Assembly (NCBI RefSeq): GCF_005849285.1
Contig: NZ_CP040517.1
Coordinates: forward strand, 1,990,501-2,054,500
DNA from: Luteithermobacter gelatinilyticus
GTDB lineage: Bacteria; Pseudomonadota; Alphaproteobacteria; Sphingomonadales; Emcibacteraceae
DNA length: 64,000 bases
Direction of reading: 5' to 3'
Shown: positions 1 through 64,000 of the stretch, piece by piece
Layout: each line of letters begins with the position of its first letter
Position numbering within the stretch: the stretch's first letter is position 1
Translations under genes and position numbers: made by a program
Notes under the pieces: model-generated
The model's input: the letters and a program-made list of their open reading frames with translations, nothing else
The model's database searches: none
What the model was told of the DNA's origin: nothing

Positions 1-500
1 GGCGTGCCGGTCACCTCCACATTATCCAGCCAGCACTGATCCTTGGCACTGTTGCCGGTAATACGCGCCCGGATCAGGACCCGGGGCAAATTCCCCATAT
101 GCGACAAAACCACCTGTCCCCGATGCAGAGTGACCCCATCATCCTGACCGGGGCCAATCCGGCTTATCTCATGCCAGGTCCTGCCCTCGTCGCCGGATAC
201 ATCACCGATGCAATACTCGTCCTTCTCAAGGGAAGCGGCGGCAAAAGACAGGGCAAAGGCCGTATTTTCATAACCTTGAGTTGAGATCACGGTGAGTGCT
301 GAAACGCGGCGACTGAGGTGCAGGGAAATATTGTCGTCATACCGTGTCAGACGGATATCGCCCTTGCCGCGGGCCACCCAGCCATCCGCCTCGCCGTCCT
401 GAAAGTCATCCCGGAAAATCGTTTCCGCCCCGGCCGCGTTTCTCGCCAAAAGCGGCAACAGGACCACCAGAAACAACACTATGGCTCGCCGTTTGCTCAT
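1..500 (-). CDS. secreted protein of unknown function, 3' part missing
   Basis: The gene begins at 500 and runs off the left edge, so about 166 codons are visible. The first 26 residues (MSKRRAIVLFLVVLLPLLAR, then NAAGAE) form a clear Sec signal peptide. The mature part starts with FRDDFQDGEADGW, a pattern seen in extracellular jelly-roll (concanavalin-like) domains that bind carbohydrate, and continues with beta-rich sequence including CIGDVSGDEGRTW. Its ATG overlaps the TGA of the upstream TPR-sulfotransferase gene (ATGA at 497-500), so the two are probably translationally coupled. The exact function cannot be given; a secreted or periplasmic binding domain is inferred. Confidence 0.7.
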   Translation of the reverse strand, partial: MSKRRAIVLFLVVLLPLLARNAAGAETIFRDDFQDGEADGWVARGKGDIRLTRYDDNISLHLSRRVSALTVISTQGYENTAFALSFAAASLEKDEYCIGDVSGDEGRTWHEISRIGPGQDDGVTLHRGQVVLSHMGNLPRVLIRARITGNSAKDQCWLDNVEVTGT

Positions 501-2104
501 AAACGGATTCCCCCCTGTTCGAGCTGTTCTTTTAACGGCGCAAGTTGTTTTTCATAAGAACGCCAGCGGGCAAGCGACGTTTTATAGATCGGTTTTCTGA
601 CTTGTGCCGCACTGGCCGTCGCCGAGGGAGACATATTGCGGTAAAATTCCAGACATTGCGGTTGCCAGTCCAAGCCGCAGAACTCAATGATCCGGCGGCT
701 CACGCCTTCCTGATCGTCCACCAGATCCTCATAGGCCACATCAAGAAAAAAATCCGGCAAAACACGCCGCCAGTGATCCATCAGTTTCGCATAGGTCAGA
801 TAATAACGGCCAAGATCCGCCAGATCATAGGAAAAGGGATACCCCATCCGGAACAGGGTCTTGTACATGGCATAACAACTGTCCAAGGGGTGACGTTGCA
901 GATGAATGACCTTTGCCCCCAGCAGCGCGCGGGCAATAAGGCCTACATAGAGGAAATTCATCGGGGTCTTGTCAATCAGATGCGGCGCGGCGCGGCCATG
1001 CCCCCTCAGACTGTCGCAATATTGCCGTCCCAGTTCGGCAAAATCCAGTTCCGTGGATTTTTCCACCAGCTCCCGTTTGTTGCGGGCCGGTCCCGCAGCC
1101 TGCATCAGAGCCAAGGCAAAGTGGTTCACTTCTCCCAGGCTTTCCACATCGCTGTGGGAGCTCAGGATCCGGTCAACCAGGGTTGTGCCGCTGCGCGGCA
1201 ACCCAATGATGAAAATCGGTGTATCGTCGCTGTGTCCGGCCGACCCGGACCGGGCAAAGAAGGCGTCATCAAAACAATCCATGATATGGTTGATGGTCTC
1301 GACATCTTCTTCCACCTTATAGGACATATGCTGTCGCCGCAGGTCAGCGCCCCGCTTCAGGTAATGAAACGAGTCCTCATATTTCCCGAGGTCCTCCAGT
1401 TCTTTGGCCAGCGCATAACAGAGCTGGACTTCCGCCATGGGGAGAAGGTTCTCGGCTCCCAATGCGGCGCGAATTTCCGCGACATGGTTATTGTCGGCCG
1501 TCTGACGGCGCAGGGTTGAGCGGTTGTAATAAGCGTCATAATCCCGCGGGTTGAGGCGCAGAACCCGGTTCAGAAGCTGTTCGGCTTCTTCCATCCGGCC
1601 CACCGCGATGACAGCGCTGGCCAGGTTATAAAGGAATTTTGCATTGTCCGGTTCGGCCTCCACAGCCCGGCGGTAACAGGATTCAGCCTTTTCATAGGCA
1701 TGACACATCGTATAGAATTCCGCCAGATGTTGCAGCATCATCGGGGGCGGCACGTCCTTACCCCCGCTGAGGCTTTCCTTCTCCAAACGCTCAAGGCACT
1801 CCAGCGCGGCATCAATCCGGCCGCAATGAATCAGGGCGTCAATCTCCTGCAACCGAACGGTGGGATGACCCGGATTGAGCATCAGGGCCCGCCGGGCCAT
1901 TTCCAGCATGCCGGAAAAATCCGCCTTGCTCTGACAGATCCGACCCAGAAGCATCCAGCCTTCCAGAAGTTCAGGATGATCGGTCACCAGGTCGCGGCAG
2001 AGTTGTTCCGCCTCCGCCAGACGGCGTTCCCGGAACAATCGCTCCGCCTGCTGGAACATGCGGCGGATCTCTTCCTGGCTCTCGATCCTGGTCACTATCG
2101 CCAC
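497..2104 (-). CDS. TPR-repeat sulfotransferase family protein
   Basis: A 535-residue protein. Residues about 10-250 are tetratricopeptide repeats (for example AESCYRRAVEAEPDNAKFLY and AEQLLNRVLRLNPRDYDAYY). Residues about 290-520 are a sulfotransferase domain with the PAPS 5'-phosphosulfate loop FIIGLPRSGTTLVDRIL, followed by GEVNHF and the 3'-phosphate region LQRHPLDSCYAMYKTLF. Proteins with this layout are widespread in alphaproteobacteria, and their substrates are mostly unknown; transfer of sulfate from PAPS to a carbohydrate or protein is the family expectation. No signal peptide is seen, so it should be cytosolic. It is coupled to the downstream secreted gene and lies 63 bp from the TonB receptor gene on the same strand. 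Confidence 0.9.
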   Translation of the reverse strand: MAIVTRIESQEEIRRMFQQAERLFRERRLAEAEQLCRDLVTDHPELLEGWMLLGRICQSKADFSGMLEMARRALMLNPGHPTVRLQEIDALIHCGRIDAALECLERLEKESLSGGKDVPPPMMLQHLAEFYTMCHAYEKAESCYRRAVEAEPDNAKFLYNLASAVIAVGRMEEAEQLLNRVLRLNPRDYDAYYNRSTLRRQTADNNHVAEIRAALGAENLLPMAEVQLCYALAKELEDLGKYEDSFHYLKRGADLRRQHMSYKVEEDVETINHIMDCFDDAFFARSGSAGHSDDTPIFIIGLPRSGTTLVDRILSSHSDVESLGEVNHFALALMQAAGPARNKRELVEKSTELDFAELGRQYCDSLRGHGRAAPHLIDKTPMNFLYVGLIARALLGAKVIHLQRHPLDSCYAMYKTLFRMGYPFSYDLADLGRYYLTYAKLMDHWRRVLPDFFLDVAYEDLVDDQEGVSRRIIEFCGLDWQPQCLEFYRNMSPSATASAAQVRKPIYKTSLARWRSYEKQLAPLKEQLEQGGIRL

Positions 2105-2167
2105 CTCTTCTTCGTGTGAGAAAATCCGGAAGGCGGATCATACCACCTTCCGGTTCGATAAGGTGTA

Positions 2168-4564
2168 TCAGAAAGAATAATTCACAGACAGGCCGATGGT
2201 GCGCGGCAGGGAAATCAGCTCCTTCGAGCCGTTGCCGAAATAACCGGCCGACGGCAGAGTGCCCATGAATTCCTCCTTAAACACACCGGTTACCCCCCGG
2301 TTGTTAAAGATATTCTTCATCCACAGCGTCACATCAACCCTGTCCATGATCAAGGTTGCCGAGGCATTCCAGATGGAGAAGCCCGGCAGATCTTGCTCAA
2401 CCCGCGCATTGCCGACATTATTGACGATATTGCGGGTTTTCGATTGGTAATAGCCGTCAGCCCTTAAGACGAGATCCATACCGTTATCCAGATTATATGT
2501 ATAATCCACCGCCAGGTTGATCATATGTTCCGACACGCCGGGCAGCATGGTGCCTTTCGGGGCCAGTAGCGTACCGGTCGGCGAGACAAAATCCTCGGTC
2601 AGTTCCGCATTGGCATAGGCGTAGCCGAAATTGACATGCAGGGCCTCGGTCAGATTGCCATCCAGTTCGATCTCCAGCCCCTGGGTCCGCGCTTTTTCCC
2701 CGTTGGTGACGACGAAGAATCCCCAGTTCGGCGTCGAGGTGTTCAATTGCGGATCTTTCCAGTCCACCTGATACAGGCTCACATTATAGCGGAAATTGGA
2801 CAAGGTGCCCTTGATGCCCGCCTCATAGTTTACCACACTGTCAGAGGCATAAGACAGAAACGCCGGATCCTCGGCAAAGAAGCCGGAGATCGGCACCCCA
2901 TTGGCACCGCCCCGCCGATAACCTTCCGATACGGTAAGGTAAATCATACTGTTTTCGGACAGGTCATAGGACAGGTTGCCCTTGAACAGAATGTCATCCT
3001 CAGAACGTTCGATCGGCTCCAGGTCGAGTGCCGGGAACAGGCCCGCCCATAAAGGCAGAGCCATGAAAACCTTTGCTTCCGATTCATTGTCGAAATAGCG
3101 GAAGCCGCCGGTGGCGTGCACCTGATCCGTCACATGCCAGGTCAGTTCGCCATACACCGCCTTTTCAGTAAAATTGTCGGTATAGTCATAATCAAAATCG
3201 GTATCGCCCGTGACCAGCGCCGACAGGCCGGTCCACTCATCCCACCATCTCTTGAAGCCAACCAGAACACTTTCCTGGGTGATGTTGCGCTCCTGATCCT
3301 GGTAATAGAGACCGACCACATAATCAACCGCGCCTTCGGTGTTGGATACCAGGCGTACCTCCTGAATGAAGGAATCATCACTGTAGGTCCGGTTGGCCTG
3401 GGCCATCGGGCGAGGATAGTTATAATATAGACCAAGCCAGCCGGCCTGGGCATAGAAGCCTGTATTTTCACTGATGCTGTCGCCCATATTGTCGTAATAG
3501 GACGTGCTGGAGGTCAGGGTTGCAAAACCGAGATCAATATTGGCTTCCATCGCCACCAGGTCCACATTGCGGCTGGACGGTTCAAGCTGGATGGAACCGT
3601 TCTCATACTCGCCATATGGGTTGCCCCAACCGTCAGTACCGAGGCTTGGCTGGCGGCGGCCGCCCACATCATCTTCCTGATGGGAATAAGTCAGCAATAC
3701 ATTGACGCTCTCTGACGGTTCCCAGTACAGGCTGGCGCGGGTGAACCAGACGTCATAAGTATCCGCATCCTTTTTGGTTTCATATTCCGCCGTGTCCGCC
3801 AGCACCCCGTCCGGGGCCACCGGCACGCCGTCTTCGTCCAGCTTATACAAATTCACATAATCGGTAATCCCCGGATAATCCGCCCAACTGCCAACCATAC
3901 GCAGCGCCAGGGTATCGCCCAGCGGAACATTTAACATCAAATCGGCGGAAACCCCCACGCTATCGGACCCCTTCACATGGCTGAGCGCACCGCTGGCACG
4001 GCCTTCAAATTCCCCCATAACCGGTTTAGAGGTGATAAAGCGTACCGTACCCCCGAGCGCGCCGGAACCATAGAGCGTGCCCTGCGGGCCACGCAGCACC
4101 TCAACCCGTTCCAGATCCTTGAGCAGGAAATTGGCGAAAATCGGCGTATCGTTAATATAGGTGGACACTGTAGAGACCGCGGAAACAGCGGAATCCCCGA
4201 GGATCGAGCTGTCCACGTTCAGGCCACGAATGCGGATGCTGTTGACGGTACCAGAGTTGCGCGGGCCGCGATCCACGATCCCCACCCCCGGGATCGACCG
4301 AAGCAGCTCTGCCGTATCCACCATTTTCGCCGCCTCGACATCCGCTCCGGACACGGCGGAAATGTTATAAGGAATATCCTGAATGCGCGATTCCCGTCGG
4401 GTCGCCGTCACCACAATTTCATCAAGAGTGACAACCTTCCCCTCATCCAGATTGTTTTCCTCCGCCTGGGCCGGCCCCGATACTCCCGTCAGAAGCGCCG
4501 TCCCGCTCAACATCACTGCTGTCAGTCTGTTCATCATTCGTCTTTCTGTTCCTGGTTTCATCAT
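2168..4564 (-). CDS. TonB-dependent outer-membrane receptor
   Basis: A 798-residue receptor. The start at 4564 is supported by GGGAG five bases upstream; a signal peptide ends near PAQAEEN. The TonB box and plug begin at VVTLDEIVVTATRRESRIQD, followed by the plug motifs VDTAELLRSIPGVGI and the LRGPQGTLYGSGALGGTVRF hallmark, then a 22-strand type barrel that ends in an aromatic residue (LSVNYSF). It resembles the large family of alphaproteobacterial receptors for unknown substrates. The gene sits downstream of a nitrilase-family hydrolase with a gap of about 97 bp on the same strand. The ligand could therefore be an organic nitrogen compound processed by that enzyme, but this is only inferred from position. 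Confidence 0.93.
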   Translation of the reverse strand: MMKPGTERRMMNRLTAVMLSGTALLTGVSGPAQAEENNLDEGKVVTLDEIVVTATRRESRIQDIPYNISAVSGADVEAAKMVDTAELLRSIPGVGIVDRGPRNSGTVNSIRIRGLNVDSSILGDSAVSAVSTVSTYINDTPIFANFLLKDLERVEVLRGPQGTLYGSGALGGTVRFITSKPVMGEFEGRASGALSHVKGSDSVGVSADLMLNVPLGDTLALRMVGSWADYPGITDYVNLYKLDEDGVPVAPDGVLADTAEYETKKDADTYDVWFTRASLYWEPSESVNVLLTYSHQEDDVGGRRQPSLGTDGWGNPYGEYENGSIQLEPSSRNVDLVAMEANIDLGFATLTSSTSYYDNMGDSISENTGFYAQAGWLGLYYNYPRPMAQANRTYSDDSFIQEVRLVSNTEGAVDYVVGLYYQDQERNITQESVLVGFKRWWDEWTGLSALVTGDTDFDYDYTDNFTEKAVYGELTWHVTDQVHATGGFRYFDNESEAKVFMALPLWAGLFPALDLEPIERSEDDILFKGNLSYDLSENSMIYLTVSEGYRRGGANGVPISGFFAEDPAFLSYASDSVVNYEAGIKGTLSNFRYNVSLYQVDWKDPQLNTSTPNWGFFVVTNGEKARTQGLEIELDGNLTEALHVNFGYAYANAELTEDFVSPTGTLLAPKGTMLPGVSEHMINLAVDYTYNLDNGMDLVLRADGYYQSKTRNIVNNVGNARVEQDLPGFSIWNASATLIMDRVDVTLWMKNIFNNRGVTGVFKEEFMGTLPSAGYFGNGSKELISLPRTIGLSVNYSF

Positions 4565-4661
4565 ATTTCTCCCTTATCTGGCGAGCGATCTTTCACTCAT
4601 CCTTTTCCCGGATACTCCGCAATCTTCCCGACATATCGGCCGCGGAGGGCCCAGGACAGCC

Positions 4662-5540
4662 TTACACGCCCGGCCTGTCCCGTCCGGGTTTTTCCAACCT
4701 GCCAAGCTTGCGCAATGCTTCTGTATCGGCGCCCCCCTCGACATAGGGCGGGAAGGCAACCTTGTTATCGCGAAAACTTTTCAAAACCTGGCCCAGCCCG
4801 TGCCAGCCCCGCTTTCGCACCCGATCCACCTGTTCCAGATCAATATCCACAATAATGATCTCGCGGCCTGACCCGGCCTGATGAAGCACCTCGCCCCCCG
4901 GCCCACAGACAATGGACCGGCCGACACCATAGTCGCCGGCCACGTTAATATCCACGAAATAACACTGGTTGGTGGCCGCATTCGCCCGCGCAATGGACAG
5001 CTCTACATCGCGGTCAATGGTATTGGTCATGGTGGGATGAATAATGACCTCCGCCCCCATGCTGACCAGGGTGCGGGTGGTTTCGGGAAACCACATATCG
5101 TAACAGATGGAGATGCCGAACCGGCCGACTTCCGGCACGTCAAAGACAACAAAATCCGCGCCTGGCGTCACCCCTTCCTCATAGGGAAAAAAGGGGAAGA
5201 TCTTGCGATACCGCGCCACCACCTCCCCCGTGGGACTGATTACCGGCGCCAAGTTGTAAATCCTATCCTGCTGCTTTTCAAACAGCGACCCCGGCACGAA
5301 CCAGACTCCATTCTGCCGCGCCATGTCGCATAACCGCGCCCAAACGGCATCGTCCGCCGTTATCGCGTTTTTCGGCGCAGCCCCAAACAGGCTCAACTCC
5401 CCCAGCACCACCATATCGACCCAGGGCAAACGCCGCTTCAGCGCCCCAAGCTCCCGCTCTATCAGATCCAGATTGTTATCCCCCTGAAGCTCCAGTTGCA
5501 GCCCGGCAATGCTAAAATGGCGCGACGTTTTCTGCGTCAT
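4662..5540 (-). CDS. carbon-nitrogen hydrolase (nitrilase superfamily amidohydrolase)
   Basis: The protein shows the Glu-Lys-Cys catalytic triad of the nitrilase superfamily: E48 in VVLGELSLFG, K113 in ARYRKIFPFF and C146 in GISICYDMWFPETTR (numbering from the ATG at 5540). This gives 292 residues. An in-frame ATG at 5603 would add 21 residues, but the inner start is preceded by GAGGGATC and matches where family proteins begin (FSIAGLQLEL). Family members hydrolyse amides, carbamoyl compounds or nitriles in the cytosol; the substrate is not readable from sequence. A 50-bp inverted-repeat site lies upstream of its start and a MocR-type regulator is encoded behind that, which suggests control by that regulator. 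Confidence 0.88.
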   Translation of the reverse strand: MTQKTSRHFSIAGLQLELQGDNNLDLIERELGALKRRLPWVDMVVLGELSLFGAAPKNAITADDAVWARLCDMARQNGVWFVPGSLFEKQQDRIYNLAPVISPTGEVVARYRKIFPFFPYEEGVTPGADFVVFDVPEVGRFGISICYDMWFPETTRTLVSMGAEVIIHPTMTNTIDRDVELSIARANAATNQCYFVDINVAGDYGVGRSIVCGPGGEVLHQAGSGREIIIVDIDLEQVDRVRKRGWHGLGQVLKSFRDNKVAFPPYVEGGADTEALRKLGRLEKPGRDRPGV

Positions 5541-5630
5541 AAAATTGATCCCTCTTCCCCCATTCCCGGTTTTCGGTCTTTCTTTGTCCGGGACATGGCT
5601 CATTCATTCTGCCCATGACCATAACAGACT

Positions 5631-5680
5631 AAACTGGACCCTACATAGATCCACTTTTTAATATTCTATAGGTCCAGTTT
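5631..5680. promoter_or_regulatory. long-spaced inverted repeat, probable MocR operator
   Basis: Two perfect 10-bp arms, AAACTGGACC (5631-5640) and GGTCCAGTTT (5671-5680), face each other across a 30-bp AT-rich spacer; one further flanking base pair also matches. The site lies between the MocR regulator gene and the hydrolase gene, 90 bp upstream of the preferred hydrolase start. MocR regulators typically bind widely spaced repeated half-sites, and a CTGGAC core is known for the TauR/PdxR branch. Binding by the adjacent regulator is inferred. Confidence 0.6.
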
Positions 5681-5887
5681 AAGGGGATCACAAACCAGAC
5701 TACCGGACCGTGGGAAAGAAGTTCTGTTGTACGGTGGGGCAGCGGACGCCCTTCTGTTCGGAAAGAGGAGACCTTATTCCAGACCCAATAAAGCCCGGAT
5801 CGAAGCCCGTCTGTTCACAATTCACTATAGAGTGAGTTATGAATGGTATGTTGTGAATAGTATAATGGGACAGCCTGGTTTTGTTTC

Positions 5888-7867
5888 TCAGGCGGAGTCC
5901 GCCGGCTCGGTAGGCTGAAAAATTACGGCGTTATCCAATAGACGGCCGCTTTCCCGGAACCACTTGATTTCACTACCCCGAATAACCACCCGGGATGCCG
6001 ATTCACGGCCATAGCTCCAGTTATTCCACTTGCGTACCCAGAAATCGCCCTTCACATACCAAATACCGTCGTCCTTTTCTTCCGCCGGCGTGCCACGATT
6101 GGCAATGCCGGTCATGGTGCCATCCGGATGCAAGGTGATTTCGTAAGGCTCACCCAACGAATTAATCCCCAATATATTCAGACCGCTCATCCGGTCCCGA
6201 AGTGTGGTCCCATCAAGCAGTTCCCCTTCGGCCCGGTCCAACGTTTCCATATACCCTGAGGTTAGCTCGCGGATAGTTTCCGCCAGAATCCTCACCCCCT
6301 CTTCAATTCTTTCCGCCGGAATGGCATTGATGGACAGATAAAAACATCTGCCCCTCTGCCCGTCTCTCTGCCCTTTTTCTGGCCCGTTTTCTGGCCCGTT
6401 TTCTGGCTTGTTTTCTGGCTTGTTTTCTGGCTTGTTTTCTGGCTTGTTTTCTGGCCCGTTTTCTGGGCCATTTTCCCACTCACAGCCTTCCCCGGCAGCG
6501 GAATAATCTGTTTCCGGTTGAATCAGAATGCCTTTTTTTGCCGCTTGCCGCACCAGCTCAGAAATTTCCAACTCCGGTCGGCACTCAACCCCGAAACTCA
6601 ACATATTGGGAGAACGGGTGACATGATACAGCGGCAGGTAATAAGACAGCGCCTCGCTCATTTCATGCCATTTTTGCCGGAAGATCTGAGCATGCCGGCG
6701 CATGGCGCTATCATAATATCCCTGAGAAATGAAAATGGCCGTGGCATGCTGAAAATAAGGGGTGGGAATTAATCCTAGTCTGCGCTGAACTTGCCGCAAT
6801 TGATGGGCCAGTTCACGGGGTGCCACAATATAACCGATCGCCTGTCCCGCCAAGGCCACAGGCGACAATTCGCTGACATAGATGACGTTTTTCCTTTGAG
6901 ACAGGCTTTTCAGAGCAGGAGGCAAGAGATCGTCAATATAATAGGTGTGCCTGGGATCACATTCCCATATCATGACATTTTCATTCAGTTGAGCCAGTCT
7001 CTGGGGTGTTTCCTGGGGTGTTTCCTGGGGTGTTTCCTGGGTCGGTTTCCGGATCACCTCCCGCCCCCCTTCCTCTGTCCCGTCAGCAGGAAGTCGCATA
7101 TTGGGCACGGTACAGAGAATATCCACTGCGCCGGTTATGCGCTTGCCTCCGTTGGGGAATTGCTCAACGAATTTAACAGGGGCGCCACTGCTGTTCAGAC
7201 ACTCCCGAGTAACGGGATCAACAAGCCCGCACACCCCGATACGTTGTCCCTGATTTCTGGCAACATGAGTCAACAGCGCCAGCGCTCCTCTGTAGCCGCA
7301 AGTAATGACAATTTCCTCGACGCTTGTGCTGATGCCCCGGCCGGGCAGAACTCTGCTCCGGATTTCCTCCGCAAGTTCCGGATTCGTATAATAAGGGCCC
7401 CGCTTGCCCCAATTCAAAACCTCGGACTGGGCCATAGCCTGGCGCTGACACTCCCGCCAGGCCGCAATGGGGAAAAGCCCGACATCAACCAGCGTATTGA
7501 CAAACGGATAAGGAAATGATTTGGCGCTTTCCTGGTCGCTGAATTGTCTTTCCACCGCTTTCGGCGGATTTTGAGCCGATAGTATTTGCCGGCGATGATC
7601 AAAAATTCCGCCTTCATTGAGTTCATCACTGACATAAACGCCGCTGCATTCCCGGGGTTCGACAAACCCCTCATCCGCCAGTTTTTGGTATGCAAAGACA
7701 ACAGTGTTGCGCGATACCCCCAACTGCTCTGCGAGTTTCCGCGTGGATGGCAGTTTCATGCCCGGCTTAAGAACGCCAGAGATAATCAGTTCGACCAGTT
7801 TTTCGCGGAGTTGGGTCTGCAGTTTCCGGTTCGATTGCTTATCTATAGTGATCAGAAATTTTATCAT
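5888..7867 (-). CDS. MocR/PdxR-like GntR regulator with degenerate aminotransferase domain and extra C-terminal domain
   Basis: A 659-residue protein. Residues about 10-80 are a GntR winged helix (LVELIISGVLKPGMKLPSTR, LAEQLGVSRNTVVFAYQKL). Residues about 120-450 follow the fold-type I aminotransferase domain of MocR regulators. In the usual Schiff-base motif (F/S-S-K), the sequence is YVSELSPVALAGQ, with proline at residue 336 instead of lysine; the preceding pyridine-binding stretch is also altered (IWECDPRHTYYIDD). The protein probably does not hold PLP covalently. A 12-bp minisatellite encodes a PEN-K/G linker (about residues 464-498), and QETP repeats occur near 280. The last 115 residues form an extra domain (DGTMTGIANRG, DGIWYVKGDFWVRKWNNW) absent from ordinary MocR proteins, beta-rich in appearance and possibly ligand-binding. 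Confidence 0.87.
   Translation of the reverse strand: MIKFLITIDKQSNRKLQTQLREKLVELIISGVLKPGMKLPSTRKLAEQLGVSRNTVVFAYQKLADEGFVEPRECSGVYVSDELNEGGIFDHRRQILSAQNPPKAVERQFSDQESAKSFPYPFVNTLVDVGLFPIAAWRECQRQAMAQSEVLNWGKRGPYYTNPELAEEIRSRVLPGRGISTSVEEIVITCGYRGALALLTHVARNQGQRIGVCGLVDPVTRECLNSSGAPVKFVEQFPNGGKRITGAVDILCTVPNMRLPADGTEEGGREVIRKPTQETPQETPQETPQRLAQLNENVMIWECDPRHTYYIDDLLPPALKSLSQRKNVIYVSELSPVALAGQAIGYIVAPRELAHQLRQVQRRLGLIPTPYFQHATAIFISQGYYDSAMRRHAQIFRQKWHEMSEALSYYLPLYHVTRSPNMLSFGVECRPELEISELVRQAAKKGILIQPETDYSAAGEGCEWENGPENGPENKPENKPENKPENKPENGPENGPEKGQRDGQRGRCFYLSINAIPAERIEEGVRILAETIRELTSGYMETLDRAEGELLDGTTLRDRMSGLNILGINSLGEPYEITLHPDGTMTGIANRGTPAEEKDDGIWYVKGDFWVRKWNNWSYGRESASRVVIRGSEIKWFRESGRLLDNAVIFQPTEPADSA
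6372..6475 (-). repeat. 12-bp in-frame minisatellite in the MocR gene
   Basis: About eight to nine tandem copies of a 12-bp unit (TTTTCTGGCYTG on the plus strand) encode repeated PENK/PENG tetrapeptides in the linker before the extra C-terminal domain. The unit length keeps the frame, so copy number could vary without loss of the protein. A second 12-bp array (GGGTGTTTCCTG, three to four copies at about 7009-7043) encodes QETP in the same gene. Confidence 0.9.
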
Positions 7868-7940
7868 CCCGCCCCATCAAAAGGATCATCTTGGGTTTTG
7901 ATTTATCGCAGTTCATTTAGCGGATCTTCAGACCAGCCCC

Positions 7941-7996
7941 CTGTTCCGTGAGTTCTGTTCCATGAGTTCTGTTCCATGAGTTCTGTTCCATGAGTC
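7941..7996 (+). repeat. 14-bp tandem repeat, four copies
   Basis: Four direct copies of CTGTTCCATGAGTT, with the first and last each carrying one change, lie 74 bp upstream of the MocR start codon. No function can be assigned; it adds to the many short tandem duplications in this window. Confidence 0.9.
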
Positions 7997-8035
7997 CTAT
8001 GTGCAGTTTAAACACCCAGCATCTGATGGCACAAG

Positions 8036-8081
8036 CCTTCGGAGTGAATTGGGTCACCCCAATCACAATTCACTCCGAAGG
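8036..8081. repeat. 16-bp inverted repeat, TAGAGTGAATT-type element
   Basis: Left arm 8036-8051 and right arm 8066-8081 are perfectly complementary (CCTTCGGAGTGAATTG), with a 14-base loop. The core GAGTGAATTG/CAATTCACTC is the same as in the 28-bp palindrome at 20515-20542, so the two belong to one element type. It lacks a T-run, so a simple terminator is unlikely; it may be an operator or an intergenic repeat. Confidence 0.85.
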
Positions 8082-8461
8082 TCATATTGGAATCCTGGGT
8101 GATAACGACTCGTTTTTCATTCCTTCGTAATATTGGCTTCTTTCCGGTTAAAAAGAAAAAAATTCATGAATTTTTTTAAATATATATGACATGTCTATAC
8201 AACCATATAACAAGATAAATATAGATAACATTGGCTATTTCATAGATATTATCACTAACATTCACATATTTTAAGATATCTTTATCTGTATCGCCAAAGA
8301 AGAGATTTTTAAAAAGTATTTGACTTTGCATAAATTCATGGAACTATATCTGCCAATTCACAGGGTCCGGTACCCAACAAAAGGGCCAAATCAGCCCCCA
8401 TACATGTAACGGCATCCCTGTGTAGCAAGACCCCGGCAATAACGATGACCCGGCTATAACC

Positions 8462-8926
8462 ATGACGCAGAAACTGTTCAAAATTGTGTTTGGCGCACTC
8501 ATCTTCTGCGCACTGCTATTTGCCAATATTGCAAATGCTTGTGCGATGATGGCCGATATGCCCTCACACAAAACAGTTGCCCGGGACATAACCGACCACA
8601 AGACAGAAACCGGCGATAACCATGCCTGCGATCCCCTTCAGGCCACGACCGGAATTTCACCAGAACCGGACCAGCCCTCAAAAGAGGCCCCGGGAAAAGG
8701 GGACTGCTGCGACTATCAGGTGATGATGCCTTGTGAGGCCACCCCCCTCACCATGCAAGTCAAAACAGAAGTTTTCCATACCGAAAAAGCCATCACCCAA
8801 GACATTAAACCCGCTATTTTGCCACAGCCCCAGAAAGTCAAATCCCTATTTCTTCTGTGGCCTCGGGTTCATATTCCGATCAAATCCCAAGACATCTATC
8901 TGCAGACATCCCGCCTTCGGATCTAA
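8462..8926 (+). CDS. small Cys-rich secreted protein, function unknown
   Basis: A 154-residue product with a signal peptide (LFKIVFGALIFCALLFANIA, cleaved near NACA). The mature part is rich in His, Asp and Cys, with HACDPL, DCCDYQVMMPC and MADMPSHK, which suggests metal binding or disulphides. The ribosome-binding site is weak. An opposite-strand ORF at 8344-8601 covers its start, but has no signal peptide or family resemblance. The protein is followed, after a 350-bp gap, by a TonB receptor and a reductase with PepSY domains. It broadly resembles the His/Cys-rich secreted protein at 22765-23229 (a CC pair before a short Pro-rich tail), though not enough to call homology. Confidence 0.6.
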   Translation: MTQKLFKIVFGALIFCALLFANIANACAMMADMPSHKTVARDITDHKTETGDNHACDPLQATTGISPEPDQPSKEAPGKGDCCDYQVMMPCEATPLTMQVKTEVFHTEKAITQDIKPAILPQPQKVKSLFLLWPRVHIPIKSQDIYLQTSRLRI

Positions 8927-9277
8927 GAAGTTTCGGGCGTTTCCCGCAAACGTTGCTTCGTTAACCTGACAGGTTTCGGCATCTAAGGCAGCCTTCAGGA
9001 CGACGGAGCCCCTCCCTAACACAAATTTGCCAAACCCTTTCTGGCGGTTGTTTCGCCCGAGAAACTCTAACCAGAAAACTCAGGCAAAAACTCTGGCAAA
9101 AACTCTGGCCAGAAAATTCAGGAGAAAATTCAGGGCAGAAAACTCTGGTCGGGGAACTGTGCCCCGAACACATGAAACCTGACGGGGTAAGGGGAGCGGC
9201 CTGCCCGATGAGATGAGACGACACAAAACACAAATCCAACCCAAAAAATTTGAGCTAAAATCTGAGGAGGAATTCCA
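8927..9277. other. gene-less leader region of the TonB receptor gene
   Basis: This stretch contains imperfect tandem copies of ACTCTGGCAAAA/ACTCTGGCCAGAAAA (about 9063-9150) and ends in the strong ribosome-binding site GAGGAGG seven bases before the receptor ATG. I find no coding sequence. The repeat block sits in the presumed 5' untranslated region. Confidence 0.55.
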
Positions 9278-11986
9278 ATGACTCACACATTAAAAAAACA
9301 TCTTCTTCTCGCCACATCACTTAGCAGCCTGATGATAGGGGCAGTCGTTGCCCATGCCGACGAAGCCGCCGCTGACGCGGAGGCTTCTGAAGCGATGGCC
9401 ATGGATGAGGTTGTGGTAACCGGCAGCCGCATCAAGCGCAAGGATCTGACGGGCGTTGGCCCCGTGACGGTTTTGTCGCAGGAAATGATTAAAAGCACCG
9501 GCATCACCAATATGGAAACCCTGCTGCAACGCCTGCCGGCCTCGGCCGGGTTTGGTGGCAATCAGACGGCCGCCTACTGGGTCTCCAATGGCTGGGGCAC
9601 GCCCCAGGTGAACCTGCGCGGTCTCGGCATCAACCGTACGCTTGTGCTGCTCAACGGCCGGCGCATTGTGAACGGCGGCACCGGCGCCAACAGTTCTGTT
9701 GACCTGTCCATGATCCCCATGTCCATCGTCAGACAGATCGAAGTGCTAAAAGACGGAGCCTCGGCCATCTACGGCGCCGATGCCGTGGCCGGGGTGGTCA
9801 ACATTATTACCGACAGTGACTTTAACGGCCTGGAGGCCAGCGCCAAATTCGGCATCACCGAAAAGGGCGACGGCGAGGAATATCTCGCAGACCTGACCTG
9901 GGGGGTTTCCAATGATCGCGGTAATTTGGTCGCCAGCGTCAGCTATCAGGACAACAAACCCTCGCCGCTAGCAGACCGGGTGCCCTGTCCGCTGGCTGCC
10001 GACAGCCTCACAGAATGCAGTGGCAGTTCCAGCACCGCTGGCGGGCGTGCCGTCTATGTTGACGACAATGGCGACCTGGTGCGCATCAACTTCAACAATG
10101 ACCCCGGGCCGACCAGCTGGGCGCCCTATGATCCCGCCCTCCACAGCTATAACTACAACGTCAATTTCAATGCCGTAAACCCGATCAAACGGCTCTCCTT
10201 CAGCACCTTCGGCCATCTTGATCTGACCGATGACGTCAGGCTGTTCGGAGAATTGATGTTCACCAACCGCCGCTCGACTCAGCCGGCCTCCCCCAACACA
10301 ATAACAAATTTCAACATCGCCGCAGATCATCCCACCAACCCCACGGGGGAAGATCTTCTTGTGGAACGCCGGCGTCTGGTGGAGCTGGGAGAGCGCATCT
10401 TCCTGCAGGAAGTCAACACCTTCCGCGTTGTCGCGGGATTTGATGGCACTTTGGCCGACAACTGGGCGTGGGACGCGGCGTTTAACTGGGGCCGCAACAC
10501 CGGCACCGATACGATCACCAATGTGGTCAACCTGGACCGGTTCAACGAAACCATTGACCCGGATATTTGCGGCACAGGCGGCATTCCCTGTGGCAATTAT
10601 CTGGGGGTCGGCAATGTCAGCGACGAGGTTCTCGATTATCTGCCTTTTGACATGACCGATACCGGCGGCAACGAACAACTGAGCTTTACCGCCAATATTT
10701 CAGGTGAACTATTCACCCTGCCGGCCGGCAGTGTTGGTTTCGCGACCGGGGTTGAATACCGGGAGGATAAGGGCTGGCGTAATCCGGACGCCCTGAAAGT
10801 TCTGGGTATTGCCAATTCCAATGCGGAAGAGCCCATTTCCGGCAAGACCAAAGCAAAAGAGGCTTATGCGGAACTCAGCGTGCCTCTGCTCAATAACGCG
10901 CCTTTTGCAAAAGAGCTGACCGTCGATTTTGCCGTCCGTTATTCAGACTACGACCGGTTTGACGCGGACACCAACTATAAAGTCGGTGTCAACTGGCAGA
11001 TCATTGATCAGTTCAAACTGCGCGGCACCTACGCCACCGCCTTCCGGATCCCCAATGTGCCGGAACTGTTCGGTGGCGTCTCTGAGGGCAATCTAACCAC
11101 CACGGATCCGTGCAGCGGCTGGAGCAATCTTGACCCCAATTCCAACATTTACAAAAACTGTCAGGCCATGGGGGTCCCCGTAGGATACACCCAGCTTGGC
11201 AACACGATTCTCACGGATCGGGGGGGCAATCCCAACCTAGACCCTGAAAATGCCCGCTCCATCACTATCGGGGCCGTCTGGCAGCCGCCGTTCATCGAAG
11301 GACTGTCCATCACGGTGGATTATTTTGACATCAAGATCACGGACGCCATAACTGAACCGTCCGGCTCAGTGAAACTGGCCGAATGTTATAATTCGGATAA
11401 TCTGTCCCATGAGTTCTGCGGCCCTGAGCATCATCGCCGCAACCCGGTGACCGGAGTGGTTGATTTCCTCTCAGCCCAGAAAACCAACGCCGGGACCGAA
11501 CGCCTCAAAGGGGTTGATTTCGGCATGGTCTATAATTTTGAGGCCATGGAGCTCAACAACAGCCTGGACGTGCAGGTCAGTTACCTGGACACTTATGAAA
11601 GGATTGCCTTTGACGGCGCCGAACCGTTTGTGCTGGACGGCTTTATTGGCGCGGGCTTTGGCGGCTACCCCAAATGGCGGGGCAATGTCAACTTCACGAC
11701 GGCTGCGGACCATTGGTCGGCCACCTATTCGGTCCAGTATATCGGTGAAGGAGATGACTTTTTTGTCACCGAAGGCATCGGTTCGCATATGGACGCTGTG
11801 ACCTATCATAATATCCAAGGAACCTATATGATTACGGACAGCCTGCAACTGGCGTTGGGCATTGACAACCTGTGGAACAAAAAAGCGCCGCGGGTCGCCA
11901 GCTGGACCGACGGTAACACCGACACCATGACCTATGATCTGGCGGGCCGTCGCGGATATATCCGGTTAACGTTCCGGATGGAATAA
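9278..11986 (+). CDS. TonB-dependent outer-membrane receptor
   Basis: A 902-residue receptor with a signal peptide cleaved after AHA, then an acidic stretch and the TonB box/plug start MDEVVVTGSRIKRKDLTGVG. Plug motifs VNLRGLGINRTLVLLNGRRI and IEVLKDGASAIYGADAVAG are typical. The barrel contains FKLRGTYATAFRIPNVPELF and ends with the expected terminal strand. The start is fixed by GAGGAGG. Receptors of this subtype carry iron chelates, oligosaccharides or peptides. The next gene, 93 bp downstream on the same strand, encodes a PepSY-type reductase, so uptake of a metal chelate with reduction at the inner membrane is the most sensible reading. Confidence 0.93.
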   Translation: MTHTLKKHLLLATSLSSLMIGAVVAHADEAAADAEASEAMAMDEVVVTGSRIKRKDLTGVGPVTVLSQEMIKSTGITNMETLLQRLPASAGFGGNQTAAYWVSNGWGTPQVNLRGLGINRTLVLLNGRRIVNGGTGANSSVDLSMIPMSIVRQIEVLKDGASAIYGADAVAGVVNIITDSDFNGLEASAKFGITEKGDGEEYLADLTWGVSNDRGNLVASVSYQDNKPSPLADRVPCPLAADSLTECSGSSSTAGGRAVYVDDNGDLVRINFNNDPGPTSWAPYDPALHSYNYNVNFNAVNPIKRLSFSTFGHLDLTDDVRLFGELMFTNRRSTQPASPNTITNFNIAADHPTNPTGEDLLVERRRLVELGERIFLQEVNTFRVVAGFDGTLADNWAWDAAFNWGRNTGTDTITNVVNLDRFNETIDPDICGTGGIPCGNYLGVGNVSDEVLDYLPFDMTDTGGNEQLSFTANISGELFTLPAGSVGFATGVEYREDKGWRNPDALKVLGIANSNAEEPISGKTKAKEAYAELSVPLLNNAPFAKELTVDFAVRYSDYDRFDADTNYKVGVNWQIIDQFKLRGTYATAFRIPNVPELFGGVSEGNLTTTDPCSGWSNLDPNSNIYKNCQAMGVPVGYTQLGNTILTDRGGNPNLDPENARSITIGAVWQPPFIEGLSITVDYFDIKITDAITEPSGSVKLAECYNSDNLSHEFCGPEHHRRNPVTGVVDFLSAQKTNAGTERLKGVDFGMVYNFEAMELNNSLDVQVSYLDTYERIAFDGAEPFVLDGFIGAGFGGYPKWRGNVNFTTAADHWSATYSVQYIGEGDDFFVTEGIGSHMDAVTYHNIQGTYMITDSLQLALGIDNLWNKKAPRVASWTDGNTDTMTYDLAGRRGYIRLTFRME

Positions 11987-11994
11987 TCCTAAAT

Positions 11995-12029
11995 CGGGCT
12001 GCGGCACTCATAGGCAAAGCCGCAGCCCG
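11995..12029 (+). terminator. intercistronic stem-loop after the TonB receptor gene
   Basis: A perfect 11-bp stem (CGGGCTGCGGC with GCCGCAGCCCG) and a 13-base loop lie 9 bp after the receptor stop codon. There is no T-run behind it, so it may stabilise the receptor mRNA or reduce read-through into the reductase gene rather than end transcription outright. Confidence 0.55.
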
Positions 12030-12079
12030 TCATTCTGAGAACGCTTTTTGGAACAAACATATTTCAGGGTAATTTTATA

Positions 12080-14605
12080 ATGAGGGCCTCCTTTATTTCG
12101 CGGAAACTTCATAAGTGGCTGTTTCTTCTCATCGGGCTGCAAATGGTCTTGTGGGCCGTAAGCGGCTTTTACATGGTCAGCATTTCCATCGACTATATCC
12201 ACGGCGATCATTTAATCCGGCCTGAGCCCTCCTCCCGCCCGGACGGGACCGCTTATGTCGTGGACATCAAGGAGGTTCTCTCTACCTACCCGACAGCCAC
12301 CCACATCGAAACCGGCAGTCTTCTGGAGCAGCCGGTTTATGAAGTCAGCACCCCCGAAGGCGCGCATCTGATTGATGCCCAAAGCGGCGCTGTACTTTCG
12401 CCGCTGCCCCGGCAGACCATAGAAAAAATTGCCCAGAACCTATATGCCGGCCCCGGCCCGATCCGTTCCGTCAGACTGCTGACGGACAATCCGCCTTCGG
12501 AAATCCAGTCCCGGCCCCTGCCCCTATGGCAGGTGAATTTCGACGACCCGGCCTCGCCGACACTATATCTTTCTCCAATCACCGGAGAACTCGTGACCAA
12601 ACGCCATGATTTCTGGCGGGCTTTCGATTTTCTCTGGATGTTTCATATCATGGATTATGAAAACCGCTCGGATGTGAACAACTGGCTATTGCGATTTTCT
12701 GCTACGGTGGTCTCTTTCGCGACCCTTTCGGGGCTATGGCTGTTATTTTATAGCTTCAATCACCGAAAAACACGCACCCCCTCCCAGTTGACCGGAACAG
12801 AAGAGGCTTCAGCCCCTGTCGCCGGATCCGGCAATCTGTTCCGCTCCCTCCATAAATGGCTGGGATTGATTATCGGCCTGCAGGTGAGCATCTGGGCCAT
12901 CAGTGGCCTGGTCATGGGAATCCTGCCGCATGATACGGTACAAGGCCATGATAGGGCTGAACACCATACCGCCACTCCCCTTCTGTCCGATATCACCCCC
13001 GCAGAGATCAGGGAAATTTCCACCATTGCCTCCCCGACCCATGTTGAGACATTTGCCCTGCGTCGCCTGGATCAGCGTCTGGTTTATGAAATCCGGAATC
13101 AAAACGGTATCCATCTTTATGACGCCCGCACAGGCAAACGGATAACGATCGGCGAAACGCTGGGCCGGACCCTGGCCGATCGGGATTATGCCGGTACAGC
13201 ACCGATTGTGGCTGCTGAATTTGTACAGATGCCCACCCATGAAACCCGGCGTCATACAGGCCCGGCATGGAAGGTAACCTATGACGATTCCAGGGACACC
13301 ACATTGTATATTTCTGCCGAAACAGGAGATGTTATTGCCCGACGCAATGATGTCTGGCGGGTTTTTGACGTTTTCTGGATGCTCCACATGATGGATTATA
13401 CCCGGCAAGATAACTTCAACAGCTTCTGGATCATTACCGTCGCCTTTTTTGGTCTGTGGTTGTCCATCACTGGCGTGATCCTGCTGTTCCAGTCATTCAG
13501 TAAAGCAGAGTTCAGAGCCGCTCTCGCCAGACTGACCCCCGGCACCTCCCGCCGAAGCCTCACCATCTATGACAGCGACGGCGGGCATAAAACCAACATA
13601 ACCACTCCTTTCGGCCTGTCTGTTTATGACAGTCTGGCTTATGCGGGTATCAGCCTGCCTTCCAGCTGCGGCGGCGGTGGCAGCTGTGGCCTGTGCCGGG
13701 TGAAATTCACGGAAACGCCGCCCCCGGCGCTGACCCCGGACCGGCACCATTTTTCCCGCCGGGAACTGGACGAGGGATACAGGCTGTCCTGTCAGCACCG
13801 TCTGATGGAGGATCTCAGCGTTATCGTACCGAAAGACGCTTTTGAGTCCAAATCCTATACCGCGGAAGTGGCGTCCAACCGCCCCCTAAGCCCGACAATC
13901 CGGGAAATCAGGCTCAAACTGAAAACGGCGGATGATTTTTCATACCGCGCCGGCAGTTATATGTTGGTGGATATTCCAACACCAGACGGCCCCCCCCTGC
14001 AACGGGCTTATTCCATGGCCACATCCTGTATGGACCATCCAGGAGAAATTGTTTTCAATGTCCGATACATGCCCGCCCCCGAAAATGTCCCAGGAATCCC
14101 GGCAGGGCTCGGGTCAAGCTATATGTGCGCCCTCAAAGCCGGGGATATCGTCCGCCTTTCGGGTCCCTTCGGTGACTTTGCGGCGCGTAACAGCGATCAT
14201 GAAATGGTTTTTATCGGTGGCGGAGCCGGAATGGCCCCACTGCGCGCCATCATCCGGGATCAGCTTCTGTATCAGAAAACGTCCCGCAAGATCAGTTTCT
14301 GGTACGGGGCACGAAATGCCGCCGACATTCTTTATCAGGAAGAGTTTGAGAATCTGGCGGCACAGCACGATAATATGGAGTTTCATGTGGGCCTTTCAGC
14401 GCCCCTTGAAACTGACAACTGGCAGGGAGCGACCGGAAACATTCATGAAATTGTCCTGAAAAACTATCTGTCGTCTCACCCTGATTTGGGCAACATTGAA
14501 TTTTACCTGTGCGGACCACCGGCTATGCTGGCGGCAACAAGAAAGATGTTGCGGGATCTGGGCATAAAAGAGGAAAAAATCGCCTTTGACGACTTTGGTA
14601 TATAA
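12080..14605 (+). CDS. double PepSY-domain membrane reductase fused to NqrF-like ferredoxin/FAD/NAD module
   Basis: An 841-residue fusion. Two tandem PepSY membrane units occupy about residues 1-230 and 250-475; each starts with a similar helix (SRKLHKWLFLLIGLQMVLWA and FRSLHKWLGLIIGLQVSIWA) and ends at a WMFHIMDYE/WMLHMMDYT motif. Residues about 490-585 are a 2Fe-2S ferredoxin domain with C-x5-C-x2-C (CGGGGSCGLC near 530) and a later Cys in RLSCQHR. The rest is a flavoprotein reductase like subunit F of Na+-NQR: RAYSMAT for FAD and GGGAGMAPLRAII for NAD(P)H. It should move electrons from NADH to the periplasmic side, probably to a metal chelate brought in by the neighbouring receptor. It could instead serve a periplasmic redox partner. 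Confidence 0.88.
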   Translation: MRASFISRKLHKWLFLLIGLQMVLWAVSGFYMVSISIDYIHGDHLIRPEPSSRPDGTAYVVDIKEVLSTYPTATHIETGSLLEQPVYEVSTPEGAHLIDAQSGAVLSPLPRQTIEKIAQNLYAGPGPIRSVRLLTDNPPSEIQSRPLPLWQVNFDDPASPTLYLSPITGELVTKRHDFWRAFDFLWMFHIMDYENRSDVNNWLLRFSATVVSFATLSGLWLLFYSFNHRKTRTPSQLTGTEEASAPVAGSGNLFRSLHKWLGLIIGLQVSIWAISGLVMGILPHDTVQGHDRAEHHTATPLLSDITPAEIREISTIASPTHVETFALRRLDQRLVYEIRNQNGIHLYDARTGKRITIGETLGRTLADRDYAGTAPIVAAEFVQMPTHETRRHTGPAWKVTYDDSRDTTLYISAETGDVIARRNDVWRVFDVFWMLHMMDYTRQDNFNSFWIITVAFFGLWLSITGVILLFQSFSKAEFRAALARLTPGTSRRSLTIYDSDGGHKTNITTPFGLSVYDSLAYAGISLPSSCGGGGSCGLCRVKFTETPPPALTPDRHHFSRRELDEGYRLSCQHRLMEDLSVIVPKDAFESKSYTAEVASNRPLSPTIREIRLKLKTADDFSYRAGSYMLVDIPTPDGPPLQRAYSMATSCMDHPGEIVFNVRYMPAPENVPGIPAGLGSSYMCALKAGDIVRLSGPFGDFAARNSDHEMVFIGGGAGMAPLRAIIRDQLLYQKTSRKISFWYGARNAADILYQEEFENLAAQHDNMEFHVGLSAPLETDNWQGATGNIHEIVLKNYLSSHPDLGNIEFYLCGPPAMLAATRKMLRDLGIKEEKIAFDDFGI

Positions 14606-14724
14606 TAGTTGCAAGGGATATCCTGACTTTTTCCGTATCATGTCGCAATGAAGGTCCAGATGACTCCCAGATGACTCTATGACCTAAAAAAGACAGAAAC
14701 CTAAAAAAGACGGGGAATTGCGGC

Positions 14725-16074
14725 ATGAAAAGCGACTATAAAGAAAACAGCATAACATTAACCGGTGCCGTCTCCATGGGCACCGGTGTAATGATCGGGG
14801 CAGGCATTTTTGCCCTCACCGGGCAAGTAGCAGAATTGGCCGGCAGCCTCTTCCCTCTGGCTTTTATCGTTGCCGCGATCCTGGCGGCGTTCAGCGCCTA
14901 TTCTTATATTAAACTCTCAAGGGCCTATCCTTCGGCTGGCGGCATCGCCATGTATCTGAAAAAAGCCTATGGGCGGGGCACCATGACGGGAGCTTGCGCC
15001 CTGCTCATGGCCTTCTCCATGATCATTAATGAAAGCCTGGTGGCGCGTACTTTCGGAACCTATACCCTACAGCTGTTCACTATCGACCAGAGCAGCTTTC
15101 TGGTTCCCGTCCTCGGGGTCGGCCTGCTTGCCTTTGCTTATGTGATCAATATTTCCGGCAACCGTTCTGTCGGCATATTCTCCTTCCTCATGGCATTTCT
15201 TAAAATTGTCGGCATACTGGTCTTTGCCATTGCCGGCCTCTGGATTGCAGATAGCTTTATTAAACCGGCCCCCATGCCCGAAACAGGCGGATCATGGGAA
15301 GGTTTTCTGGCCGCGCTGGCGTTGGCCATCCTGGCCTATAAGGGGTTTACCACCATTACCAACAGTGGTTCAGAAGTTATCGACCCTCACCGGAACATCG
15401 GACGGGCAATTATTATTTCCATCATCATATGTGCGATCATTTATCTGCTTGTAGCGCTAGCCATCGGCGCCAACCTGTCATTGCCCGAAATTATTGCGGC
15501 CAAAGACTTCGCCCTGGCGGAAGCCGCCCGCCCCGCCTTGGGGAACTATGGCCTGTGGTTTACCGTGGCCCTAGCCATTATCGCCACTGCATCTGGCGTC
15601 ATTGCCAGTGTTTTTGCAGTCTCACGCATGCTGACCATGCTAACTGAAATGAAAATGATCCCCCATCGTCATTTTGGCATGGGCGGCCGCCTGCAGCATC
15701 ACCTACTTGTCTATACCATTGTTCTGGCCATGCTGCTGACCATCTTTTTCGACCTTAGCCGGATTGCAGCCCTGGGCGCCATATTCTATCTGATTATGGA
15801 CATGGCTATTCATTGGGGCGTATTACGACATCTACGCCGCGACGTTGCGGCCAATCCCTTTATTCTCGTAGCCGCCATTATCCTCGACCTTCTGGTCCTG
15901 ATTGCTTTTCTGAAGATCAAGGCCGAAACGGACAGCCTGATCTTTTTCATGGCACTTGGAATACTGGTGGCAATATTCGCTGGAGAACGATATTTCCTCC
16001 AGAAAACTTCTCAAAAAACCTCCCAACAAACTTCTGGGACTAGGGAGGAAGAAACTCCACATCACCATCATTGA
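14725..16074 (+). CDS. APC-family amino acid permease
   Basis: A 449-residue integral membrane protein with about 12 hydrophobic segments. The first contains the APC consensus GTGVMIGAGIFALTGQVAELAG, and the middle has KGFTTITNSGSEVIDP, corresponding to the conserved F-x-F/G-E region of the family. It should import amino acids or polyamines by proton symport; the substrate is unknown. The tail ends in KTSQKTSQQTSG and then four histidines, an odd hydrophilic end that contains a short tandem repeat. The leader (14606-14724) also holds two direct duplications, CCAGATGACT and CCTAAAAAAGAC. It converges with the minus-strand Rieske gene. Confidence 0.88.
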   Translation: MKSDYKENSITLTGAVSMGTGVMIGAGIFALTGQVAELAGSLFPLAFIVAAILAAFSAYSYIKLSRAYPSAGGIAMYLKKAYGRGTMTGACALLMAFSMIINESLVARTFGTYTLQLFTIDQSSFLVPVLGVGLLAFAYVINISGNRSVGIFSFLMAFLKIVGILVFAIAGLWIADSFIKPAPMPETGGSWEGFLAALALAILAYKGFTTITNSGSEVIDPHRNIGRAIIISIIICAIIYLLVALAIGANLSLPEIIAAKDFALAEAARPALGNYGLWFTVALAIIATASGVIASVFAVSRMLTMLTEMKMIPHRHFGMGGRLQHHLLVYTIVLAMLLTIFFDLSRIAALGAIFYLIMDMAIHWGVLRHLRRDVAANPFILVAAIILDLLVLIAFLKIKAETDSLIFFMALGILVAIFAGERYFLQKTSQKTSQQTSGTREEETPHHHH

Positions 16075-16156
16075 CCGGCAGCTGGAAGCAAATCGGGGCC
16101 ATACCGGTTCCCGCATCTCCCGAGGTTGAGAATGCTCAACTTCTGAAGGCGAAACC

Positions 16157-16690
16157 CTATCCGATACGGATATAGCTGTCCGTCAGAAATGCGTACGGGG
16201 GAATATCCAGATTACGGGGGGCGGGTCCTTTCCGGATCCGGCCTGACATGTCATAATGTGATCCGTGACAAGGACAGAACCATCCCCCATATTCGCCTTT
16301 TGGATCGCCGGGTTTCTGCCCCAGCGGAATACATCCCAAATGGGTACAAACCCCGATCATCACCAGCCATTCGTCGTATCCCGGCTTGATCCTTTGTACG
16401 TCCGTCTCCGGATCCCTTAATTCTGAAATATCTACGGCACGGGCATGGGCAATTTCTTCAGGCGTCCGGCGGCGAATGAAGACCGGCCGCCCCCGCCATT
16501 TCACCGTGATGGCCTGTCCGACTTCGATAGGAGACAGATCCACCTCGACAGTCGAGAGGGCCAGAACATCAGCCGACGGATTCATGCTGTCAATTAAAGG
16601 CCAAAGCGATATCACACTGCCGGTCGCAGCAAAGACGCCTGAGGCCACATATAAAAAGTTACGGCGATGAACTTCTTTTTTCCTATCCAA
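16157..16690 (-). CDS. petA: Rieske iron-sulfur protein (bc1-type), without cytochrome b/c1 genes
   Basis: A 177-residue protein with a twin-arginine start ([17 protein letters not shown]) that also acts as the membrane anchor. The 2Fe-2S ligands are seen in [11 protein letters not shown] and [20 protein letters not shown], which are the two box motifs of ubiquinol-cytochrome c reductase Rieske subunits; [12 protein letters not shown] is also typical. Genes for cytochrome b and cytochrome c1 normally follow, but none is present here. This is probably a second copy of the subunit, placed among small cytochromes and metal-stress genes. Whether it joins the bc1 complex or a separate electron path is unknown. 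Confidence 0.9.
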
Positions 16691-16761
16691 GGCAACCTCC
16701 TGGGATTCGTATCAATCTCCTCACAGCTCACTTCAGGGCGCAAACTCGCAAACTCGCAAAC

Positions 16762-17328
16762 TCAATGACTATGATCCCCATCCTGGTGGGAATCGTCATG
16801 TTCACGCTCCTGTGCAGGGGTGACGGGATGTTCATGATTTTCGCCGGCCTCTCCATGGTGATGATCATGACCTTCTCCCCCGCTTTCCGGCAGGGACATG
16901 ACTCCAATGCCGTGGCGATACACCACTTCACCCCCTTTATACCCCGTCACGCTCAAAAGACCCGTCGCTACCACCAGCGCGACCAAAAACAGGTCATGCA
17001 CCTTTTTATCGCGATACAGCACCACTGACCAGAGCACCAGCCCCCAGAAAACAACCGCGGTGGTAAGGCCCCAGTTCCGGTGATCCGTCATCGCCAGATG
17101 CGATGGGCCATCATGAGCCACGGTATTATAGGCATAATATCCTGCCGCCACAGTGACAAACGTGATCAACCCCGCTGTCCACAAATTGATATATGCGGCT
17201 ATCGTTATCTTTTCCGCCCATATTTTTGACGGAAAAAACCGGCCAATCAGAAACAAAAGCGTAGCAACACTATATAACGCGATGGTGAAATGTACAAAGA
17301 CCGGATGCCAGTTCGGTATGATTTCCAT
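16762..17328 (-). CDS. DUF2231 membrane protein with His-rich tail
   Basis: A 188-residue protein that starts with PNWHPVFVHFTIALYSVATL, the hallmark of DUF2231, and has four hydrophobic segments. The C-terminal 35 residues are very rich in His, Asp and Glu (GHDHHHGEAGENHEH and later HDDSHQDGDHSH) and may bind metal in the periplasm or cytosol. Family members often occur beside cytochromes and metal-resistance genes. Just downstream, the sequence CAAACTCG is repeated three times at 16741-16763. It is separated from the cytochrome genes upstream by a terminator and so probably has its own promoter. Confidence 0.82.
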   Translation of the reverse strand: MEIIPNWHPVFVHFTIALYSVATLLFLIGRFFPSKIWAEKITIAAYINLWTAGLITFVTVAAGYYAYNTVAHDGPSHLAMTDHRNWGLTTAVVFWGLVLWSVVLYRDKKVHDLFLVALVVATGLLSVTGYKGGEVVYRHGIGVMSLPESGGEGHDHHHGEAGENHEHPVTPAQEREHDDSHQDGDHSH

Positions 17329-17441
17329 AAGCGTACTCCCTTATTTTTCTTAAGCCCAACAGGTAATACGGAAAAAACCGGTTTATCCCTTGGATCGAAA
17401 TGCGCCGTTTTCTCCGGTGAATTCGCCATTATTCCCTTCCC

Positions 17442-17479
17442 CAAAAAAAGGCGGTCTCCCCGACAGGGGGACCGCCTGA
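17442..17479 (-). terminator. Rho-independent terminator of the cytochrome operon
   Basis: Stem AGGCGGTC-T-CCCC with GGGGGACCGCCT (one bulged base) and loop GACA. On the minus strand it is followed by a run of seven U (AAAAAAA at 17443-17449 in the plus strand). It lies 26 bp after the stop of the cytochrome gene at 17505. Confidence 0.8.
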
Positions 17480-17504
17480 GATGCGGAACATCAAATAGTT
17501 TTTC

Positions 17505-17864
17505 CTATTTCTGGAAGGTCTTTCTCAGATAGGCAATCACATCTTTGACATCCTGCTGCGTCAGGTCCGGATTACCGCCCAGGGCCGGCATTTCCATCAC
17601 AGCCCCTGGACTGATAAACCCATTGGTCACATTCCGGATCAAAATCTCATCCGATTTGGAAAGAGGCCCATCCTTCGAGGTAAAATCGGGCACACCGGGG
17701 ATTTCACCTTTTCCGTTTTCCCCATGACAAGCGACACAGGTTTCGCCATAAACCTCGGCCCCATTCTGAAGATCCAGACCGGCGGCAACAGAATTACCAA
17801 CAAGTAACATGCCCCCCAGGAAAACGACGACCCCTGTCTTTTGAAACGGCAAGACCGTCATCAT
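17505..17864 (-). CDS. secreted class I cytochrome c
   Basis: A 119-residue protein with an N-terminal signal peptide (ends near NSVAAG) and one haem-binding motif CVACH (C43, C46, H47). The distal methionine is probably in GAVMEMPALGGNPDLTQQDV, followed by the C-terminal helix VIAYLRKTF. It is a small periplasmic electron carrier. Its ATG overlaps the stop of the upstream cytochrome gene (ATGA at 17861-17864), so the pair is coupled. Confidence 0.88.
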   Translation of the reverse strand: MMTVLPFQKTGVVVFLGGMLLVGNSVAAGLDLQNGAEVYGETCVACHGENGKGEIPGVPDFTSKDGPLSKSDEILIRNVTNGFISPGAVMEMPALGGNPDLTQQDVKDVIAYLRKTFQK

Positions 17865-18154
17865 TTCTGTTCTCCTTTGACGTTATTGCTGGACTGAAGA
17901 AACAGGATGATGTCCCGGACCATATCTCCCGGAAGGTTGGCCCGCACCCGCATATGCGTCGCAGAAACCTCCCATTCCTCATCAGACAATTCCTTCGGGG
18001 CGCGGATATTGTGGCAACGCCCACAATTCTGAGCCCAGGCTTTGGCACCTCTGGCGAGACGTAACGGATCACTTTTCTCCGCGGCCTCCGCCACGGCTAT
18101 GGTGGAAAACAGTGTAATGAAACACACTGACACAAGTGTTTTGGGAATAGTCAT
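17861..18154 (-). CDS. small secreted c-type cytochrome
   Basis: A 97-residue product with a signal peptide (cleaved near AEAAEK) and a haem motif NCGRCHN (C44, C47, H48). The pattern WEVSATHMRVRANLPGDMVR and the final helix IILFLQSSNN recall the cytochrome-like proteins that accompany the next gene type in gram-negative electron-transfer clusters. It sits 20 bp downstream of the beta-barrel gene and overlaps the following cytochrome gene by four bases. A role in periplasmic electron transfer is the family expectation; the partner is not known. Confidence 0.8.
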   Translation of the reverse strand: MTIPKTLVSVCFITLFSTIAVAEAAEKSDPLRLARGAKAWAQNCGRCHNIRAPKELSDEEWEVSATHMRVRANLPGDMVRDIILFLQSSNNVKGEQK

Positions 18155-18174
18155 GATCTGCTCCTTTCCCGGCC

Positions 18175-19509
18175 TTAGAAGCCATAAGCAAATTGAAGTT
18201 TGTATCGGGTCTCATCCGGACGCTCGGCCAGAATGAAATTACGCCGTTCGATCCCTGTCTTCACAGCAATGGTAGGGGCAAGCCAGTAATTGAGACCGAC
18301 ATTCCACCTCTTTTCAGAATTGTCGAGTAGCGCATCGTCAATTTTGACCCGGAATTCTCCATATCGAAACACAGGCTCAAATTTCCCTATGATCGGGTTA
18401 TCGGAAACGTCCGACAGGCGATAGGCCACTTGCGCATACCAACTTTCCCAGGTGGTTTTCTCCAGCGCCCCGTGACCGTCTTCTTCTATAACAGCGCTCT
18501 CACCGCGGGGGTCAACCTTGGCGTTCAGATATTCAAAACGGACATCCCACGGGCCCTTGGCATAGGCCCCGTCAACGCCCCACAAACGATAGTCGCCATT
18601 TTTAGCGGCGATAATATCACCATCAGCCGCGATGCCGGCTTCTTCGTTCAGCGCGGCATCCAGATAGGAGAATCCGACCTCGAAAGAGGAGCTGTGTACC
18701 ACGGCCACACGCCCCCCGATGGATTTGTTGCCGTCATTGTCCTCGCCAAACCCTTCCAATTCCAGTTCATCCTCATCATGACCAAAACGCGGCCCGTTAC
18801 CGACGGCGAGAGAATAGGTAAAGATGAAATCATTGGCGGGAACGCCGCCTCTTAACTGAAAGCCCACATCACTGGTTGGTTGCGCACCGCCATGACCGAA
18901 CCCGGCCGGTGCATTCATGGACCGGTTAATCCAGCTCGGATGCAACCGTTCCTGGAACTGGCCGATGGGGCTCAGATATTTGCCGACAACGAGTGTCACA
19001 TTGTCATGCAGCAGAAAATCCAGTTGTGAATATTCCAGGGCAATTTCGGTTTCGCCGTCACCGCTCGTCTCAATCTCCATTTCCGCCTCAAAGATCAGCC
19101 AGTCCTTGTATTGAAAGTGGAAAGCGGGATTGAACTTACCCGCGACAAAACTGTCATTCTTGCCGCCGGAGACCGCCTCAAACCCGGCATCCGCATATCC
19201 GGCCAGATGCCATTTTGTGTCCGGTTCGGCCTCTCTGGACACATATTTACTCAAGACCGGGTTTTGTGACTGGATTCTGGTTTCCAGTTCCTTTTCCTTT
19301 TTGGAAAGGGTTTGTTCTTTTGTGACAAGGTTATCCTTGAGCTGCAAAAGGTCCTGTTTCAACTGCTCAAGTTCATCAAGCTTTTTTTCAATCTCAATGA
19401 GTTTTTGCTGATAGCCCGCAGGATCTTCCTGTGCCTGGGCCATTGCAGCGCTCCCCAATAACAAAGTTGTCATTAGGGGGGCATACAGTATTTTCTTTCG
19501 TATATGCAT
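18175..19509 (-). CDS. outer-membrane beta-barrel (porin-like) protein with N-terminal coiled coil
   Basis: A 444-residue protein. The ATG at 19509 is preferred because AAGGAAAG lies just upstream; an in-frame ATG at 19524 adds five residues. A signal peptide ends near AMAQAQED. Residues about 30-85 form a coiled coil (KLIEIEKKLDELEQLKQDLL, then KEQTLSKKEKELETRIQ), as in trimeric porins such as OprP/OprO. The rest is beta-barrel with the usual C-terminal Phe (LQFAYGF). The sequence LGKYLSPIGQFQERLHPSW is shared with electron-transfer-associated and phosphate-selective-like porins. It lies at the head of two small cytochrome genes and may serve that module. Confidence 0.8.
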   Translation of the reverse strand: MHIRKKILYAPLMTTLLLGSAAMAQAQEDPAGYQQKLIEIEKKLDELEQLKQDLLQLKDNLVTKEQTLSKKEKELETRIQSQNPVLSKYVSREAEPDTKWHLAGYADAGFEAVSGGKNDSFVAGKFNPAFHFQYKDWLIFEAEMEIETSGDGETEIALEYSQLDFLLHDNVTLVVGKYLSPIGQFQERLHPSWINRSMNAPAGFGHGGAQPTSDVGFQLRGGVPANDFIFTYSLAVGNGPRFGHDEDELELEGFGEDNDGNKSIGGRVAVVHSSSFEVGFSYLDAALNEEAGIAADGDIIAAKNGDYRLWGVDGAYAKGPWDVRFEYLNAKVDPRGESAVIEEDGHGALEKTTWESWYAQVAYRLSDVSDNPIIGKFEPVFRYGEFRVKIDDALLDNSEKRWNVGLNYWLAPTIAVKTGIERRNFILAERPDETRYKLQFAYGF

Positions 19510-19638
19510 GAGCTTTCCTTCCATAAGTGACTAAGAACTGCACGCACGGGACCGCCGCCGCGACACCCGTTCGCGATCAAATTTTCTGAAAACCGTGGTC
19601 TTCAGTTCCCGATTATGTGATGACGGAGAAAGTTCGGA

Positions 19639-19863
19639 TCAGCGATGAGGCATCATATGCTGAACGTCATAGACCCCTTCAAAATAGTAATAGGCCCAGT
19701 AGGCTCCCGTACAGATCGCCGCGAGCGTCCCCGTAACGATCATGACCCATGCCGCCCATTTCATGAGCGAACTGTTTTCCTTTTGCGCAAAATGCAAAAC
19801 GATCAATCCCGACGCCAGCACCGCCACATCAACCATAAACGCAATATCGCCAAGAAATTCCAT
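19639..19863 (-). CDS. small two-helix membrane protein
   Basis: A 74-residue product with two hydrophobic helices (IAFMVDVAVLASGLIVLHF and WAAWVMIVTGTLAAICTGAY) and the short tail DVQHMMPHR, which has two Met and two His and could bind metal. A good GAGG ribosome-binding site stands upstream. It lies between the Met/His-rich protein gene and the porin gene on the same strand. No family is recognised. Confidence 0.65.
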   Translation of the reverse strand: MEFLGDIAFMVDVAVLASGLIVLHFAQKENSSLMKWAAWVMIVTGTLAAICTGAYWAYYYFEGVYDVQHMMPHR

Positions 19864-20068
19864 CGACCCCTCCTTTAAAAACGAGTGTGGATTTCAACTT
19901 CCGTCTTATGGGGTGATACGAATGGCAACGGGGCTGCCCTCAAAAAATCAAACGAAAATGGAAAAATAAAAACAAGCCGGAAAACGGCCTTATAAATATC
20001 GGGACCGGACGATGTGAACAGTTCCACTGACCAGTCCCGCAGCAAGACAAAAGCCGGGTCAAGCGAGC

Positions 20069-20422
20069 TTAATGATTATGCCCGTTTCCCTGATGGCGAT
20101 GTTCAGGCTTCTTGTCGCCTTTCTGATGATGCCCGTCTTTCCCCGCACCGCCATGCATCTTTTTCATTTTATCCATCATCTGGCCCATCTGATCATGCAT
20201 TTTCTTCATTTCGGACCTGTGGCCGGGATCTGACATCTTCTGCATCATATCCCCCATTTTGGTGTGCATGTTTTTCATTTCCTTCATCATCTGCATCATG
20301 TCGGCAGACTGTCCGCTCACCATCTGGTCATGCTGATGCTCTTTAGGCCCGGAAGCAGCATACCCGCTTGCGGGCAGGGACAACAGGGCCGCAATGATTA
20401 ATGTTTTTGTCATGATTTTCAC
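20069..20422 (-). CDS. Met/His-rich periplasmic protein, probable copper/silver binder
   Basis: A 117-residue product with a signal peptide (TLIIAALLSLPASGYA). The mature protein is dominated by Met, His and Lys: SADMMQMMKEMKNMHTKMGD, then MGQMMDKMKKMHGG, and a C-terminus of alternating His (HRHQGNGHNH). Proteins of this kind bind Cu(I) or Ag(I) in the periplasm through thioether and imidazole groups. It follows the sigma-factor module on the same strand, with a 28-bp palindrome between them. Metal buffering is inferred from composition and context. Confidence 0.75.
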   Translation of the reverse strand: MKIMTKTLIIAALLSLPASGYAASGPKEHQHDQMVSGQSADMMQMMKEMKNMHTKMGDMMQKMSDPGHRSEMKKMHDQMGQMMDKMKKMHGGAGKDGHHQKGDKKPEHRHQGNGHNH

Positions 20423-20514
20423 GATTTCATCTCCTGTGAAACTAGTTGTATTCAGGGTCTCGTTTACAAAATGCTGTTCAGCAGTACTGATACGAGACGA
20501 CAGCGGTCATCCCT

Positions 20515-20542
20515 TAGAGTGAATTGTGCACAATTCACTCTA
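20515..20542. promoter_or_regulatory. perfect 28-bp palindrome, TAGAGTGAATT-type element
   Basis: Every base pairs with its mirror: half-site TAGAGTGAATTGTG (20515-20528) and its reverse complement (20529-20542). It lies between the sigma-factor stop codon and the start of the Met/His-rich gene. The core is shared with the hairpin at 8036-8081. It could be an operator or an RNA hairpin; no U-run follows. Confidence 0.85.
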
Positions 20543-20585
20543 GAACAGCCGAGCGACAGAAAGACTGTTCTGTACCGGACAGGGG

Positions 20586-21161
20586 TCAGGAAACGAGTTT
20601 TTTGCGGGCACGGTAAATTCTGGTTTCCACGGTTTTGGTGGTCACGCCGAGGATCTGCGCGCATTCCTCCTGGGGCATGTCCTGCAGCACACACAGGATA
20701 AAGGGGGTTTTCAGCTTATCCGGCAGCCGCGCCACAGAACGGGCCAGTTTCTGAAGCTCCATTTTGTCATCAAGAATTTTATCGGGGCCCGCCCCCTTGA
20801 AAGAAACATTTTCCAGAAAATCATGTGCTTCGTCGGTGTCTGTATAGGCGGTAAAGGATATAAACCGCCTCAAGGTGTTTTTTCGCCCCCAATCCCGGCA
20901 TTTGTTCAGGGCAATCTGAAACGCCCAGGTGGAAAACCGTCGCGACGGATCATAAAGATGAATTTTTTCATAAATACTGACAAAGGTTTCTTGCAGCAGG
21001 TCGTAGGCTTCTTCCCGATCTGTCACATAACGGCAGATGAAGGCATATAACCGCGCCTTATATCGGCGCATGATCTCCTCAAATGCCCCGTGACTGCCCG
21101 CCCTCATTTCCCGGGCCAGGGTTTCATCATCCAAATCTTTATTTTTTATGCCGGCTGCCAT
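20586..21161 (-). CDS. ECF sigma factor, CnrH-like
   Basis: A 191-residue sigma factor starting at MAAGIKNKDLDDETL; this ATG overlaps the end of the CnrX-like gene by 23 bp. Sigma region 2 is seen in MRRYKARLYAFICRYVTDRE, EAYDLLQETFVSIYEKI and FSTWAFQIALNKCRDWGRK. Region 4 is KTPFILCVLQDMPQEECAQI, LGVTTKTVETRIYRARKKL. The gene order is anti-sigma, sensor, sigma, as in cnrYXH of Cupriavidus metallidurans. It should activate metal-stress promoters, probably the genes of this island, when the sensor binds metal. Confidence 0.87.
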   Translation of the reverse strand: MAAGIKNKDLDDETLAREMRAGSHGAFEEIMRRYKARLYAFICRYVTDREEAYDLLQETFVSIYEKIHLYDPSRRFSTWAFQIALNKCRDWGRKNTLRRFISFTAYTDTDEAHDFLENVSFKGAGPDKILDDKMELQKLARSVARLPDKLKTPFILCVLQDMPQEECAQILGVTTKTVETRIYRARKKLVS

Positions 21162-21585
21162 AAAGAACGTCCGCCACGTAATCGTCCAGGATTTCTGATT
21201 GTTCTTCATCCAGCAGGGCGCGCATCTCAAAGATGTGTTTCAAGGTAATTTTCTGAAGTTCGCCCATCGCCTCATGAATGTCATCGACCGCGGCCTGAAC
21301 TTCTGGCGTATAGGCCTTTTCCTCGCGCATCACATCCGCAAGTTTCATATTGGACAGAGCGATCTGATGCTCGTAAAAGGCTTTCTGTTCAGCAAAGACC
21401 TTTTCTATGGGGATCAGCTTTTTTTTCTGTTCCTCCGTCAGATTCAGAATCTCGTGAAATGCCTGATGCGAACCATGGTTGTCCCTGGGTGGCGCCGGAA
21501 AAAACCTTTCGGCCAGAAGAAAACCTGCGCCCGCAATCAGGAACAGGTTAAAGGCAAATACAACAATCTTGAAAATTCTGCTCAT
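21139..21585 (-). CDS. periplasmic heavy-metal sensor, CnrX-like
   Basis: A 148-residue protein with one N-terminal membrane anchor (IVVFAFNLFLIAGAGFLLA) and a periplasmic four-helix domain of the metal_resist/CnrX family. The metal ligands of Cupriavidus CnrX (H42, H46, E63, H119, M123) have exact counterparts at H40, H44, E61, H117 and M121, all shifted by two residues: SHQAFHEIL, IPIEKVF and LKHIFEMRALL. It therefore should sense a soft divalent metal such as Ni or Co, or a related ion. Its ATG overlaps the anti-sigma stop (ATGA at 21582-21585). Confidence 0.85.
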   Translation of the reverse strand: MSRIFKIVVFAFNLFLIAGAGFLLAERFFPAPPRDNHGSHQAFHEILNLTEEQKKKLIPIEKVFAEQKAFYEHQIALSNMKLADVMREEKAYTPEVQAAVDDIHEAMGELQKITLKHIFEMRALLDEEQSEILDDYVADVLYGSRHKK

Positions 21586-21908
21586 TGGGACACATTCAGC
21601 AAGGTTGACGGCAACAGGTTATTATCCGCCGTAAGCACCTCAAGACCCAACTGGTCCTGAGGAAACAGGGGGGATGCCTTTTGCGTCACCGCCCCCATAT
21701 ACAGCCCCAGAAACAACGTCAGAGCCATCGCCGGAATCCCCACATAGGAAGGCACGCCGAAACAGGCTTTCAGCCAGCCTGCCAAACCACGACTTTCGGC
21801 AACCCTGTGCTGAAGCCGCAGGTTCACGTCTTTTTCCAGTGAAACCAAATCACTTTCAAAGTTCACTCTCGCATAACTGTTGAGAAGATCGTCTATTTTT
21901 TTGTCCAT
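21582..21908 (-). CDS. membrane anti-sigma factor, CnrY-like
   Basis: The ORF extends to 21968, but MDKKIDDLLNSYARVNFESD at 21908 is the natural beginning, giving 108 residues. The N-terminal cytosolic part would hold the sigma factor, and a single membrane helix follows (YVGIPAMALTLFLGLYMGAV). The short periplasmic tail would meet the sensor. Sequence similarity to known CnrY is weak; the call rests on layout, position before a CnrX-like sensor and a sigma factor, and four-base coupling to the sensor gene. Confidence 0.75.
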   Translation of the reverse strand: MDKKIDDLLNSYARVNFESDLVSLEKDVNLRLQHRVAESRGLAGWLKACFGVPSYVGIPAMALTLFLGLYMGAVTQKASPLFPQDQLGLEVLTADNNLLPSTLLNVSQ

Positions 21909-22003
21909 TTTAATACCCTTTATAATGAAGCAGCCCCTTTGGTCCCGGGCCATACGCGTCCCCGTCACACGCAGGATACATCACAATGTATATACCAGTC
22001 AGG

Positions 22004-22423
22004 TCACATCTGATGTTTTTTATATTTAATGCCGTTGGCCCGCTGCAATTCACGAATATAGGCAATAATAAGCTCTGTTTGCTTCCGGCTGACATGCCGC
22101 TGCGGCAACATATTGCCAAACCGCCAGTGATGCTGGGGCACACCGCTCTGCACTGCCCGGTAAAAAGCCATATCCGAATGATGGCCCGGATTATAGATGT
22201 CATGCAACAAGGGAGGGCCCTGTTCGGTGCCCAACGCATTGACCCCATGACATTGGGCGCAGTTTTTATTGAAAAGCTCCAGACCTTTTTGCGCCGCAGC
22301 AGAAAACGCCGGGATAACAACCTGTTGTCGGGACGATATCCCCTGTGTTTCGTTTTTATTCCATACGGCATAAACAGCCGCCAGCGCCCCCAGCAAAATC
22401 ATCACACCTACAAACTTACCCAC
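22004..22423 (-). CDS. membrane-anchored or secreted cytochrome c
   Basis: A 139-residue protein with an N-terminal hydrophobic segment (FVGVMILLGALAAVYAVW) that may remain as an anchor, and a single haem motif NCAQCHG (C55, C58, H59). The later part contains GPPLLHDIYNPGHHSDMAFY and WRFGNMLPQRHVSRKQ, with a plausible distal Met in GNMLP. This type is often found beside copper-resistance genes. It starts the minus-strand run of the metal island and diverges from the efflux genes, separated from the anti-sigma gene by 95 bp. Confidence 0.83.
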   Translation of the reverse strand: MGKFVGVMILLGALAAVYAVWNKNETQGISSRQQVVIPAFSAAAQKGLELFNKNCAQCHGVNALGTEQGPPLLHDIYNPGHHSDMAFYRAVQSGVPQHHWRFGNMLPQRHVSRKQTELIIAYIRELQRANGIKYKKHQM

Positions 22424-22764
22424 TCAACTCTCTCCCTGAATACGGTCTCAGTTTTTCAATACTCCCGGTCTTTAAAATATTGCGGGTTGGTTTTGCGTTC
22501 CGAGTCGCAAAACATGTTATGACTTACAAAAAAACCGGTTTTGAGGCCAGTTTCTGGAAAAACGACTAAGTCACTGTATTTTATGTATTATTACAACAAA
22601 ATACTCTCATGACATTTTAAACTGGCTTTATTAATACGAAAAAATAATCCCCATCCCTTATAAAAATACTGAAAAAGCAGTTTTTTTTGCCTGAGAGCAT
22701 TTGCTGCTTGACGACGTCCAGCTAATCGCCCAAATATCCCTATATGTTTACGAGGGTACGACAT
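22424..22764. other. divergent promoter region of the metal island
   Basis: This 341-bp AT-rich gap lies between the cytochrome gene (leftward) and the His-rich/Cus genes (rightward), so both transcription units should start here. I see no coding sequence. No confident sigma-factor box could be assigned by eye. Confidence 0.5.
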
Positions 22765-23229
22765 ATGATCCGGCAGCAGGGAAAAAGCCTTCTTTTTCTC
22801 ATTGTCGCTGTGGTTCTTGGACAACTGGCGTCGTCTGTGCCAGCAACGGCCCATGCGGCTATGGCCATGGATCACATGGCCTGTGGCCAAGATCATCATG
22901 TTCAGGATCATCATGTTCAGGGTCACCAGGGCCAAAATCATCAGGCTCAACATCCCTCATCGCCAACGGCTTCAATGTCTGAACTCTGCTGTGATCTGAC
23001 AGAGGGAACCCCTTCCGCCTCCCTAGGCGAGCCGACGGTTGTCCCCATGTCCGCCGATTTGGCCTGTTATGATGCCTGCATGACGTTTTGCATCGCCCTT
23101 CATGCGGCGCTTCCCCTGCCGGACAGTACGGTCCGCACCTTTGCCACGCCATCTGCGCCGCATCGTCCTGATATGGATGATCCGACGGCATATATTTCCG
23201 ACTTCATTTCTCCTCCACCCAAGGCCTAA
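22765..23229 (+). CDS. His-rich secreted protein before the Cus efflux genes
   Basis: The ATG at 22765 has GAGGG eight bases upstream, so it is preferred over the in-frame ATG at 22744; this gives 154 residues. The signal peptide (SLLFLIVAVVLGQLASSVPA) is followed by a His-rich stretch made from short direct repeats (DHHVQDHHVQGHQGQNHQ). Cysteines follow in SELCCDL and DLACYDACMTFC, then a Pro-rich tail. It probably binds metal in the periplasm ahead of the efflux pump. It precedes the outer-membrane efflux gene by 95 bp. No named family is recognised. Confidence 0.72.
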   Translation: MIRQQGKSLLFLIVAVVLGQLASSVPATAHAAMAMDHMACGQDHHVQDHHVQGHQGQNHQAQHPSSPTASMSELCCDLTEGTPSASLGEPTVVPMSADLACYDACMTFCIALHAALPLPDSTVRTFATPSAPHRPDMDDPTAYISDFISPPPKA

Positions 23230-23324
23230 TTCGGCCCGCACTTTCTTTGTTACGTGTTTCGTAACTCCTGCGACCTGAACTGATCAGGCCGCAAAAAATT
23301 CCATTCCCTTATGGAGGAAAACAT

Positions 23325-24578
23325 ATGATTAGAACCCTTCCGCTTCTGCTTGCGGCATGGGGCTTTCTGTCCGGAATAGCCACCGTCGCCACCGCAGAGG
23401 AAACATTAACGATGGACCGGGCTGTAGCTCTAGCGCTCAAGGCCAATGACCCGTCCGCAACCCGATTCAAACAGCAGGGGGATGCGCTTGCTGAACAGGC
23501 CATTGCCGAAAGCCAGCTCCCGGATCCGAAACTTAGCCTGGATATGGCCAACTGGCCCGTGGACAGTTTCAGTTATACCCAGGAGCCCATGACGCAGGTC
23601 AAGATCGGCATTCAGCAATCCGTGCCCCGGGGCAAGACCCTGTCCTATAATCGTGAAAAACGGGAAGCCGAAGCCCGCGCAGAATATGAAAAATACAATC
23701 TGCAGACCCGGAACATCATTCTTGATGTCCGGCAGGCCTGGCTGGAGCTGTATTATTGGCGTAAGGCTCGCGAACAAGTCGAAAAAAGCCGTGAAGAAAT
23801 CAAGGAACTCATCGCGGTAATCGAAAGTGTCTATGTCACAGGCCGCCAGACCAGCCAGGACTTGCTCAGGGCCGAACTGGAACTCAGCATCCTGGATGAC
23901 CGGTTGATCGACGTGGATCGGCAAATCGACATGACCAAAGCCGACCTCGCCCGCCTGATCGGGGGGGAGGCCGCCTCTTTGCCACTGGCGGATCACCTGC
24001 CGGTTCTGCTGTTCCCTTCGGAAAAGGAAGTGATCAGGGACAAACTCACCCAGCACCCCGCCGTGAAGGTGGATGACGCCATCATCACCGCCCGGACAAA
24101 AGCCATCAATATTGCCGAGGAACAATATAAACCCGGCTGGACGGTGCGTGCGGGATATGGTTTCCGGGGCAACGAACGGTCCGATTTTGCCTCTCTGGGC
24201 GTCACTATGGATGTGCCGCTGTTTACCGCCAACCGACAGGACAAGGCTCTGTCCGCGGCAAAACTCAAGCGACATGCTGCCCGCCTCAGCCGAGACGAGA
24301 AACTTCTGGAACTTTATAAATTCCTGGAGCGGACCTATTCGGACTGGAAGGGTCTGGAAGACCGGATCAAGCTTTATAAAAAAGTGGTCATTAACCGTGC
24401 GGACGAAACCAGTCTGGCCTCTCTCGACGCCTATCGCAACAGGGTCGCCGATTTTCCGGAACTGATCCGCTCCCGTCTTGCCGTGCTCGATGCGGAACTG
24501 ACCCTCATTCGTCTGCAAACAAACTATCTTCAGGCTCAGTCCCGCCTCTTGTTCCTGGAAGGAGAATACAATGAATAA
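23325..24578 (+). CDS. cusC: outer-membrane efflux protein (CusC/TolC family)
   Basis: A 417-residue protein with a signal peptide (ends near VATAEE) and GGAGG before its ATG. It shows the paired helix-coil-strand halves of the OEP family: LPDPKLSLDMANWPVDSFSY and QSVPRGKTLSYNREKREAEA in the first half, and LGVTMDVPLFTANRQDKALS in the second. It forms the outer-membrane duct of a heavy-metal RND pump. Its stop overlaps the adaptor start by 8 bp (24571-24578). The partner pump is of the CusA class, which is why the CusC name is used; the OEP sequence alone does not fix the metal. Confidence 0.87.
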   Translation: MIRTLPLLLAAWGFLSGIATVATAEETLTMDRAVALALKANDPSATRFKQQGDALAEQAIAESQLPDPKLSLDMANWPVDSFSYTQEPMTQVKIGIQQSVPRGKTLSYNREKREAEARAEYEKYNLQTRNIILDVRQAWLELYYWRKAREQVEKSREEIKELIAVIESVYVTGRQTSQDLLRAELELSILDDRLIDVDRQIDMTKADLARLIGGEAASLPLADHLPVLLFPSEKEVIRDKLTQHPAVKVDDAIITARTKAINIAEEQYKPGWTVRAGYGFRGNERSDFASLGVTMDVPLFTANRQDKALSAAKLKRHAARLSRDEKLLELYKFLERTYSDWKGLEDRIKLYKKVVINRADETSLASLDAYRNRVADFPELIRSRLAVLDAELTLIRLQTNYLQAQSRLLFLEGEYNE

Positions 24579-26016
24579 AAAACAGCTTGTCATATTGGGG
24601 ACCGTTTTATTAACAGGGGCGGCGCTGGGCTACGGTTTTGCGCATCTGCCCTCAGCCGATTCCGCCCCTACCGAAACCGGACAAAAAAGGGAAATCCTAT
24701 ACTGGGTCGCCCCGATGGATGCCAATTACCGCTCCGACAAACCCGGGAAATCTCCCATGGGCATGGATCTGATCCCGGTCTATGCGGATGACGCCGCGGC
24801 GGAGAGTGCAGAAGAACCGGCCCTTAAAATCAATCCTGCCGTCGTCAACAATCTTGGCGTGCGTACTGCCAAAGTCGAAAGATCGACCCTGTATCACCCT
24901 GTTCATACCGTGGGGTATGTCACACCGGATGATGACAAGATCAGCCTTATTGACGTGCGGACGGAAGGTTGGATCGAAAAACTTTATGTGAAGACTGAAA
25001 ATGAATGGGTCAAAAAAGGCGACCCCTTATTCAAAATCTATTCCCCGCAACTCGTCACGGCCCAAACCGAATATCTTCAGGCTGTAAAGCGTAACAACGC
25101 CTCCCTCATCAAAGCCTCGGAGGATCGCCTGAAAGCCCTCGGCATGAGAGACAAACAAATCCGCACACTCAGAAAAAAACGACAGGTCGAAAGTCTGACG
25201 GATATCCTGGCCCCGCAGGACGGCGTCATTCTCACGCTGAATGTTCGCGAGGGGATGTTTGTGAAACCCGGCGATACTGTCCTCAAGCTGGCCGACCTTT
25301 CCTCGGTCTGGGTCATGGCGGAAATTTTCGAAAATCATATCGCCTGGGTCGCCCAGGGACAGGCCGCTGAAATGACCATTGCCGGGAAACCCGAAAAAAC
25401 CTGGCAGGGGGTTGTCGATTATGTGTATCCGGTCGTCGATCCCGTTAGCCGGACTGTGAAACTGCGGTTGCGGTTTGAAAATCCCGATCTTTTTCTGAAA
25501 CCCAATATGTACAGCAAAGTTCGGATCAAGGGGCGCTCTCGGGAAAACGCGCTACATATCCCGCGGGAAGCTTTGATCAGAACCGGCAGTTCTGAACGGG
25601 TCATCCTTGCTCTGGGAGAAGGAAAGTTCCGGCCGGCCCAGGTTGTTTCCGGCCTTGAGGCGGGAGACCGCATCGAAATCCTGTCCGGCCTGCATGAAGG
25701 CGAAACCATCGTCACGTCTGCCCAGTTCCTGCTGGATTCCGAAGCCAGCATGAGCGTCGGCCTGATGCGTTTGCATACGGAAACCGGCAACAGCACCGAA
25801 GCAACGGATCATGCGATAGATCATTCAACACTGTCCCATGACCCGGCTTCCCATGATCCGGCTTCCCATGAGGGCGGCGACCACAGCCAGATGGATCATT
25901 CTGGCCATTCAGATCATTCTGGCCATTCAGATCATTCTGAAATGTCCCATGACCCCGCTGCGGGAACGGCAACGGCAACGGAAATGGAACCGGGAAAGGG
26001 GATGGACCATGATTAA
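24571..26016 (+). CDS. cusB: RND efflux periplasmic adaptor (CusB-like)
   Basis: A 481-residue adaptor with an N-terminal anchor, then a heavy-metal-binding domain YWVAPMDANYRSDKPGKSPM (residues about 48-70), followed by GMDLIPVY. Then come the barrel-sandwich and hairpin domains (TEGWIEKLYVKTENEWVKKG, TDILAPQDGVILTLNVREGM). The C-terminal about 75 residues are a His/Asp/Ser-rich tail built on 15- and 18-bp direct DNA repeats (SHDPASHDPASHEGGDHSQM, then HSGHSDHSGHSDHSEM), suited to metal binding. The tail region may vary by repeat slippage. The stop codon overlaps the pump ATG. Confidence 0.9.
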   Translation: MNKKQLVILGTVLLTGAALGYGFAHLPSADSAPTETGQKREILYWVAPMDANYRSDKPGKSPMGMDLIPVYADDAAAESAEEPALKINPAVVNNLGVRTAKVERSTLYHPVHTVGYVTPDDDKISLIDVRTEGWIEKLYVKTENEWVKKGDPLFKIYSPQLVTAQTEYLQAVKRNNASLIKASEDRLKALGMRDKQIRTLRKKRQVESLTDILAPQDGVILTLNVREGMFVKPGDTVLKLADLSSVWVMAEIFENHIAWVAQGQAAEMTIAGKPEKTWQGVVDYVYPVVDPVSRTVKLRLRFENPDLFLKPNMYSKVRIKGRSRENALHIPREALIRTGSSERVILALGEGKFRPAQVVSGLEAGDRIEILSGLHEGETIVTSAQFLLDSEASMSVGLMRLHTETGNSTEATDHAIDHSTLSHDPASHDPASHEGGDHSQMDHSGHSDHSGHSDHSEMSHDPAAGTATATEMEPGKGMDHD

Positions 26017-29000
26017 TGCCATTATCAACTGGTCGCTTCAGAACCGTTTTCTGGTGATTGTTTTTTCCCTGATCTTGGGCGGATGGGGCATCATGTCCCT
26101 GCTCAAGACTCCGCTTGACGCCATTCCGGATCTGTCGGATGTTCAGGTCATTATTAAAACCACATACCCCGGGCAGGCGCCGCAGGTGGTGGAGGATCAG
26201 GTGACTTATCCACTGACCACGGCCATGCTGGCGGTTCCGGGGGCGGTCACGGTGCGTGGTTATTCCTTTTTCAACGATTCCTATGTCTACATCATTTTCA
26301 AGGATGGTACAGACCCTTATTGGGCGCGCTCAAGGGTTCTTGAATATCTGAGTCAGGTCGCCCCGACCCTGCCAGCCGAGGCCCGTTCGGCGCTGGGCCC
26401 CGATGCCACGGGTGTGGGCTGGGTCTATCAGTATGCCTTGGTGGACAAAACCGGAAAACATGACCTGTCCCAGCTCAGAAGCCTTCAGGACTGGTTCCTG
26501 AAATATGAACTTCAGACCGTGGAAGGTGTATCCGAGATTGCCACAATCGGCGGCATGGTTAAACAGTATCAGGTCATTGTCGATCCTGAAAAGCTGCGAG
26601 CTTTCAACCTGCCCTTAAGCCGGGTGCGCCAGGCCATCCAGCGCGGCAACCAGGAAACCGGGGGCCGGGTCCTGGAAATGGCAGAAGCAGAATATATGGT
26701 CCGGGCCTCGGGGTATATCCAGACACAGGAGGATCTGAAAAACATTCCTCTGGGGTATACTGAGAACGGCACGCCGATCACTTTGTCCCAGGTGGCCGAG
26801 GTGCGGCTCGGCCCGGAACTCAGGCGCGGCATTGGCGAGCTTAACGGCGAAGGCGAGGCCGTAGGTGGTGTGGTCATCATGCGGTATGGCGAGAATGCGC
26901 TCTCCACCATTGAGCGCGTCAAGGCAAAGCTGGACAATCTGAAAGCCAGCCTGCCCGACGGCGTGGAGATTGTCGAAACCTATGACCGATCCGCCCTGAT
27001 CAAACGCGCCGTGGCCAACCTTAATGAAAAACTGCTGGAGGAATTCGCCATTGTGGCGCTGGTTTGTGGGCTGTTCCTGTTTCACTTCCGCTCCGCCCTG
27101 GTGGTGGTGCTCAGCCTGCCGCTGGGTGTTCTGATCTCCTTTATCATCATGGAAAGCCAGGGGATCAACGCCAATATCATGTCGCTGGGCGGCATCGCCA
27201 TCGCCATTGGCGCCATGGTGGACGCCACCATTGTGATGATCGAGAATTTCCACAAACATATCGAGAAAACGCCCGTGACCCCGGAAAATCGATGGGAGAT
27301 CGTCTCCCGATCCGCTATCGAAGTGGGGCCGCCGCTGTTTTTCTCGCTGTTGATCATTACTCTCAGTTTCGTGCCGATTTTTGCGCTCGAAGCGCAGGAA
27401 GGGCGAATGTTTCATCCGCTCGCCTTCACCAAAACTTTCGCCATGGCGGCGGCCTCGGGCATCTCCATCACCCTGGTGCCCGTGCTGATGGGCTATTTCA
27501 TCCGCGGCAAGAATATCATCCCGGAACATAAAAACCCCATCAACCGGGGGCTTATCGCCCTGTATCGCCCGTTTATTGGCCTGGTCCTGAAACATCCGCG
27601 CGCCATGCTGGCCTTTGCGCTGGTCGCCATGATCAGCATGGCCTTTCCGCTGCAACGGCTGGGCAGCGAATTCATGCCGGACCTGGACGAAGGAGATCTG
27701 TTGTATATGCCGAGCGCCTTTCCCGCCATCTCTGCCGGGAAAATGGCCGAGGTGTTGCAACAGACCAACAAGCTGATCAAGACGGTGCCCGAGGTGGAAA
27801 CCGTCTATGGCAAGGCCGGCCGCGCGGACAGCGCCACGGACCCTGCCCCCCTGACCATGGTGGAAACCACCATTCGCCTGAAACCACGGGACCAATGGCG
27901 GGATGGTATGACCATGGACAAGCTGAAAAAGGAACTGGATCAGCTGGTGCAATTTCCCAGTCTGACCAATGTCTGGATCATGCCGATCAAGAACCGTATC
28001 GACATGCTGGCCACCGGTATCAAAACTCCTGTGGGCGTCAAGGTTGCCGGCCCGGATCTTAAAGTCATCTCAGAGATCGGGGAAAAGATCGAACGCGTCC
28101 TTAAAAAAGTTCCAGGAACCTCTAGCGTCTATGCCGAACGGGTGACGGGGGGGCGTTTTATTGATATCGACATCGACCGCCTTGCCGCCGCCCGCTACGG
28201 GCTCAATATCGCGGATGTACAGGATGTGGTGCGCACGGCCATTGGCGGCATGGTCGTCACTGAAAGTGTGGAGGGGCTGGAGCGCTATCCGGTCAATCTG
28301 CGCTATCCGCAGGACTATCGGGACAGCCTGGAAAAGCTGCGCAGCCTGCCGGTGGTGACGCCCTCGGGCGCGCGCCTGCCGCTAAGCGCCCTGGCCTCGA
28401 TTAATATTTCCGACGGGCCGGGGGCCATCAAGAGCGAAAATGCGCGGCTGAATGGCTGGATTTATGTCAATATCGACGATGTGGATCTGGGCTCTTATGT
28501 GAAAGAGGCCCAGCAGGCCGTGCGTGATCAGGTTGAGCTGCCGCCAGGATATTCCATTTCCTGGTCGGGCCAGTATGAATATATGGAACGGGCGGCGGAA
28601 AAACTCAGCCTGGTGATCCCGGTGACGATCCTGATTATTCTGTTGCTGCTGTTCTTTAATTTCAAGAATCTGACTGCCGTGCTGATCATTATGGGCACCC
28701 TGCCCCTATCTCTGGTGGGCGGGCTGTGGCTTTTGTATCTTCTGGACTACAACATGTCCGTCGCGGTCGGGGTCGGCTTCATTGCCCTCGCCGGCATCGC
28801 CATTGAAATCGGGGTTCTGATGATGGTCTATCTCAATCAGGCTTGGGACGCCAGAAAGGCCCTCGCCCGGTCCGAAAATCGCCCCCTCGGGCTTCGGGAC
28901 CTGCATGAAGCAATCATCGACGGCGCCCTGATGCGGGTCCGGCCAATCATGATGACTGTGGCGGTGATCATCGCGGGTCTGCTGCCAATCATGCTGGGCA

Positions 29001-29149
29001 GCGGGACGGGGTCCGAGGTGATGCGTCGCATCGCTGCGCCGATGGTCGGCGGCATGGTCAGCGCAACTCTCCTGACCCTGCTGGTAATCCCGGCCGTCTT
29101 CCTGCTCTGGAAACGCGCCACTGACCGTCAGGATCTGTCAGAAAACTGA
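26009..29149 (+). CDS. cusA: heavy-metal RND efflux pump, CusA type
   Basis: The ATG at 26009 (MINAIINWSLQNRFLVIVF) overlaps the adaptor stop by 8 bp and yields 1046 residues, the usual length of CusA; a longer ORF from 25838 is not needed. The fourth membrane helix reads GGIAIAIGAMVDATIVMIEN, as in the Cu(I)/Ag(I) branch (HME-RND), and differs from the Asp-Asp-Glu form of divalent-metal CzcA pumps. Also typical are LSDVQVIIKTTYPGQAPQVV, FMPDLDEGDLLYMPSAFP and GVGFIALAGIAIEIGVLMMV. It exports monovalent copper or silver from periplasm and cytosol using the proton gradient, with the two genes before it. Confidence 0.93.
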   Translation: MINAIINWSLQNRFLVIVFSLILGGWGIMSLLKTPLDAIPDLSDVQVIIKTTYPGQAPQVVEDQVTYPLTTAMLAVPGAVTVRGYSFFNDSYVYIIFKDGTDPYWARSRVLEYLSQVAPTLPAEARSALGPDATGVGWVYQYALVDKTGKHDLSQLRSLQDWFLKYELQTVEGVSEIATIGGMVKQYQVIVDPEKLRAFNLPLSRVRQAIQRGNQETGGRVLEMAEAEYMVRASGYIQTQEDLKNIPLGYTENGTPITLSQVAEVRLGPELRRGIGELNGEGEAVGGVVIMRYGENALSTIERVKAKLDNLKASLPDGVEIVETYDRSALIKRAVANLNEKLLEEFAIVALVCGLFLFHFRSALVVVLSLPLGVLISFIIMESQGINANIMSLGGIAIAIGAMVDATIVMIENFHKHIEKTPVTPENRWEIVSRSAIEVGPPLFFSLLIITLSFVPIFALEAQEGRMFHPLAFTKTFAMAAASGISITLVPVLMGYFIRGKNIIPEHKNPINRGLIALYRPFIGLVLKHPRAMLAFALVAMISMAFPLQRLGSEFMPDLDEGDLLYMPSAFPAISAGKMAEVLQQTNKLIKTVPEVETVYGKAGRADSATDPAPLTMVETTIRLKPRDQWRDGMTMDKLKKELDQLVQFPSLTNVWIMPIKNRIDMLATGIKTPVGVKVAGPDLKVISEIGEKIERVLKKVPGTSSVYAERVTGGRFIDIDIDRLAAARYGLNIADVQDVVRTAIGGMVVTESVEGLERYPVNLRYPQDYRDSLEKLRSLPVVTPSGARLPLSALASINISDGPGAIKSENARLNGWIYVNIDDVDLGSYVKEAQQAVRDQVELPPGYSISWSGQYEYMERAAEKLSLVIPVTILIILLLLFFNFKNLTAVLIIMGTLPLSLVGGLWLLYLLDYNMSVAVGVGFIALAGIAIEIGVLMMVYLNQAWDARKALARSENRPLGLRDLHEAIIDGALMRVRPIMMTVAVIIAGLLPIMLGSGTGSEVMRRIAAPMVGGMVSATLLTLLVIPAVFLLWKRATDRQDLSEN

Positions 29150-29183
29150 GTACAAAAGCTGAATATAAGGCTAAATACAAAGG

Positions 29184-29222
29184 AGGGGCCCTTTTCCGGC
29201 GACAACGGAAAGGGTCCCTTTT
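29184..29222 (+). terminator. terminator after cusA
   Basis: An imperfect stem (GGGGCCCTTTTCCG with CGGAAAGGGTCCC) and loop GCGACAA, ending in CCCTTTTCC, lies 34 bp after the pump stop codon. The U-run is short, so efficiency is uncertain. Confidence 0.6.
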
Positions 29223-29338
29223 CCATATACTCCCCTTGCGGCCTCCCCCTGGATGTCTGAAGAGCCTCGCGGGCAACTTGTCAGATAAAAATAAATAGCA
29301 TATTATATACTTCTTATCGAATATTACAGGATTCCCGA

Positions 29339-29776
29339 ATGCGTCTGACGTATCATACAGACTATGCCCTTCGGCTTCTCATGCTTCTGGCCGTTGAGCC
29401 TCACAGGCTTCATACGATTGAAGAAATCGCCCGCCGTTACAATATATCCCGCAACCATATGATGAAAGTGGCCCATACTCTGGCGGAAGCAGGGTTTATT
29501 ACCCCGGTCCGGGGCCGGAACGGCGGCTTAAAACTGGCCTCTGTGCCTGAGAAAATTAATCTGGGTCAGGTTGTGCGCGCCACAGAAGATAATTTTCATC
29601 TGGTGGAATGTTTTGACATTAGCAAGAACAAATGTTTGATTTCAGCCGATTGCGGACTCCAGGCTCCGTTGAAACACGCCCTCCGGGCCTTTATTGAAAC
29701 GCTGGACCAATACACGCTGCGTGATCTTGTCATTCATCCAGAATCCGATGACACGTTAAGGGCCCTGTTTACCTAA
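29339..29776 (+). CDS. nsrR: Rrf2-family iron-sulfur regulator, NsrR-like
   Basis: A 145-residue protein. The N-terminal winged helix is MRLTYHTDYALRLLMLLAVE with IARRYNISRNHMMKVAHTLA and VRGRNGGLKL. Three cysteines, C91, C99 and C105 (VECFDISKNKCLISADCGL), match the cluster-binding triad of NsrR, where the iron-sulfur cluster reacts with nitric oxide. It would repress nitric-oxide-defence genes in the absence of NO. It is transcribed alone: it stands behind the cusA terminator and no obvious target gene is adjacent. A 17-bp direct duplication (GGCCCTGTTTACCTAAA and a near copy) marks the end of the gene. Confidence 0.85.
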   Translation: MRLTYHTDYALRLLMLLAVEPHRLHTIEEIARRYNISRNHMMKVAHTLAEAGFITPVRGRNGGLKLASVPEKINLGQVVRATEDNFHLVECFDISKNKCLISADCGLQAPLKHALRAFIETLDQYTLRDLVIHPESDDTLRALFT

Positions 29777-30219
29777 AGGCCCTGCTTACCTGAAGAAAAA
29801 AGCACAACCATCACACTTCCCCCGGACCCGCTCTAGTCTCGCTACCAGTCGCATCTTCCGACCTGGCAGGTGTCTTTTGTTTGCTGTTTGTGCATACCCA
29901 ACAGTGAGTGGTTTGGTCTTGCTATGTCGGTCATGTCAAAATCGCTTATTATAAAATGTTAACTTCATCTTGCCTCAGTACAACTTTTGACTGAAAATGC
30001 ATGGCTCAGCAGAAGACATAAAAGCATAAAATATACTGCCGCTATTCTTTTGTCTGTTTTCGGTAAACATCCTGTTTATGCATCTAAATATTATAATATT
30101 GAAAATTTTCAAAACAGTCTTATGCCAATATTGGCAGTATGGACAAAACCTACCGAATTAGGTATCCAATATTCTAAGTTGCACGATTGTGACGAATACA
30201 CAAAATTGGGGATATCATT
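29777..30219. other. gene-less region upstream of the type III-A operon
   Basis: The first half, to about 29920, contains no ORF of note. The second half is AT-rich and holds the palindrome at 30123-30136, 97 bp before the cas10 start. An 87-codon ORF at 29987-30250 overlaps the palindrome and the cas10 start, and looks accidental. The cas10 promoter must be here. Confidence 0.55.
30123..30136. promoter_or_regulatory. TGCCAATATTGGCA palindrome, copy 1 (before cas10)
   Basis: A perfect 14-bp palindrome whose exact sequence recurs at 37278-37291 and 41261-41274. This copy lies 84-97 bp upstream of the cas10 ATG. A dimeric regulator site is the natural reading. Confidence 0.75.
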
Positions 30220-32778
30220 ATGTATGGCCAAACCTGTCGCCTCGCCTTAAGCGCTCTGTTGCATGATCTGGGGAAAATCACACAACGGGCCAGGGTGTAT
30301 GACCGGCACGAACGATTCGACGCTAGTAAAACCCTCTATTGTCCCTATCAGGACAAGGGCCAGTATCATTCCCATATTCACGCCGCCTGTACGGCCCTGT
30401 CTCTTGATGAGCTGGAAGAAAGTCTTCCGGATATCCTGAAGGGGGATACGAGCCCCTTTGCGTCCCGCACCGCCCCGGGAGAAGACATCACCGATTGCCT
30501 GGCCAACGCCGCCGCCATGCATCACCGGCCAGGAACCTTCCTGCAATGGTGCATTGCCGTGGCCGATCGAATTGCCTCCGGTTTTGAACGGGAAGAGTTC
30601 GATAAATACAATCAAAGTCGTGATCGGGAGGATTATATTACGGCGCAGTTGCGGACGATCTTCGCCATAGTGGGCAAGGAAGACGTCCAAAAGGAGGACA
30701 CCAAAACGAAGGACGATTGGTTCTATCCCCTTCGCCCGCTCTCCCCCGCCTCCATTTTTCCCATAAACATAAAAAAGGCAGAGCGCAGCCGGGAAGACGC
30801 CGCTAAGGAATATGAACAATTATGGCGGGGTCTGCTACAGGATCTGAAGAAAATCCCCCCCTCCCATCGCCGAAACTGGCCCTTGTGGCTGGATCATTTT
30901 GACAGCCTGTGGCTGACCTATAGTCACGCCGTTCCCTCGGCCACGGCATTCAACATCAGGCCCGATGTCTCGCTTTATGATCATTCCAAGACCACGGCGG
31001 CGTTGGCGACGGCGCTGTGGCGCTATCATGAGGAAACGGGACAAACCACAGCGGAAGCCGTGAAGGAGGATTGGGAAAGCAAGAAATTTCTGCTGATCCA
31101 GGGCGATTTCTTCGGCATTCAGGATTTTATTTTCAATAGCGAAACCCACACCGACAGCAAGATCGTCAAGCTACTACGCGGTCGATCCTTTTTTGTCTCC
31201 CTGCTGTGCGAATGCGCGGCTCTCAATGTGCTGGACAGCCTGGATCTGCCGCCGACGTCGCAGATCATCAATGCGGCCGGAAAGTTTCTGATTGTCGCCC
31301 CTAATACAACGCGGACGAAAAATGTCCTGAACACATTGCAGGCGGAATTCGATCAATGGTTTCTGGATCATACGCTGGGGCTGGCCGGTATTGGGTTGGC
31401 CACCTGTAGCGCCTCGCCCCGGGATTTCACCGAAAAGAAATTTGATTCCCTTAAAAAGAGCCTGTTTGACGCCCTGGAAAAGGCCAAATTCCAGAGGTTC
31501 AGCCTATGCGCCGCGGATGCGCCCGCCCCTCTCCGCCAGGCGGAATATCCCATAGGCCCTTGCGCTTATGACAGCCGTCTGCCGGCCCAGGAGGTCGAAG
31601 ACGGACAAAAGGTTAGCCGGCTTGCCCAGGATCAGATCCGGATCGGCGAGCTGCTGGCCAAGGAAAAATATTCCCGGCTCCTGATCTTTAACAGCTCTGA
31701 CAAAATATGGGACAGCCCAGGAAAACTCAAAACAGAAATTTTCGGTTATACCATTGTCCTGACCCGAAATGAGGATGAAACCGGAAAATTCGGCCGGCTT
31801 GCCGAAAGCGGCGTCCTGCGCCGGGCCTTTGACATTTCCCTGCCGGATCCCGCTTCCGGTAACGTCTGGGATGGCTACAGCCGCCGCAACATCAACGCCT
31901 ATGTCCCGCTGCACAAAAATGATCCAACGCAAGACGATCGTTACGACGACCTAGATAAAGCCGAACAGGGCGAGATCAAAACTTTTGAACATCTGTCCCG
32001 GGATGATCAAAATATGGATGAGAATGGAAAAATTTCGGGTATTTCCGGCCTCGGGGTGCTCAAGGGCGACATTGACAATCTGGGGCGAATGTTCCAGGAA
32101 AATACTAATAATTTCGCCAAATGGGCGTCACTCTCCCGACAGGTCAATAATTTCTTCGCCCTTTATCTTCCCTGGCTGTGTCAAAAGGAGCCGGCGTTCC
32201 AGAATATATACACCGTCTTCGCTGGCGGCGATGATTTCTACATGATTGGCCCCTGGTACAGCCTGCAGCGCTTCGCCGCGCGGATGCGCGACGATTTTCA
32301 CCGATATGTGGCCGAAAATCCCTACATCCATTTTTCGGCCGGTTACGGCATTTACAAAGCCGGCACGCCGTTGCGGTTGCTGACCGCGGGCGCCGAAGAA
32401 CAGCTGGAGAAAGCCAAAAAGAACAAGGAAAATAGAGAAAAAGACGCCTTTTCCATCTTTGACCAGACCGTCCCGTGGCAAGATTGGCCCCGGATCCGCG
32501 AAACGACCGAAACTGTCGCGGAACTGGCCGATACATATAATTTTTCCACGGCATATCTCTATGATCTGATCGAATTCACCCATATGGCCGAAACCATAAA
32601 CGACCATCCCGAGAATGCCCGCTGGCGATCTCTGTTCCAGTACCGCACCCGGCGCATGGTCAGCAACAAGGAGCAGAGCCTCAACGATCTCGCCCAAAAA
32701 ATCGGCGACCGCATCGACGAAACAGGCGGCAGATATCGCATCGCCCTGTTTAATCATGTTTACAGAAACCGCAAATAA
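30220..32778 (+). CDS. cas10: Cas10/Csm1, type III-A effector large subunit
   Basis: An 852-residue protein. It begins with an HD nuclease motif (ALLHDLGK, H15-D16). Two Palm domains follow; the second carries the intact cyclase motif VFAGGDDFYM (GGDD near 669-672), preceded by the typical GVLKGDIDNLGRMFQ of Palm2. It should cut single-stranded DNA with HD and convert ATP to cyclic oligoadenylate with GGDD when the complex meets target RNA. The CARF proteins encoded at 42-44.5 kb fit this output. Subtype III-A is fixed by the csm2 gene behind it. A zinc-type insertion was not recognised. Confidence 0.93.
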   Translation: MYGQTCRLALSALLHDLGKITQRARVYDRHERFDASKTLYCPYQDKGQYHSHIHAACTALSLDELEESLPDILKGDTSPFASRTAPGEDITDCLANAAAMHHRPGTFLQWCIAVADRIASGFEREEFDKYNQSRDREDYITAQLRTIFAIVGKEDVQKEDTKTKDDWFYPLRPLSPASIFPINIKKAERSREDAAKEYEQLWRGLLQDLKKIPPSHRRNWPLWLDHFDSLWLTYSHAVPSATAFNIRPDVSLYDHSKTTAALATALWRYHEETGQTTAEAVKEDWESKKFLLIQGDFFGIQDFIFNSETHTDSKIVKLLRGRSFFVSLLCECAALNVLDSLDLPPTSQIINAAGKFLIVAPNTTRTKNVLNTLQAEFDQWFLDHTLGLAGIGLATCSASPRDFTEKKFDSLKKSLFDALEKAKFQRFSLCAADAPAPLRQAEYPIGPCAYDSRLPAQEVEDGQKVSRLAQDQIRIGELLAKEKYSRLLIFNSSDKIWDSPGKLKTEIFGYTIVLTRNEDETGKFGRLAESGVLRRAFDISLPDPASGNVWDGYSRRNINAYVPLHKNDPTQDDRYDDLDKAEQGEIKTFEHLSRDDQNMDENGKISGISGLGVLKGDIDNLGRMFQENTNNFAKWASLSRQVNNFFALYLPWLCQKEPAFQNIYTVFAGGDDFYMIGPWYSLQRFAARMRDDFHRYVAENPYIHFSAGYGIYKAGTPLRLLTAGAEEQLEKAKKNKENREKDAFSIFDQTVPWQDWPRIRETTETVAELADTYNFSTAYLYDLIEFTHMAETINDHPENARWRSLFQYRTRRMVSNKEQSLNDLAQKIGDRIDETGGRYRIALFNHVYRNRK

Positions 32779-32792
32779 AGGGGGAAAACCGC

Positions 32793-33182
32793 ATGACACC
32801 TCAGATTGATATAAAGGATATTAAGCCGGAGCTGTTTCTCGACACAGCGAAAAGCTGGGCCCGGGAACTTCAACCCAAGGATAAAAACAAAGATAAAAAC
32901 AAAACCTCCCAAATGCGGAAATTCTACAATGAAGTCTGCAGCCTTGAGGAACGCCTTGCCGCCTGCCAGGATAAGCAGGAAAAGGAACAGCTGTTCAGCA
33001 AGCTGCAGCCCGGCCTGTGCATGCTGGTGCCCAAGGCCGAATACGCCAAAACACGGAAACATGTCGATGAGAACTTTGTCAAAATGATCAGAACCTGCAT
33101 CACGCAGGTGGACGGCCCGGACACCCTGGCCCATTTCAGAATGTTTTTCGAGGCCGTCATCGGCTATAGCAAAGAGAATTAA
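32793..33182 (+). CDS. csm2: Csm2, small subunit of the type III-A complex
   Basis: A 129-residue helical protein with the Csm2 features QMRKFYNEVCSLEERLAAC, LQPGLCMLVPKAEYAKTR and a final helix ending FFEAVIGYSKEN. It forms the Cas11-like inner filament that contacts target RNA. It starts 14 bp after cas10 and 17 bp before csm3. A short duplication, KDKNKDKNK, sits at residues 31-39. Confidence 0.9.
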   Translation: MTPQIDIKDIKPELFLDTAKSWARELQPKDKNKDKNKTSQMRKFYNEVCSLEERLAACQDKQEKEQLFSKLQPGLCMLVPKAEYAKTRKHVDENFVKMIRTCITQVDGPDTLAHFRMFFEAVIGYSKEN

Positions 33183-33199
33183 CCGAGGGGGATACTTAA

Positions 33200-33895
33200 A
33201 TGAAACTCAAAAATATCATCCGCATTACCGGAAAAATCGAATTAAAAACCGGCCTGCATATCGGTGGGGGAGATACTTCCATGCGCATCGGTGGCGCCGA
33301 CAGCACCGTGGTCAAACATCCGGTCACCAAACAGCCCTATATCCCGGGTTCCAGCCTCAAGGGCAAAATCCGCAGCCTGCTGGAATGGCGCACCGGCGAG
33401 GTTCAGGAAGCCCCGCTGTCCTGGAAGGATTATGAAAACAGCCAAAACCCGCAGGTGCTCAACATTCTGAAACTGTTCGGCGTCAGCGGCGATGCAAGTG
33501 CGGACGTTGGAAAGGGCCTCGGCGGCCCCACCCGCGTCAGTTTCGCCGATTGTATGATGAATCAGGAGTTCGCCGAACGGGTGAAATTCGATTTTTGTGA
33601 AATCAAAAGCGAAAACAGCATCAACCGCATCTCGGGAACGGCGGCCAATCCCCGCTTCTTCGAGCGTGTACCCGCCGGCAGTCTGTTCGATTTCGAGGTC
33701 ACCCTGCGCTGCTTCGATGGCGATGACGACGCAATGACCAATCTTTTGCTCGACGGCATGCGATTGCTGGAACTCGACAGCCTCGGTGCTAGCGGTTCGC
33801 GCGGCTATGGCAAGATCAAATTCACGGAACTTCGTCTCAATGATGAGGAAATCCAGGAAAAATTTGACGCCATCGCCCCCTTCAAAGCAGCCTGA
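33200..33895 (+). CDS. csm3: Csm3, backbone RAMP and target-RNA nuclease
   Basis: A 231-residue RAMP. TGLHIGGGD and the catalytic aspartate in MRIGGADSTVV (D34, counterpart of D33 in known Csm3) are present, so target RNA should be cut at 6-nt steps. The glycine-rich motif YIPGSSLKGKIRSLLEW follows, and SRGYGKIKF marks the second glycine-rich loop near 205-215. Several copies coat the crRNA. Upstream GAGGGGG acts as ribosome-binding site. Confidence 0.93.
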   Translation: MKLKNIIRITGKIELKTGLHIGGGDTSMRIGGADSTVVKHPVTKQPYIPGSSLKGKIRSLLEWRTGEVQEAPLSWKDYENSQNPQVLNILKLFGVSGDASADVGKGLGGPTRVSFADCMMNQEFAERVKFDFCEIKSENSINRISGTAANPRFFERVPAGSLFDFEVTLRCFDGDDDAMTNLLLDGMRLLELDSLGASGSRGYGKIKFTELRLNDEEIQEKFDAIAPFKAA

Positions 33896-33912
33896 TCCCA
33901 AGGACCAGAACC

Positions 33913-34854
33913 ATGAAATGGCACAGGATCATGATCCGCCCACAATCGGCCTTTGGCTCATCGCTCAAGGGCGATATGCTGTTTGGCCAGCTCTGCTGGG
34001 CTCTCCGGGAACGGTTCGGCGAGGGCCGCCTGAACAATCTGCTTGAAGGATATACGACAGGACGCCCCTTCGCCGTACTTTCTGATGCCTTTCCCACAGG
34101 CTTTCTGCCGCGCCCGACCCTGCCGCTCTCTTTCTGGGCTGAAACCGGTGCTGAGGACAGAAAAGCGGAAAAGGCCAAAAACTGGATAAGGGAAGAGCAA
34201 TTAGCCTTCCCGATTAACCGGGCTAGGGCCGAAAAAGTGGAAATTTTTGAATCCCAGCCCGCCTTCCACAACAGCATCAATCGGGAAACCGCCACCACGA
34301 TGGGGGCCAGTTTTGCCCCCTATCAAACGGAACAAAGTTGGCCGGCCAAAAGTCTTGATAGCCTGTCTCTTTTCCTGCTGCTAGAGGACGAACGGCTGGC
34401 GGCGGAAGAATTTAAACAGGCGTTTTGCGATATGGGACAGGTGGGCTTCGGCCGGGACGCTTCCATCGGCCTTGGCCGGTTTGAAGTGACTGCCATAGAA
34501 GAGGCCACACTGCCCGCCCCGGCGCAGCCCAATGCCGTCATGACACTGGCCCCCTGTGCGCCGCAAGGGGGAAACTGGCAGACAGAAAAATGTTATTATA
34601 AATCCTTTGTGCGCTTTGGTCGCCACGGTAACAGGGCCGCCCTGCTGGGCAACGCCTTTAAAAAGCCGGTTCTTCTGGCCGATACTGCCGCGGTTCTGAC
34701 CCCCTCGGGCGAACAGATGCCCGCGCCCTTTGCCGGTCAAGGATTAGGGGGCAGGGATAATCCCCTGTCCGCCGTCATGCCCGAAACCGTGCACCAGGGT
34801 TATGCCCCCGTCCTGCCGATCCAACTGGAAAAAGAAGGAGGGGACCAATCATGA
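33913..34854 (+). CDS. csm4: Csm4, crRNA 5'-handle-binding RAMP
   Basis: A 313-residue protein. It starts with the Cas5-like pattern MIRPQSAFGSSLKGDMLFGQ, then LCWALRERFG and PTGFLPRPTLPL; a second loop is GQVGFGRDASIGLGRFEV. Csm4 caps the crRNA 5' handle and binds Cas10. The gene overlaps csm5 by four bases (ATGA at 34851-34854). Confidence 0.9.
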   Translation: MKWHRIMIRPQSAFGSSLKGDMLFGQLCWALRERFGEGRLNNLLEGYTTGRPFAVLSDAFPTGFLPRPTLPLSFWAETGAEDRKAEKAKNWIREEQLAFPINRARAEKVEIFESQPAFHNSINRETATTMGASFAPYQTEQSWPAKSLDSLSLFLLLEDERLAAEEFKQAFCDMGQVGFGRDASIGLGRFEVTAIEEATLPAPAQPNAVMTLAPCAPQGGNWQTEKCYYKSFVRFGRHGNRAALLGNAFKKPVLLADTAAVLTPSGEQMPAPFAGQGLGGRDNPLSAVMPETVHQGYAPVLPIQLEKEGGDQS

Positions 34855-36284
34855 CCTTTATGATCCCAATACCCTATCGGCTGACGCCGATTTCCCCCAT
34901 CCATATCGGCTGTGGCGAAGAAGTAAACTGGGCCAGCACCCTGATCGACGGCCAAAACCTGCTGCTGATTGACCTGATGAAGGCCGAACTGCCGACTAAT
35001 CTCGCCCGCAAGATTATCGATATATCGCTGAAAAGCACAAATGAGCGCGGCCTGTTGCAATTACAGCAATTGTTCCGGGACAATCAGGCGATTCTCAAAA
35101 CCGCCGCCTATGACGCTATTCCGGTGCGTCCGAAGCTGTTGCAGGAATTCAAAAACAAGCTCGGCCGCAATGTTCAGAGAAACAACAAAAACGCCCCGAT
35201 CATCAACAAGCTGGATATTGCCCGCACCGCCTATGCGTCGCTCACCCACAGCCCCTATATCCCGGGCTCCAGCCTCAAGGGCGCCCTGCGCACCGCCTGG
35301 CTCGCCGATAAGGCAAAAAGGCAGCACGTAAAGCCAGGTAACCAAGGCAATGAACTGGATGAGAAAAAAATCCTGGGCGGAAGTTTCGCCACCGACCCCT
35401 TCCGGCTGATCCACATTGAGGATGGTATGACAACGGCGGAAAACCTTACGGAAGCTGCCTGGGCCAGCAACTGTAACCGTGAATCAGGCAAAGAAAAAAT
35501 CTCAAACCGGGTAGAGGTCATCCGCCCCTGTGCCTATGCGGCGTTTTCCGGCAGCCTCCGCCGGCGCGACCTGGGGGGGCGGCCCGCGAAAAACCATAAC
35601 CGCGAGGCGCAACCCGTTAACGCCCCGCCGCTCAGGGACCTGGTCAATACCGTCAATAATTATCATTTGAAGCTGTTTGAGGAACAGGCAAGGCAATGGC
35701 AAAATCTGAAGCAGATTGACCGAACATGGGTGGAGAAGACACAGCGACTTCTGGAAGAAGTGAATCGGCAGAATTGCATGCTGGTGCGGCTCGGCAAATA
35801 CGGCACGGCGGAAGGCAAGACCGTCAGCGATGACATGCTGCGTCAAGTCAAGGTCAAGGTTGGAAAAAAAGAATACAAAAAACAATCTCACGGCACCACC
35901 TTCTGGCTGGCGGGCGATTATCAGGCGCAAAGCGGATTTCTCCCTTTCGGCTGGGCGATCCTGGAAATCGGCGACTATCGGAGCAAGGTTCTTCAAGACT
36001 ATTGCGAGACCCTTGGGAAGAAAGCCCCTGGAACGCCGTCCGCCATGCCGAAAGATCCCGTACCCAAAGATCCCCAAAAGGCGCTGCAATGGCTCAAGGC
36101 AAAGCTCGGTCCGGCCACGAGAAACAAGGAAGCCCAGGCCGATCTGGTCATACAGGTTATTTCCAGTGCCGGATCATGGCCAATTGATGACCGTTATGAG
36201 TTGAGCGATCTTCTGGCCGATTACAACTTTGGCAAGTTCCATCAGGACATCGACGATCTGCTGGAGGAGATATGCGAGGAATAA
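34851..36284 (+). CDS. csm5: Csm5, crRNA 3'-end RAMP
   Basis: A 477-residue RAMP with LTPISPIHIGCGEEVNW at the start, the glycine-rich motif SPYIPGSSLKGALRTAWLAD near 135-155, and a long C-terminal half as usual for Csm5, including WLAGDYQAQSGFLPFGWAIL. It closes the 3' side of the complex and helps crRNA trimming. It overlaps the cas6 start by 13 bp. Confidence 0.9.
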   Translation: MTFMIPIPYRLTPISPIHIGCGEEVNWASTLIDGQNLLLIDLMKAELPTNLARKIIDISLKSTNERGLLQLQQLFRDNQAILKTAAYDAIPVRPKLLQEFKNKLGRNVQRNNKNAPIINKLDIARTAYASLTHSPYIPGSSLKGALRTAWLADKAKRQHVKPGNQGNELDEKKILGGSFATDPFRLIHIEDGMTTAENLTEAAWASNCNRESGKEKISNRVEVIRPCAYAAFSGSLRRRDLGGRPAKNHNREAQPVNAPPLRDLVNTVNNYHLKLFEEQARQWQNLKQIDRTWVEKTQRLLEEVNRQNCMLVRLGKYGTAEGKTVSDDMLRQVKVKVGKKEYKKQSHGTTFWLAGDYQAQSGFLPFGWAILEIGDYRSKVLQDYCETLGKKAPGTPSAMPKDPVPKDPQKALQWLKAKLGPATRNKEAQADLVIQVISSAGSWPIDDRYELSDLLADYNFGKFHQDIDDLLEEICEE

Positions 36285-37216
36285 CCGCACCCGAAATTCC
36301 CTTCTCCATCGCCAGCTACCGCATCACGGCGGAACTTCAGGAAGACTTCCGGCTGCCGGATTTTGCGGGCTCCCTGCTGCGCGGCGTCTATGGCCGGGCG
36401 CTCAGACGGATTTCCTGCATGACCGGGGAAAAGGAATGTCGCGACTGCCCGCTGCTCGCCACCTGTCCGTTTCCAGAACTGTTCGACCCGCCGGCGCCTG
36501 ACCCCGCAGCCGGGCATGTCACGCCTGCCCCCTATGTGATCCGGCCTCCCCGGTGGGGCGCGCGACCCATCAAGGCCGGGGAGAGTCTGATCTTCGACAT
36601 GCGGTTATTCGGCCGGGCGACCGGGCGGCTTCCCTTTGTCATTCAGGCGTGGCGACAAGCCTTGGGACGCGGCATCGGTCGTGGCGAGAACAGAGCGCGC
36701 GCCCTGATCGACCATGTGGATCATCTGGAAAGCGGCCAAACTATCTTTACTGCGGAAGAGGGACAGATCATAGCGCATGACGCCGCCCCACCCCATCTGC
36801 CGCCGGAGACAGTCGCCCGTGACGTCGCCCTCACCTTCCACACCCCGTTCCGCTCCCAGGTTCAGGGCAGACCCCTGTCCCCCGAAGCGCTCACCCCCCG
36901 ACGCCTTATTGCCGACATTATCCGTCGGGCACGGCTTCTAAGCGTAGCGCAGAACGGCACACCCTGCGGCGTAGACTGGCCGGTGGAGCGGTGGCTGGAA
37001 GCAGCCGACAATATTACCCATGATAAGGATCTCACTTGGCAGGACTGGCGCCGTTATTCCAATCGACAACACAAGACCATGACTTTAGGGGGTGTCATGG
37101 GCGTGTGGCGCTGGCGACAGGTACCACCGGACCTTATCACCCTTTTGCATATGGGCGAAATCCTGCATGTGGGCAAACAGACCGTGTTTGGTTTCGGCAG
37201 GATGAGCTGCATTTAA
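36272..37216 (+). CDS. cas6: Cas6, pre-crRNA endoribonuclease
   Basis: A 314-residue RAMP of the Cas6 family. LPDFAGSLLRGVYGRALRRI and the cysteine set CMTGEKECRDCPLLATCPF near 45-65 mark the subfamily, which may hold a zinc site. Near the C-terminus, MTLGGVMGVWRWRQVP and LHVGKQTVFGFGRM are the conserved loop and the glycine-rich motif. It should cut repeats eight bases before their 3' end, leaving the AUUGAGAC tag. It is the last gene of the effector operon. Confidence 0.9.
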   Translation: MRGITAPEIPFSIASYRITAELQEDFRLPDFAGSLLRGVYGRALRRISCMTGEKECRDCPLLATCPFPELFDPPAPDPAAGHVTPAPYVIRPPRWGARPIKAGESLIFDMRLFGRATGRLPFVIQAWRQALGRGIGRGENRARALIDHVDHLESGQTIFTAEEGQIIAHDAAPPHLPPETVARDVALTFHTPFRSQVQGRPLSPEALTPRRLIADIIRRARLLSVAQNGTPCGVDWPVERWLEAADNITHDKDLTWQDWRRYSNRQHKTMTLGGVMGVWRWRQVPPDLITLLHMGEILHVGKQTVFGFGRMSCI

Positions 37217-37277
37217 CCCTTTGCTCTTTGACATTGTGAATGGGGGCGATCTTTTTGCCAACACATTGCGACTGGAA

Positions 37278-37291
37278 TGCCAATATTGGCA
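37278..37291. promoter_or_regulatory. TGCCAATATTGGCA palindrome, copy 2 (before cas2-cas1-cas2)
   Basis: Identical to the copies at 30123 and 41261. It lies in the 165-bp gap between cas6 and the first cas2, 91-104 bp upstream of that ATG (37382), so it could control the adaptation genes separately from the effector operon. Confidence 0.75.
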
Positions 37292-37381
37292 GGCTGGACG
37301 CGGCATGGCGTTCCTGCCAGACTTATTCATAAGCAAAAAAGCCAGAAACAGGACCAGAAACAGAAAAGGGGAGCACCATTC

Positions 37382-37663
37382 ATGAGCCAGAGAGCTTTCT
37401 ATCTCGTCGCCTATGATATCTCGCACCCGGCACGCCTGCGGCGGGTGGGCGCTGCGGTAAAAGCCTATCTGACCTGTGGTCAGAAATCGGTGCCCGAATG
37501 CTGGATGACGCCCGTCGAACGGGAGCTTCTGTTCCAACAACTGTCCGAACTGATCGCCCATGATCAGGACCGCATCCATGCATTCCGCTTGGATCCACGT
37601 CAGACGCCGCTCCTAATGGGAACAGCCCAGCGCATCACCGGCGCCCCCTTTATCATCTCCTGA
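37382..37663 (+). CDS. cas2: Cas2, first copy
   Basis: The ATG at 37382 with GGGGAG upstream gives a 93-residue protein; longer versions of this ORF run through the palindrome and are not credible. The start FYLVAYDISHPARLRRVGAA contains the Cas2 first strand and the conserved Asp after Tyr. The rest (VERELLFQQLSELI, QDRIHAFRLD) fits the ferredoxin-like fold. It forms the integrase with Cas1. A second, longer cas2 follows cas1. Confidence 0.87.
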   Translation: MSQRAFYLVAYDISHPARLRRVGAAVKAYLTCGQKSVPECWMTPVERELLFQQLSELIAHDQDRIHAFRLDPRQTPLLMGTAQRITGAPFIIS

Positions 37664-37689
37664 GTACTTCTGAGAGGAAAAAGAAAACC

Positions 37690-38658
37690 ATGAGCAGTCT
37701 TTATATCGACCGGCGCGGTATCACGATCAGGTTGGAAAGTGACGCCCTAGTTTTTCACGACTCTGGTGAGCGGATTGGCACCGTTCCGATCGCACCGCTG
37801 GAAAGAATTTATCTGCGCGGCAATGTCACCCTGTCCTCCAGTCTTCTGGGCCGGCTGGGTCGTAAGGGGGTAGGCATTGTGGTATTGTCCGGCCGCAAGG
37901 GAGACGCCTCCCTGCTCCTGCCTCGCCCGCATAATGACGCCCGCCTGCGCGTGATGCAGTATGAAACTACCCGTGATCCGGCACGCGCCCTGCCACTGGC
38001 CCAGGCCACGGTTCATGCAAAGCTCAAAGCCCAGGCAAATTTTTTGGAACAGGCCGCAGAGCAACGTCCGGCGAAACGTCATGCCCTGATCACTGCCGCC
38101 CAAACCCTCAAGGTGATGACCGGACATGCCTTCCGCAAATCCGATCTTGCTGCATTACGCGGCTTGGAAGGTGCTGCTGCCGCAACCTATTTTTCAGCTT
38201 ACGCTCACCTAATACCGCCGAGCGCCAATTTCAGGGGCCGCAACCGCCGCCCGCCCCGGGATCCGGTTAATGCTTGTCTGTCACTGGCCTATACCCTTTT
38301 ACATGCCGAGGCCACGCTGGCCGCCTATGGCCACGGATTTGATCCCTATATCGGTTTTCTGCACGATCTGGATTTTGGGCGGGAATCGCTCGCCTGCGAT
38401 TTGGTGGAACCGTTACGGCCGGAAATGGATCGTTTTGTCTGGCGGATGTTTGCCGATCAAGCCCTCCGCGCGCGGGATTTCAGCACAGAAAAAGGCGGAG
38501 CTTGTCTTATGGGCAAGGCGGCAAGGGAAAGTTTTTACAACCATGTCGAACAACCGCTGGAGACGGTGCGCAAACGCCTGGAAGAAACACTGAAAACCCT
38601 GCGGCGCTATATTTTGGAGACAACGGACCATGACGACCCCGTATCTGATCGGCTATGA
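37690..38658 (+). CDS. cas1: Cas1 integrase
   Basis: A 322-residue Cas1. The metal ligands are E160 (RGLEGAAAATYF), H225 (YIGFLHDLDFG) and D237 (ACDLVEPLRPEMDR). The N-terminal beta domain (SSLYIDRRGITIRLESDALV, then LERIYLRGNVTLSSSLLGR) is complete. It has no fused reverse transcriptase, so it should take spacers from DNA. It lies between two cas2 genes and overlaps the second by 29 bp. Confidence 0.93.
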   Translation: MSSLYIDRRGITIRLESDALVFHDSGERIGTVPIAPLERIYLRGNVTLSSSLLGRLGRKGVGIVVLSGRKGDASLLLPRPHNDARLRVMQYETTRDPARALPLAQATVHAKLKAQANFLEQAAEQRPAKRHALITAAQTLKVMTGHAFRKSDLAALRGLEGAAAATYFSAYAHLIPPSANFRGRNRRPPRDPVNACLSLAYTLLHAEATLAAYGHGFDPYIGFLHDLDFGRESLACDLVEPLRPEMDRFVWRMFADQALRARDFSTEKGGACLMGKAARESFYNHVEQPLETVRKRLEETLKTLRRYILETTDHDDPVSDRL

Positions 38659-39070
38659 TATCGCCCATCCCCGGCGTCTAGGCCGTCTCCATCGCCGTCT
38701 TAAAGGCTATGGTATCCCGATTCAGTATTCCTTGTTTCTATGCAGTCTCACGGAAACCCGGCTTGCAGAGTGCGTCGCCATGATTGAAGAGATCATCAAT
38801 CCGCGCGAAGATGATGTCAGGCTGTATCCGCTGCCCACCAATTACTGGTCTTTCCGCTTGGGTCGGGCCGTGCTGCCCGACGGCATAGTTCATACCGATC
38901 TGCCTGCCAGCTGGCGTGGGGAAAAGGCCAAAAAGCCGCTGACCACAGATCCGGCCATGAACGCCGATTTTTCCCGCAAAAAACTGGTCCGCCGCCTGGA
39001 TGCCACGACACGTAAACTGATTGCCACCACTCAGACCGGTCAGAAAAAAGGCCTTTATTACATTCCCTAA
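38630..39070 (+). CDS. cas2: Cas2, second and longer copy
   Basis: A 146-residue Cas2-type protein starting MTTPYLIGYDIAHPRRLGRL, with VQYSLF-like IPIQYSLFLCSLTE and DDVRLYPLP, which are the standard Cas2 strands. About 50 extra C-terminal residues (RKKLVRRLDATTRKLIATTQ) are basic and could contact the leader. The two Cas2 proteins differ clearly, so they may form a hetero-pair or serve different steps; this is inferred. The gene ends 148 bp before the first repeat. Confidence 0.87.
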   Translation: MTTPYLIGYDIAHPRRLGRLHRRLKGYGIPIQYSLFLCSLTETRLAECVAMIEEIINPREDDVRLYPLPTNYWSFRLGRAVLPDGIVHTDLPASWRGEKAKKPLTTDPAMNADFSRKKLVRRLDATTRKLIATTQTGQKKGLYYIP

Positions 39071-39218
39071 GTCTCCTAAAACACACTTTTTAAGAGCTCT
39101 GCACCAACACAATACACCCATACAGGACATATTCATGAGACAACTGAGGAATTTGAATTATTTCTGTCTATTCACCCCGGCAAGCATTTATTCTTGCAAA
39201 TAAATTTCATATGGTGCA
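39071..39218 (+). promoter_or_regulatory. CRISPR leader
   Basis: The AT-rich 148-bp stretch between cas2 and the first repeat must hold the array promoter and the integration signals. Repeat orientation (3' end ATTGAGAC) and the decayed repeat at the other end both place the leader here. A box such as TTGAATTATTTCTGTCTATT at 39153-39172 is a possible promoter element, not proven. Confidence 0.7.
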
Positions 39219-41238
39219 GTTTGAATAACGCCCCGTTCTTCAGGGGATTGAGACAGTCCCAGTTATACAACAATTCGCGAGCGGCGATGTTTGAATAACG
39301 CCCCGTTCTTCAGGGGATTGAGACTTATTTTCATTTGTCCCTCTTTGTCATTCAATTTAGTTTGAATAACGCCCCGTTCTTCAGGGGATTGAGACTGATC
39401 CCCGAGGCGCGGGTGCGGGATAATCCCGCGTTTGAATAACGCCCCGTTCTTCAGGGGATTGAGACCCCACTCTCCATTCGCCTTGCGCGCGCCGATCTTG
39501 TTTGAATAACGCCCCGTTCTTCAGGGGATTGAGACACCCCGTTTTTGTAAAGATTGCGGCCCTTTATCGTTTGAATAACGCCCCGTTCTTCAGGGGATTG
39601 AGACGATCCTGTACCTTATAGTACAGGATAGGGCCTTGCTCGTTTGAATAACGCCCCGTTCTTCAGGGGATTGAGACATGATATAGATCATGTATTGCTT
39701 TTGTGATCTTATCGTTTGAATAACGCCCCGTTCTTCAGGGGATTGAGACCCTGCGGCGCGGGCCAGACAGACTGCCACCAGCAGGTTTGAATAACGCCCC
39801 GTTCTTCAGGGGATTGAGACTTTGTGGATTGTCGGTATCGCGCTTCCCAGTCGAGTTTGAATAACGCCCCGTTCTTCAGGGGATTGAGACTCGAGGAGCT
39901 CTGCGGGGGATACACCATGATCCCGTTTGAATAACGCCCCGTTCTTCAGGGGATTGAGACGTCCCAGTTCCGCCACAATTTGCGAGCGGCGATAATGTTT
40001 GAATAACGCCCCGTTCTTCAGGGGATTGAGACTTGGCCTTTGTGGCCAAGGAAGCCAAAGTTTTTTGTGTTTGAATAACGCCCCGTTCTTCAGGGGATTG
40101 AGACTGATTTTAAAGGATGGATATATCGCATAACAAACGTTTGAATAACGCCCCGTTCTTCAGGGGATTGAGACAATGTGGAGCCGGGACAGGTCGTGTC
40201 CCAGCCAGGTTTGAATAACGCCCCGTTCTTCAGGGGATTGAGACCTGCCCACTCCTGTTTGTCGAGCAGCTCCCGCATCTCGTTTGAATAACGCCCCGTT
40301 CTTCAGGGGATTGAGACAGCTTCCTCGGCCCTGGCCTTGGCGGCCAGGTTTTGTTTGAATAACGCCCCGTTCTTCAGGGGATTGAGACTTGTGGCCAGTC
40401 CGCGACCATATCATCGGTCGCGGCGTTTGAATAACGCCCCGTTCTTCAGGGGATTGAGACCGGTGGCCCTTGTGGGTGTTTTGGTTAGTTTCATTGTTTG
40501 AATAACGCCCCGTTCTTCAGGGGATTGAGACTTTATTTTCTCAATTATTTTATCCATCTCTTCCTCGTTTGAATAACGCCCCGTTCTTCAGGGGATTGAG
40601 ACGCGACATCAAATAATGTCGCGGCCCGGCACCAGGGTTTGAATAACGCCCCGTTCTTCAGGGGATTGAGACAGAAGGGAGGTTTCAATCTCCTCCCCGA
40701 GCTCCGTTTGAATAACGCCCCGTTCTTCAGGGGATTGAGACGGTATGCCAGCCCCCGTCTTCCTGGAGCTCGAGGTGTTTGAATAACGCCCCGTTCTTCA
40801 GGGGATTGAGACACCACTAAGTGGCCCCTATTCATCACATCCATTCATGTTTGAATAACGCCCCGTTCTTCAGGGGATTGAGACTTATCCTCAGTCGCAA
40901 GGATTTTATCCTTGCGAGTTTGAATAACGCCCCGTTCTTCAGGGGATTGAGACTCGGTGTCTGCGATTAATTCTAGAAGTTCCGGCTCTGTTTGAATAAC
41001 GCCCCGTTCTTCAGGGGATTGAGACATCATCGGTCGCGGCCATGAGCCGCTCAATCTCGGGTTTGAATAACGCCCCGTTCTTCAGGGGATTGAGACGCGG
41101 GTGCGGGGGGCGATACCCCCCACAAGATTAAGTTTGAATAACGCCCCGTTCTTCAGGGGATTGAGACCAGCTGTAGCGATCCATCAGCTCCCGGCCTGTG
41201 ACGTTTGAATAACGCCCCGTTCTTCAGGGGATTTCAGT
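39219..41238 (+). CRISPR. type III-A CRISPR array, 29 repeats and 28 spacers
   Basis: The 36-bp repeat runs GTTTGAATAACG ... CAGGGGATTGAGAC and contains a CCCC/GGGG stem. Repeats start at 39219, 39289, 39360, 39430, 39500, 39569, 39642, 39714, 39785, 39855, 39925, 39997, 40069, 40139, 40209, 40282, 40353, 40425, 40496, 40567, 40637, 40706, 40777, 40849, 40918, 40990, 41061, 41132 and 41203. Spacers are 33-37 nt. All repeats look identical except the last, whose 3' end has decayed (GGGGATTTCAG), so the trailer is on the right and transcription goes rightward. Many spacers contain perfect hairpins, and some are related to each other; see findings. ORFs called inside the array are artefacts of the repeat. 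Confidence 0.97.
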
Positions 41239-41260
41239 AAAAATTCCTGCGTCAGGGCTA

Positions 41261-41274
41261 TGCCAATATTGGCA
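41261..41274. promoter_or_regulatory. TGCCAATATTGGCA palindrome, copy 3 (before the barrel-protein/effector genes)
   Basis: The same 14 bp as at 30123 and 37278; here one more pair on each side also matches (ATGCC...GGCAT). It lies 22 bp after the end of the array and 70-83 bp before the ATG of the outer-membrane protein gene, the first gene of the right-hand block. Confidence 0.75.
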
Positions 41275-41343
41275 TGACTTTTTTATTCTTCTGAATGCAG
41301 TAGATCTTCCTCACCAACAACATTCAACAAGAGGACTATCAAA

Positions 41344-41931
41344 ATGAGGAAACGTTTTATTGCAACCACACTGATCTCAACCACGCTTTTTGCCGCCGTG
41401 CCGGGGGGTAACGTTGCCCAGGCAGAGGACAAAAACCCCTTTGCCGGCGCCTATGTGGGGGCGGAACTGGGGTATGAAAGTTATTCCTTTGACGATTTCG
41501 AGGAATTCAACAGTGGCGGCCTGTCCTATGGTGGTCTGTTGGGATACCGGGCCGCTGTGTCGCCTCATATGCTGTTAGGAATCGAAGGTTTCCTTGGCGG
41601 CGATACGGCGAAAGAGGAAGTTTATCTGGGTGGTATCGGTACGATCGAGGTCACATCCGGCACAACCTGGGCCATCAACGGCCTGGTCGGTTTTACCCGC
41701 AACAATGCCCTATTCTTCGCGACGCTGGGCTATGGCGAGGTTGACGCCAGGGCCTCAGTGCCGGCAGTCTCCGAGGCCGCACTCAGCGAAGCTTCTGGCG
41801 GCATCCGAGCCGGACTGGGCATGGAATTCAAGATCAGCGACCGAATGGGCCTGCGCCTCAGCGGTCACTGGCAGGATTTTGACGGCGCCTATGCGCTGGG
41901 CACTTCCGCCGGTCTGATCTTTCAGTTCTAA
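41344..41931 (+). CDS. small outer-membrane beta-barrel protein inside the CRISPR locus
   Basis: A 195-residue protein with a signal peptide (ending near AQAEDK) and an OmpA/Opa-like eight-strand barrel: FAGAYVGAELGYESYSFDDF, GGLLGYRAAV, GIEGFLGGD and a C-terminus GTSAGLIFQF with terminal Phe. Similar porin-family proteins are common in alphaproteobacteria and usually have no link to CRISPR. Here it lies between the array and csx16, with the shared palindrome upstream and GAGG before its start. Whether it takes part in phage defence (for example as a receptor-blocking or surface-change protein) is open. Confidence 0.85.
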   Translation: MRKRFIATTLISTTLFAAVPGGNVAQAEDKNPFAGAYVGAELGYESYSFDDFEEFNSGGLSYGGLLGYRAAVSPHMLLGIEGFLGGDTAKEEVYLGGIGTIEVTSGTTWAINGLVGFTRNNALFFATLGYGEVDARASVPAVSEAALSEASGGIRAGLGMEFKISDRMGLRLSGHWQDFDGAYALGTSAGLIFQF

Positions 41932-41944
41932 GTCAATCCTTATT

Positions 41945-41973
41945 GGGCTGTCAGTTTCGGCCGGCAGCCTTTT
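41945..41973 (+). terminator. possible terminator after the barrel-protein gene
   Basis: Stem GGCTGTC with GGCAGCC (one G-U pair) and a 10-base loop, followed by TTTT at 41970-41973, lies 14 bp after the stop codon. A second short inverted repeat (ATCAAT/ATTGAT) follows at about 41974. Partial termination before csx16 would make the effector genes less expressed than the barrel gene. Confidence 0.5.
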
Positions 41974-42022
41974 ATCAATCTTTTTAATTGATCCTTTGAA
42001 AAGAGGAGGTTAAGGTTTCATC

Positions 42023-42349
42023 ATGACAAAAAAGGGGGGTCATAAAATCTGGTTCATCAGCCGCCACCCCGGGGCCTGGGAATGGTTTCAGGCGGTCGGC
42101 AATCAACATGAATGGACGGTCACGCATCGGGTCGAACATCTTGATCCGCAGGACGTGTCCGAAGGCGATGTCGTGCTGGGCACGCTGCCGTTGCATCTGG
42201 CGGCGGCGGTGTGTGAACGCGGCGCGGAATACTGGCATTTGAGTCTCGATCTCGCGGTGCATCAGCGCGGTCAGGAACTCACCTATCAGGATATGGTTCG
42301 CTCGGATGGACGACTGGAACGTTATGACGTTAGAAAGGTAAAATCATGA
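42023..42349 (+). CDS. csx16: Csx16, CRISPR-associated ring-nuclease family protein
   Basis: A 108-residue protein that fits the Csx16 (VVA1548) family closely: WFISRHPGAWEWFQAVG, HRVEHLDPQDVSEGDVVLGT, LPLHLAAAVCERGAEYWHLS and RGQELTYQDM. Csx16 proteins have been linked to cyclic oligoadenylate breakdown, which switches off type III signalling. GAGGAGG precedes it, and its stop overlaps the next ATG (ATGA at 42346-42349). Gene neighbours are the CARF nuclease and a further CARF protein. Confidence 0.88.
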   Translation: MTKKGGHKIWFISRHPGAWEWFQAVGNQHEWTVTHRVEHLDPQDVSEGDVVLGTLPLHLAAAVCERGAEYWHLSLDLAVHQRGQELTYQDMVRSDGRLERYDVRKVKS

Positions 42350-43497
42350 CAACGATGATCTGTATGGTATCCGGCCAGCCTATGCCCAATTTGCGCCCGG
42401 CGCTGTGCCAAAATGAGGATTTCAAGGTGCGCCAGGTCGTGCTACTGGTGACGGAAAAAATGACGAAGCAGGCTGCCAGCCTCACTGCGGTTCTGGAGCG
42501 TAACCAACGCGCCTGCGTCTATCATGAGGTGCCGGATGCTTATGACCTGCCCGCGCTTATCGCCCAGTTCCGCAAGATTCTGGACGATATTAACGGCAAC
42601 GGCATCGCCAACCTGACCGGGGGCACCAAGATGATGTCACTGGCCCTGCGCGATGCGGTCCGGGGGCGGGACAATTGGCGTACACTCTATGTTCGTGAAG
42701 ACACCCATCAGGGGCAGTGGCTGGACGGCACGACGGACCAGCCTTTCCCGATCGAAGCGCAGATGAGCTTGAAGGACCTTCTCGACGCTCATGGCTTTGA
42801 TCATAAAGCCCCCGGCAGTTTTCATCCCACCCGCGCGCAACGGGATTTCGCCGACTGGCTGCTCCGAACATATTACCGAAACCGGAATGTGATCGACCTG
42901 CTGAATAAAGTAAGTTATGATGCAAGCGATAAAAAGAAAAACATCAGGAAATACTTTTCCGAAATAGACAACGGTAAATTTGACAAGGCCAACGTCCTGC
43001 CGTGCATGCAGCCGATCCTGGAGCGGGCGCAGCAGGTTGGACTCTTGGAGCTCCATGAGGATCATATCTTTTATCCCTCAAAAAACCACCGCAAGTTCAT
43101 CTGCGGGGTCTGGCTGGAATGCGCGGTGGAAAACGCTGTCAAACGTCTGGAAAAACAACATCCGGGACTAATAGATGACATCCGCGCCGGAATACAGTTT
43201 AATCAGCACAGGGGGGAAGCCGACGTTCTGGTCAGTCGTCCGACGGGGCTCGCCGTCATCGAATGCAAGACAGGTTCCTATGGGAAGGAAGATGGTCAAA
43301 TCAAGGCCGGCGATGTGATCAAGCAAACCATGGAACAGAAAAAATATGGCGGCCTGACCACCACCAACATTCTGGTTAGCCTGAATCCGCTGGGCAATGA
43401 TCATGCCTATAAGAAAGCGGGACGCAACCATATCCGGATCATCGAGGGGGATATGCTGGGCGACCTCGAACATCATTTGTACAAGTGCCTGCAATGA
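42346..43497 (+). CDS. CARF-nuclease of the Card1/Can2 family
   Basis: A 383-residue protein. Residues 1-150 form a CARF domain (MICMVSGQPMPNLRPALC, NGNGIANLTGGTKMMSLALR), the sensor of cyclic tetra-adenylate. A linker/winged region follows, and residues 270-383 are a PD-(D/E)xK nuclease (DUF1887 type) with D293, E306 and K308 in GEADVLV and AVIECKTG. Card1/Can2 enzymes nick DNA and cut RNA when bound to cA4, causing dormancy during infection. Catalytic residues are intact. It is coupled by ATGA overlaps to csx16 before it and the ring-nuclease-like gene after it. Confidence 0.9.
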   Translation: MTTMICMVSGQPMPNLRPALCQNEDFKVRQVVLLVTEKMTKQAASLTAVLERNQRACVYHEVPDAYDLPALIAQFRKILDDINGNGIANLTGGTKMMSLALRDAVRGRDNWRTLYVREDTHQGQWLDGTTDQPFPIEAQMSLKDLLDAHGFDHKAPGSFHPTRAQRDFADWLLRTYYRNRNVIDLLNKVSYDASDKKKNIRKYFSEIDNGKFDKANVLPCMQPILERAQQVGLLELHEDHIFYPSKNHRKFICGVWLECAVENAVKRLEKQHPGLIDDIRAGIQFNQHRGEADVLVSRPTGLAVIECKTGSYGKEDGQIKAGDVIKQTMEQKKYGGLTTTNILVSLNPLGNDHAYKKAGRNHIRIIEGDMLGDLEHHLYKCLQ

Positions 43498-44546
43498 CCC
43501 GGCCGGCAGTAACCGTTCTGGCCCTGTGTGGGCTGACCCCCCAAGTGATCACCGAAACCCTGTGGGCACTGCTGCGGGATGGAATCACCATTGGCCGGCT
43601 GCATATCGTGACCACTTCGCGGGGTAAGGAACTGTTCGATGCCAAGCTGGCCGGACCGGACGGTGCGTTGACCCGATTGTGGCGCGATCTGAACCACGAC
43701 GCACCGCTGCCCCCCCACGAATTCCATCTGATCCGGCAACAAGGCAACACCCCCATTGAGGATATGGTTTCCGGAGATGATCATCTCGCGGCCACGGAAC
43801 TGATCGGCCAACTGGTGCACCGTATGACCAGGCCGGAGTGCCCGCCACTTCATGCCTCCGCTGCTGGGGGGCGCAAGACCATGAGCATCATGCTGTCGCT
43901 GGCCATGAGCCTCTATGCCCGGCCGGAAGACCGATTGAGTCATGTGCTGGTCTCCCCAGATTACGAACGGGATCCCGACTTTCTGTACCCACCACCGGGG
44001 GACCAGCCGCCAGGGTCGTTCCTGGAATTGATTGACGTGCCGTTCCCCCGGCTCACCCCTCTGTTAAAAGACATAGCGGTGCCTCCTTCCATGGCAGAAC
44101 TGATCGACAGCCTGGACCGGCGCCTGGAGTCCTTGGACATAGTGCATCTGGATCTCACCCAGCGACAGTTATTGATTCGGGATCAGTCGGTATGTCTGCC
44201 GCCGATATTGCTAGCAGTGTATCTCTTGTTTGTGCGCCATCGTCAAAAGGACGAAAGCGGTATTGAACCGCGTTATCTGGACATTGATCTGATGGCAACC
44301 TGTTACCGGGACGCCGGTGCTGCTCCCAATGATGTTGCAAATCTCGTCAAAAGACTGTCCGGTGATAACGTTCACGCCTGGTTTCTGGAACAAATTTCTC
44401 GCCTGCGGCGACTGATGACCGACCAGCTAGGACCGATCCTGGCGCAGGAGGCCGGCATTGAATCCCTGGGTAAACGCCCCCGGACCCGCTACCGGCTGCG
44501 CCTTCCGGCCTGGCGGGTGCTAATTACACCTGATGTTCCTACATAA
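43494..44546 (+). CDS. CARF-domain ring-nuclease-like protein (TIGR02584/NE0113 family)
   Basis: The ATG at 43494 overlaps the TGA of the CARF-nuclease gene, giving 350 residues. The N-terminal half is a CARF-like Rossmann domain (VTVLALCGLTPQVITETLWA, HIVTTSRGKELFDAKL, LHASAAGGRKTMSIML) that matches the NE0113 family, annotated as CRISPR ring nucleases of the Csm6 group. The C-terminal half has no R-x4-6-H HEPN motif, so it is not an RNase like true Csm6. LDLTQRQLLIRDQSVCLPPI followed by a long helix recalls a winged helix of the OmpR type; DNA binding is therefore possible. It may degrade cA4, regulate the locus, or both. Confidence 0.8.
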   Translation: MTRPAVTVLALCGLTPQVITETLWALLRDGITIGRLHIVTTSRGKELFDAKLAGPDGALTRLWRDLNHDAPLPPHEFHLIRQQGNTPIEDMVSGDDHLAATELIGQLVHRMTRPECPPLHASAAGGRKTMSIMLSLAMSLYARPEDRLSHVLVSPDYERDPDFLYPPPGDQPPGSFLELIDVPFPRLTPLLKDIAVPPSMAELIDSLDRRLESLDIVHLDLTQRQLLIRDQSVCLPPILLAVYLLFVRHRQKDESGIEPRYLDIDLMATCYRDAGAAPNDVANLVKRLSGDNVHAWFLEQISRLRRLMTDQLGPILAQEAGIESLGKRPRTRYRLRLPAWRVLITPDVPT

Positions 44547-44723
44547 AAGTTCTGCTCTCAGGTCCTTTTCAGGGCGAACCGGGCCCACATCTTACTCACT
44601 CTGCATGGATTTTATTTACAACTTATTATATACTCTCCACACCCTCTATAGGGATTTATGCCAACGGGGGATTTATGTATCGTCTGCACCACGCCAGACG
44701 GGCAGACGCAAGGGAGGGGGGAA

Positions 44724-45212
44724 ATGTTTTACGCACATTCAACAGAAGACAAAAGCCGGCGCGACTGGCACCGGCTCCGCGATCATTTGACGGCGACCGG
44801 CGACATCGCCGCCCAATTCGCCGCCACATTCGGGGCCGCCCGCGCCGCCCGCCTGAAAAGGACGCTGGAGCCGCTTGACCCCGTCTGGCGGGAAGAGATC
44901 AGTCCGTACGGCGCTGGCCTCATGCCGTCTTTTAAGTGGAACCGGGACGAGAAAACATCCGCCCTCCAGTTAGGCCTTCTCGGACGGATGATTTTTTTCT
45001 GCCTGATCGATGCCGATTATCGCGATACGGAATCTTTTTATGGCCAGGTCAGGGGGGAGGCGAAAGACCGGGACTGGCCGGCGCTCGACGCCATCATCGA
45101 CCCCGATCAAGACAGCCTGCGCTATTATCATCTGGACAAAAACTGGCGGCGCCGGGTGGAGCATGTGGGGGCCAAGCCCGCCGTCGATCTGGGCGGTACG
45201 CTGATCGTCTGA
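44724..45212 (+). pseudogene. in-frame fossil of a type I-C system: Cas3 HD fragment joined to Cas2 C-terminus
   Basis: The ATG has AGGGAGGGGG upstream and begins like type I-C Cas3: FYAHSTEDKSRRDWHRLRDH, DIAAQFAATFGAARAARL. The HD signature (HDLGK) and about a hundred residues are missing; the text resumes with VWREEISP, MPSFKWNRDEKTSALQLGLL and FFCLIDADYRDTESFYGQV, still Cas3 HD-domain sequence. After DRDWPALDAIIDP it turns into the end of type I-C Cas2: DSLRYYHLDKNWRRRVEHVG, AKPAVDLGGTLIV. So one open frame carries the two ends of a cas3-cas5-cas8c-cas7-cas4-cas1-cas2 operon with everything between deleted. The catalytic core of Cas3 is gone; function is doubtful. Confidence 0.85.
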
Positions 45213-45516
45213 CGGGGAAAGGAACCCATCTCTTTCCGGACCCGGAACCCCGGGTAAGGGGCCGTGCGAACCCCAAGCGTGCCCCAGAATCCCGGCTCGT
45301 TCGCACCGGCTCCAGCTCTTTGATATTGTGCATAAAAATCCGTTTTCTGATAAATTCCGTCTCCCGCGGCACGGTCAGCCCCTGCGGTTCGCACCAGAAA
45401 ACTACTTTTCTTTTTTCCCTCAATAGGTTAGAAAAAAAGAGTCGCCCCTCCTGCAGGGGCGTGGCTTGAAACCGCGATATAGCAATATTTTCAGACAAGA
45501 GGCGTGATCAAGGCCT
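45213..45516. other. old type I-C leader region without genes
   Basis: No credible gene is present. The segment follows the Cas2-derived end as an I-C leader would, becomes AT-rich from about 45330 and leads into the orphan repeat at 45441. After the repeat, 44 bases reach the stop codon of the minus-strand GntR gene. Confidence 0.6.
45441..45472 (+). CRISPR. orphan type I-C CRISPR repeat (single copy)
   Basis: A 32-bp sequence reading GTCGCCCCTCCTGCAGGGGC followed by GTGGCTTGAAAC has the length, stem and 3' end of type I-C repeats (usual end GTGGATTGAAAC). The stem is GCCCC/GGGGC with extra pairs. No second copy lies in the 44 bases that follow, so spacers are lost. It stands 228 bp after the Cas2-derived end of the fossil ORF, where the first repeat of an I-C array belongs. 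Confidence 0.8.
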
Positions 45517-46185
45517 TCAGGAGTTGTTCTGGCCCAATTCGGCCTTGACCTGCTCAAAGGCGTTTTCGATATGCCGGCGCAACAGATTGGCAGCGGCCTC
45601 CACCTTTCCTTTTCTGCCAAGCTCCAGAAGCGCAGCATGTTCTTCATGGGCCCGCTCAGGGGCACCTTCCTTCAGCAACTGCTGGCGGATATAACGGTCC
45701 GTGTTGCCATGCAGCGTTTGTAGGGTCTTGATGGTATAGGGCCGTTTTGCGGCCTTGTAAAACTGGTAATGATATTCCCAGTTCAGGCGAGTCCAATGGT
45801 CAATATTGTCCAGACTGACCACCACCTTATCAAATTTGGCCAATGCAATTTCCGCTTCGTCAAAATCCTCCGGCCGCATATGAGGCAGGGATTTTTTCAA
45901 CAGATCACATTCTATCAGAATCCGCAGGTCAAATAATTCGGTCGCCTCTTCCAGGGACAACCGGCGAACCACCCCCCCTTTATGCGGGATAATCTCAATC
46001 AGCCCCTCGGATTCAAGTTTGACAAGCGCCTCTCGGACGGGAATACGGCTGGTCCCCATTTCCCCGGCCAAAAGGTCCTGGCGCAGCTGGAAACCAGCCT
46101 TGTATTCTCCGGAAATAATGCGCTTTTTCAGCTCCTCAAAAACGCTATCGACAATCGTATTTCGACGAAAAGGCAATGTAGACAA
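45517..46185 (-). CDS. GntR-family regulator with FCD domain
   Basis: A 222-residue protein. The start codon appears to be TTG at 46185, with AGGTTAAG ahead of it. Residues 10-75 are a GntR winged helix (SVFEELKKRIISGEYKAGFQ, MGTSRIPVREALVKLESEGL). Residues 90-210 are an FCD ligand domain (EATELFDLRILIECDLLKKS, YHYQFYKAAKRPYTIKTLQT). It is the first gene of a minus-strand set for hydroxyproline breakdown and probably represses it until a pathway intermediate binds. Palindromes at 49865-49881 and 56077-56093 are candidate targets. Confidence 0.88.
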   Translation of the reverse strand: MSTLPFRRNTIVDSVFEELKKRIISGEYKAGFQLRQDLLAGEMGTSRIPVREALVKLESEGLIEIIPHKGGVVRRLSLEEATELFDLRILIECDLLKKSLPHMRPEDFDEAEIALAKFDKVVVSLDNIDHWTRLNWEYHYQFYKAAKRPYTIKTLQTLHGNTDRYIRQQLLKEGAPERAHEEHAALLELGRKGKVEAAANLLRRHIENAFEQVKAELGQNNS

Positions 46186-46230
46186 TGCTTAACCTGCTCT
46201 ATGTATTTGTAAAATTCTCCTCACTTTACC

Positions 46231-47673
46231 CTATTCGCCGGCCCAAACATAGCTTGTTTTTACGATGGTATAAAATTCACGGGCATAGGCTCCCTGTTCG
46301 CGAGGGCCATAGCTTGATCCCTTCCGGCCGCCAAACGGTACGTGGTAATCCACCCCCGCCGTAGGCAGATTCACCATCACCATACCCGCCTGGGATTTCC
46401 GTTTAAAATCACGGGCATATTTCAACGATGTTGTGCATATGCCGGACGACAGACCGAATTCCGTATCATTGGCAACCGTGAGCGCCTCATCATAATCGGC
46501 AGCCCTGATTACGCTGGCCACCGGACCGAACACCTCTTCCCGGTTGATCCGCATATCCGGTGTGGTGTCCGTAATCAGGGCCGGCTGCATATAATATCCT
46601 CTTTTCTCAAGGTCGAGACGCTGGCCGCCACAAACAAGGGTCCCGCCTTCCCTGATGGCGCTTTCCACATATTCCAGATTCGATTGCAATTGTTTTTCGT
46701 CTATAACCGGGCCAATCTGGGTGGTCGCGTCACGCGCATCCCCCACCTTGAGCGCCGCCGTGGCCGCGGTCAGTTTTTCCACAAAAGCTTCATAAATGCC
46801 CTCGGTCACGATCAGCCGGCTGGAAGCCGTACAGCGTTGGCCAGTGGAATAAAATGCTCCCTGAAGGGCACAATTCACCGCCACATCCAGATCGGCATCA
46901 TCCAGCACCACAAGCGGGTTCTTGCCGCCCATTTCAAGCTGGACCCTGGCGCCGCGGGCTGCCGCCGTGGCGCGGATCCGATGGCCGATCGCAACCGAAC
47001 CGGTAAAGCTGATACCATCCACCTGTTCCGAAGACACCAGGGTCTCCCCCACCACCCGGCCAGGCCCCATCACCAGGTTCACCACTCCCCGGGGCAGACC
47101 GGACCGGGAAATAATTTCCACCAGCGACCAGGCCGATGCCGGCACCAGTTCCGCCGGTTTGAATATCACAGTATTGCCATAAGCAAGGGCCGGGGCAATT
47201 TTCCAGGCCGGAATGGCAATCGGAAAATTCCACGGCGTGATCATGCCAATCACGCCCACCGGCTCACGGGTGATTTCCACATCCACACCCGGGCGTACAG
47301 AGGCGCCGGTCTCCCCGCTCAGGCGCAAGGCTTCCCCGGCGAAAAACTTAAAAATCTGACCAGCGCGCAGAACCTCGCCCTTGCCTTCGGGCAGGGTTTT
47401 GCCTTCTTCCCGGCTCAACAACTCGCCCAGTTCATCGGCCCGGGCAAAAATCTCAGTGGCTATAAAATCAAGGATGTTGAACCGTTCCTGCGGGGTGGAA
47501 TGAGCCCAGCTTTCCGCCGCCGCCCGGGCCGCGGCAATGGCTTCCCGGGTTGCCACCTCGTCCGCCGAAGCATACTCACCAATCACATCAGAAATATCAG
47601 ACGGATTGATATTGGGGATATACCGATCCGCCGGAATCCATTCGCCATTGATGAAATTGTTAAATTTTGTCAT
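46231..47673 (-). CDS. aldehyde dehydrogenase, probably 2-oxoglutarate semialdehyde dehydrogenase
   Basis: A 480-residue NAD(P)-dependent aldehyde dehydrogenase: cofactor-site sequences ITPWNFPIAIPAWKIAPALA and FTGSVAIGHRI, catalytic Glu in VQLEMGGKNPLVVLDDAD and catalytic Cys in YSTGQRCTASSRLIV. In hydroxyproline catabolism this step oxidises 2,5-dioxopentanoate to 2-oxoglutarate. The assignment rests on the neighbours (epimerase, DapA-family deaminase, D-amino-acid dehydrogenase), since the family itself has many substrates. It lies 45 bp from the regulator gene and 90 bp from the epimerase gene. Confidence 0.87.
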   Translation of the reverse strand: MTKFNNFINGEWIPADRYIPNINPSDISDVIGEYASADEVATREAIAAARAAAESWAHSTPQERFNILDFIATEIFARADELGELLSREEGKTLPEGKGEVLRAGQIFKFFAGEALRLSGETGASVRPGVDVEITREPVGVIGMITPWNFPIAIPAWKIAPALAYGNTVIFKPAELVPASAWSLVEIISRSGLPRGVVNLVMGPGRVVGETLVSSEQVDGISFTGSVAIGHRIRATAAARGARVQLEMGGKNPLVVLDDADLDVAVNCALQGAFYSTGQRCTASSRLIVTEGIYEAFVEKLTAATAALKVGDARDATTQIGPVIDEKQLQSNLEYVESAIREGGTLVCGGQRLDLEKRGYYMQPALITDTTPDMRINREEVFGPVASVIRAADYDEALTVANDTEFGLSSGICTTSLKYARDFKRKSQAGMVMVNLPTAGVDYHVPFGGRKGSSYGPREQGAYAREFYTIVKTSYVWAGE

Positions 47674-47763
47674 GTCGTCTCCTTGATCTTCTTAAACTTT
47701 CCGGGATCTTCTTAAACCTTCCAGGCAGCATTACGCGGCCGCACCCCTTTGGGATCAAAGCCG

Positions 47764-48768
47764 TTATTTGACCTGAAAACCATAAGCATAGGGGTCGCGG
47801 GGATCCACAAAAATACGGTTCAGTCCCGTCACCCGGGCCCAGCCTTTGATGCTGGGCAAAATACCATCATACCCGCCAATTCTGGCGGTATTTTCCACCC
47901 GTCCCACAAAGCGGCTGCCGATAATGCTTTCATGGATAAATTCCTCTCCTACAGCCAATTTGCCTTTTGCAACCCATTGCGCCATGCGGGCGCTGGTCCC
48001 AGTGCCGCAAGGCGAGCGGTCAATGGCTTTATCACCATAAAACACCGCATTGCGGGCATGAGAGGTGTTGTCCTTTACCGGCCCGGTCCAAAGAATGTGG
48101 GATACGCCGCGAATGGTGTCGTCTTCGGGATGCACAGGCGTGATTTTCTTATTCAGCAGATCCCGCATCACCGGCGAATAGCGCAATACGTTTTCGGCTG
48201 TGAAGTCATCCTGTCCGTCATAATTTTTCTGCGGATCCAGAATGGCGTAAAAATTGCCGCCATAGGAAATGTCAAACACCAGTTCGCCGAAACCCGGACA
48301 GTCGATCGCAACCTCCGTATGGGCCAGATAGCTTGGCACATTGTAAATTCGCACCCAGTCAATAAACGCGCCGTTCTGTCCATATTCTATGCTGATCTGC
48401 CCGGCCGGCACATCAAGCACCAATTCCCCCGGGTTTTGCGGCGTGACAAGCCCCCGTTCGAGAGCGGCGGTCACAGTGCCAATGGTGCCGTGACCGCACA
48501 TGGGCAGACAGCCGCTGGTTTCAATGAACAGGACAGCCATATCGCTGTCCTTATTCACGGGCGGATAAAGGATGGACCCCGACATCATGTCATGGCCGCG
48601 CGGCTCGAACATCAGGCTCAATCTGATCCAGTCATGATGTTTCAGGAAATCCTGACGTTTTTCGCTCATGGTAATGCCCCTGAGGTCCGGCCCCCCGTTC
48701 GTCACCACACGAACGGGGTTGCCGCAGGTATGGGCATCAATGCAGTCAAAAATATGAGTTTTCATCAA
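47764..48768 (-). CDS. 4-hydroxyproline 2-epimerase (proline racemase family)
   Basis: A 334-residue enzyme. Both catalytic cysteines of the racemase/epimerase branch are present: C91 in LPMCGHGTIG and C254 in DRSPCGTGTSARMA. It would convert trans-4-hydroxy-L-proline to cis-4-hydroxy-D-proline, the entry step of the pathway, in the cytosol. It differs from its disrupted paralogue at 51316-53213, in which the second Cys is Thr. The next gene upstream is the DapA-family deaminase. Confidence 0.9.
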   Translation of the reverse strand: MMKTHIFDCIDAHTCGNPVRVVTNGGPDLRGITMSEKRQDFLKHHDWIRLSLMFEPRGHDMMSGSILYPPVNKDSDMAVLFIETSGCLPMCGHGTIGTVTAALERGLVTPQNPGELVLDVPAGQISIEYGQNGAFIDWVRIYNVPSYLAHTEVAIDCPGFGELVFDISYGGNFYAILDPQKNYDGQDDFTAENVLRYSPVMRDLLNKKITPVHPEDDTIRGVSHILWTGPVKDNTSHARNAVFYGDKAIDRSPCGTGTSARMAQWVAKGKLAVGEEFIHESIIGSRFVGRVENTARIGGYDGILPSIKGWARVTGLNRIFVDPRDPYAYGFQVK

Positions 48769-48830
48769 TATTTCCCAAAATCACTCACCGTTCGGGTCCT
48801 TCACCATTCAGATTTTACACCATTCAGATT

Positions 48831-49739
48831 TTACAGGCCGTATTTGGACAAGTCCGGACGGGTGGCCAAGGCCTTTTCGGTGATTTCGATCACTCTGCGG
48901 CGGTCTTCCCCGGTCAGGGTCAGGCGCGGTGCCCGCACCATTTCGGACCCCCGTCCGCAAATCTGTTCACACAGTTTGATACACTGCACCAGTGTGGGAA
49001 TAGTATCAAGATGCAACAATGGCATGAACCAGCGATAAATTTCCAGGGCCTCGGCATATCTGCCTTGGCTCGCAAGGGTGTAAATCGCCACGGATTCATG
49101 GGGAAAGGCACTGGTCAAACCGGAAATCCAGCCGGCCGTACCCAGCATCAGGCTCTCCAGTGCAATATCATCAACGCCGCAAAAGACGGTGAAACGGTCG
49201 CCAAAGGCATTATACAGATCGGTGATCCGGCGGGTATCCTCGGTGGATTCCTTAATCGCCACAATGTTTTTCACCTCTGCCAACTCCTGCATCATATCCA
49301 GCGTGACATCAATGCCATAGGTCACCGGGTTGTTATATACCATGACCGGCAGGCCGGTGGCACCGGCCACCGTTCGATAATGGGTGAGCACTTCCCGGCG
49401 GGTCGCCTTATAGGCCATCGCCGGCAATACCATCAGCCCATCCAAACCAATCCGTTCAGCCGCCTGGACATAGTTAACCGCATTCGCCGTCGTAAATTCC
49501 GATACCCCGGTGAGCACAGGCACCCGCCCGCCACCCACTTCCCGGGCGGCTTCCAGCACCTTGATTTTTTCTTCGGGCAACAGGGAATTATTTTCCCCAC
49601 AGGTGCCCAGCACAATCAACCCATGCACCCCGTCCCGGATCAGGTTGTCATAGACTCTCTGGGTCCCATCAATATCCAGAGACCCGTCATTCTTGAATTG
49701 CGTTGTTGCTGCGGGAAAAACCCCTTTCCAGTCAATCAT
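48831..49739 (-). CDS. DapA-family lyase, probable 1-pyrroline-4-hydroxy-2-carboxylate deaminase
   Basis: A 302-residue TIM-barrel enzyme of the dihydrodipicolinate synthase family: GTCGENNSLLPEEK, Y135 in MVYNNPVTYG and the Schiff-base lysine K163 in IVAIKESTED. In this operon the expected reaction is deamination of 1-pyrroline-4-hydroxy-2-carboxylate to 2,5-dioxopentanoate, the substrate of the dehydrogenase described above. A true DapA role in lysine synthesis is less likely in this context. Its gene faces the dehydrogenase gene at 49996 across a 256-bp divergent promoter region that holds a palindromic site. Confidence 0.87.
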   Translation of the reverse strand: MIDWKGVFPAATTQFKNDGSLDIDGTQRVYDNLIRDGVHGLIVLGTCGENNSLLPEEKIKVLEAAREVGGGRVPVLTGVSEFTTANAVNYVQAAERIGLDGLMVLPAMAYKATRREVLTHYRTVAGATGLPVMVYNNPVTYGIDVTLDMMQELAEVKNIVAIKESTEDTRRITDLYNAFGDRFTVFCGVDDIALESLMLGTAGWISGLTSAFPHESVAIYTLASQGRYAEALEIYRWFMPLLHLDTIPTLVQCIKLCEQICGRGSEMVRAPRLTLTGEDRRRVIEITEKALATRPDLSKYGL

Positions 49740-49864
49740 GGCATCACCTTATTTCACTTCACAAATTATCACTGTCGCGGCCATTCTTCCCTGGCGAAAA
49801 AACGGGGCGTCCGCCCCCTGTGCTCCACCCCGGAAGAATGCCTGTTGAATGTTTGGATATTTTA

Positions 49865-49881
49865 TCGTATATTTTATACAA
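49865..49881. promoter_or_regulatory. operator-like palindrome in the hydroxyproline divergent promoter
   Basis: TCGTATA-TTT-TATACAA is a palindrome with one mismatch, located between the two divergent catabolic units. Its size and AT-rich nature fit FCD-type GntR sites. A similar site lies at 56077-56093. Confidence 0.55.
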
Positions 49882-49995
49882 TTTGTCAAAAGAACAATTG
49901 AAAATATTTTTATTTGTTAAATAACAATTAGTTAGAGTGAATTTCGTCAATCTTATCACCATTCACCCCGGAAGAGTTTTCTGAGAAATAACGTT

Positions 49996-51255
49996 ATGCA
50001 AGAGAAAAAACAAAAAGAGGACTGCGTTGTCATCGGCGCCGGAATCATTGGGACCGTTCTCGCCTACGAATTGCGCCGTGAAGGCCGATCCGTCACGCTT
50101 ATGGACAAGGCGGATCCCGGGATGGGCTGTTCTTACGGCAATGCCGGGCATTTCGCCACAGAACAGGTTTTTCCCATGCCCAATCCGGCTCTGCTGACGC
50201 AAATCCCAGGCATGCTGCTACGCCGCGACAGCCCGCTTATCCTCAAGCCCTCCCATCTCATGGTGTTCTTTCCCTGGGCCGCGAAATTCCTGTGGCACTG
50301 CCGCCCGGCGACGTTCGAGGCCGGCACGGCAGCTCTGAAACGGCTCAACCGAACGGCGCTGGAAGACTGGAAAGCTCTGCTCAAGGAAACGGGACTGGAA
50401 AAATATCTGGTCCACAGGGGCACATTGGAAGTATTCAAGACCGCCAGGGGCCGGGCGCACGGCGCGGCCGCCCTGGAGTCCTTCCAGCAGCACGGCGTGC
50501 CGGTCCGGCTTCTTTCCGGCGCAGAGGCGCGCGACAGGGTGCCCGCCCTCACGCCAGATCAACACGGCGCACTCTATTTCCCCGATACCGCCCATTGTCT
50601 CGACCCCTATGGCCTCACTCAGGCGCTGTATGAGAAATTCCGTAACCTTGGTGGCCACTTTCTTCAGGCGGAAGTGCGCGCAATCGAAAAGGCCTCGCCG
50701 GAGGAGGCCTGCCTCATCACACCCGAGGGAGACCTTGCGGCGCGCCACGTTTTTCTCTGCGCCGGGCTCAACAGCCGGCCGCTGGCCGCCACCTTGGGGT
50801 ACGCCGTGCCCTTGACGGCGGAAAGAGGGTATCACCTGATGCTGCCCCGACCGGCTCTCAAGCTAGATTACCCCCTGACCTATCATGAGCGAAAATTCGT
50901 CATCACCCCGATGACGAACGGCATCCGACTCGCCGGAACAGTGGAATTTGCCCGGGAAAGCGATCCGCCGACCCTGGGCCGAGCCCGGATGTTAAACCGC
51001 TTCGCCCGGGAGATTTTGCCGAACCTCGACGCACAAGACGCCACGGAGTGGGTGGGATGCCGCCCCACCCTGCCCGATTACCTGCCGGTCATTGACCGCC
51101 GGGATAATATCTTTTTTGCCTTTGGCCATAGTCATCTGGGCCTGACCCAGGCAGCCACCACCGCAAAACTCGTAACCGACATGCTGCTTGACGATTCTGC
51201 TGCTGCCCCGGTCGGGGAACATGAACATAACCCGTTCCGTATCACCCGGTTTTGA
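49996..51255 (+). CDS. FAD-dependent D-amino-acid dehydrogenase, probable D-hydroxyproline dehydrogenase
   Basis: A 419-residue flavoenzyme of the DadA/DAO family. The FAD-binding loop is VVIGAGIIGTVLAYELRREG, followed by VTLMDKADPGMGCSYGNAGH, typical of DadA-like enzymes; the second FAD region near the end is DYLPVIDRRDNIFFAFGHSH with LGLTQAATTAKL. It should oxidise cis-4-hydroxy-D-proline to 1-pyrroline-4-hydroxy-2-carboxylate and pass electrons to quinone. It heads the plus-strand branch of the pathway and is followed by the interrupted dehydratase gene. Confidence 0.87.
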   Translation: MQEKKQKEDCVVIGAGIIGTVLAYELRREGRSVTLMDKADPGMGCSYGNAGHFATEQVFPMPNPALLTQIPGMLLRRDSPLILKPSHLMVFFPWAAKFLWHCRPATFEAGTAALKRLNRTALEDWKALLKETGLEKYLVHRGTLEVFKTARGRAHGAAALESFQQHGVPVRLLSGAEARDRVPALTPDQHGALYFPDTAHCLDPYGLTQALYEKFRNLGGHFLQAEVRAIEKASPEEACLITPEGDLAARHVFLCAGLNSRPLAATLGYAVPLTAERGYHLMLPRPALKLDYPLTYHERKFVITPMTNGIRLAGTVEFARESDPPTLGRARMLNRFAREILPNLDAQDATEWVGCRPTLPDYLPVIDRRDNIFFAFGHSHLGLTQAATTAKLVTDMLLDDSAAAPVGEHEHNPFRITRF

Positions 51256-51887
51256 CATTCCGCGACGTGTTGAGCCAGGATATTGAACCAGGGTAGTGAA
51301 AATGAGTATATTTTGATGATGATCCCGAACAATCTGAACATCCTCGACATGCATGCGGCAGGTGAACCCGTGCGCATCATCCTGCCCGGGCAACTCCCCC
51401 TGAAAGGCATGACCATTCTGGAAAAACGCCAGGATATGAAACGGCGGTTTGATCCCTTACGGACCGCACTGATGCAGGAACCCCGGGGCCATGCGGATAT
51501 GTATGGCGCCGTGCTCACCGAGCCCTGCGACCCGCGCGCGGATATCGGGGTGCTGTTCATGCATCATTCCGGCTATAGCACCATGTGCGGCCATGCCACC
51601 ATCGCGCTTGGGCGGTATCTCTATGACGACCATCTCAAGGGCCATCCTGATTCTCCCCGTAGAACATTTCGCATCGAATGTCCCTGCGGCCCGGTGGAGA
51701 TCCGCTTGACCGAGGACGACACGGGCGAACTCGCCTGCGCATTCGACAGCGTGGACTGTTTTGTCGAGGGCATGGGCGAGATTGCCGAGGTTGAGGGCCT
51801 CGGGCAGGTGACCTATGACATCGCTTATGGCGGCGCTTATTACGCCATTCTGCCGTCCTCCGCCCTAGGGCTAGGCCGAATCGACAT

Positions 51888-52256
51888 TCATCGCATCCAT
51901 ATGATTGATGCGGCGAGGAGGGTGAAGGCGAGGAAGTTGCAGGCTTTTCGATCATATCGGGTTGCGAAGCGGCGGAAATGTTTGAGTTTGTTGAAGGCTC
52001 GCTCGATGGCGTTTCGCGCCTTATAGATGGTTTTATCGTAGGGGATCTCGATTTTTCTGGTCCGGTTTGACGGGATCACCGCCTCTGCCCCCATATCCCT
52101 GATGATCTGGCGCAGGGCATTGCTGTCATAGGCTTTATCGGCCAGTACATGGCTGGCGCTCAACCCGTCAAGCAAGGCGGGAGCCTGTGTGATGTCGCCC
52201 CGCTGTCCCGGTGTCAGGATGAACCGGAGGGGGCGCCCAAGGGCATCGCTCGCCAT
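51888..52256 (-). CDS. IS5-family transposase, OrfB part
   Basis: A 122-codon ORF carrying the second Asp (VLADKAYDSNALR) and the Glu (NAIERAFNKLKHFRRFATR) of the DDE triad. Read from a -1 shift at the CCCCCCTTTT run (52310-52319), the frame gives ALGRSRGGLTTKVHMASDAL, the standard IS5 text missing from OrfA. It is therefore expressed as an OrfAB fusion rather than from its own start. Confidence 0.88.
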   Translation of the reverse strand: MASDALGRPLRFILTPGQRGDITQAPALLDGLSASHVLADKAYDSNALRQIIRDMGAEAVIPSNRTRKIEIPYDKTIYKARNAIERAFNKLKHFRRFATRYDRKACNFLAFTLLAASIIWMR

Positions 52257-52270
52257 ATGAACTTTGGTGG

Positions 52271-52645
52271 TCAGTCCTCCTCGGGAACGCCCCAGAGCCT
52301 GATTTTGGTCCCCCCTTTTCCGGTCGCTGCCTGCTGATGGGCGCGGACCAGTGTGGCATCCAGCATCACATAATCATTGTCGGGATCCTCCACCAGGTCA
52401 TTGAAAATCCGGTCCCAGACCCCGCGCTTCGCCCAGCGCGTGAAGCGCTTGTGGACAGTTTTCCACTTGCCGTAGCGGGGCGGCAGATCGTGCCAGTGGG
52501 CCCCCGAGCGCAGCACCCACAGCACCCCGTTGACAAATTGCCGGTTATCGACCGCGGTACGGCCGGGATCACCCGCCTTGCCGGGCAAGAGCGGCGCGAT
52601 CCGGTTCCATTGTGTGGTCGTCAGTTCATAGCGCTTCGACATCAA
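52271..52645 (-). CDS. IS5-family transposase, OrfA part
   Basis: A 124-codon ORF with the DUF4096-type N-terminus (LTTTQWNRIAPLLPGKAGDP, LRSGAHWHDLPPRYGKWKT) and the first catalytic Asp in VMLDATLVRAHQ. After GTKIRLWG the frame departs from the IS5 consensus; a -1 shift on A4G6 (coding strand) just before it rejoins OrfB. The start lies 76 bp inside the right end of the element. Confidence 0.88.
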   Translation of the reverse strand: MMSKRYELTTTQWNRIAPLLPGKAGDPGRTAVDNRQFVNGVLWVLRSGAHWHDLPPRYGKWKTVHKRFTRWAKRGVWDRIFNDLVEDPDNDYVMLDATLVRAHQQAATGKGGTKIRLWGVPEED

Positions 52646-53234
52646 AAGGGCTCCAACATTAAAGGTGAAACCCTATGAATCACATAAAACACATCTTGTG
52701 AAGTATGAATGTCGATTGAACCTAGACTTTTACGCCACGGACGTGACCCGCCTCGCCGATGCCGCCCGCAAAATTATCAAACATCTGCGCAAGACCCGGC
52801 CGATTGCCCATCCCATGGCAAAAGATCTGTCCTTTCTTTATGGCACCATCCTTACCGATGATATCGGGCCGCAAGACAATGCCATAAGTCATAATCTCTG
52901 CCTGTTCGGAGCGGGACAAATCGATCGCAGCCCGACCGGCAGCGGCGTCAGCGCTCGCATGGCGCTCTATCATCACAAGGGTCTGCTGCGGGAAGGGCAA
53001 ACACTTGCCTTTGCCGGCCCTTCCGGTATTCCCTTTTACGCCCGCCTTTGTCGTGAGACGCCGCAAGGTGTATCCGTCACCGTGTCAGGCAGCGGCCATT
53101 ATCTGTCCCGGAGCGAGATTCGTTTTGACACCCGCGACCCCCTGGGTCAGGGTTTCACATTGCCCCAACAGTTCGCCGCCCTCAAACATGTGGATCAAAC
53201 CGAGACGCCATAACCCCCTATCGAGAGATTCCCC

Positions 53235-54212
53235 ATGAGTTTCCCCATGAATTTCCCCATGTCTTTTTCCCGACCTCCTTTTGTGACCGCCGCCGAAATC
53301 GCCGAGGCGTTGCCCTATGACCGTCTGGTGCCGGAATTGGAAAAGGCCTTTGCCATAAAAACCCATATTCCCGAGCGCGCCCATTATCAGATGGGGACGG
53401 ACTGGGGACGGGACGCCCAGATGCTGATCATGCCCGCCTGGCGCGCAGACGGGTTTTTCGGCGTCAAGCTGATCTCCCTTTACCCGGACAACCCCAAGGC
53501 GGGCCTGCCGAACATTACCGGCGTCTATTGTCTTTTTGACGGCGACAGCGGCCAGCTGCTCGCCATGATGGACGCAGGCGAGATCACCCGGCGGCGCACC
53601 GCCGCCGCATCCGTTCTTGCAGCCCGTTATCTGGCCCCTGAAAATGCCCGAACTCTGCTGATTATTGGCACTGGCGCCCTGGCCCGGCCCTTTATCGAAG
53701 CCTATAGCAGCTGGTTCGATCTGGACAACATTCTGATCTGGGGGCGCTCGGAAGAGAAAGCGCAAAAAGTCGTTTCCGACCTACAGGATCGGGTCAAGGG
53801 ACTGTCCATGGTCAAGGATCTTGAAAAAGCCGCAGCCCGGGCACAGATCATTACGACGCTGACCACTTCCAGGTCGCCACTATTACACGGGGACTGGGTT
53901 CCTAAGGGCACGCATCTTGATCTGGTGGGCAGCTACCGCCCGGATATGCGCGAAGTGGATGACAGGGCGATCCTGAAATCAACCCTGTTTACGGACATCA
54001 TGGACGGCGCGCCCCGGGAAGCAGGGGATCTGGTGATTCCTCTTAAGGAAAAGCTGATTAGCCTGCAGGACATCCAGGCCGACCTGCACGCCCTGGTCAC
54101 CAAACAGCATCCCGGCCGGACCTCCCCGGAGGAAATCACCCTGTTCAAGGCCGCCGGCGCTGCGCTGGAAGACCTTGCCGCCGCCGTCCTCGTTCATCGC
54201 TCCCGGCAATAG
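53235..54212 (+). CDS. ornithine cyclodeaminase family protein, probable pyrroline-2-carboxylate reductase
   Basis: A 325-residue member of the ornithine cyclodeaminase/mu-crystallin family: LPYDRLVPELEKAF, MDAGEITRRRTAAASVLAAR and the NAD(P) loop LLIIGTGALARPFIEAYSSW. In hydroxyproline clusters this enzyme reduces pyrroline-2-carboxylate to L-proline, the second step after trans-3-hydroxyproline dehydratase. Since that dehydratase gene is broken just upstream, the reductase may now lack its substrate. Start choice is open: the opening MSFPMNFPMSF is made of a 12-bp repeat with three ATG codons (53235, 53247, 53259). The end overlaps the convergent DUF885 gene by 19 bp. Confidence 0.87.
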   Translation: MSFPMNFPMSFSRPPFVTAAEIAEALPYDRLVPELEKAFAIKTHIPERAHYQMGTDWGRDAQMLIMPAWRADGFFGVKLISLYPDNPKAGLPNITGVYCLFDGDSGQLLAMMDAGEITRRRTAAASVLAARYLAPENARTLLIIGTGALARPFIEAYSSWFDLDNILIWGRSEEKAQKVVSDLQDRVKGLSMVKDLEKAAARAQIITTLTTSRSPLLHGDWVPKGTHLDLVGSYRPDMREVDDRAILKSTLFTDIMDGAPREAGDLVIPLKEKLISLQDIQADLHALVTKQHPGRTSPEEITLFKAAGAALEDLAAAVLVHRSRQ

Positions 54213-55993
54213 ACCTTATCCGGAGTCTCGCCGCCATCGGCAATGAATTCCTTCATCCGCGCTTCCAATACCGGCAACGGCACAGCACCCAGAGCGAGAA
54301 TGGCATCGTGAAATTTGCGCTGGTCGAATTTTGCCCCCAGGGCAGCCTCGGCCTCGCGGCGATGACGGCGAATTTGCAATTCGCCAAGTTTATAGGCAAG
54401 GGCCTGCCCCGGCCAGGAGATATAGCGGTCCACCTCGGTGGTGATTTCATGCTCGGACATGGCCAGATTGTCCTTCATATAGGTCAGGGCCTGCTCACGG
54501 CTCCAGCCATAATGGTGAAGACCGGTGTCCACCACGAGCCTGACCGCCCGCCACATTTCATAGGTCAGCCGCCCGAATTCCTCATAGGGTGTCTGATAGA
54601 TGCCCATAAGAGTGCCCAGCCATTCGGTATACAGCCCCCACCCTTCCCCATAACCGGAAAAATACACTTCCTTGCGAAACTCCGGCCGTTCGGGGGCCTC
54701 CAGGGCCAACGCCGCCTGAAAACTGTGGCCGGGAGTGCATTCATGGAGGACAAGAGCCGGCAAGGTATAAAGCGGCCTTGCCGGCAGGTTATAGGTATTG
54801 AACATGCAGTTTTCCAGGCCGCCGCGTCCCCCCGTATAGATGGGCGCCAGATCCTTTGGTACGGGAATGAGTCCATGCCGGAAACGCGGCAGGAAACCGA
54901 TTACATCCTTCAGTTTCCCATCTGCCTGTTTGACGATATAGGCCGCCCGGCCCAAAAGCTCCTCCGGTGTTTTCGCATAGAATTGCGGATCATTGCGCAG
55001 ATACACCATGAATTCTGATAAGGTGCCTTCGAACCCTGTTTTTTTCATGGTTGCCTGCATTTCCGACTTGATGCGGGCCACTTCCTTAAGACCGATCTGG
55101 TGAATTTCTTCCGGCTCCATCTTCAACGTCGTGAATTTTTCGATCATGGCCCGGTAATAAGCCGCCCCATCAGGAAGCGCCGAGGCGCCGACGGTCATGC
55201 GCGCCTGGGGCAGATATTCATTACGCAGCATGGTCAACAGCCTGCTATAGGCGCCAACTGCATGATCCCGGATCGCGTCCCGCGCCGCCGCTTGCAGCGC
55301 CGTGCGCTGCGAAGCCGGGATGGTCGGCGGCATTTTTGTAAAAGGTTCAAACAGGGGATTGCCATCATCGGCCCGCAGATAGGGCTCAATCGTCTTGTCG
55401 CGCCCAGTTACTGCGACCCTGGGAACAGTGAACCCCCGCGCCAGCCCAGCCCGCATATTGGCGATCTGTTCGTCGAAATACCGCGGAATGTCTTTGAGGC
55501 GCCCGATATAGTTTTGATATTCCTGAACGGTGCGAAAGCCGCCCCGTGGGGTAAGCGCGGTCCAGAAAAAACTGTCTGAATTGAAAGGCGCTTCATAGGT
55601 TTTATAGCGAATGTCGGTGACGAAACCTTCCAGGATTGTACGAAAGATTTGGGCATTGACCTTTTCCGCATCCGACAGTTCGTTATGGGGGATGGCGTCA
55701 AGTTCATTTAATACGGCCGTCCAATACTCAAGGCGTTTCTGCTGGGTGGCGGCATCGACTTTCGGCAAATGATCCGAAGCAACATAGTTGCCCTCCTCGT
55801 CCAATTCCCGCGCCTCCTGAACCATGCGCCACGCCCATTCGGCTTCATACAGGGCGCGCAACCGCGCCTCCGCCCAAGTGATTGCTTCCTCAGGCGCCGA
55901 GCTTTTCCCCTTATTGGGCTGGGCACTGAGTTGACCAGGCAGAATTGTGCAGAACAGCGTCAGAATTAACGCCAACAATGAGCTTGCTCTCAT
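54194..55993 (-). CDS. DUF885 family secreted metallopeptidase-like protein
   Basis: The long ORF to 56242 is trimmed to the ATG at 55993, which has GGGGAG ahead and opens a clear signal peptide (ASSLLALILTLFCTILPGQL, SAQP), giving 599 residues. The conserved zinc-type motif of DUF885 is VLHECTPGHSFQAALAL near the two-thirds point, followed by FSGYGEGWGLYTEWLGTLMG, which supplies the downstream Glu. Such proteins are thought to be zinc carboxypeptidase-like. A palindrome similar to the hydroxyproline site lies in its promoter region, so it might feed peptide-derived hydroxyproline into the pathway; that link is inferred. Confidence 0.85.
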   Translation of the reverse strand: MRASSLLALILTLFCTILPGQLSAQPNKGKSSAPEEAITWAEARLRALYEAEWAWRMVQEARELDEEGNYVASDHLPKVDAATQQKRLEYWTAVLNELDAIPHNELSDAEKVNAQIFRTILEGFVTDIRYKTYEAPFNSDSFFWTALTPRGGFRTVQEYQNYIGRLKDIPRYFDEQIANMRAGLARGFTVPRVAVTGRDKTIEPYLRADDGNPLFEPFTKMPPTIPASQRTALQAAARDAIRDHAVGAYSRLLTMLRNEYLPQARMTVGASALPDGAAYYRAMIEKFTTLKMEPEEIHQIGLKEVARIKSEMQATMKKTGFEGTLSEFMVYLRNDPQFYAKTPEELLGRAAYIVKQADGKLKDVIGFLPRFRHGLIPVPKDLAPIYTGGRGGLENCMFNTYNLPARPLYTLPALVLHECTPGHSFQAALALEAPERPEFRKEVYFSGYGEGWGLYTEWLGTLMGIYQTPYEEFGRLTYEMWRAVRLVVDTGLHHYGWSREQALTYMKDNLAMSEHEITTEVDRYISWPGQALAYKLGELQIRRHRREAEAALGAKFDQRKFHDAILALGAVPLPVLEARMKEFIADGGETPDKVYCRER

Positions 55994-56342
55994 CGGTCTC
56001 CCCTTGATTGATGAAACTGGCAAGCGCTCCTTTATTCCGCAGGGAGCGAGCATGTTTTCATAGGTTACATTTAATATAGTATATTTTATGCAAAATTTAT
56101 CACGGCGGGGAAATTGCGTCAACACGACAGAAGTTTCGACGACAGCCGCCCTGGATGTGCAGTCCCCCGGGTGGGGGGCACGCCAAAGTCCGACGGCATT
56201 GGGCCAAACCGCCAGAACCGCTTCCCTTTCTTCACAACTCACGCCGCCCCCCTGATTGGACTTTGACCGGGAAATATGTCATGATTTCCCCGCCGATTTT
56301 CGGTGTACCAGCCTGTTCTCAGGTCGCTTTCGAGGAAGAACA
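55994..56342. other. divergent promoter region, DUF885 / O-methyltransferase
   Basis: This 349-bp gap contains an operator-like site at 56077-56093 within an AT-rich stretch, and otherwise shows no gene. Both flanking genes have their own ribosome-binding sites. Confidence 0.5.
56077..56093. promoter_or_regulatory. operator-like palindrome resembling the hydroxyproline site
   Basis: TAGTATA-TTT-TATGCAA keeps the arm-spacer-arm arrangement and most bases of the site at 49865-49881 (TCGTATA-TTT-TATACAA). It lies 84 bp upstream of the DUF885 start. A weaker relative (TAGTATA-TAT-TATGGTA) is at 59639-59655. Confidence 0.45.
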
Positions 56343-57368
56343 ATGGAACAACATCTGGATCCCGGCCGGATCATGCAAACCGCCACCGCCTTCTGGGCCT
56401 CGAAAGTGCTACTTTCGGCAGTCGAACTTGATCTGTTTTCCACCCTGGGGGAGGACGCCATGACGGCCCGCGACCTGGGCAGGGCCCTAAAGCTGCACCC
56501 GCGCGGCACATTTGATTTTTTTGACTCCCTGGTGGCGATGGGATTTCTGCAACGCGACGGCGACGGTGCCGAGGCCCGCTACAGCAACACCCCCGAAACC
56601 GCAGCCTTTCTGATCCGGTCCCGGCCCACCTATATTGGCGGCATGGCAGAAATGCTGAATGCCCGGCTGTTCGGGTTCTGGAACAATCTGACCACCGCCC
56701 TTAAAACCGGCGAAGCCCAAAGTGAAACCAGCAACGGCGACAAATCCTTCTTTGAGGAACTATATGCCGATCCCGACCGGTTGGAACAATTTTTACAGGC
56801 CATGAGCAGTTTTCAGGCCGCAAATTTTTCCGCTTTGGCGGAAAAGTTTGATTTCTCTGCTTATCACAGCGTTGCCGACATTGGGGGCGCACTTGGCCTG
56901 CTGTGCCAGATTCTGGCCCGGCACCACCCTCACCTCTCCCTTACTTCATTCGACCTGCCGCCTGTGCGGCCACTGGCCGAAGCCAGCATCGAGAAAGCAG
57001 GCCTTTCGGCGCGGATCACCGTGATGGAGGGGAACTTTTTCCAGGACCCCCTGCCCAAGGCGGAAGTGATCACCATGGGCAACATCCTGCATGACTGGAA
57101 TCTTGAGAAAAAGAAATATCTGATCCGCAAGGTATTTGACGCCCTGCCGGACGGCGGCGCTTTTATCGCCATCGAGAACCTGATAGATGATGCCCGCAGG
57201 GAAAATATTTTTGGTCTGCTCATGTCCCTCAATATGCTGATTGAACTGGGCGATGCCTTTGATTATTCCGCCGCCCAGTTCCGCGACTGGTGCGGGGAAG
57301 CGGGTTTTCACCATGTCGAGGTCCTGCCCCTCACCGGCCCGACCAGCGCGGCCATAGCCTATAAATAG
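56343..57368 (+). CDS. SAM-dependent O-methyltransferase (acetylserotonin-O-methyltransferase-like)
   Basis: The ATG at 56343 has GAGGAAG upstream and gives 341 residues. An N-terminal winged-helix dimerisation domain (LDPGRIMQTATAFWASKVLL, LDLFSTLGEDAMTARDLGRA) is followed by a Rossmann methyltransferase domain with SVADIGGALGLLCQILARHH, the SAM-binding loop, and ITMGNILHDWNLEKKKYLIR, the catalytic-His/Asp region (HDW). Enzymes of this family methylate hydroxyls of small phenolic or indolic compounds, often in secondary metabolism. No biosynthetic neighbours help to name the substrate. Confidence 0.87.
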   Translation: MEQHLDPGRIMQTATAFWASKVLLSAVELDLFSTLGEDAMTARDLGRALKLHPRGTFDFFDSLVAMGFLQRDGDGAEARYSNTPETAAFLIRSRPTYIGGMAEMLNARLFGFWNNLTTALKTGEAQSETSNGDKSFFEELYADPDRLEQFLQAMSSFQAANFSALAEKFDFSAYHSVADIGGALGLLCQILARHHPHLSLTSFDLPPVRPLAEASIEKAGLSARITVMEGNFFQDPLPKAEVITMGNILHDWNLEKKKYLIRKVFDALPDGGAFIAIENLIDDARRENIFGLLMSLNMLIELGDAFDYSAAQFRDWCGEAGFHHVEVLPLTGPTSAAIAYK

Positions 57369-57444
57369 GATAATCTATAAATAACGGCCGCTCACCCTCG
57401 TTCCGGAACCTCTTGCTCCCAGAACGATGATCCAGAAAGAGGAT

Positions 57445-58491
57445 TCAGATAATTTCATCCTCGTCAAAAAGCGGATCTTCATCCAGCTGGGCAGCAAGAC
57501 TGTCCAGAGTCGCTTCCACATCCTTGTTGCGTCTGAGCCTGGCGATATGAAACAGGGCGTCGCCTTCATTGACAACGGGCAGATTGCTGCGGCCGATAAT
57601 CAGCCCCCCTTCCTTCACCAGAACTTCGGTTTCCATCTCACCAAACGGGTCCGACACCACCCCCAGGACATCTCCCTCATTTACCTGTTCCCCAATGGTC
57701 TTGAAGGTGCGCAGCAGGCCCCCGGCCGGGGCCCGCAACCAATAACTTGACGTGGCCCGGATCGGTGCCGTTTTGGGTTTTGTCACGCCCCGTCCTGAAA
57801 TCATGCCCAGATGGTGCATCACCCGCAATATGCCGGTCACGCCCGTACGGACGGCATATTCATCAAACCGCAATCCCTCCCCCGCTTCATAAAGCAGCAC
57901 GTCGGTCCCCTGTTCCTGCGCCGCATGCCGCAGTGAGCCGTTGCGGACCTTTGACGTCAGTGTCAGCGGCGCGCCGAAAGCCTCCGCCAGCGCCATGGTC
58001 TCGGCGCGCGAAGGGGAAACCCTGATCTGCGGCAGATTGGTGCGGTGAATGGCCGCCGAATGGATATCAATGCCGGCATCGGATTTTTCCACGATTTCCC
58101 GCATAAAAAGATAGGCGAGCCTTGAAGCGAGAGAGCCTTGCGGGCTGCCCGGAAAGGAGCGGTTCAGATCCCGCCTGTCCGGCAGGTAACGTGAATGGCT
58201 CATAAACCCGAACGCATTCACGATCGGTACCGCAAGAAGGGTTCCCCTGAGCCGGTTCAGGCTAGGAGCCCGCAGCAGTCGCCGCACGATTTCAACACCG
58301 ATGACCTCGTCCCCATGCACTGCCGCGCTGACAAACAGCGTCGGCCCCGGGCGGCGGCCGTGCACAACCTGCACCGACATGGTGATCGGGGTATGGTCCG
58401 ACAGAACACTCACCGGCAAATCGACAATCTGCCGGGTCCCCGGGTCGATCAGCACCGACCCCAGTTTGAAGGCGTCGGGCTGCCGAATCAT
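57445..58491 (-). CDS. succinylglutamate desuccinylase/aspartoacylase family protein
   Basis: A 348-residue zinc hydrolase: [20 protein letters not shown] supplies His and Glu ligands, [20 protein letters not shown] the substrate Arg region, and [20 protein letters not shown] the third ligand. A C-terminal lipoyl-like segment ([20 protein letters not shown]) is typical of the subgroup found next to rimK. The pair is common in marine bacteria, where the enzyme may trim an acyl or glutamyl group linked to RimK action. Its ATG overlaps the rimK stop (ATGA at 58488-58491). Confidence 0.87.
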
Positions 58492-59393
58492 CCCCGGCCT
58501 CTTGTTCTGGTTTTACCCGGTTTGGCCTGTTTTTCCAGAAGTTCAATAATCCGGCCCGCCACATCAATGCCGGTTGCCTTTTCCACTCCCTCCAGGCCCG
58601 GAGAGGAATTGACCTCCATCACGACTGCCCCATGATTGGCCCGCAGCATATCCACGCCACAGACATTGAGCCCCATGGCCTTGGCCGAGCGCACCGCCGT
58701 GGATCGTTCCTCCGGTGAAATTTTCACGGCCTGGGCACTGCCCCCACGATGCAGGTTGGACCGAAACTCCCCTTCAGCGCCGGTGCGCTGCATTGCTGCA
58801 ATAACCTTGCCCCCGACCACAAGAGCACGAATATCCGTGCCCCCCGCTTCCTTGATGAATTCCTGCACAAGAATATTCACCTGGGCCCCGCGGAAGGCCT
58901 CAATCACCGACTTTGCCGAACGGTCCGTATCGGCAAGCACAACACCAATGCCCTGTGTCCCTTCCAGCAGCTTGATGACAAGCGGGGCTCCGCCGGCCAG
59001 CTTCAACACCTCCTCGGTCTGTTTGGGGTCATGGGCAAAGGTTGTCACCGGCAGGCCCAGCCCTTCGCGCGACAAGATCTGCAGGGAGCGCAATTTGTCC
59101 CGGGACCGGCCAATGGCAACAGATTCATTCAGGGGATAGACGCCCATCATCTCGAACTGACGCAACACCGCAAGACCATAAAATGTCACCGAAGCGCCGA
59201 TGCGCGGGATGACCGCATCATAAGGCGGCAGTTTTTCGCCGTTATAATAGATTTCCGGACGACGGGACGCGATGTTCATATAACAGCGCAGCGTATTGAT
59301 GATATCCAGTTCATGGCCGCGGGCCTCTGCGGCTTCTTTAAGGCGCTGATGGGAATATAGATTTGGGTTCCGGGCCAGCATGGCTATTTTCAT
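58488..59393 (-). CDS. rimK: RimK family alpha-L-glutamate ligase
   Basis: Starting at [18 protein letters not shown] (59393) the protein has 301 residues, the length of RimK; the longer ORF to 59453 adds an unneeded leader. ATP-grasp features include [20 protein letters not shown] and [20 protein letters not shown], the Mg-binding end. RimK adds glutamate residues to the C-terminus of ribosomal protein S6 and changes translation; some members make poly-glutamate. It is the first gene of a two-gene unit with the desuccinylase-like enzyme. Confidence 0.92.
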
Positions 59394-59822
59394 TATCTTT
59401 CTCCCAGGATGCGACACTGATGACCTGCCTGCCCCATACCCTGCTGCATTCATGCCGCATTAAAGCAATGCATAAGATTCCCGGTCGCGCCGATTGTGAC
59501 AGAAGCAATACACTATGGATCTACTAAGATGATCATATCATAACCGGTCCTACAGGAAAACGGCTATGGGCCATGGAAACAGACTGACTGAAAACAATGG
59601 CTATCCCGTCAGTGATGGGTCAAAATTTACTCCCGGTATAGTATATATTATGGTATTCTTATGCAGGACGCTTTCCTTCTCACATCGATCGTTGCGTCTC
59701 TCCTGTACAGTCTGACAGATTTAAGAACCATCCGGTACCTGTAAATATCCAGTTACTCTCGTAAAATTCAAAAAGTCTGAGTCTATCCTTATTAAAACTC
59801 ACTCTAAACAGAGGAGAAGCAT
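59394..59822. other. divergent promoter region, rimK / TPR protein
   Basis: The gap contains the weak operator-like site at 59639-59655 and a TAGAGTGAGTT half-site on the minus strand (59796-59806) just before the ribosome-binding site GAGGAGAAG of the TPR gene. No gene is visible. Confidence 0.5.
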
Positions 59823-61493
59823 ATGCTTATGCGTTTCATTTTCTCTGCGGTCCTGTTGTTTTCCGCCGCACCTGGCCTGGCTCAGATCCACGATCCGAAA
59901 GCCCTTGAGGCGGACCCCCGGACGGCAACTGGTCCCATCGCGCCGGTGCTCAGTGGTCTGGGCAACCATCATTTCCCGGTTACCACCCAAAATGACCGCT
60001 CGCAGTATTTTTTCAATCAGGGATTTCGTCTTACCATGGGCTTCAATCATTCGGAAGCTCTCCGGGCTTTCAAGGAAGCCGCCCGGCTGGATCCGAATAA
60101 CGCCATGGCTTATTGGGGCTGGGCTCTGGTGCTGGGCCCCAATCTCAATTTGCCCATGCAGGCGGACGTGATGCCCCAAGCTTATGCCGCGATCCAGACC
60201 GCTCAGCGGTTGAAAGACCGGGTCAGCGCCCGGGAAAGAGCATATATCGAGGCCTTGGCAACACGATATTCCAACGACCCGGAAGTCGACCGGGGGCTGC
60301 TGGACAGGGCCTATGTCCAGGCCATGAAAAAACTGATGGCGCAATATCCCGACGACCTGGACGCCGCCACCCTTTATGCCGCGGCGATCATGAATACCAA
60401 CCCCTGGGATTACTGGTATCCCGATGGCACGCCCAAACCTCAGACAAAGGTGGTCATGGCCACCTTGCAGTCAGTGATTGAGCGTAATCCCGACCATGCG
60501 GGGGCCCATCATTACCTGATCCACACGGTTGAGGCCTTCCGCCCAGAGCTTGGCGTGGCAAGCGCCGACCGGCTGGGCAAACTGATGCCGGGTGCCGGAC
60601 ACCTGGTGCATATGCCGGCCCATATTTACATGCGGGTTGGTCGCTATACGGATTCTTACGCCGCAAACGTCGCGGCCATCAAGGCGGACGAAGGGTATAT
60701 TACCCAGTGCCGGGCCCAGGGTCTCTACCCGTTGGGGTATTATCCCCATAACATTCATTTCCTCGTCTGGTCCGCCATGTTCATGGGCCGCAGCCAGGCC
60801 GCCCTCGCCGCAGCCCGCAAGGTGGCCGCAAAAATCCCGCAGGGCAACACCAGCAACACCTGGGCCCTGAATGAAACATTCCGCAGCCAACCCATGTTCG
60901 TGATGGTACGGTTCGGCTTGTGGGAGGACATGTTGGCAGAACCACAGCCGGACAAAAAAGCCCTGTTCATGACCGGTATCTGGCATTATGGCCGAGGCAT
61001 GGCTTATGCGCATCAAGGCGACCTGTCCCGGGCCGAACAGGAACTCACCCGGTTAAGAACCATGCAGCAAAACGCCACAAAAACGCCCGCTTATATGCTG
61101 GGATTTGGGCAGGCCGGGCGGCTTCTGGCCATTGCCGAAAGGATCCTGACGGGCGAAATTGCCGCCAAACAGGGCCAGTATGACGCTGCCATCGCCTCTC
61201 TTGAAAAGGCCGTGCGGCTGGAAGACAGCCTGCTGTATAATGAACCACCCGACTGGTATTTCCCGGTGCGCCATATTCTGGGGGCCGTACTTCTCGAAGC
61301 GGGACTGCCGACGGAAGCGGAAGTGGTTTATTGGGAAGACCTGCGCCGCAACCCGAATAATGGTTATTCCCTGTTCGGGCTGAAACAAAGCCTAGAAGCG
61401 CAGGACAAAGCGGAACTCGCGGCTGTGGTCGAGAATCGCCTGGAACGCGCCTGGAAGGCTGCCGACGTGACCCTGAAAACATCACGTTTTTAA
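59823..61493 (+). CDS. secreted tetratricopeptide-repeat protein
   Basis: A 556-residue protein with a signal peptide (FIFSAVLLFSAAPGLAQ) and several TPR units: FNHSEALRAFKEAARLDPNN, AYWGWALVLGPNLN near 75-115 and GQYDAAIASLEKAVRLEDSL near 460. Between them are conserved His-containing motifs, GAHHYLIHTVEAF and GHLVHMPAHIYMRVGRYTDS, found in a widespread family of periplasmic TPR proteins of unknown job. The His clusters may bind metal. GAGGAGAAG precedes the ATG. Confidence 0.85.
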   Translation: MLMRFIFSAVLLFSAAPGLAQIHDPKALEADPRTATGPIAPVLSGLGNHHFPVTTQNDRSQYFFNQGFRLTMGFNHSEALRAFKEAARLDPNNAMAYWGWALVLGPNLNLPMQADVMPQAYAAIQTAQRLKDRVSARERAYIEALATRYSNDPEVDRGLLDRAYVQAMKKLMAQYPDDLDAATLYAAAIMNTNPWDYWYPDGTPKPQTKVVMATLQSVIERNPDHAGAHHYLIHTVEAFRPELGVASADRLGKLMPGAGHLVHMPAHIYMRVGRYTDSYAANVAAIKADEGYITQCRAQGLYPLGYYPHNIHFLVWSAMFMGRSQAALAAARKVAAKIPQGNTSNTWALNETFRSQPMFVMVRFGLWEDMLAEPQPDKKALFMTGIWHYGRGMAYAHQGDLSRAEQELTRLRTMQQNATKTPAYMLGFGQAGRLLAIAERILTGEIAAKQGQYDAAIASLEKAVRLEDSLLYNEPPDWYFPVRHILGAVLLEAGLPTEAEVVYWEDLRRNPNNGYSLFGLKQSLEAQDKAELAAVVENRLERAWKAADVTLKTSRF

Positions 61494-61652
61494 ACACAGT
61501 GCGGGAACACGCAATCAGCAATCATCTGGGGGCATCCTCCCAATAAAAATCCATGAGCGGGGCCGGTATGAAACCGGCGCTGCTTGTGTTTAGCGGGGGC
61601 AGCGATTATCCTTGAAACCATTCTGAAAAATAAAACAAAGATCGTTGCGCTC

Positions 61653-63254
61653 ATGAAGTCTCTTTCCCGTTATAGTGTGTTTTTTATCCTCCTTCTGTTG
61701 AGTTTCCTCTTTTTCGGGGCCGGATACTGGATTGCCCCCGGTTTTTACTGGGGCTTGTTGCTCACGCTGCCGCTCAGCGTGATGGGGGTCTATGATATGT
61801 GGCAACGTTCGCACAGCCTGTGGCGCATTTACCCGGTGATTGCCCATATGCGCTGGCTGTTTGAAGAGCTGCGTCCTTTTCTCAGGCAATATATTGTTGA
61901 AAGCAATCTCAGTGAGCGTCCTTATAACCGTGAACAGCGCACCACCATTTACGCCCGCGCCAAGGGGCAGGAGGACTATCATCCGTTTGGCACCGATCTT
62001 GACGTTTATACCCCTGAATATGAATGGCTGAATCAAAGCCTGACCCCGTGTGATCCCCCGGCGGAGGATTTACGTCTGGACATCGGCAGTTCCCAGTGCA
62101 CCCGACCCTATAACGCCTCCATTTTCAACATTTCGGCCATGAGTTTTGGCTCCCTCGGTCGCCGCGCCATCGAGGCGCTCAATCTGGGCGCCCGGCAAGG
62201 GAATTTCTTTCACGACACCGGCGAAGGCGGCATCAGCCCCTATCATACAAAGCATGGCGGGGACCTGGTCTGGGAACTGGGCACGGGCTATTTCGGCTGC
62301 CGCACCCGTGACGGTGATTTCGATCCTGAGCAGTTCCGGGACAAGGCCCGCCTGGACCAGGTCAAAATGATTGAAATCAAGCTCAGCCAGGGGGCCAAGC
62401 CGGGTCATGGCGGTGTCCTGCCGGCCCAAAAAGTCACAGCGGAAATCGCCCAGACGCGGGAGGTGCCGATGCATCAGGATTGTGTCTCCCCCCCTTATCA
62501 CCGGACATTTTCAACGCCGGGCGGACTTCTGGACTGGGCAGCGCAGTTGCGCGAACTGTCCGGCGGCAAACCGGTGGGCATCAAACTTTGTGTCGGTCAG
62601 CCCCATCAGATCTTTGCGCTAACCAAAGCCATGCGCCAAAGCGGTATTTATCTGGACTTCATTGTGGTTGACGGGGCCGAAGGCGGCACCGGCGCCGCCC
62701 CCCAGGAATTTGCCGACCATATGGGCATGCCGCTCAGGGAAGGACTAGTGATTGTTCGAAACGCCCTGGTCGGTTGCGATCTGAAACAGGACGTCCGCCT
62801 CGCCGCCAGCGGGAAAATTCACGACGCCTACAGCATTGCGGCCAATTGTGCCCTCGGGGCGGATTGGTGCAACGCCGCCCGCCCCTTCATGTTCGCGCTC
62901 GGCTGCGTCATGACCAAAAAATGCCATACCGGCAAGTGTCCCACCGGGGTCGCGACCCAGGATCCCATGCGTCAATATGCCCTGGTGGTACCAGACAAGG
63001 CCCGTCGGGTGGCCCGTTATCATGAAAGAACCGTCAAAAGCCTGAAAGAACTGCTTGCCGCTGCCGGGCTTACCCATCCCGGACTTCTGCAACCTTCTCA
63101 TCTGTGTCATCGCATCAGCCCGGCGGAAGTAGGCATGATGGATAAGATGTACCCGTTTCTCAAGAATGGCGAACTTCTGGACGGTACGAATCATGACGTC
63201 TATCGCCAGTGGTGGGATATGGCCTCACCAGACAGTTTTGCGCCTCAGGGATAG
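61653..63254 (+). CDS. membrane-anchored FMN-binding glutamate synthase-domain protein
   Basis: From the ATG at 61653 the protein has 533 residues; the ORF also extends to a TTG at 61584. Two N-terminal membrane helices (SVFFILLLLSFLFFGAGYWI, YWGLLLTLPLSVMGVYDMW) precede a glutamate-synthase FMN domain: NISAMSFGSLGRRAIEALNL, HDTGEGGISPYHTKHGGDL, GAKPGHGGVLPAQKV, VDGAEGGTGAAPQEF. Cysteines near the end (MTKKCHTGKCPTGVATQDP) match the 3Fe-4S site. There is no glutaminase domain, as in the stand-alone family; the physiological reaction is not established. Confidence 0.88.
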   Translation: MKSLSRYSVFFILLLLSFLFFGAGYWIAPGFYWGLLLTLPLSVMGVYDMWQRSHSLWRIYPVIAHMRWLFEELRPFLRQYIVESNLSERPYNREQRTTIYARAKGQEDYHPFGTDLDVYTPEYEWLNQSLTPCDPPAEDLRLDIGSSQCTRPYNASIFNISAMSFGSLGRRAIEALNLGARQGNFFHDTGEGGISPYHTKHGGDLVWELGTGYFGCRTRDGDFDPEQFRDKARLDQVKMIEIKLSQGAKPGHGGVLPAQKVTAEIAQTREVPMHQDCVSPPYHRTFSTPGGLLDWAAQLRELSGGKPVGIKLCVGQPHQIFALTKAMRQSGIYLDFIVVDGAEGGTGAAPQEFADHMGMPLREGLVIVRNALVGCDLKQDVRLAASGKIHDAYSIAANCALGADWCNAARPFMFALGCVMTKKCHTGKCPTGVATQDPMRQYALVVPDKARRVARYHERTVKSLKELLAAAGLTHPGLLQPSHLCHRISPAEVGMMDKMYPFLKNGELLDGTNHDVYRQWWDMASPDSFAPQG

Positions 63255-63350
63255 CCCCCCGAGAGCTACCCTTGATTGCGTCTACCCCCCGCGATACCAT
63301 AGGGGGAAACACCTTTTCCCTCCCCGGAACACACCCGAAAGGACTGTCCG

Positions 63351-64000
63351 ATGAAAGACCTGCAAAATCCCGACTTGTTCCGTGAACAGTGTTACATCAA
63401 CGGGCAATGGATCAACGCCCATAGCAACCAAACCCTTACCGTCACCAATCCTGCTACCGGGGAAACGCTGGGGACTGTGCCGAATATGGGCAGTGGTGAA
63501 ACCCGGGCCGCCATCGCCGCGGCCAAAGCTGCCCTACCAGCCTGGCGCGCCAAAACCGCCAAGGAGCGCGCCACCCTGCTGCGTCGGTGGTATGACCTGA
63601 TCATGCAGCATGTCGATGATCTGGCCCTGATCATGACGCTGGAACAGGGCAAACCGCTGCCAGAAGCCAAAGGTGAGGTGGCCTATGCCGCTTCCTTCAT
63701 TGAATGGTTCGCCGAGGAAGGCAAACGCATTTACGGCGATGTCATCCCGCCCCATCAGGCGGATAAACGGATTGTGGTCTTGAAACAGCCCGTGGGAGTT
63801 GTCGCCGCCATTACACCGTGGAATTTCCCCGCCGCCATGATCACGCGCAAGGCGGGACCGGCGCTGGCGGCCGGCTGTACCTTTGTATCAAAACCGGCCA
63901 GTATGACTCCCTATACCGCATTGGCCATGACGGTTCTGGCCGAGGAAGCCGGACTGCCCGCCGGCGTTTTCAACATGGTTACCGGCTCCGCCCGTGAAAT
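63351..64000 (+). CDS. gabD: succinate-semialdehyde dehydrogenase (NADP), 5' part
   Basis: The gene starts at 63351 and leaves the window after 216 codons. [36 protein letters not shown] and [20 protein letters not shown] are strongly GabD-like, with [20 protein letters not shown] continuing the cofactor domain. The catalytic Cys lies outside the window. GabD oxidises succinate semialdehyde to succinate. A minor alternative is another aldehyde dehydrogenase of the same subfamily. Confidence 0.87.

What the first reader, a model, noticed from the sequence alone, without database searches (positions are those of the whole stretch)
39255..41202. Type III-A spacers are strongly enriched in perfect hairpins
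At least 10 of 28 spacers contain a perfect inverted repeat of 6 bp or more with a loop of 1-9 nt: GCGGGAT/ATCCCGC (39415-39429), ATCCTGTAC/GTACAGGAT (39606-39629), TTGGCC/GGCCAA (40033-40049), GGGACA/TGTCCC (40186-40202), CCTGGCC/GGCCAGG (40330-40348), CCGCGACC/GGTCGCGG (40400-40423), GCGACAT/ATGTCGC (40603-40622), GGGAGG/CCTCCC (40677-40697), TCGCAAGGAT/ATCCTTGCGA (40895-40917) and GGGGGG/CCCCCC (41105-41121). Three more have 5-bp stems. A hand estimate for random 35-mers (171 placements x 4^-6) gives 0.04 per spacer, or about 1.2 in 28. Preference of type III-A adaptation for DNA able to fold has been reported, as I recall, for Streptococcus thermophilus; here it is visible in a natural alphaproteobacterial array. 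It suggests capture of hairpin DNA by the Cas1 with two Cas2 proteins, or targeting of terminators and other structured sites.
Basis: partly seen in the sequence, partly recalled or inferred. Interest (0 to 1): 0.82.

Follow-up and report, generated by a model that had tools for sequence, protein, structure and literature searches.

The report
Type III CRISPR spacers favour DNA hairpins
The immune memory of this bacterium's type III-A CRISPR system is made, far more often than chance and far more often than its other CRISPR arrays, of sequences that fold into hairpins, and about 2,000 spacers from related systems show the same bias with a strand-specific signature, which suggests that the capture machinery takes up folded single strands.

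Summary
Ten of 28 spacers hold a perfect stem of 6 bp or more (loop 1-9). Shuffles give 1.1-1.6, and none of 1,000 reached 10. Two other arrays of the same genome, in type II style, give 3 of 56 distinct spacers.

The bias extends to related type III arrays. Among 1,978 spacers, stems of 8 bp or more occur in 4.95%, against 0.53% of GC-matched genomic DNA. In 17 genomes with both kinds of array, type III has 74/1195 and other types 14/1086. Enrichment peaks at loops of 3-6 nt, is absent at loop 0 and shows no T-tracts, so these are hairpins, not dsDNA palindromes or terminators.

New here: imperfect stems carry A·C mismatches, which are G·T/G·U on the complementary strand, three times as often as G·T (67 vs 22; natural DNA 47 vs 48). 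The folded strand is therefore the complement of the crRNA, which has the sense of the target RNA. The window genome has no detectable reverse transcriptase.

Best reading: uptake of folded, probably transcription-exposed single-stranded DNA, as reported for Streptococcus thermophilus. No protospacer was found, and one genome (G131) shows equal hairpins in its type I array.

The parts
30220..36284 (+). csm1 (cas10, with HD and GGDD), csm2, csm3, csm4, csm5: type III-A effector
   Evidence: NCBIfam TIGR02578, TIGR01870, TIGR02582, TIGR01903, TIGR01899 over cut-off; HD at residue 15, GGDD at 669
36272..37216 (+). cas6
   Evidence: Pfam PF10040 E 4e-11
37277..37663 (+). cas2 (first copy)
   Evidence: Pfam PF09827
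37690..38658 (+). cas1, no reverse transcriptase fused
   Evidence: TIGR00287 E 5e-59; conserved E160, H225, D237
38630..39070 (+). cas2 (second, divergent copy; 31% identical to the first over 64 aa)
   Evidence: PF09827; BLASTP
39071..39217 (+). leader region between cas2 and the first repeat (inferred)
   Evidence: position
39218..41238 (+). CRISPR array, 28 spacers; 36-nt repeat ending in the type III handle ATTGAGAC, so the + strand is the crRNA sense
   Evidence: handle assignment by analogy with known type III repeats (own knowledge)
39415..39429 (.). hairpin in spacer 3 (7 bp, loop 1)
39606..39629 (.). hairpin in spacer 6 (9 bp, loop 6)
40033..40049 (.). hairpin in spacer 12 (6 bp)
40183..40205 (.). 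hairpin in spacer 14: 6 bp perfect, extended to 9 positions through one C.A mismatch (= G.T/G.U on the - strand)
40330..40348 (.). hairpin in spacer 16 (7 bp)
40400..40423 (.). hairpin in spacer 17 (8 bp); its loop and right arm recur in spacer 26, taken from an overlapping stretch
40603..40622 (.). hairpin in spacer 20 (7 bp)
40677..40697 (.). hairpin in spacer 21 (6 bp; next pair A.C)
40895..40917 (.). hairpin in spacer 24 (10 bp, loop 3)
41102..41124 (.). hairpin in spacer 27: 6 bp perfect, extended to 9 positions through one C.A mismatch

Best explanation
The Cas1-Cas2 adaptation module of this type III-A family preferentially takes up DNA that folds into a short stem-loop when single-stranded. 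The folded strand is the one complementary to the crRNA, which has the sense of the RNA the system targets. The likely substrate is therefore the non-template strand exposed during transcription (or ssDNA exposed in replication), folded into a hairpin whose duplex stem serves as prespacer. Antisense spacers are then kept because only they match a transcript, or integration itself is oriented. Shown here: the excess, its hairpin-type loop dependence, its restriction to type III arrays in most same-genome comparisons, the strand-specific wobble, and its presence in genomes without a detectable reverse transcriptase. Inferred: that the substrate is DNA, that transcription exposes it, and that Cas1-Cas2 makes the choice.
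For: Window: 10/28 vs 1.6 expected and vs 3/56 in the genome's other arrays. Clade: 1978 spacers, >=8 bp 4.95% vs 0.53% in GC-matched natural DNA, >=10 bp 1.77% vs 0.08%; random phage/plasmid DNA 0.28-1.16% for >=8 bp. Same-genome pairs in 17 genomes: 74/1195 vs 14/1086, p = 3e-10, holding after length matching. Loop profile for >=8-bp stems: 3 vs 2.4 expected at loop 0, 13-20 vs 1.1-1.5 at loops 3-5. Wobble: stems of 9 or more with a wobble, A.C 67 vs G.T 22; length-10 single-wobble stems 15 vs 1.2 expected for A.C, 1 vs 1.2 for G.T; same-genome non-III spacers 12 vs 20. Deduplicated by shared 12- or 14-mers: still 3.6-4.2% for >=8 bp and A.C 32-45 vs G.T 12-15. No RVT_1 match in G000 and 11 further genomes that, pooled, keep both effects. 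Overlapping spacers from one source site are hairpin-rich: 12.1% vs 3.7% with >=8 bp. Literature: the S. thermophilus III-A system prefers structured DNA and the coding strand, and an RT-free S. epidermidis III-A system prefers rRNA/tRNA genes, neither preference being seen in co-resident type II (PMC9048733).
Against: No protospacer was found for the window, so neither the hairpin in the source, nor the strand transcribed, nor the absence of a PAM was seen. In G131 the type I array is as hairpin-rich as the type III arrays (7/106 vs 23/308 with >=8 bp). Several gamma- and betaproteobacterial arrays show little or no excess (L090 0/102, G879 0/30). A few genomes (G131, G803) contribute a large share of the long stems. 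The genomes were found through Cas1 similarity and are not a random sample of type III systems.
Confidence: 0.66

Rival explanations
1. The invaders themselves are rich in hairpins, and the arrays sample them without preference.
For: In G131 the type I and type III arrays are equally hairpin-rich. Several spacers of one genome come from variants of the same hairpin element (G803, G131). One Caulobacter phage stretch reaches 1.2% for >=8-bp stems.
Against: In the other 16 paired genomes non-III arrays have 7/980 and III arrays 51/887 with >=8 bp. The window's type II arrays show no excess. Random phage and plasmid DNA stays at 0.3-1.2%.
Confidence: 0.16
2. Spacers are copied from structured RNA (by a reverse transcriptase or direct RNA integration), which explains G.U pairs on the target-RNA strand.
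For: Wobble pairs fall on the RNA-sense strand. One relative (L107) has a reverse transcriptase-primase fusion beside cas1.
Against: No RVT_1 protein in the window genome or in G803, G811, G628, G816, G801, G810, G316 and others, which pooled show both effects. DNA and RNA folding energies of that strand predict spacers equally well.
Confidence: 0.08
3. Selection after uptake: structured targets or structured crRNAs work better or do less harm, so hairpin spacers are kept.
For: Antisense selection probably contributes to the strand polarity; type III spacers as a whole are pyrimidine-rich (53%).
Against: Perfect stems, which fold the crRNA too, are enriched as much as A.C stems, so unfolded crRNA is not selected. 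Hairpin spacers do not accumulate with age in the array. A folded target should be harder to bind.
Confidence: 0.08
4. The spacers target intrinsic terminators.
For: Spacers 12 and 16 have a stem followed by T residues.
Against: TTTT follows the stem in only 1 of 103 cases and AAAA precedes it in 1 of 108.
Confidence: 0.02

Closest known systems
Structure-preferring adaptation of Streptococcus thermophilus type III-A (Zhang et al. 2021, via review PMC9048733)
   Same: Type III-A, RT-free, preference for sequences able to form DNA secondary structure, absent from the co-resident type II system, coding strand involved
   Different: There: fresh uptake measured by sequencing from plasmids and host. 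Here: natural arrays of Proteobacteria and others, with a strand-specific wobble signature; Cas1 with two divergent Cas2 proteins (or an additional degenerate Cas1)
Staphylococcus epidermidis type III-A adaptation (Aviram et al. 2022, via PMC9048733)
   Same: RT-free type III-A with preference for rRNA and tRNA genes
   Different: No host-derived spacers in the window array; only single rRNA-like spacers seen in relatives
RT-Cas1 type III systems (Marinomonas mediterranea; Silas et al. 2016, via PMC9048733)
   Same: Type III, spacers from transcribed sequence
   Different: No reverse transcriptase in the window genome

Membership tests
Type III-A CRISPR-Cas | csm1-csm5 effector with Cas10, cas6, cas1, cas2 and an array | tested here: met
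Structure-preferring type III adaptation (S. thermophilus type) | spacers enriched in hairpin-forming sequence over shuffled and natural DNA | tested here: met
Structure-preferring type III adaptation (S. thermophilus type) | not shown by other CRISPR types in the same cell | tested here: met
   exception G131
Structure-preferring type III adaptation (S. thermophilus type) | structured strand is the coding strand | tested here: inconclusive
   wobble shows that the folded strand is the complement of the crRNA; that it is the coding strand rests on the type III targeting rule, no protospacer seen
Structure-preferring type III adaptation (S. thermophilus type) | uptake from host rRNA and tRNA genes | tested here: inconclusive
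   no full-length self match for the window (best 27 nt at 89%); one 23S-like spacer in a relative
Structure-preferring type III adaptation (S. thermophilus type) | PAM-independent, needs only Cas1 and Cas2 | not testable with these tools
   no protospacers; experiment needed
RT-Cas1 RNA-acquiring type III | reverse transcriptase fused to or beside Cas1 | tested here: not met

The most novel reading that the evidence does not exclude
This type III adaptation module, with an asymmetric integrase (one Cas1 with two different Cas2 proteins, or Cas1 plus a degenerate Cas1 and two Cas2 proteins), binds a folded single strand and inserts it in a fixed orientation, so that the crRNA is the complement of the hairpin strand. 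Orientation would then be set by structure at capture and not by later selection.
Probability: 0.2. Interest if true: 0.85.

Novelty: new variant of a known kind. Interest (0 to 1): 0.62.

Why it matters
How type III systems, which need spacers antisense to transcripts and use no PAM, choose what to remember is an open question. Natural arrays from dozens of genomes now show that a structure preference measured so far in two Firmicutes is also visible in Proteobacteria, and they give a polarity signature (G.T/G.U on the target-sense strand) that separates folded coding-strand DNA, RNA capture and unbiased uptake. The question can be tested directly by uptake sequencing.

Tried and rejected
Protospacer search: array against phages, plasmids and 60 related genomes, seven pattern scans of viral contigs, related arrays against phages and family genomes: no protospacer for the window; the hits near G131 are homologous gene stretches, not protospacers. 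Snap-back synthesis as the source of the palindromes: rejected, because overlapping independent spacers show the same hairpin at different offsets and because enriched stems include wobble pairs on one strand only. Hairpins abutting spacer ends: a mild excess (23 and 18 vs 10.5), as expected from long stems cut at the spacer end; not pursued. Rfam match in the array: none. tRNA T-arm motifs in type III spacers: none above chance. BoxA-like spacers: only the array itself matched in the draft genome, so host origin is unproven.

Full report
What is there. The window carries a complete type III-A locus: csm1-csm5 (30220-36284), cas6, cas2, cas1, a second cas2 and an array of 28 spacers at 39218-41238. 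Cas10 has HD and GGDD motifs and Cas1 keeps the conserved E, H and D residues. The two Cas2 proteins are divergent (31% over 64 aa). The repeat ends in ATTGAGAC, a type III handle, so the + strand reads as crRNA (handle assignment from general knowledge).

Ten of 28 spacers have a perfect stem of at least 6 bp with loop 1-9. Mononucleotide shuffles average 1.05, dinucleotide shuffles 1.61 and window 35-mers 1.55; no set in 1000-2000 exceeded 6. Stems of 7, 8 and 9 bp or more number 6, 3 and 2, against about 0.4, 0.1 and 0.03 expected. The same genome holds two further arrays with 30-nt spacers beside other Cas1 genes; they give 3 of 56 distinct spacers, Fisher p = 6e-4 against the type III array. 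Their spacers are 5 nt shorter, which lowers the expectation only slightly.

The effect is general. Cas1 relatives led to 68 further stretches of DNA with repeats of the same kind (...GGGATT[A/G]AGAC), 1978 distinct spacers. Stems >=6 bp: 15.0% vs 6.2% in GC-matched DNA from the same loci; >=8: 4.95 vs 0.53%; >=10: 1.77 vs 0.08%. Random 35-mers of four phages, one partial phage genome and one plasmid give 0.28-1.16% for >=8 bp. Collapsing spacers that share 12- or 14-mers leaves 3.6-4.2%. Leaving out the family of G131 leaves 3.4% of 1291.

Same-genome control. In 17 genomes that hold both type III arrays of this kind and other arrays, stems >=8 bp occur in 74 of 1195 type III and 14 of 1086 other spacers (odds ratio 5, p = 3e-10; 4.7 after length matching). 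Half of the 14 come from one genome, G131, where the type I array is as hairpin-rich as the type III arrays (7/106 vs 23/308, p = 1). So the invader pool contributes there, or that array was fed by the same machinery; elsewhere it is 51/887 vs 7/980. Some type III arrays show no excess (L090, G879, L063, L055), so the strength varies.

Hairpins and not palindromes. For stems of 8 bp or more, loop 0 gives 3 against 2.4 expected, loops 3, 4, 5 and 6 give 13, 20, 19 and 12 against 1.1-1.5. Operators or restriction sites would peak at loop 0. No T-tract follows the stems (1 of 103) and no A-tract precedes them (1 of 108), so they are not intrinsic terminators in either orientation.

Strand polarity (new). 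In stems interrupted by one mismatch, A.C is far commoner than G.T: 15 vs 2, 25 vs 5 with a looser rule. Counting stems of 9 or more positions with at least one wobble: A.C 67, G.T 22, while natural DNA has 47 and 48 in 6000, same-genome non-III spacers 12 and 20, and type I-C 4 and 7. At length 10 with one wobble, A.C stems are 12-fold enriched, as perfect stems are (11-fold), and G.T stems not at all (0.8-fold). A.C in the spacer is G.T (G.U) on the other strand. So the molecule that folds is the complement of the crRNA, which has the sense of the RNA the system would recognise. In the window, spacers 14 and 27 extend their stems through C.A, spacer 21 is flanked by A.C, and none extends through G.T. 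After deduplication the asymmetry remains (32-45 vs 12-15, p = 0.004 to 0.0003).

DNA or RNA. RNA capture would explain G.U pairs, but a search for reverse transcriptases (RVT_1) finds none in the window genome nor in eleven further genomes, and these, pooled, show both the hairpins (5.95% >=8 bp) and the asymmetry (40 vs 9). One relative, L107, does have a reverse transcriptase-primase fusion beside cas1. RNA and DNA energies of that strand predict spacers equally well. The simplest reading is folded single-stranded DNA of the coding strand, as proposed for S. thermophilus (PMC9048733). Whether the polarity comes from oriented insertion or from selection for antisense spacers cannot be told here; type III spacers as a whole are pyrimidine-rich (53%), as expected for antisense spacers.

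Hairpins are native to the source. Spacers 17 and 26 of the window share 15 nt and derive from overlapping stretches. In G131 and G803 several spacers show one hairpin at different offsets and in sequence variants; in L211 a pair of spacers differs by a compensating change in the stem. Spacers in such overlapping groups carry >=8-bp stems in 12.1% of cases against 3.7% for single ones, which looks like repeated uptake at hairpin sites.

Limits. No protospacer was found for the window. Hence source, PAM, transcription and strand could not be observed. The sample follows Cas1 similarity. Exact p-values assume independent spacers, which the deduplicated figures only partly ensure. The polarity was noticed in the data and then tested on the same data with other thresholds and controls; an independent set of arrays would be the proper confirmation.

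Relation to what is known. Preference for structured DNA was shown by uptake experiments in S. thermophilus, and preference for rRNA and tRNA genes in an RT-free S. epidermidis system (reviewed in PMC9048733). The library search found no survey of natural arrays for hairpins and no report of the wobble polarity, though most subscription papers are not held, including the original S. thermophilus paper.

Noticed in passing
L115:11784-12713 and next to cas1 in G803, G811, G816, G884-G890, G893, G894: Many related adaptation modules appear to be cas2-cas1-cas1'-cas2', with a second, degenerate Cas1 paralogue directly after cas1 (only the N-terminal Cas1 domain is recognised; order read out in L115). 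Its role is unknown; it could make the integrase asymmetric.
   Followed up: partly
window 37277-37663 and 38630-39070: Two divergent cas2 genes flank cas1 (31% identity over 64 aa), possibly a Cas2 heterodimer.
   Followed up: partly
L107:3706-6999: Candidatus Acididesulfobacter: a 1097-aa protein with reverse transcriptase, archaeo-eukaryotic primase and Mu Gam-like domains beside a type III cas1, with a SAVED protein nearby; its arrays are strongly hairpin-enriched.
   Followed up: no
L084:11722-11752: A type III spacer of Bisgaardia hudsonensis matches 23S rRNA (90% to enterobacterial 23S over 31 nt), in the sense orientation.
   Followed up: partly
arrays of L044, L072, L090: Four spacers share TTGTTAAAGA, the complement of the rRNA/phage antitermination boxA; all are antisense to boxA and none occurs among 1086 non-III spacers.
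   Followed up: partly
L018:6100-8442: One of the genome's other arrays holds the same 30-nt spacer three times (CCGCGCACAGGGTGTGGGTACAACCACTGC).
   Followed up: no
window 39255-39288 and 39961-39996: Spacers 1 and 11 are variants of one source sequence, probably a coding stretch (VPV..QFASGD in one frame).
   Followed up: partly
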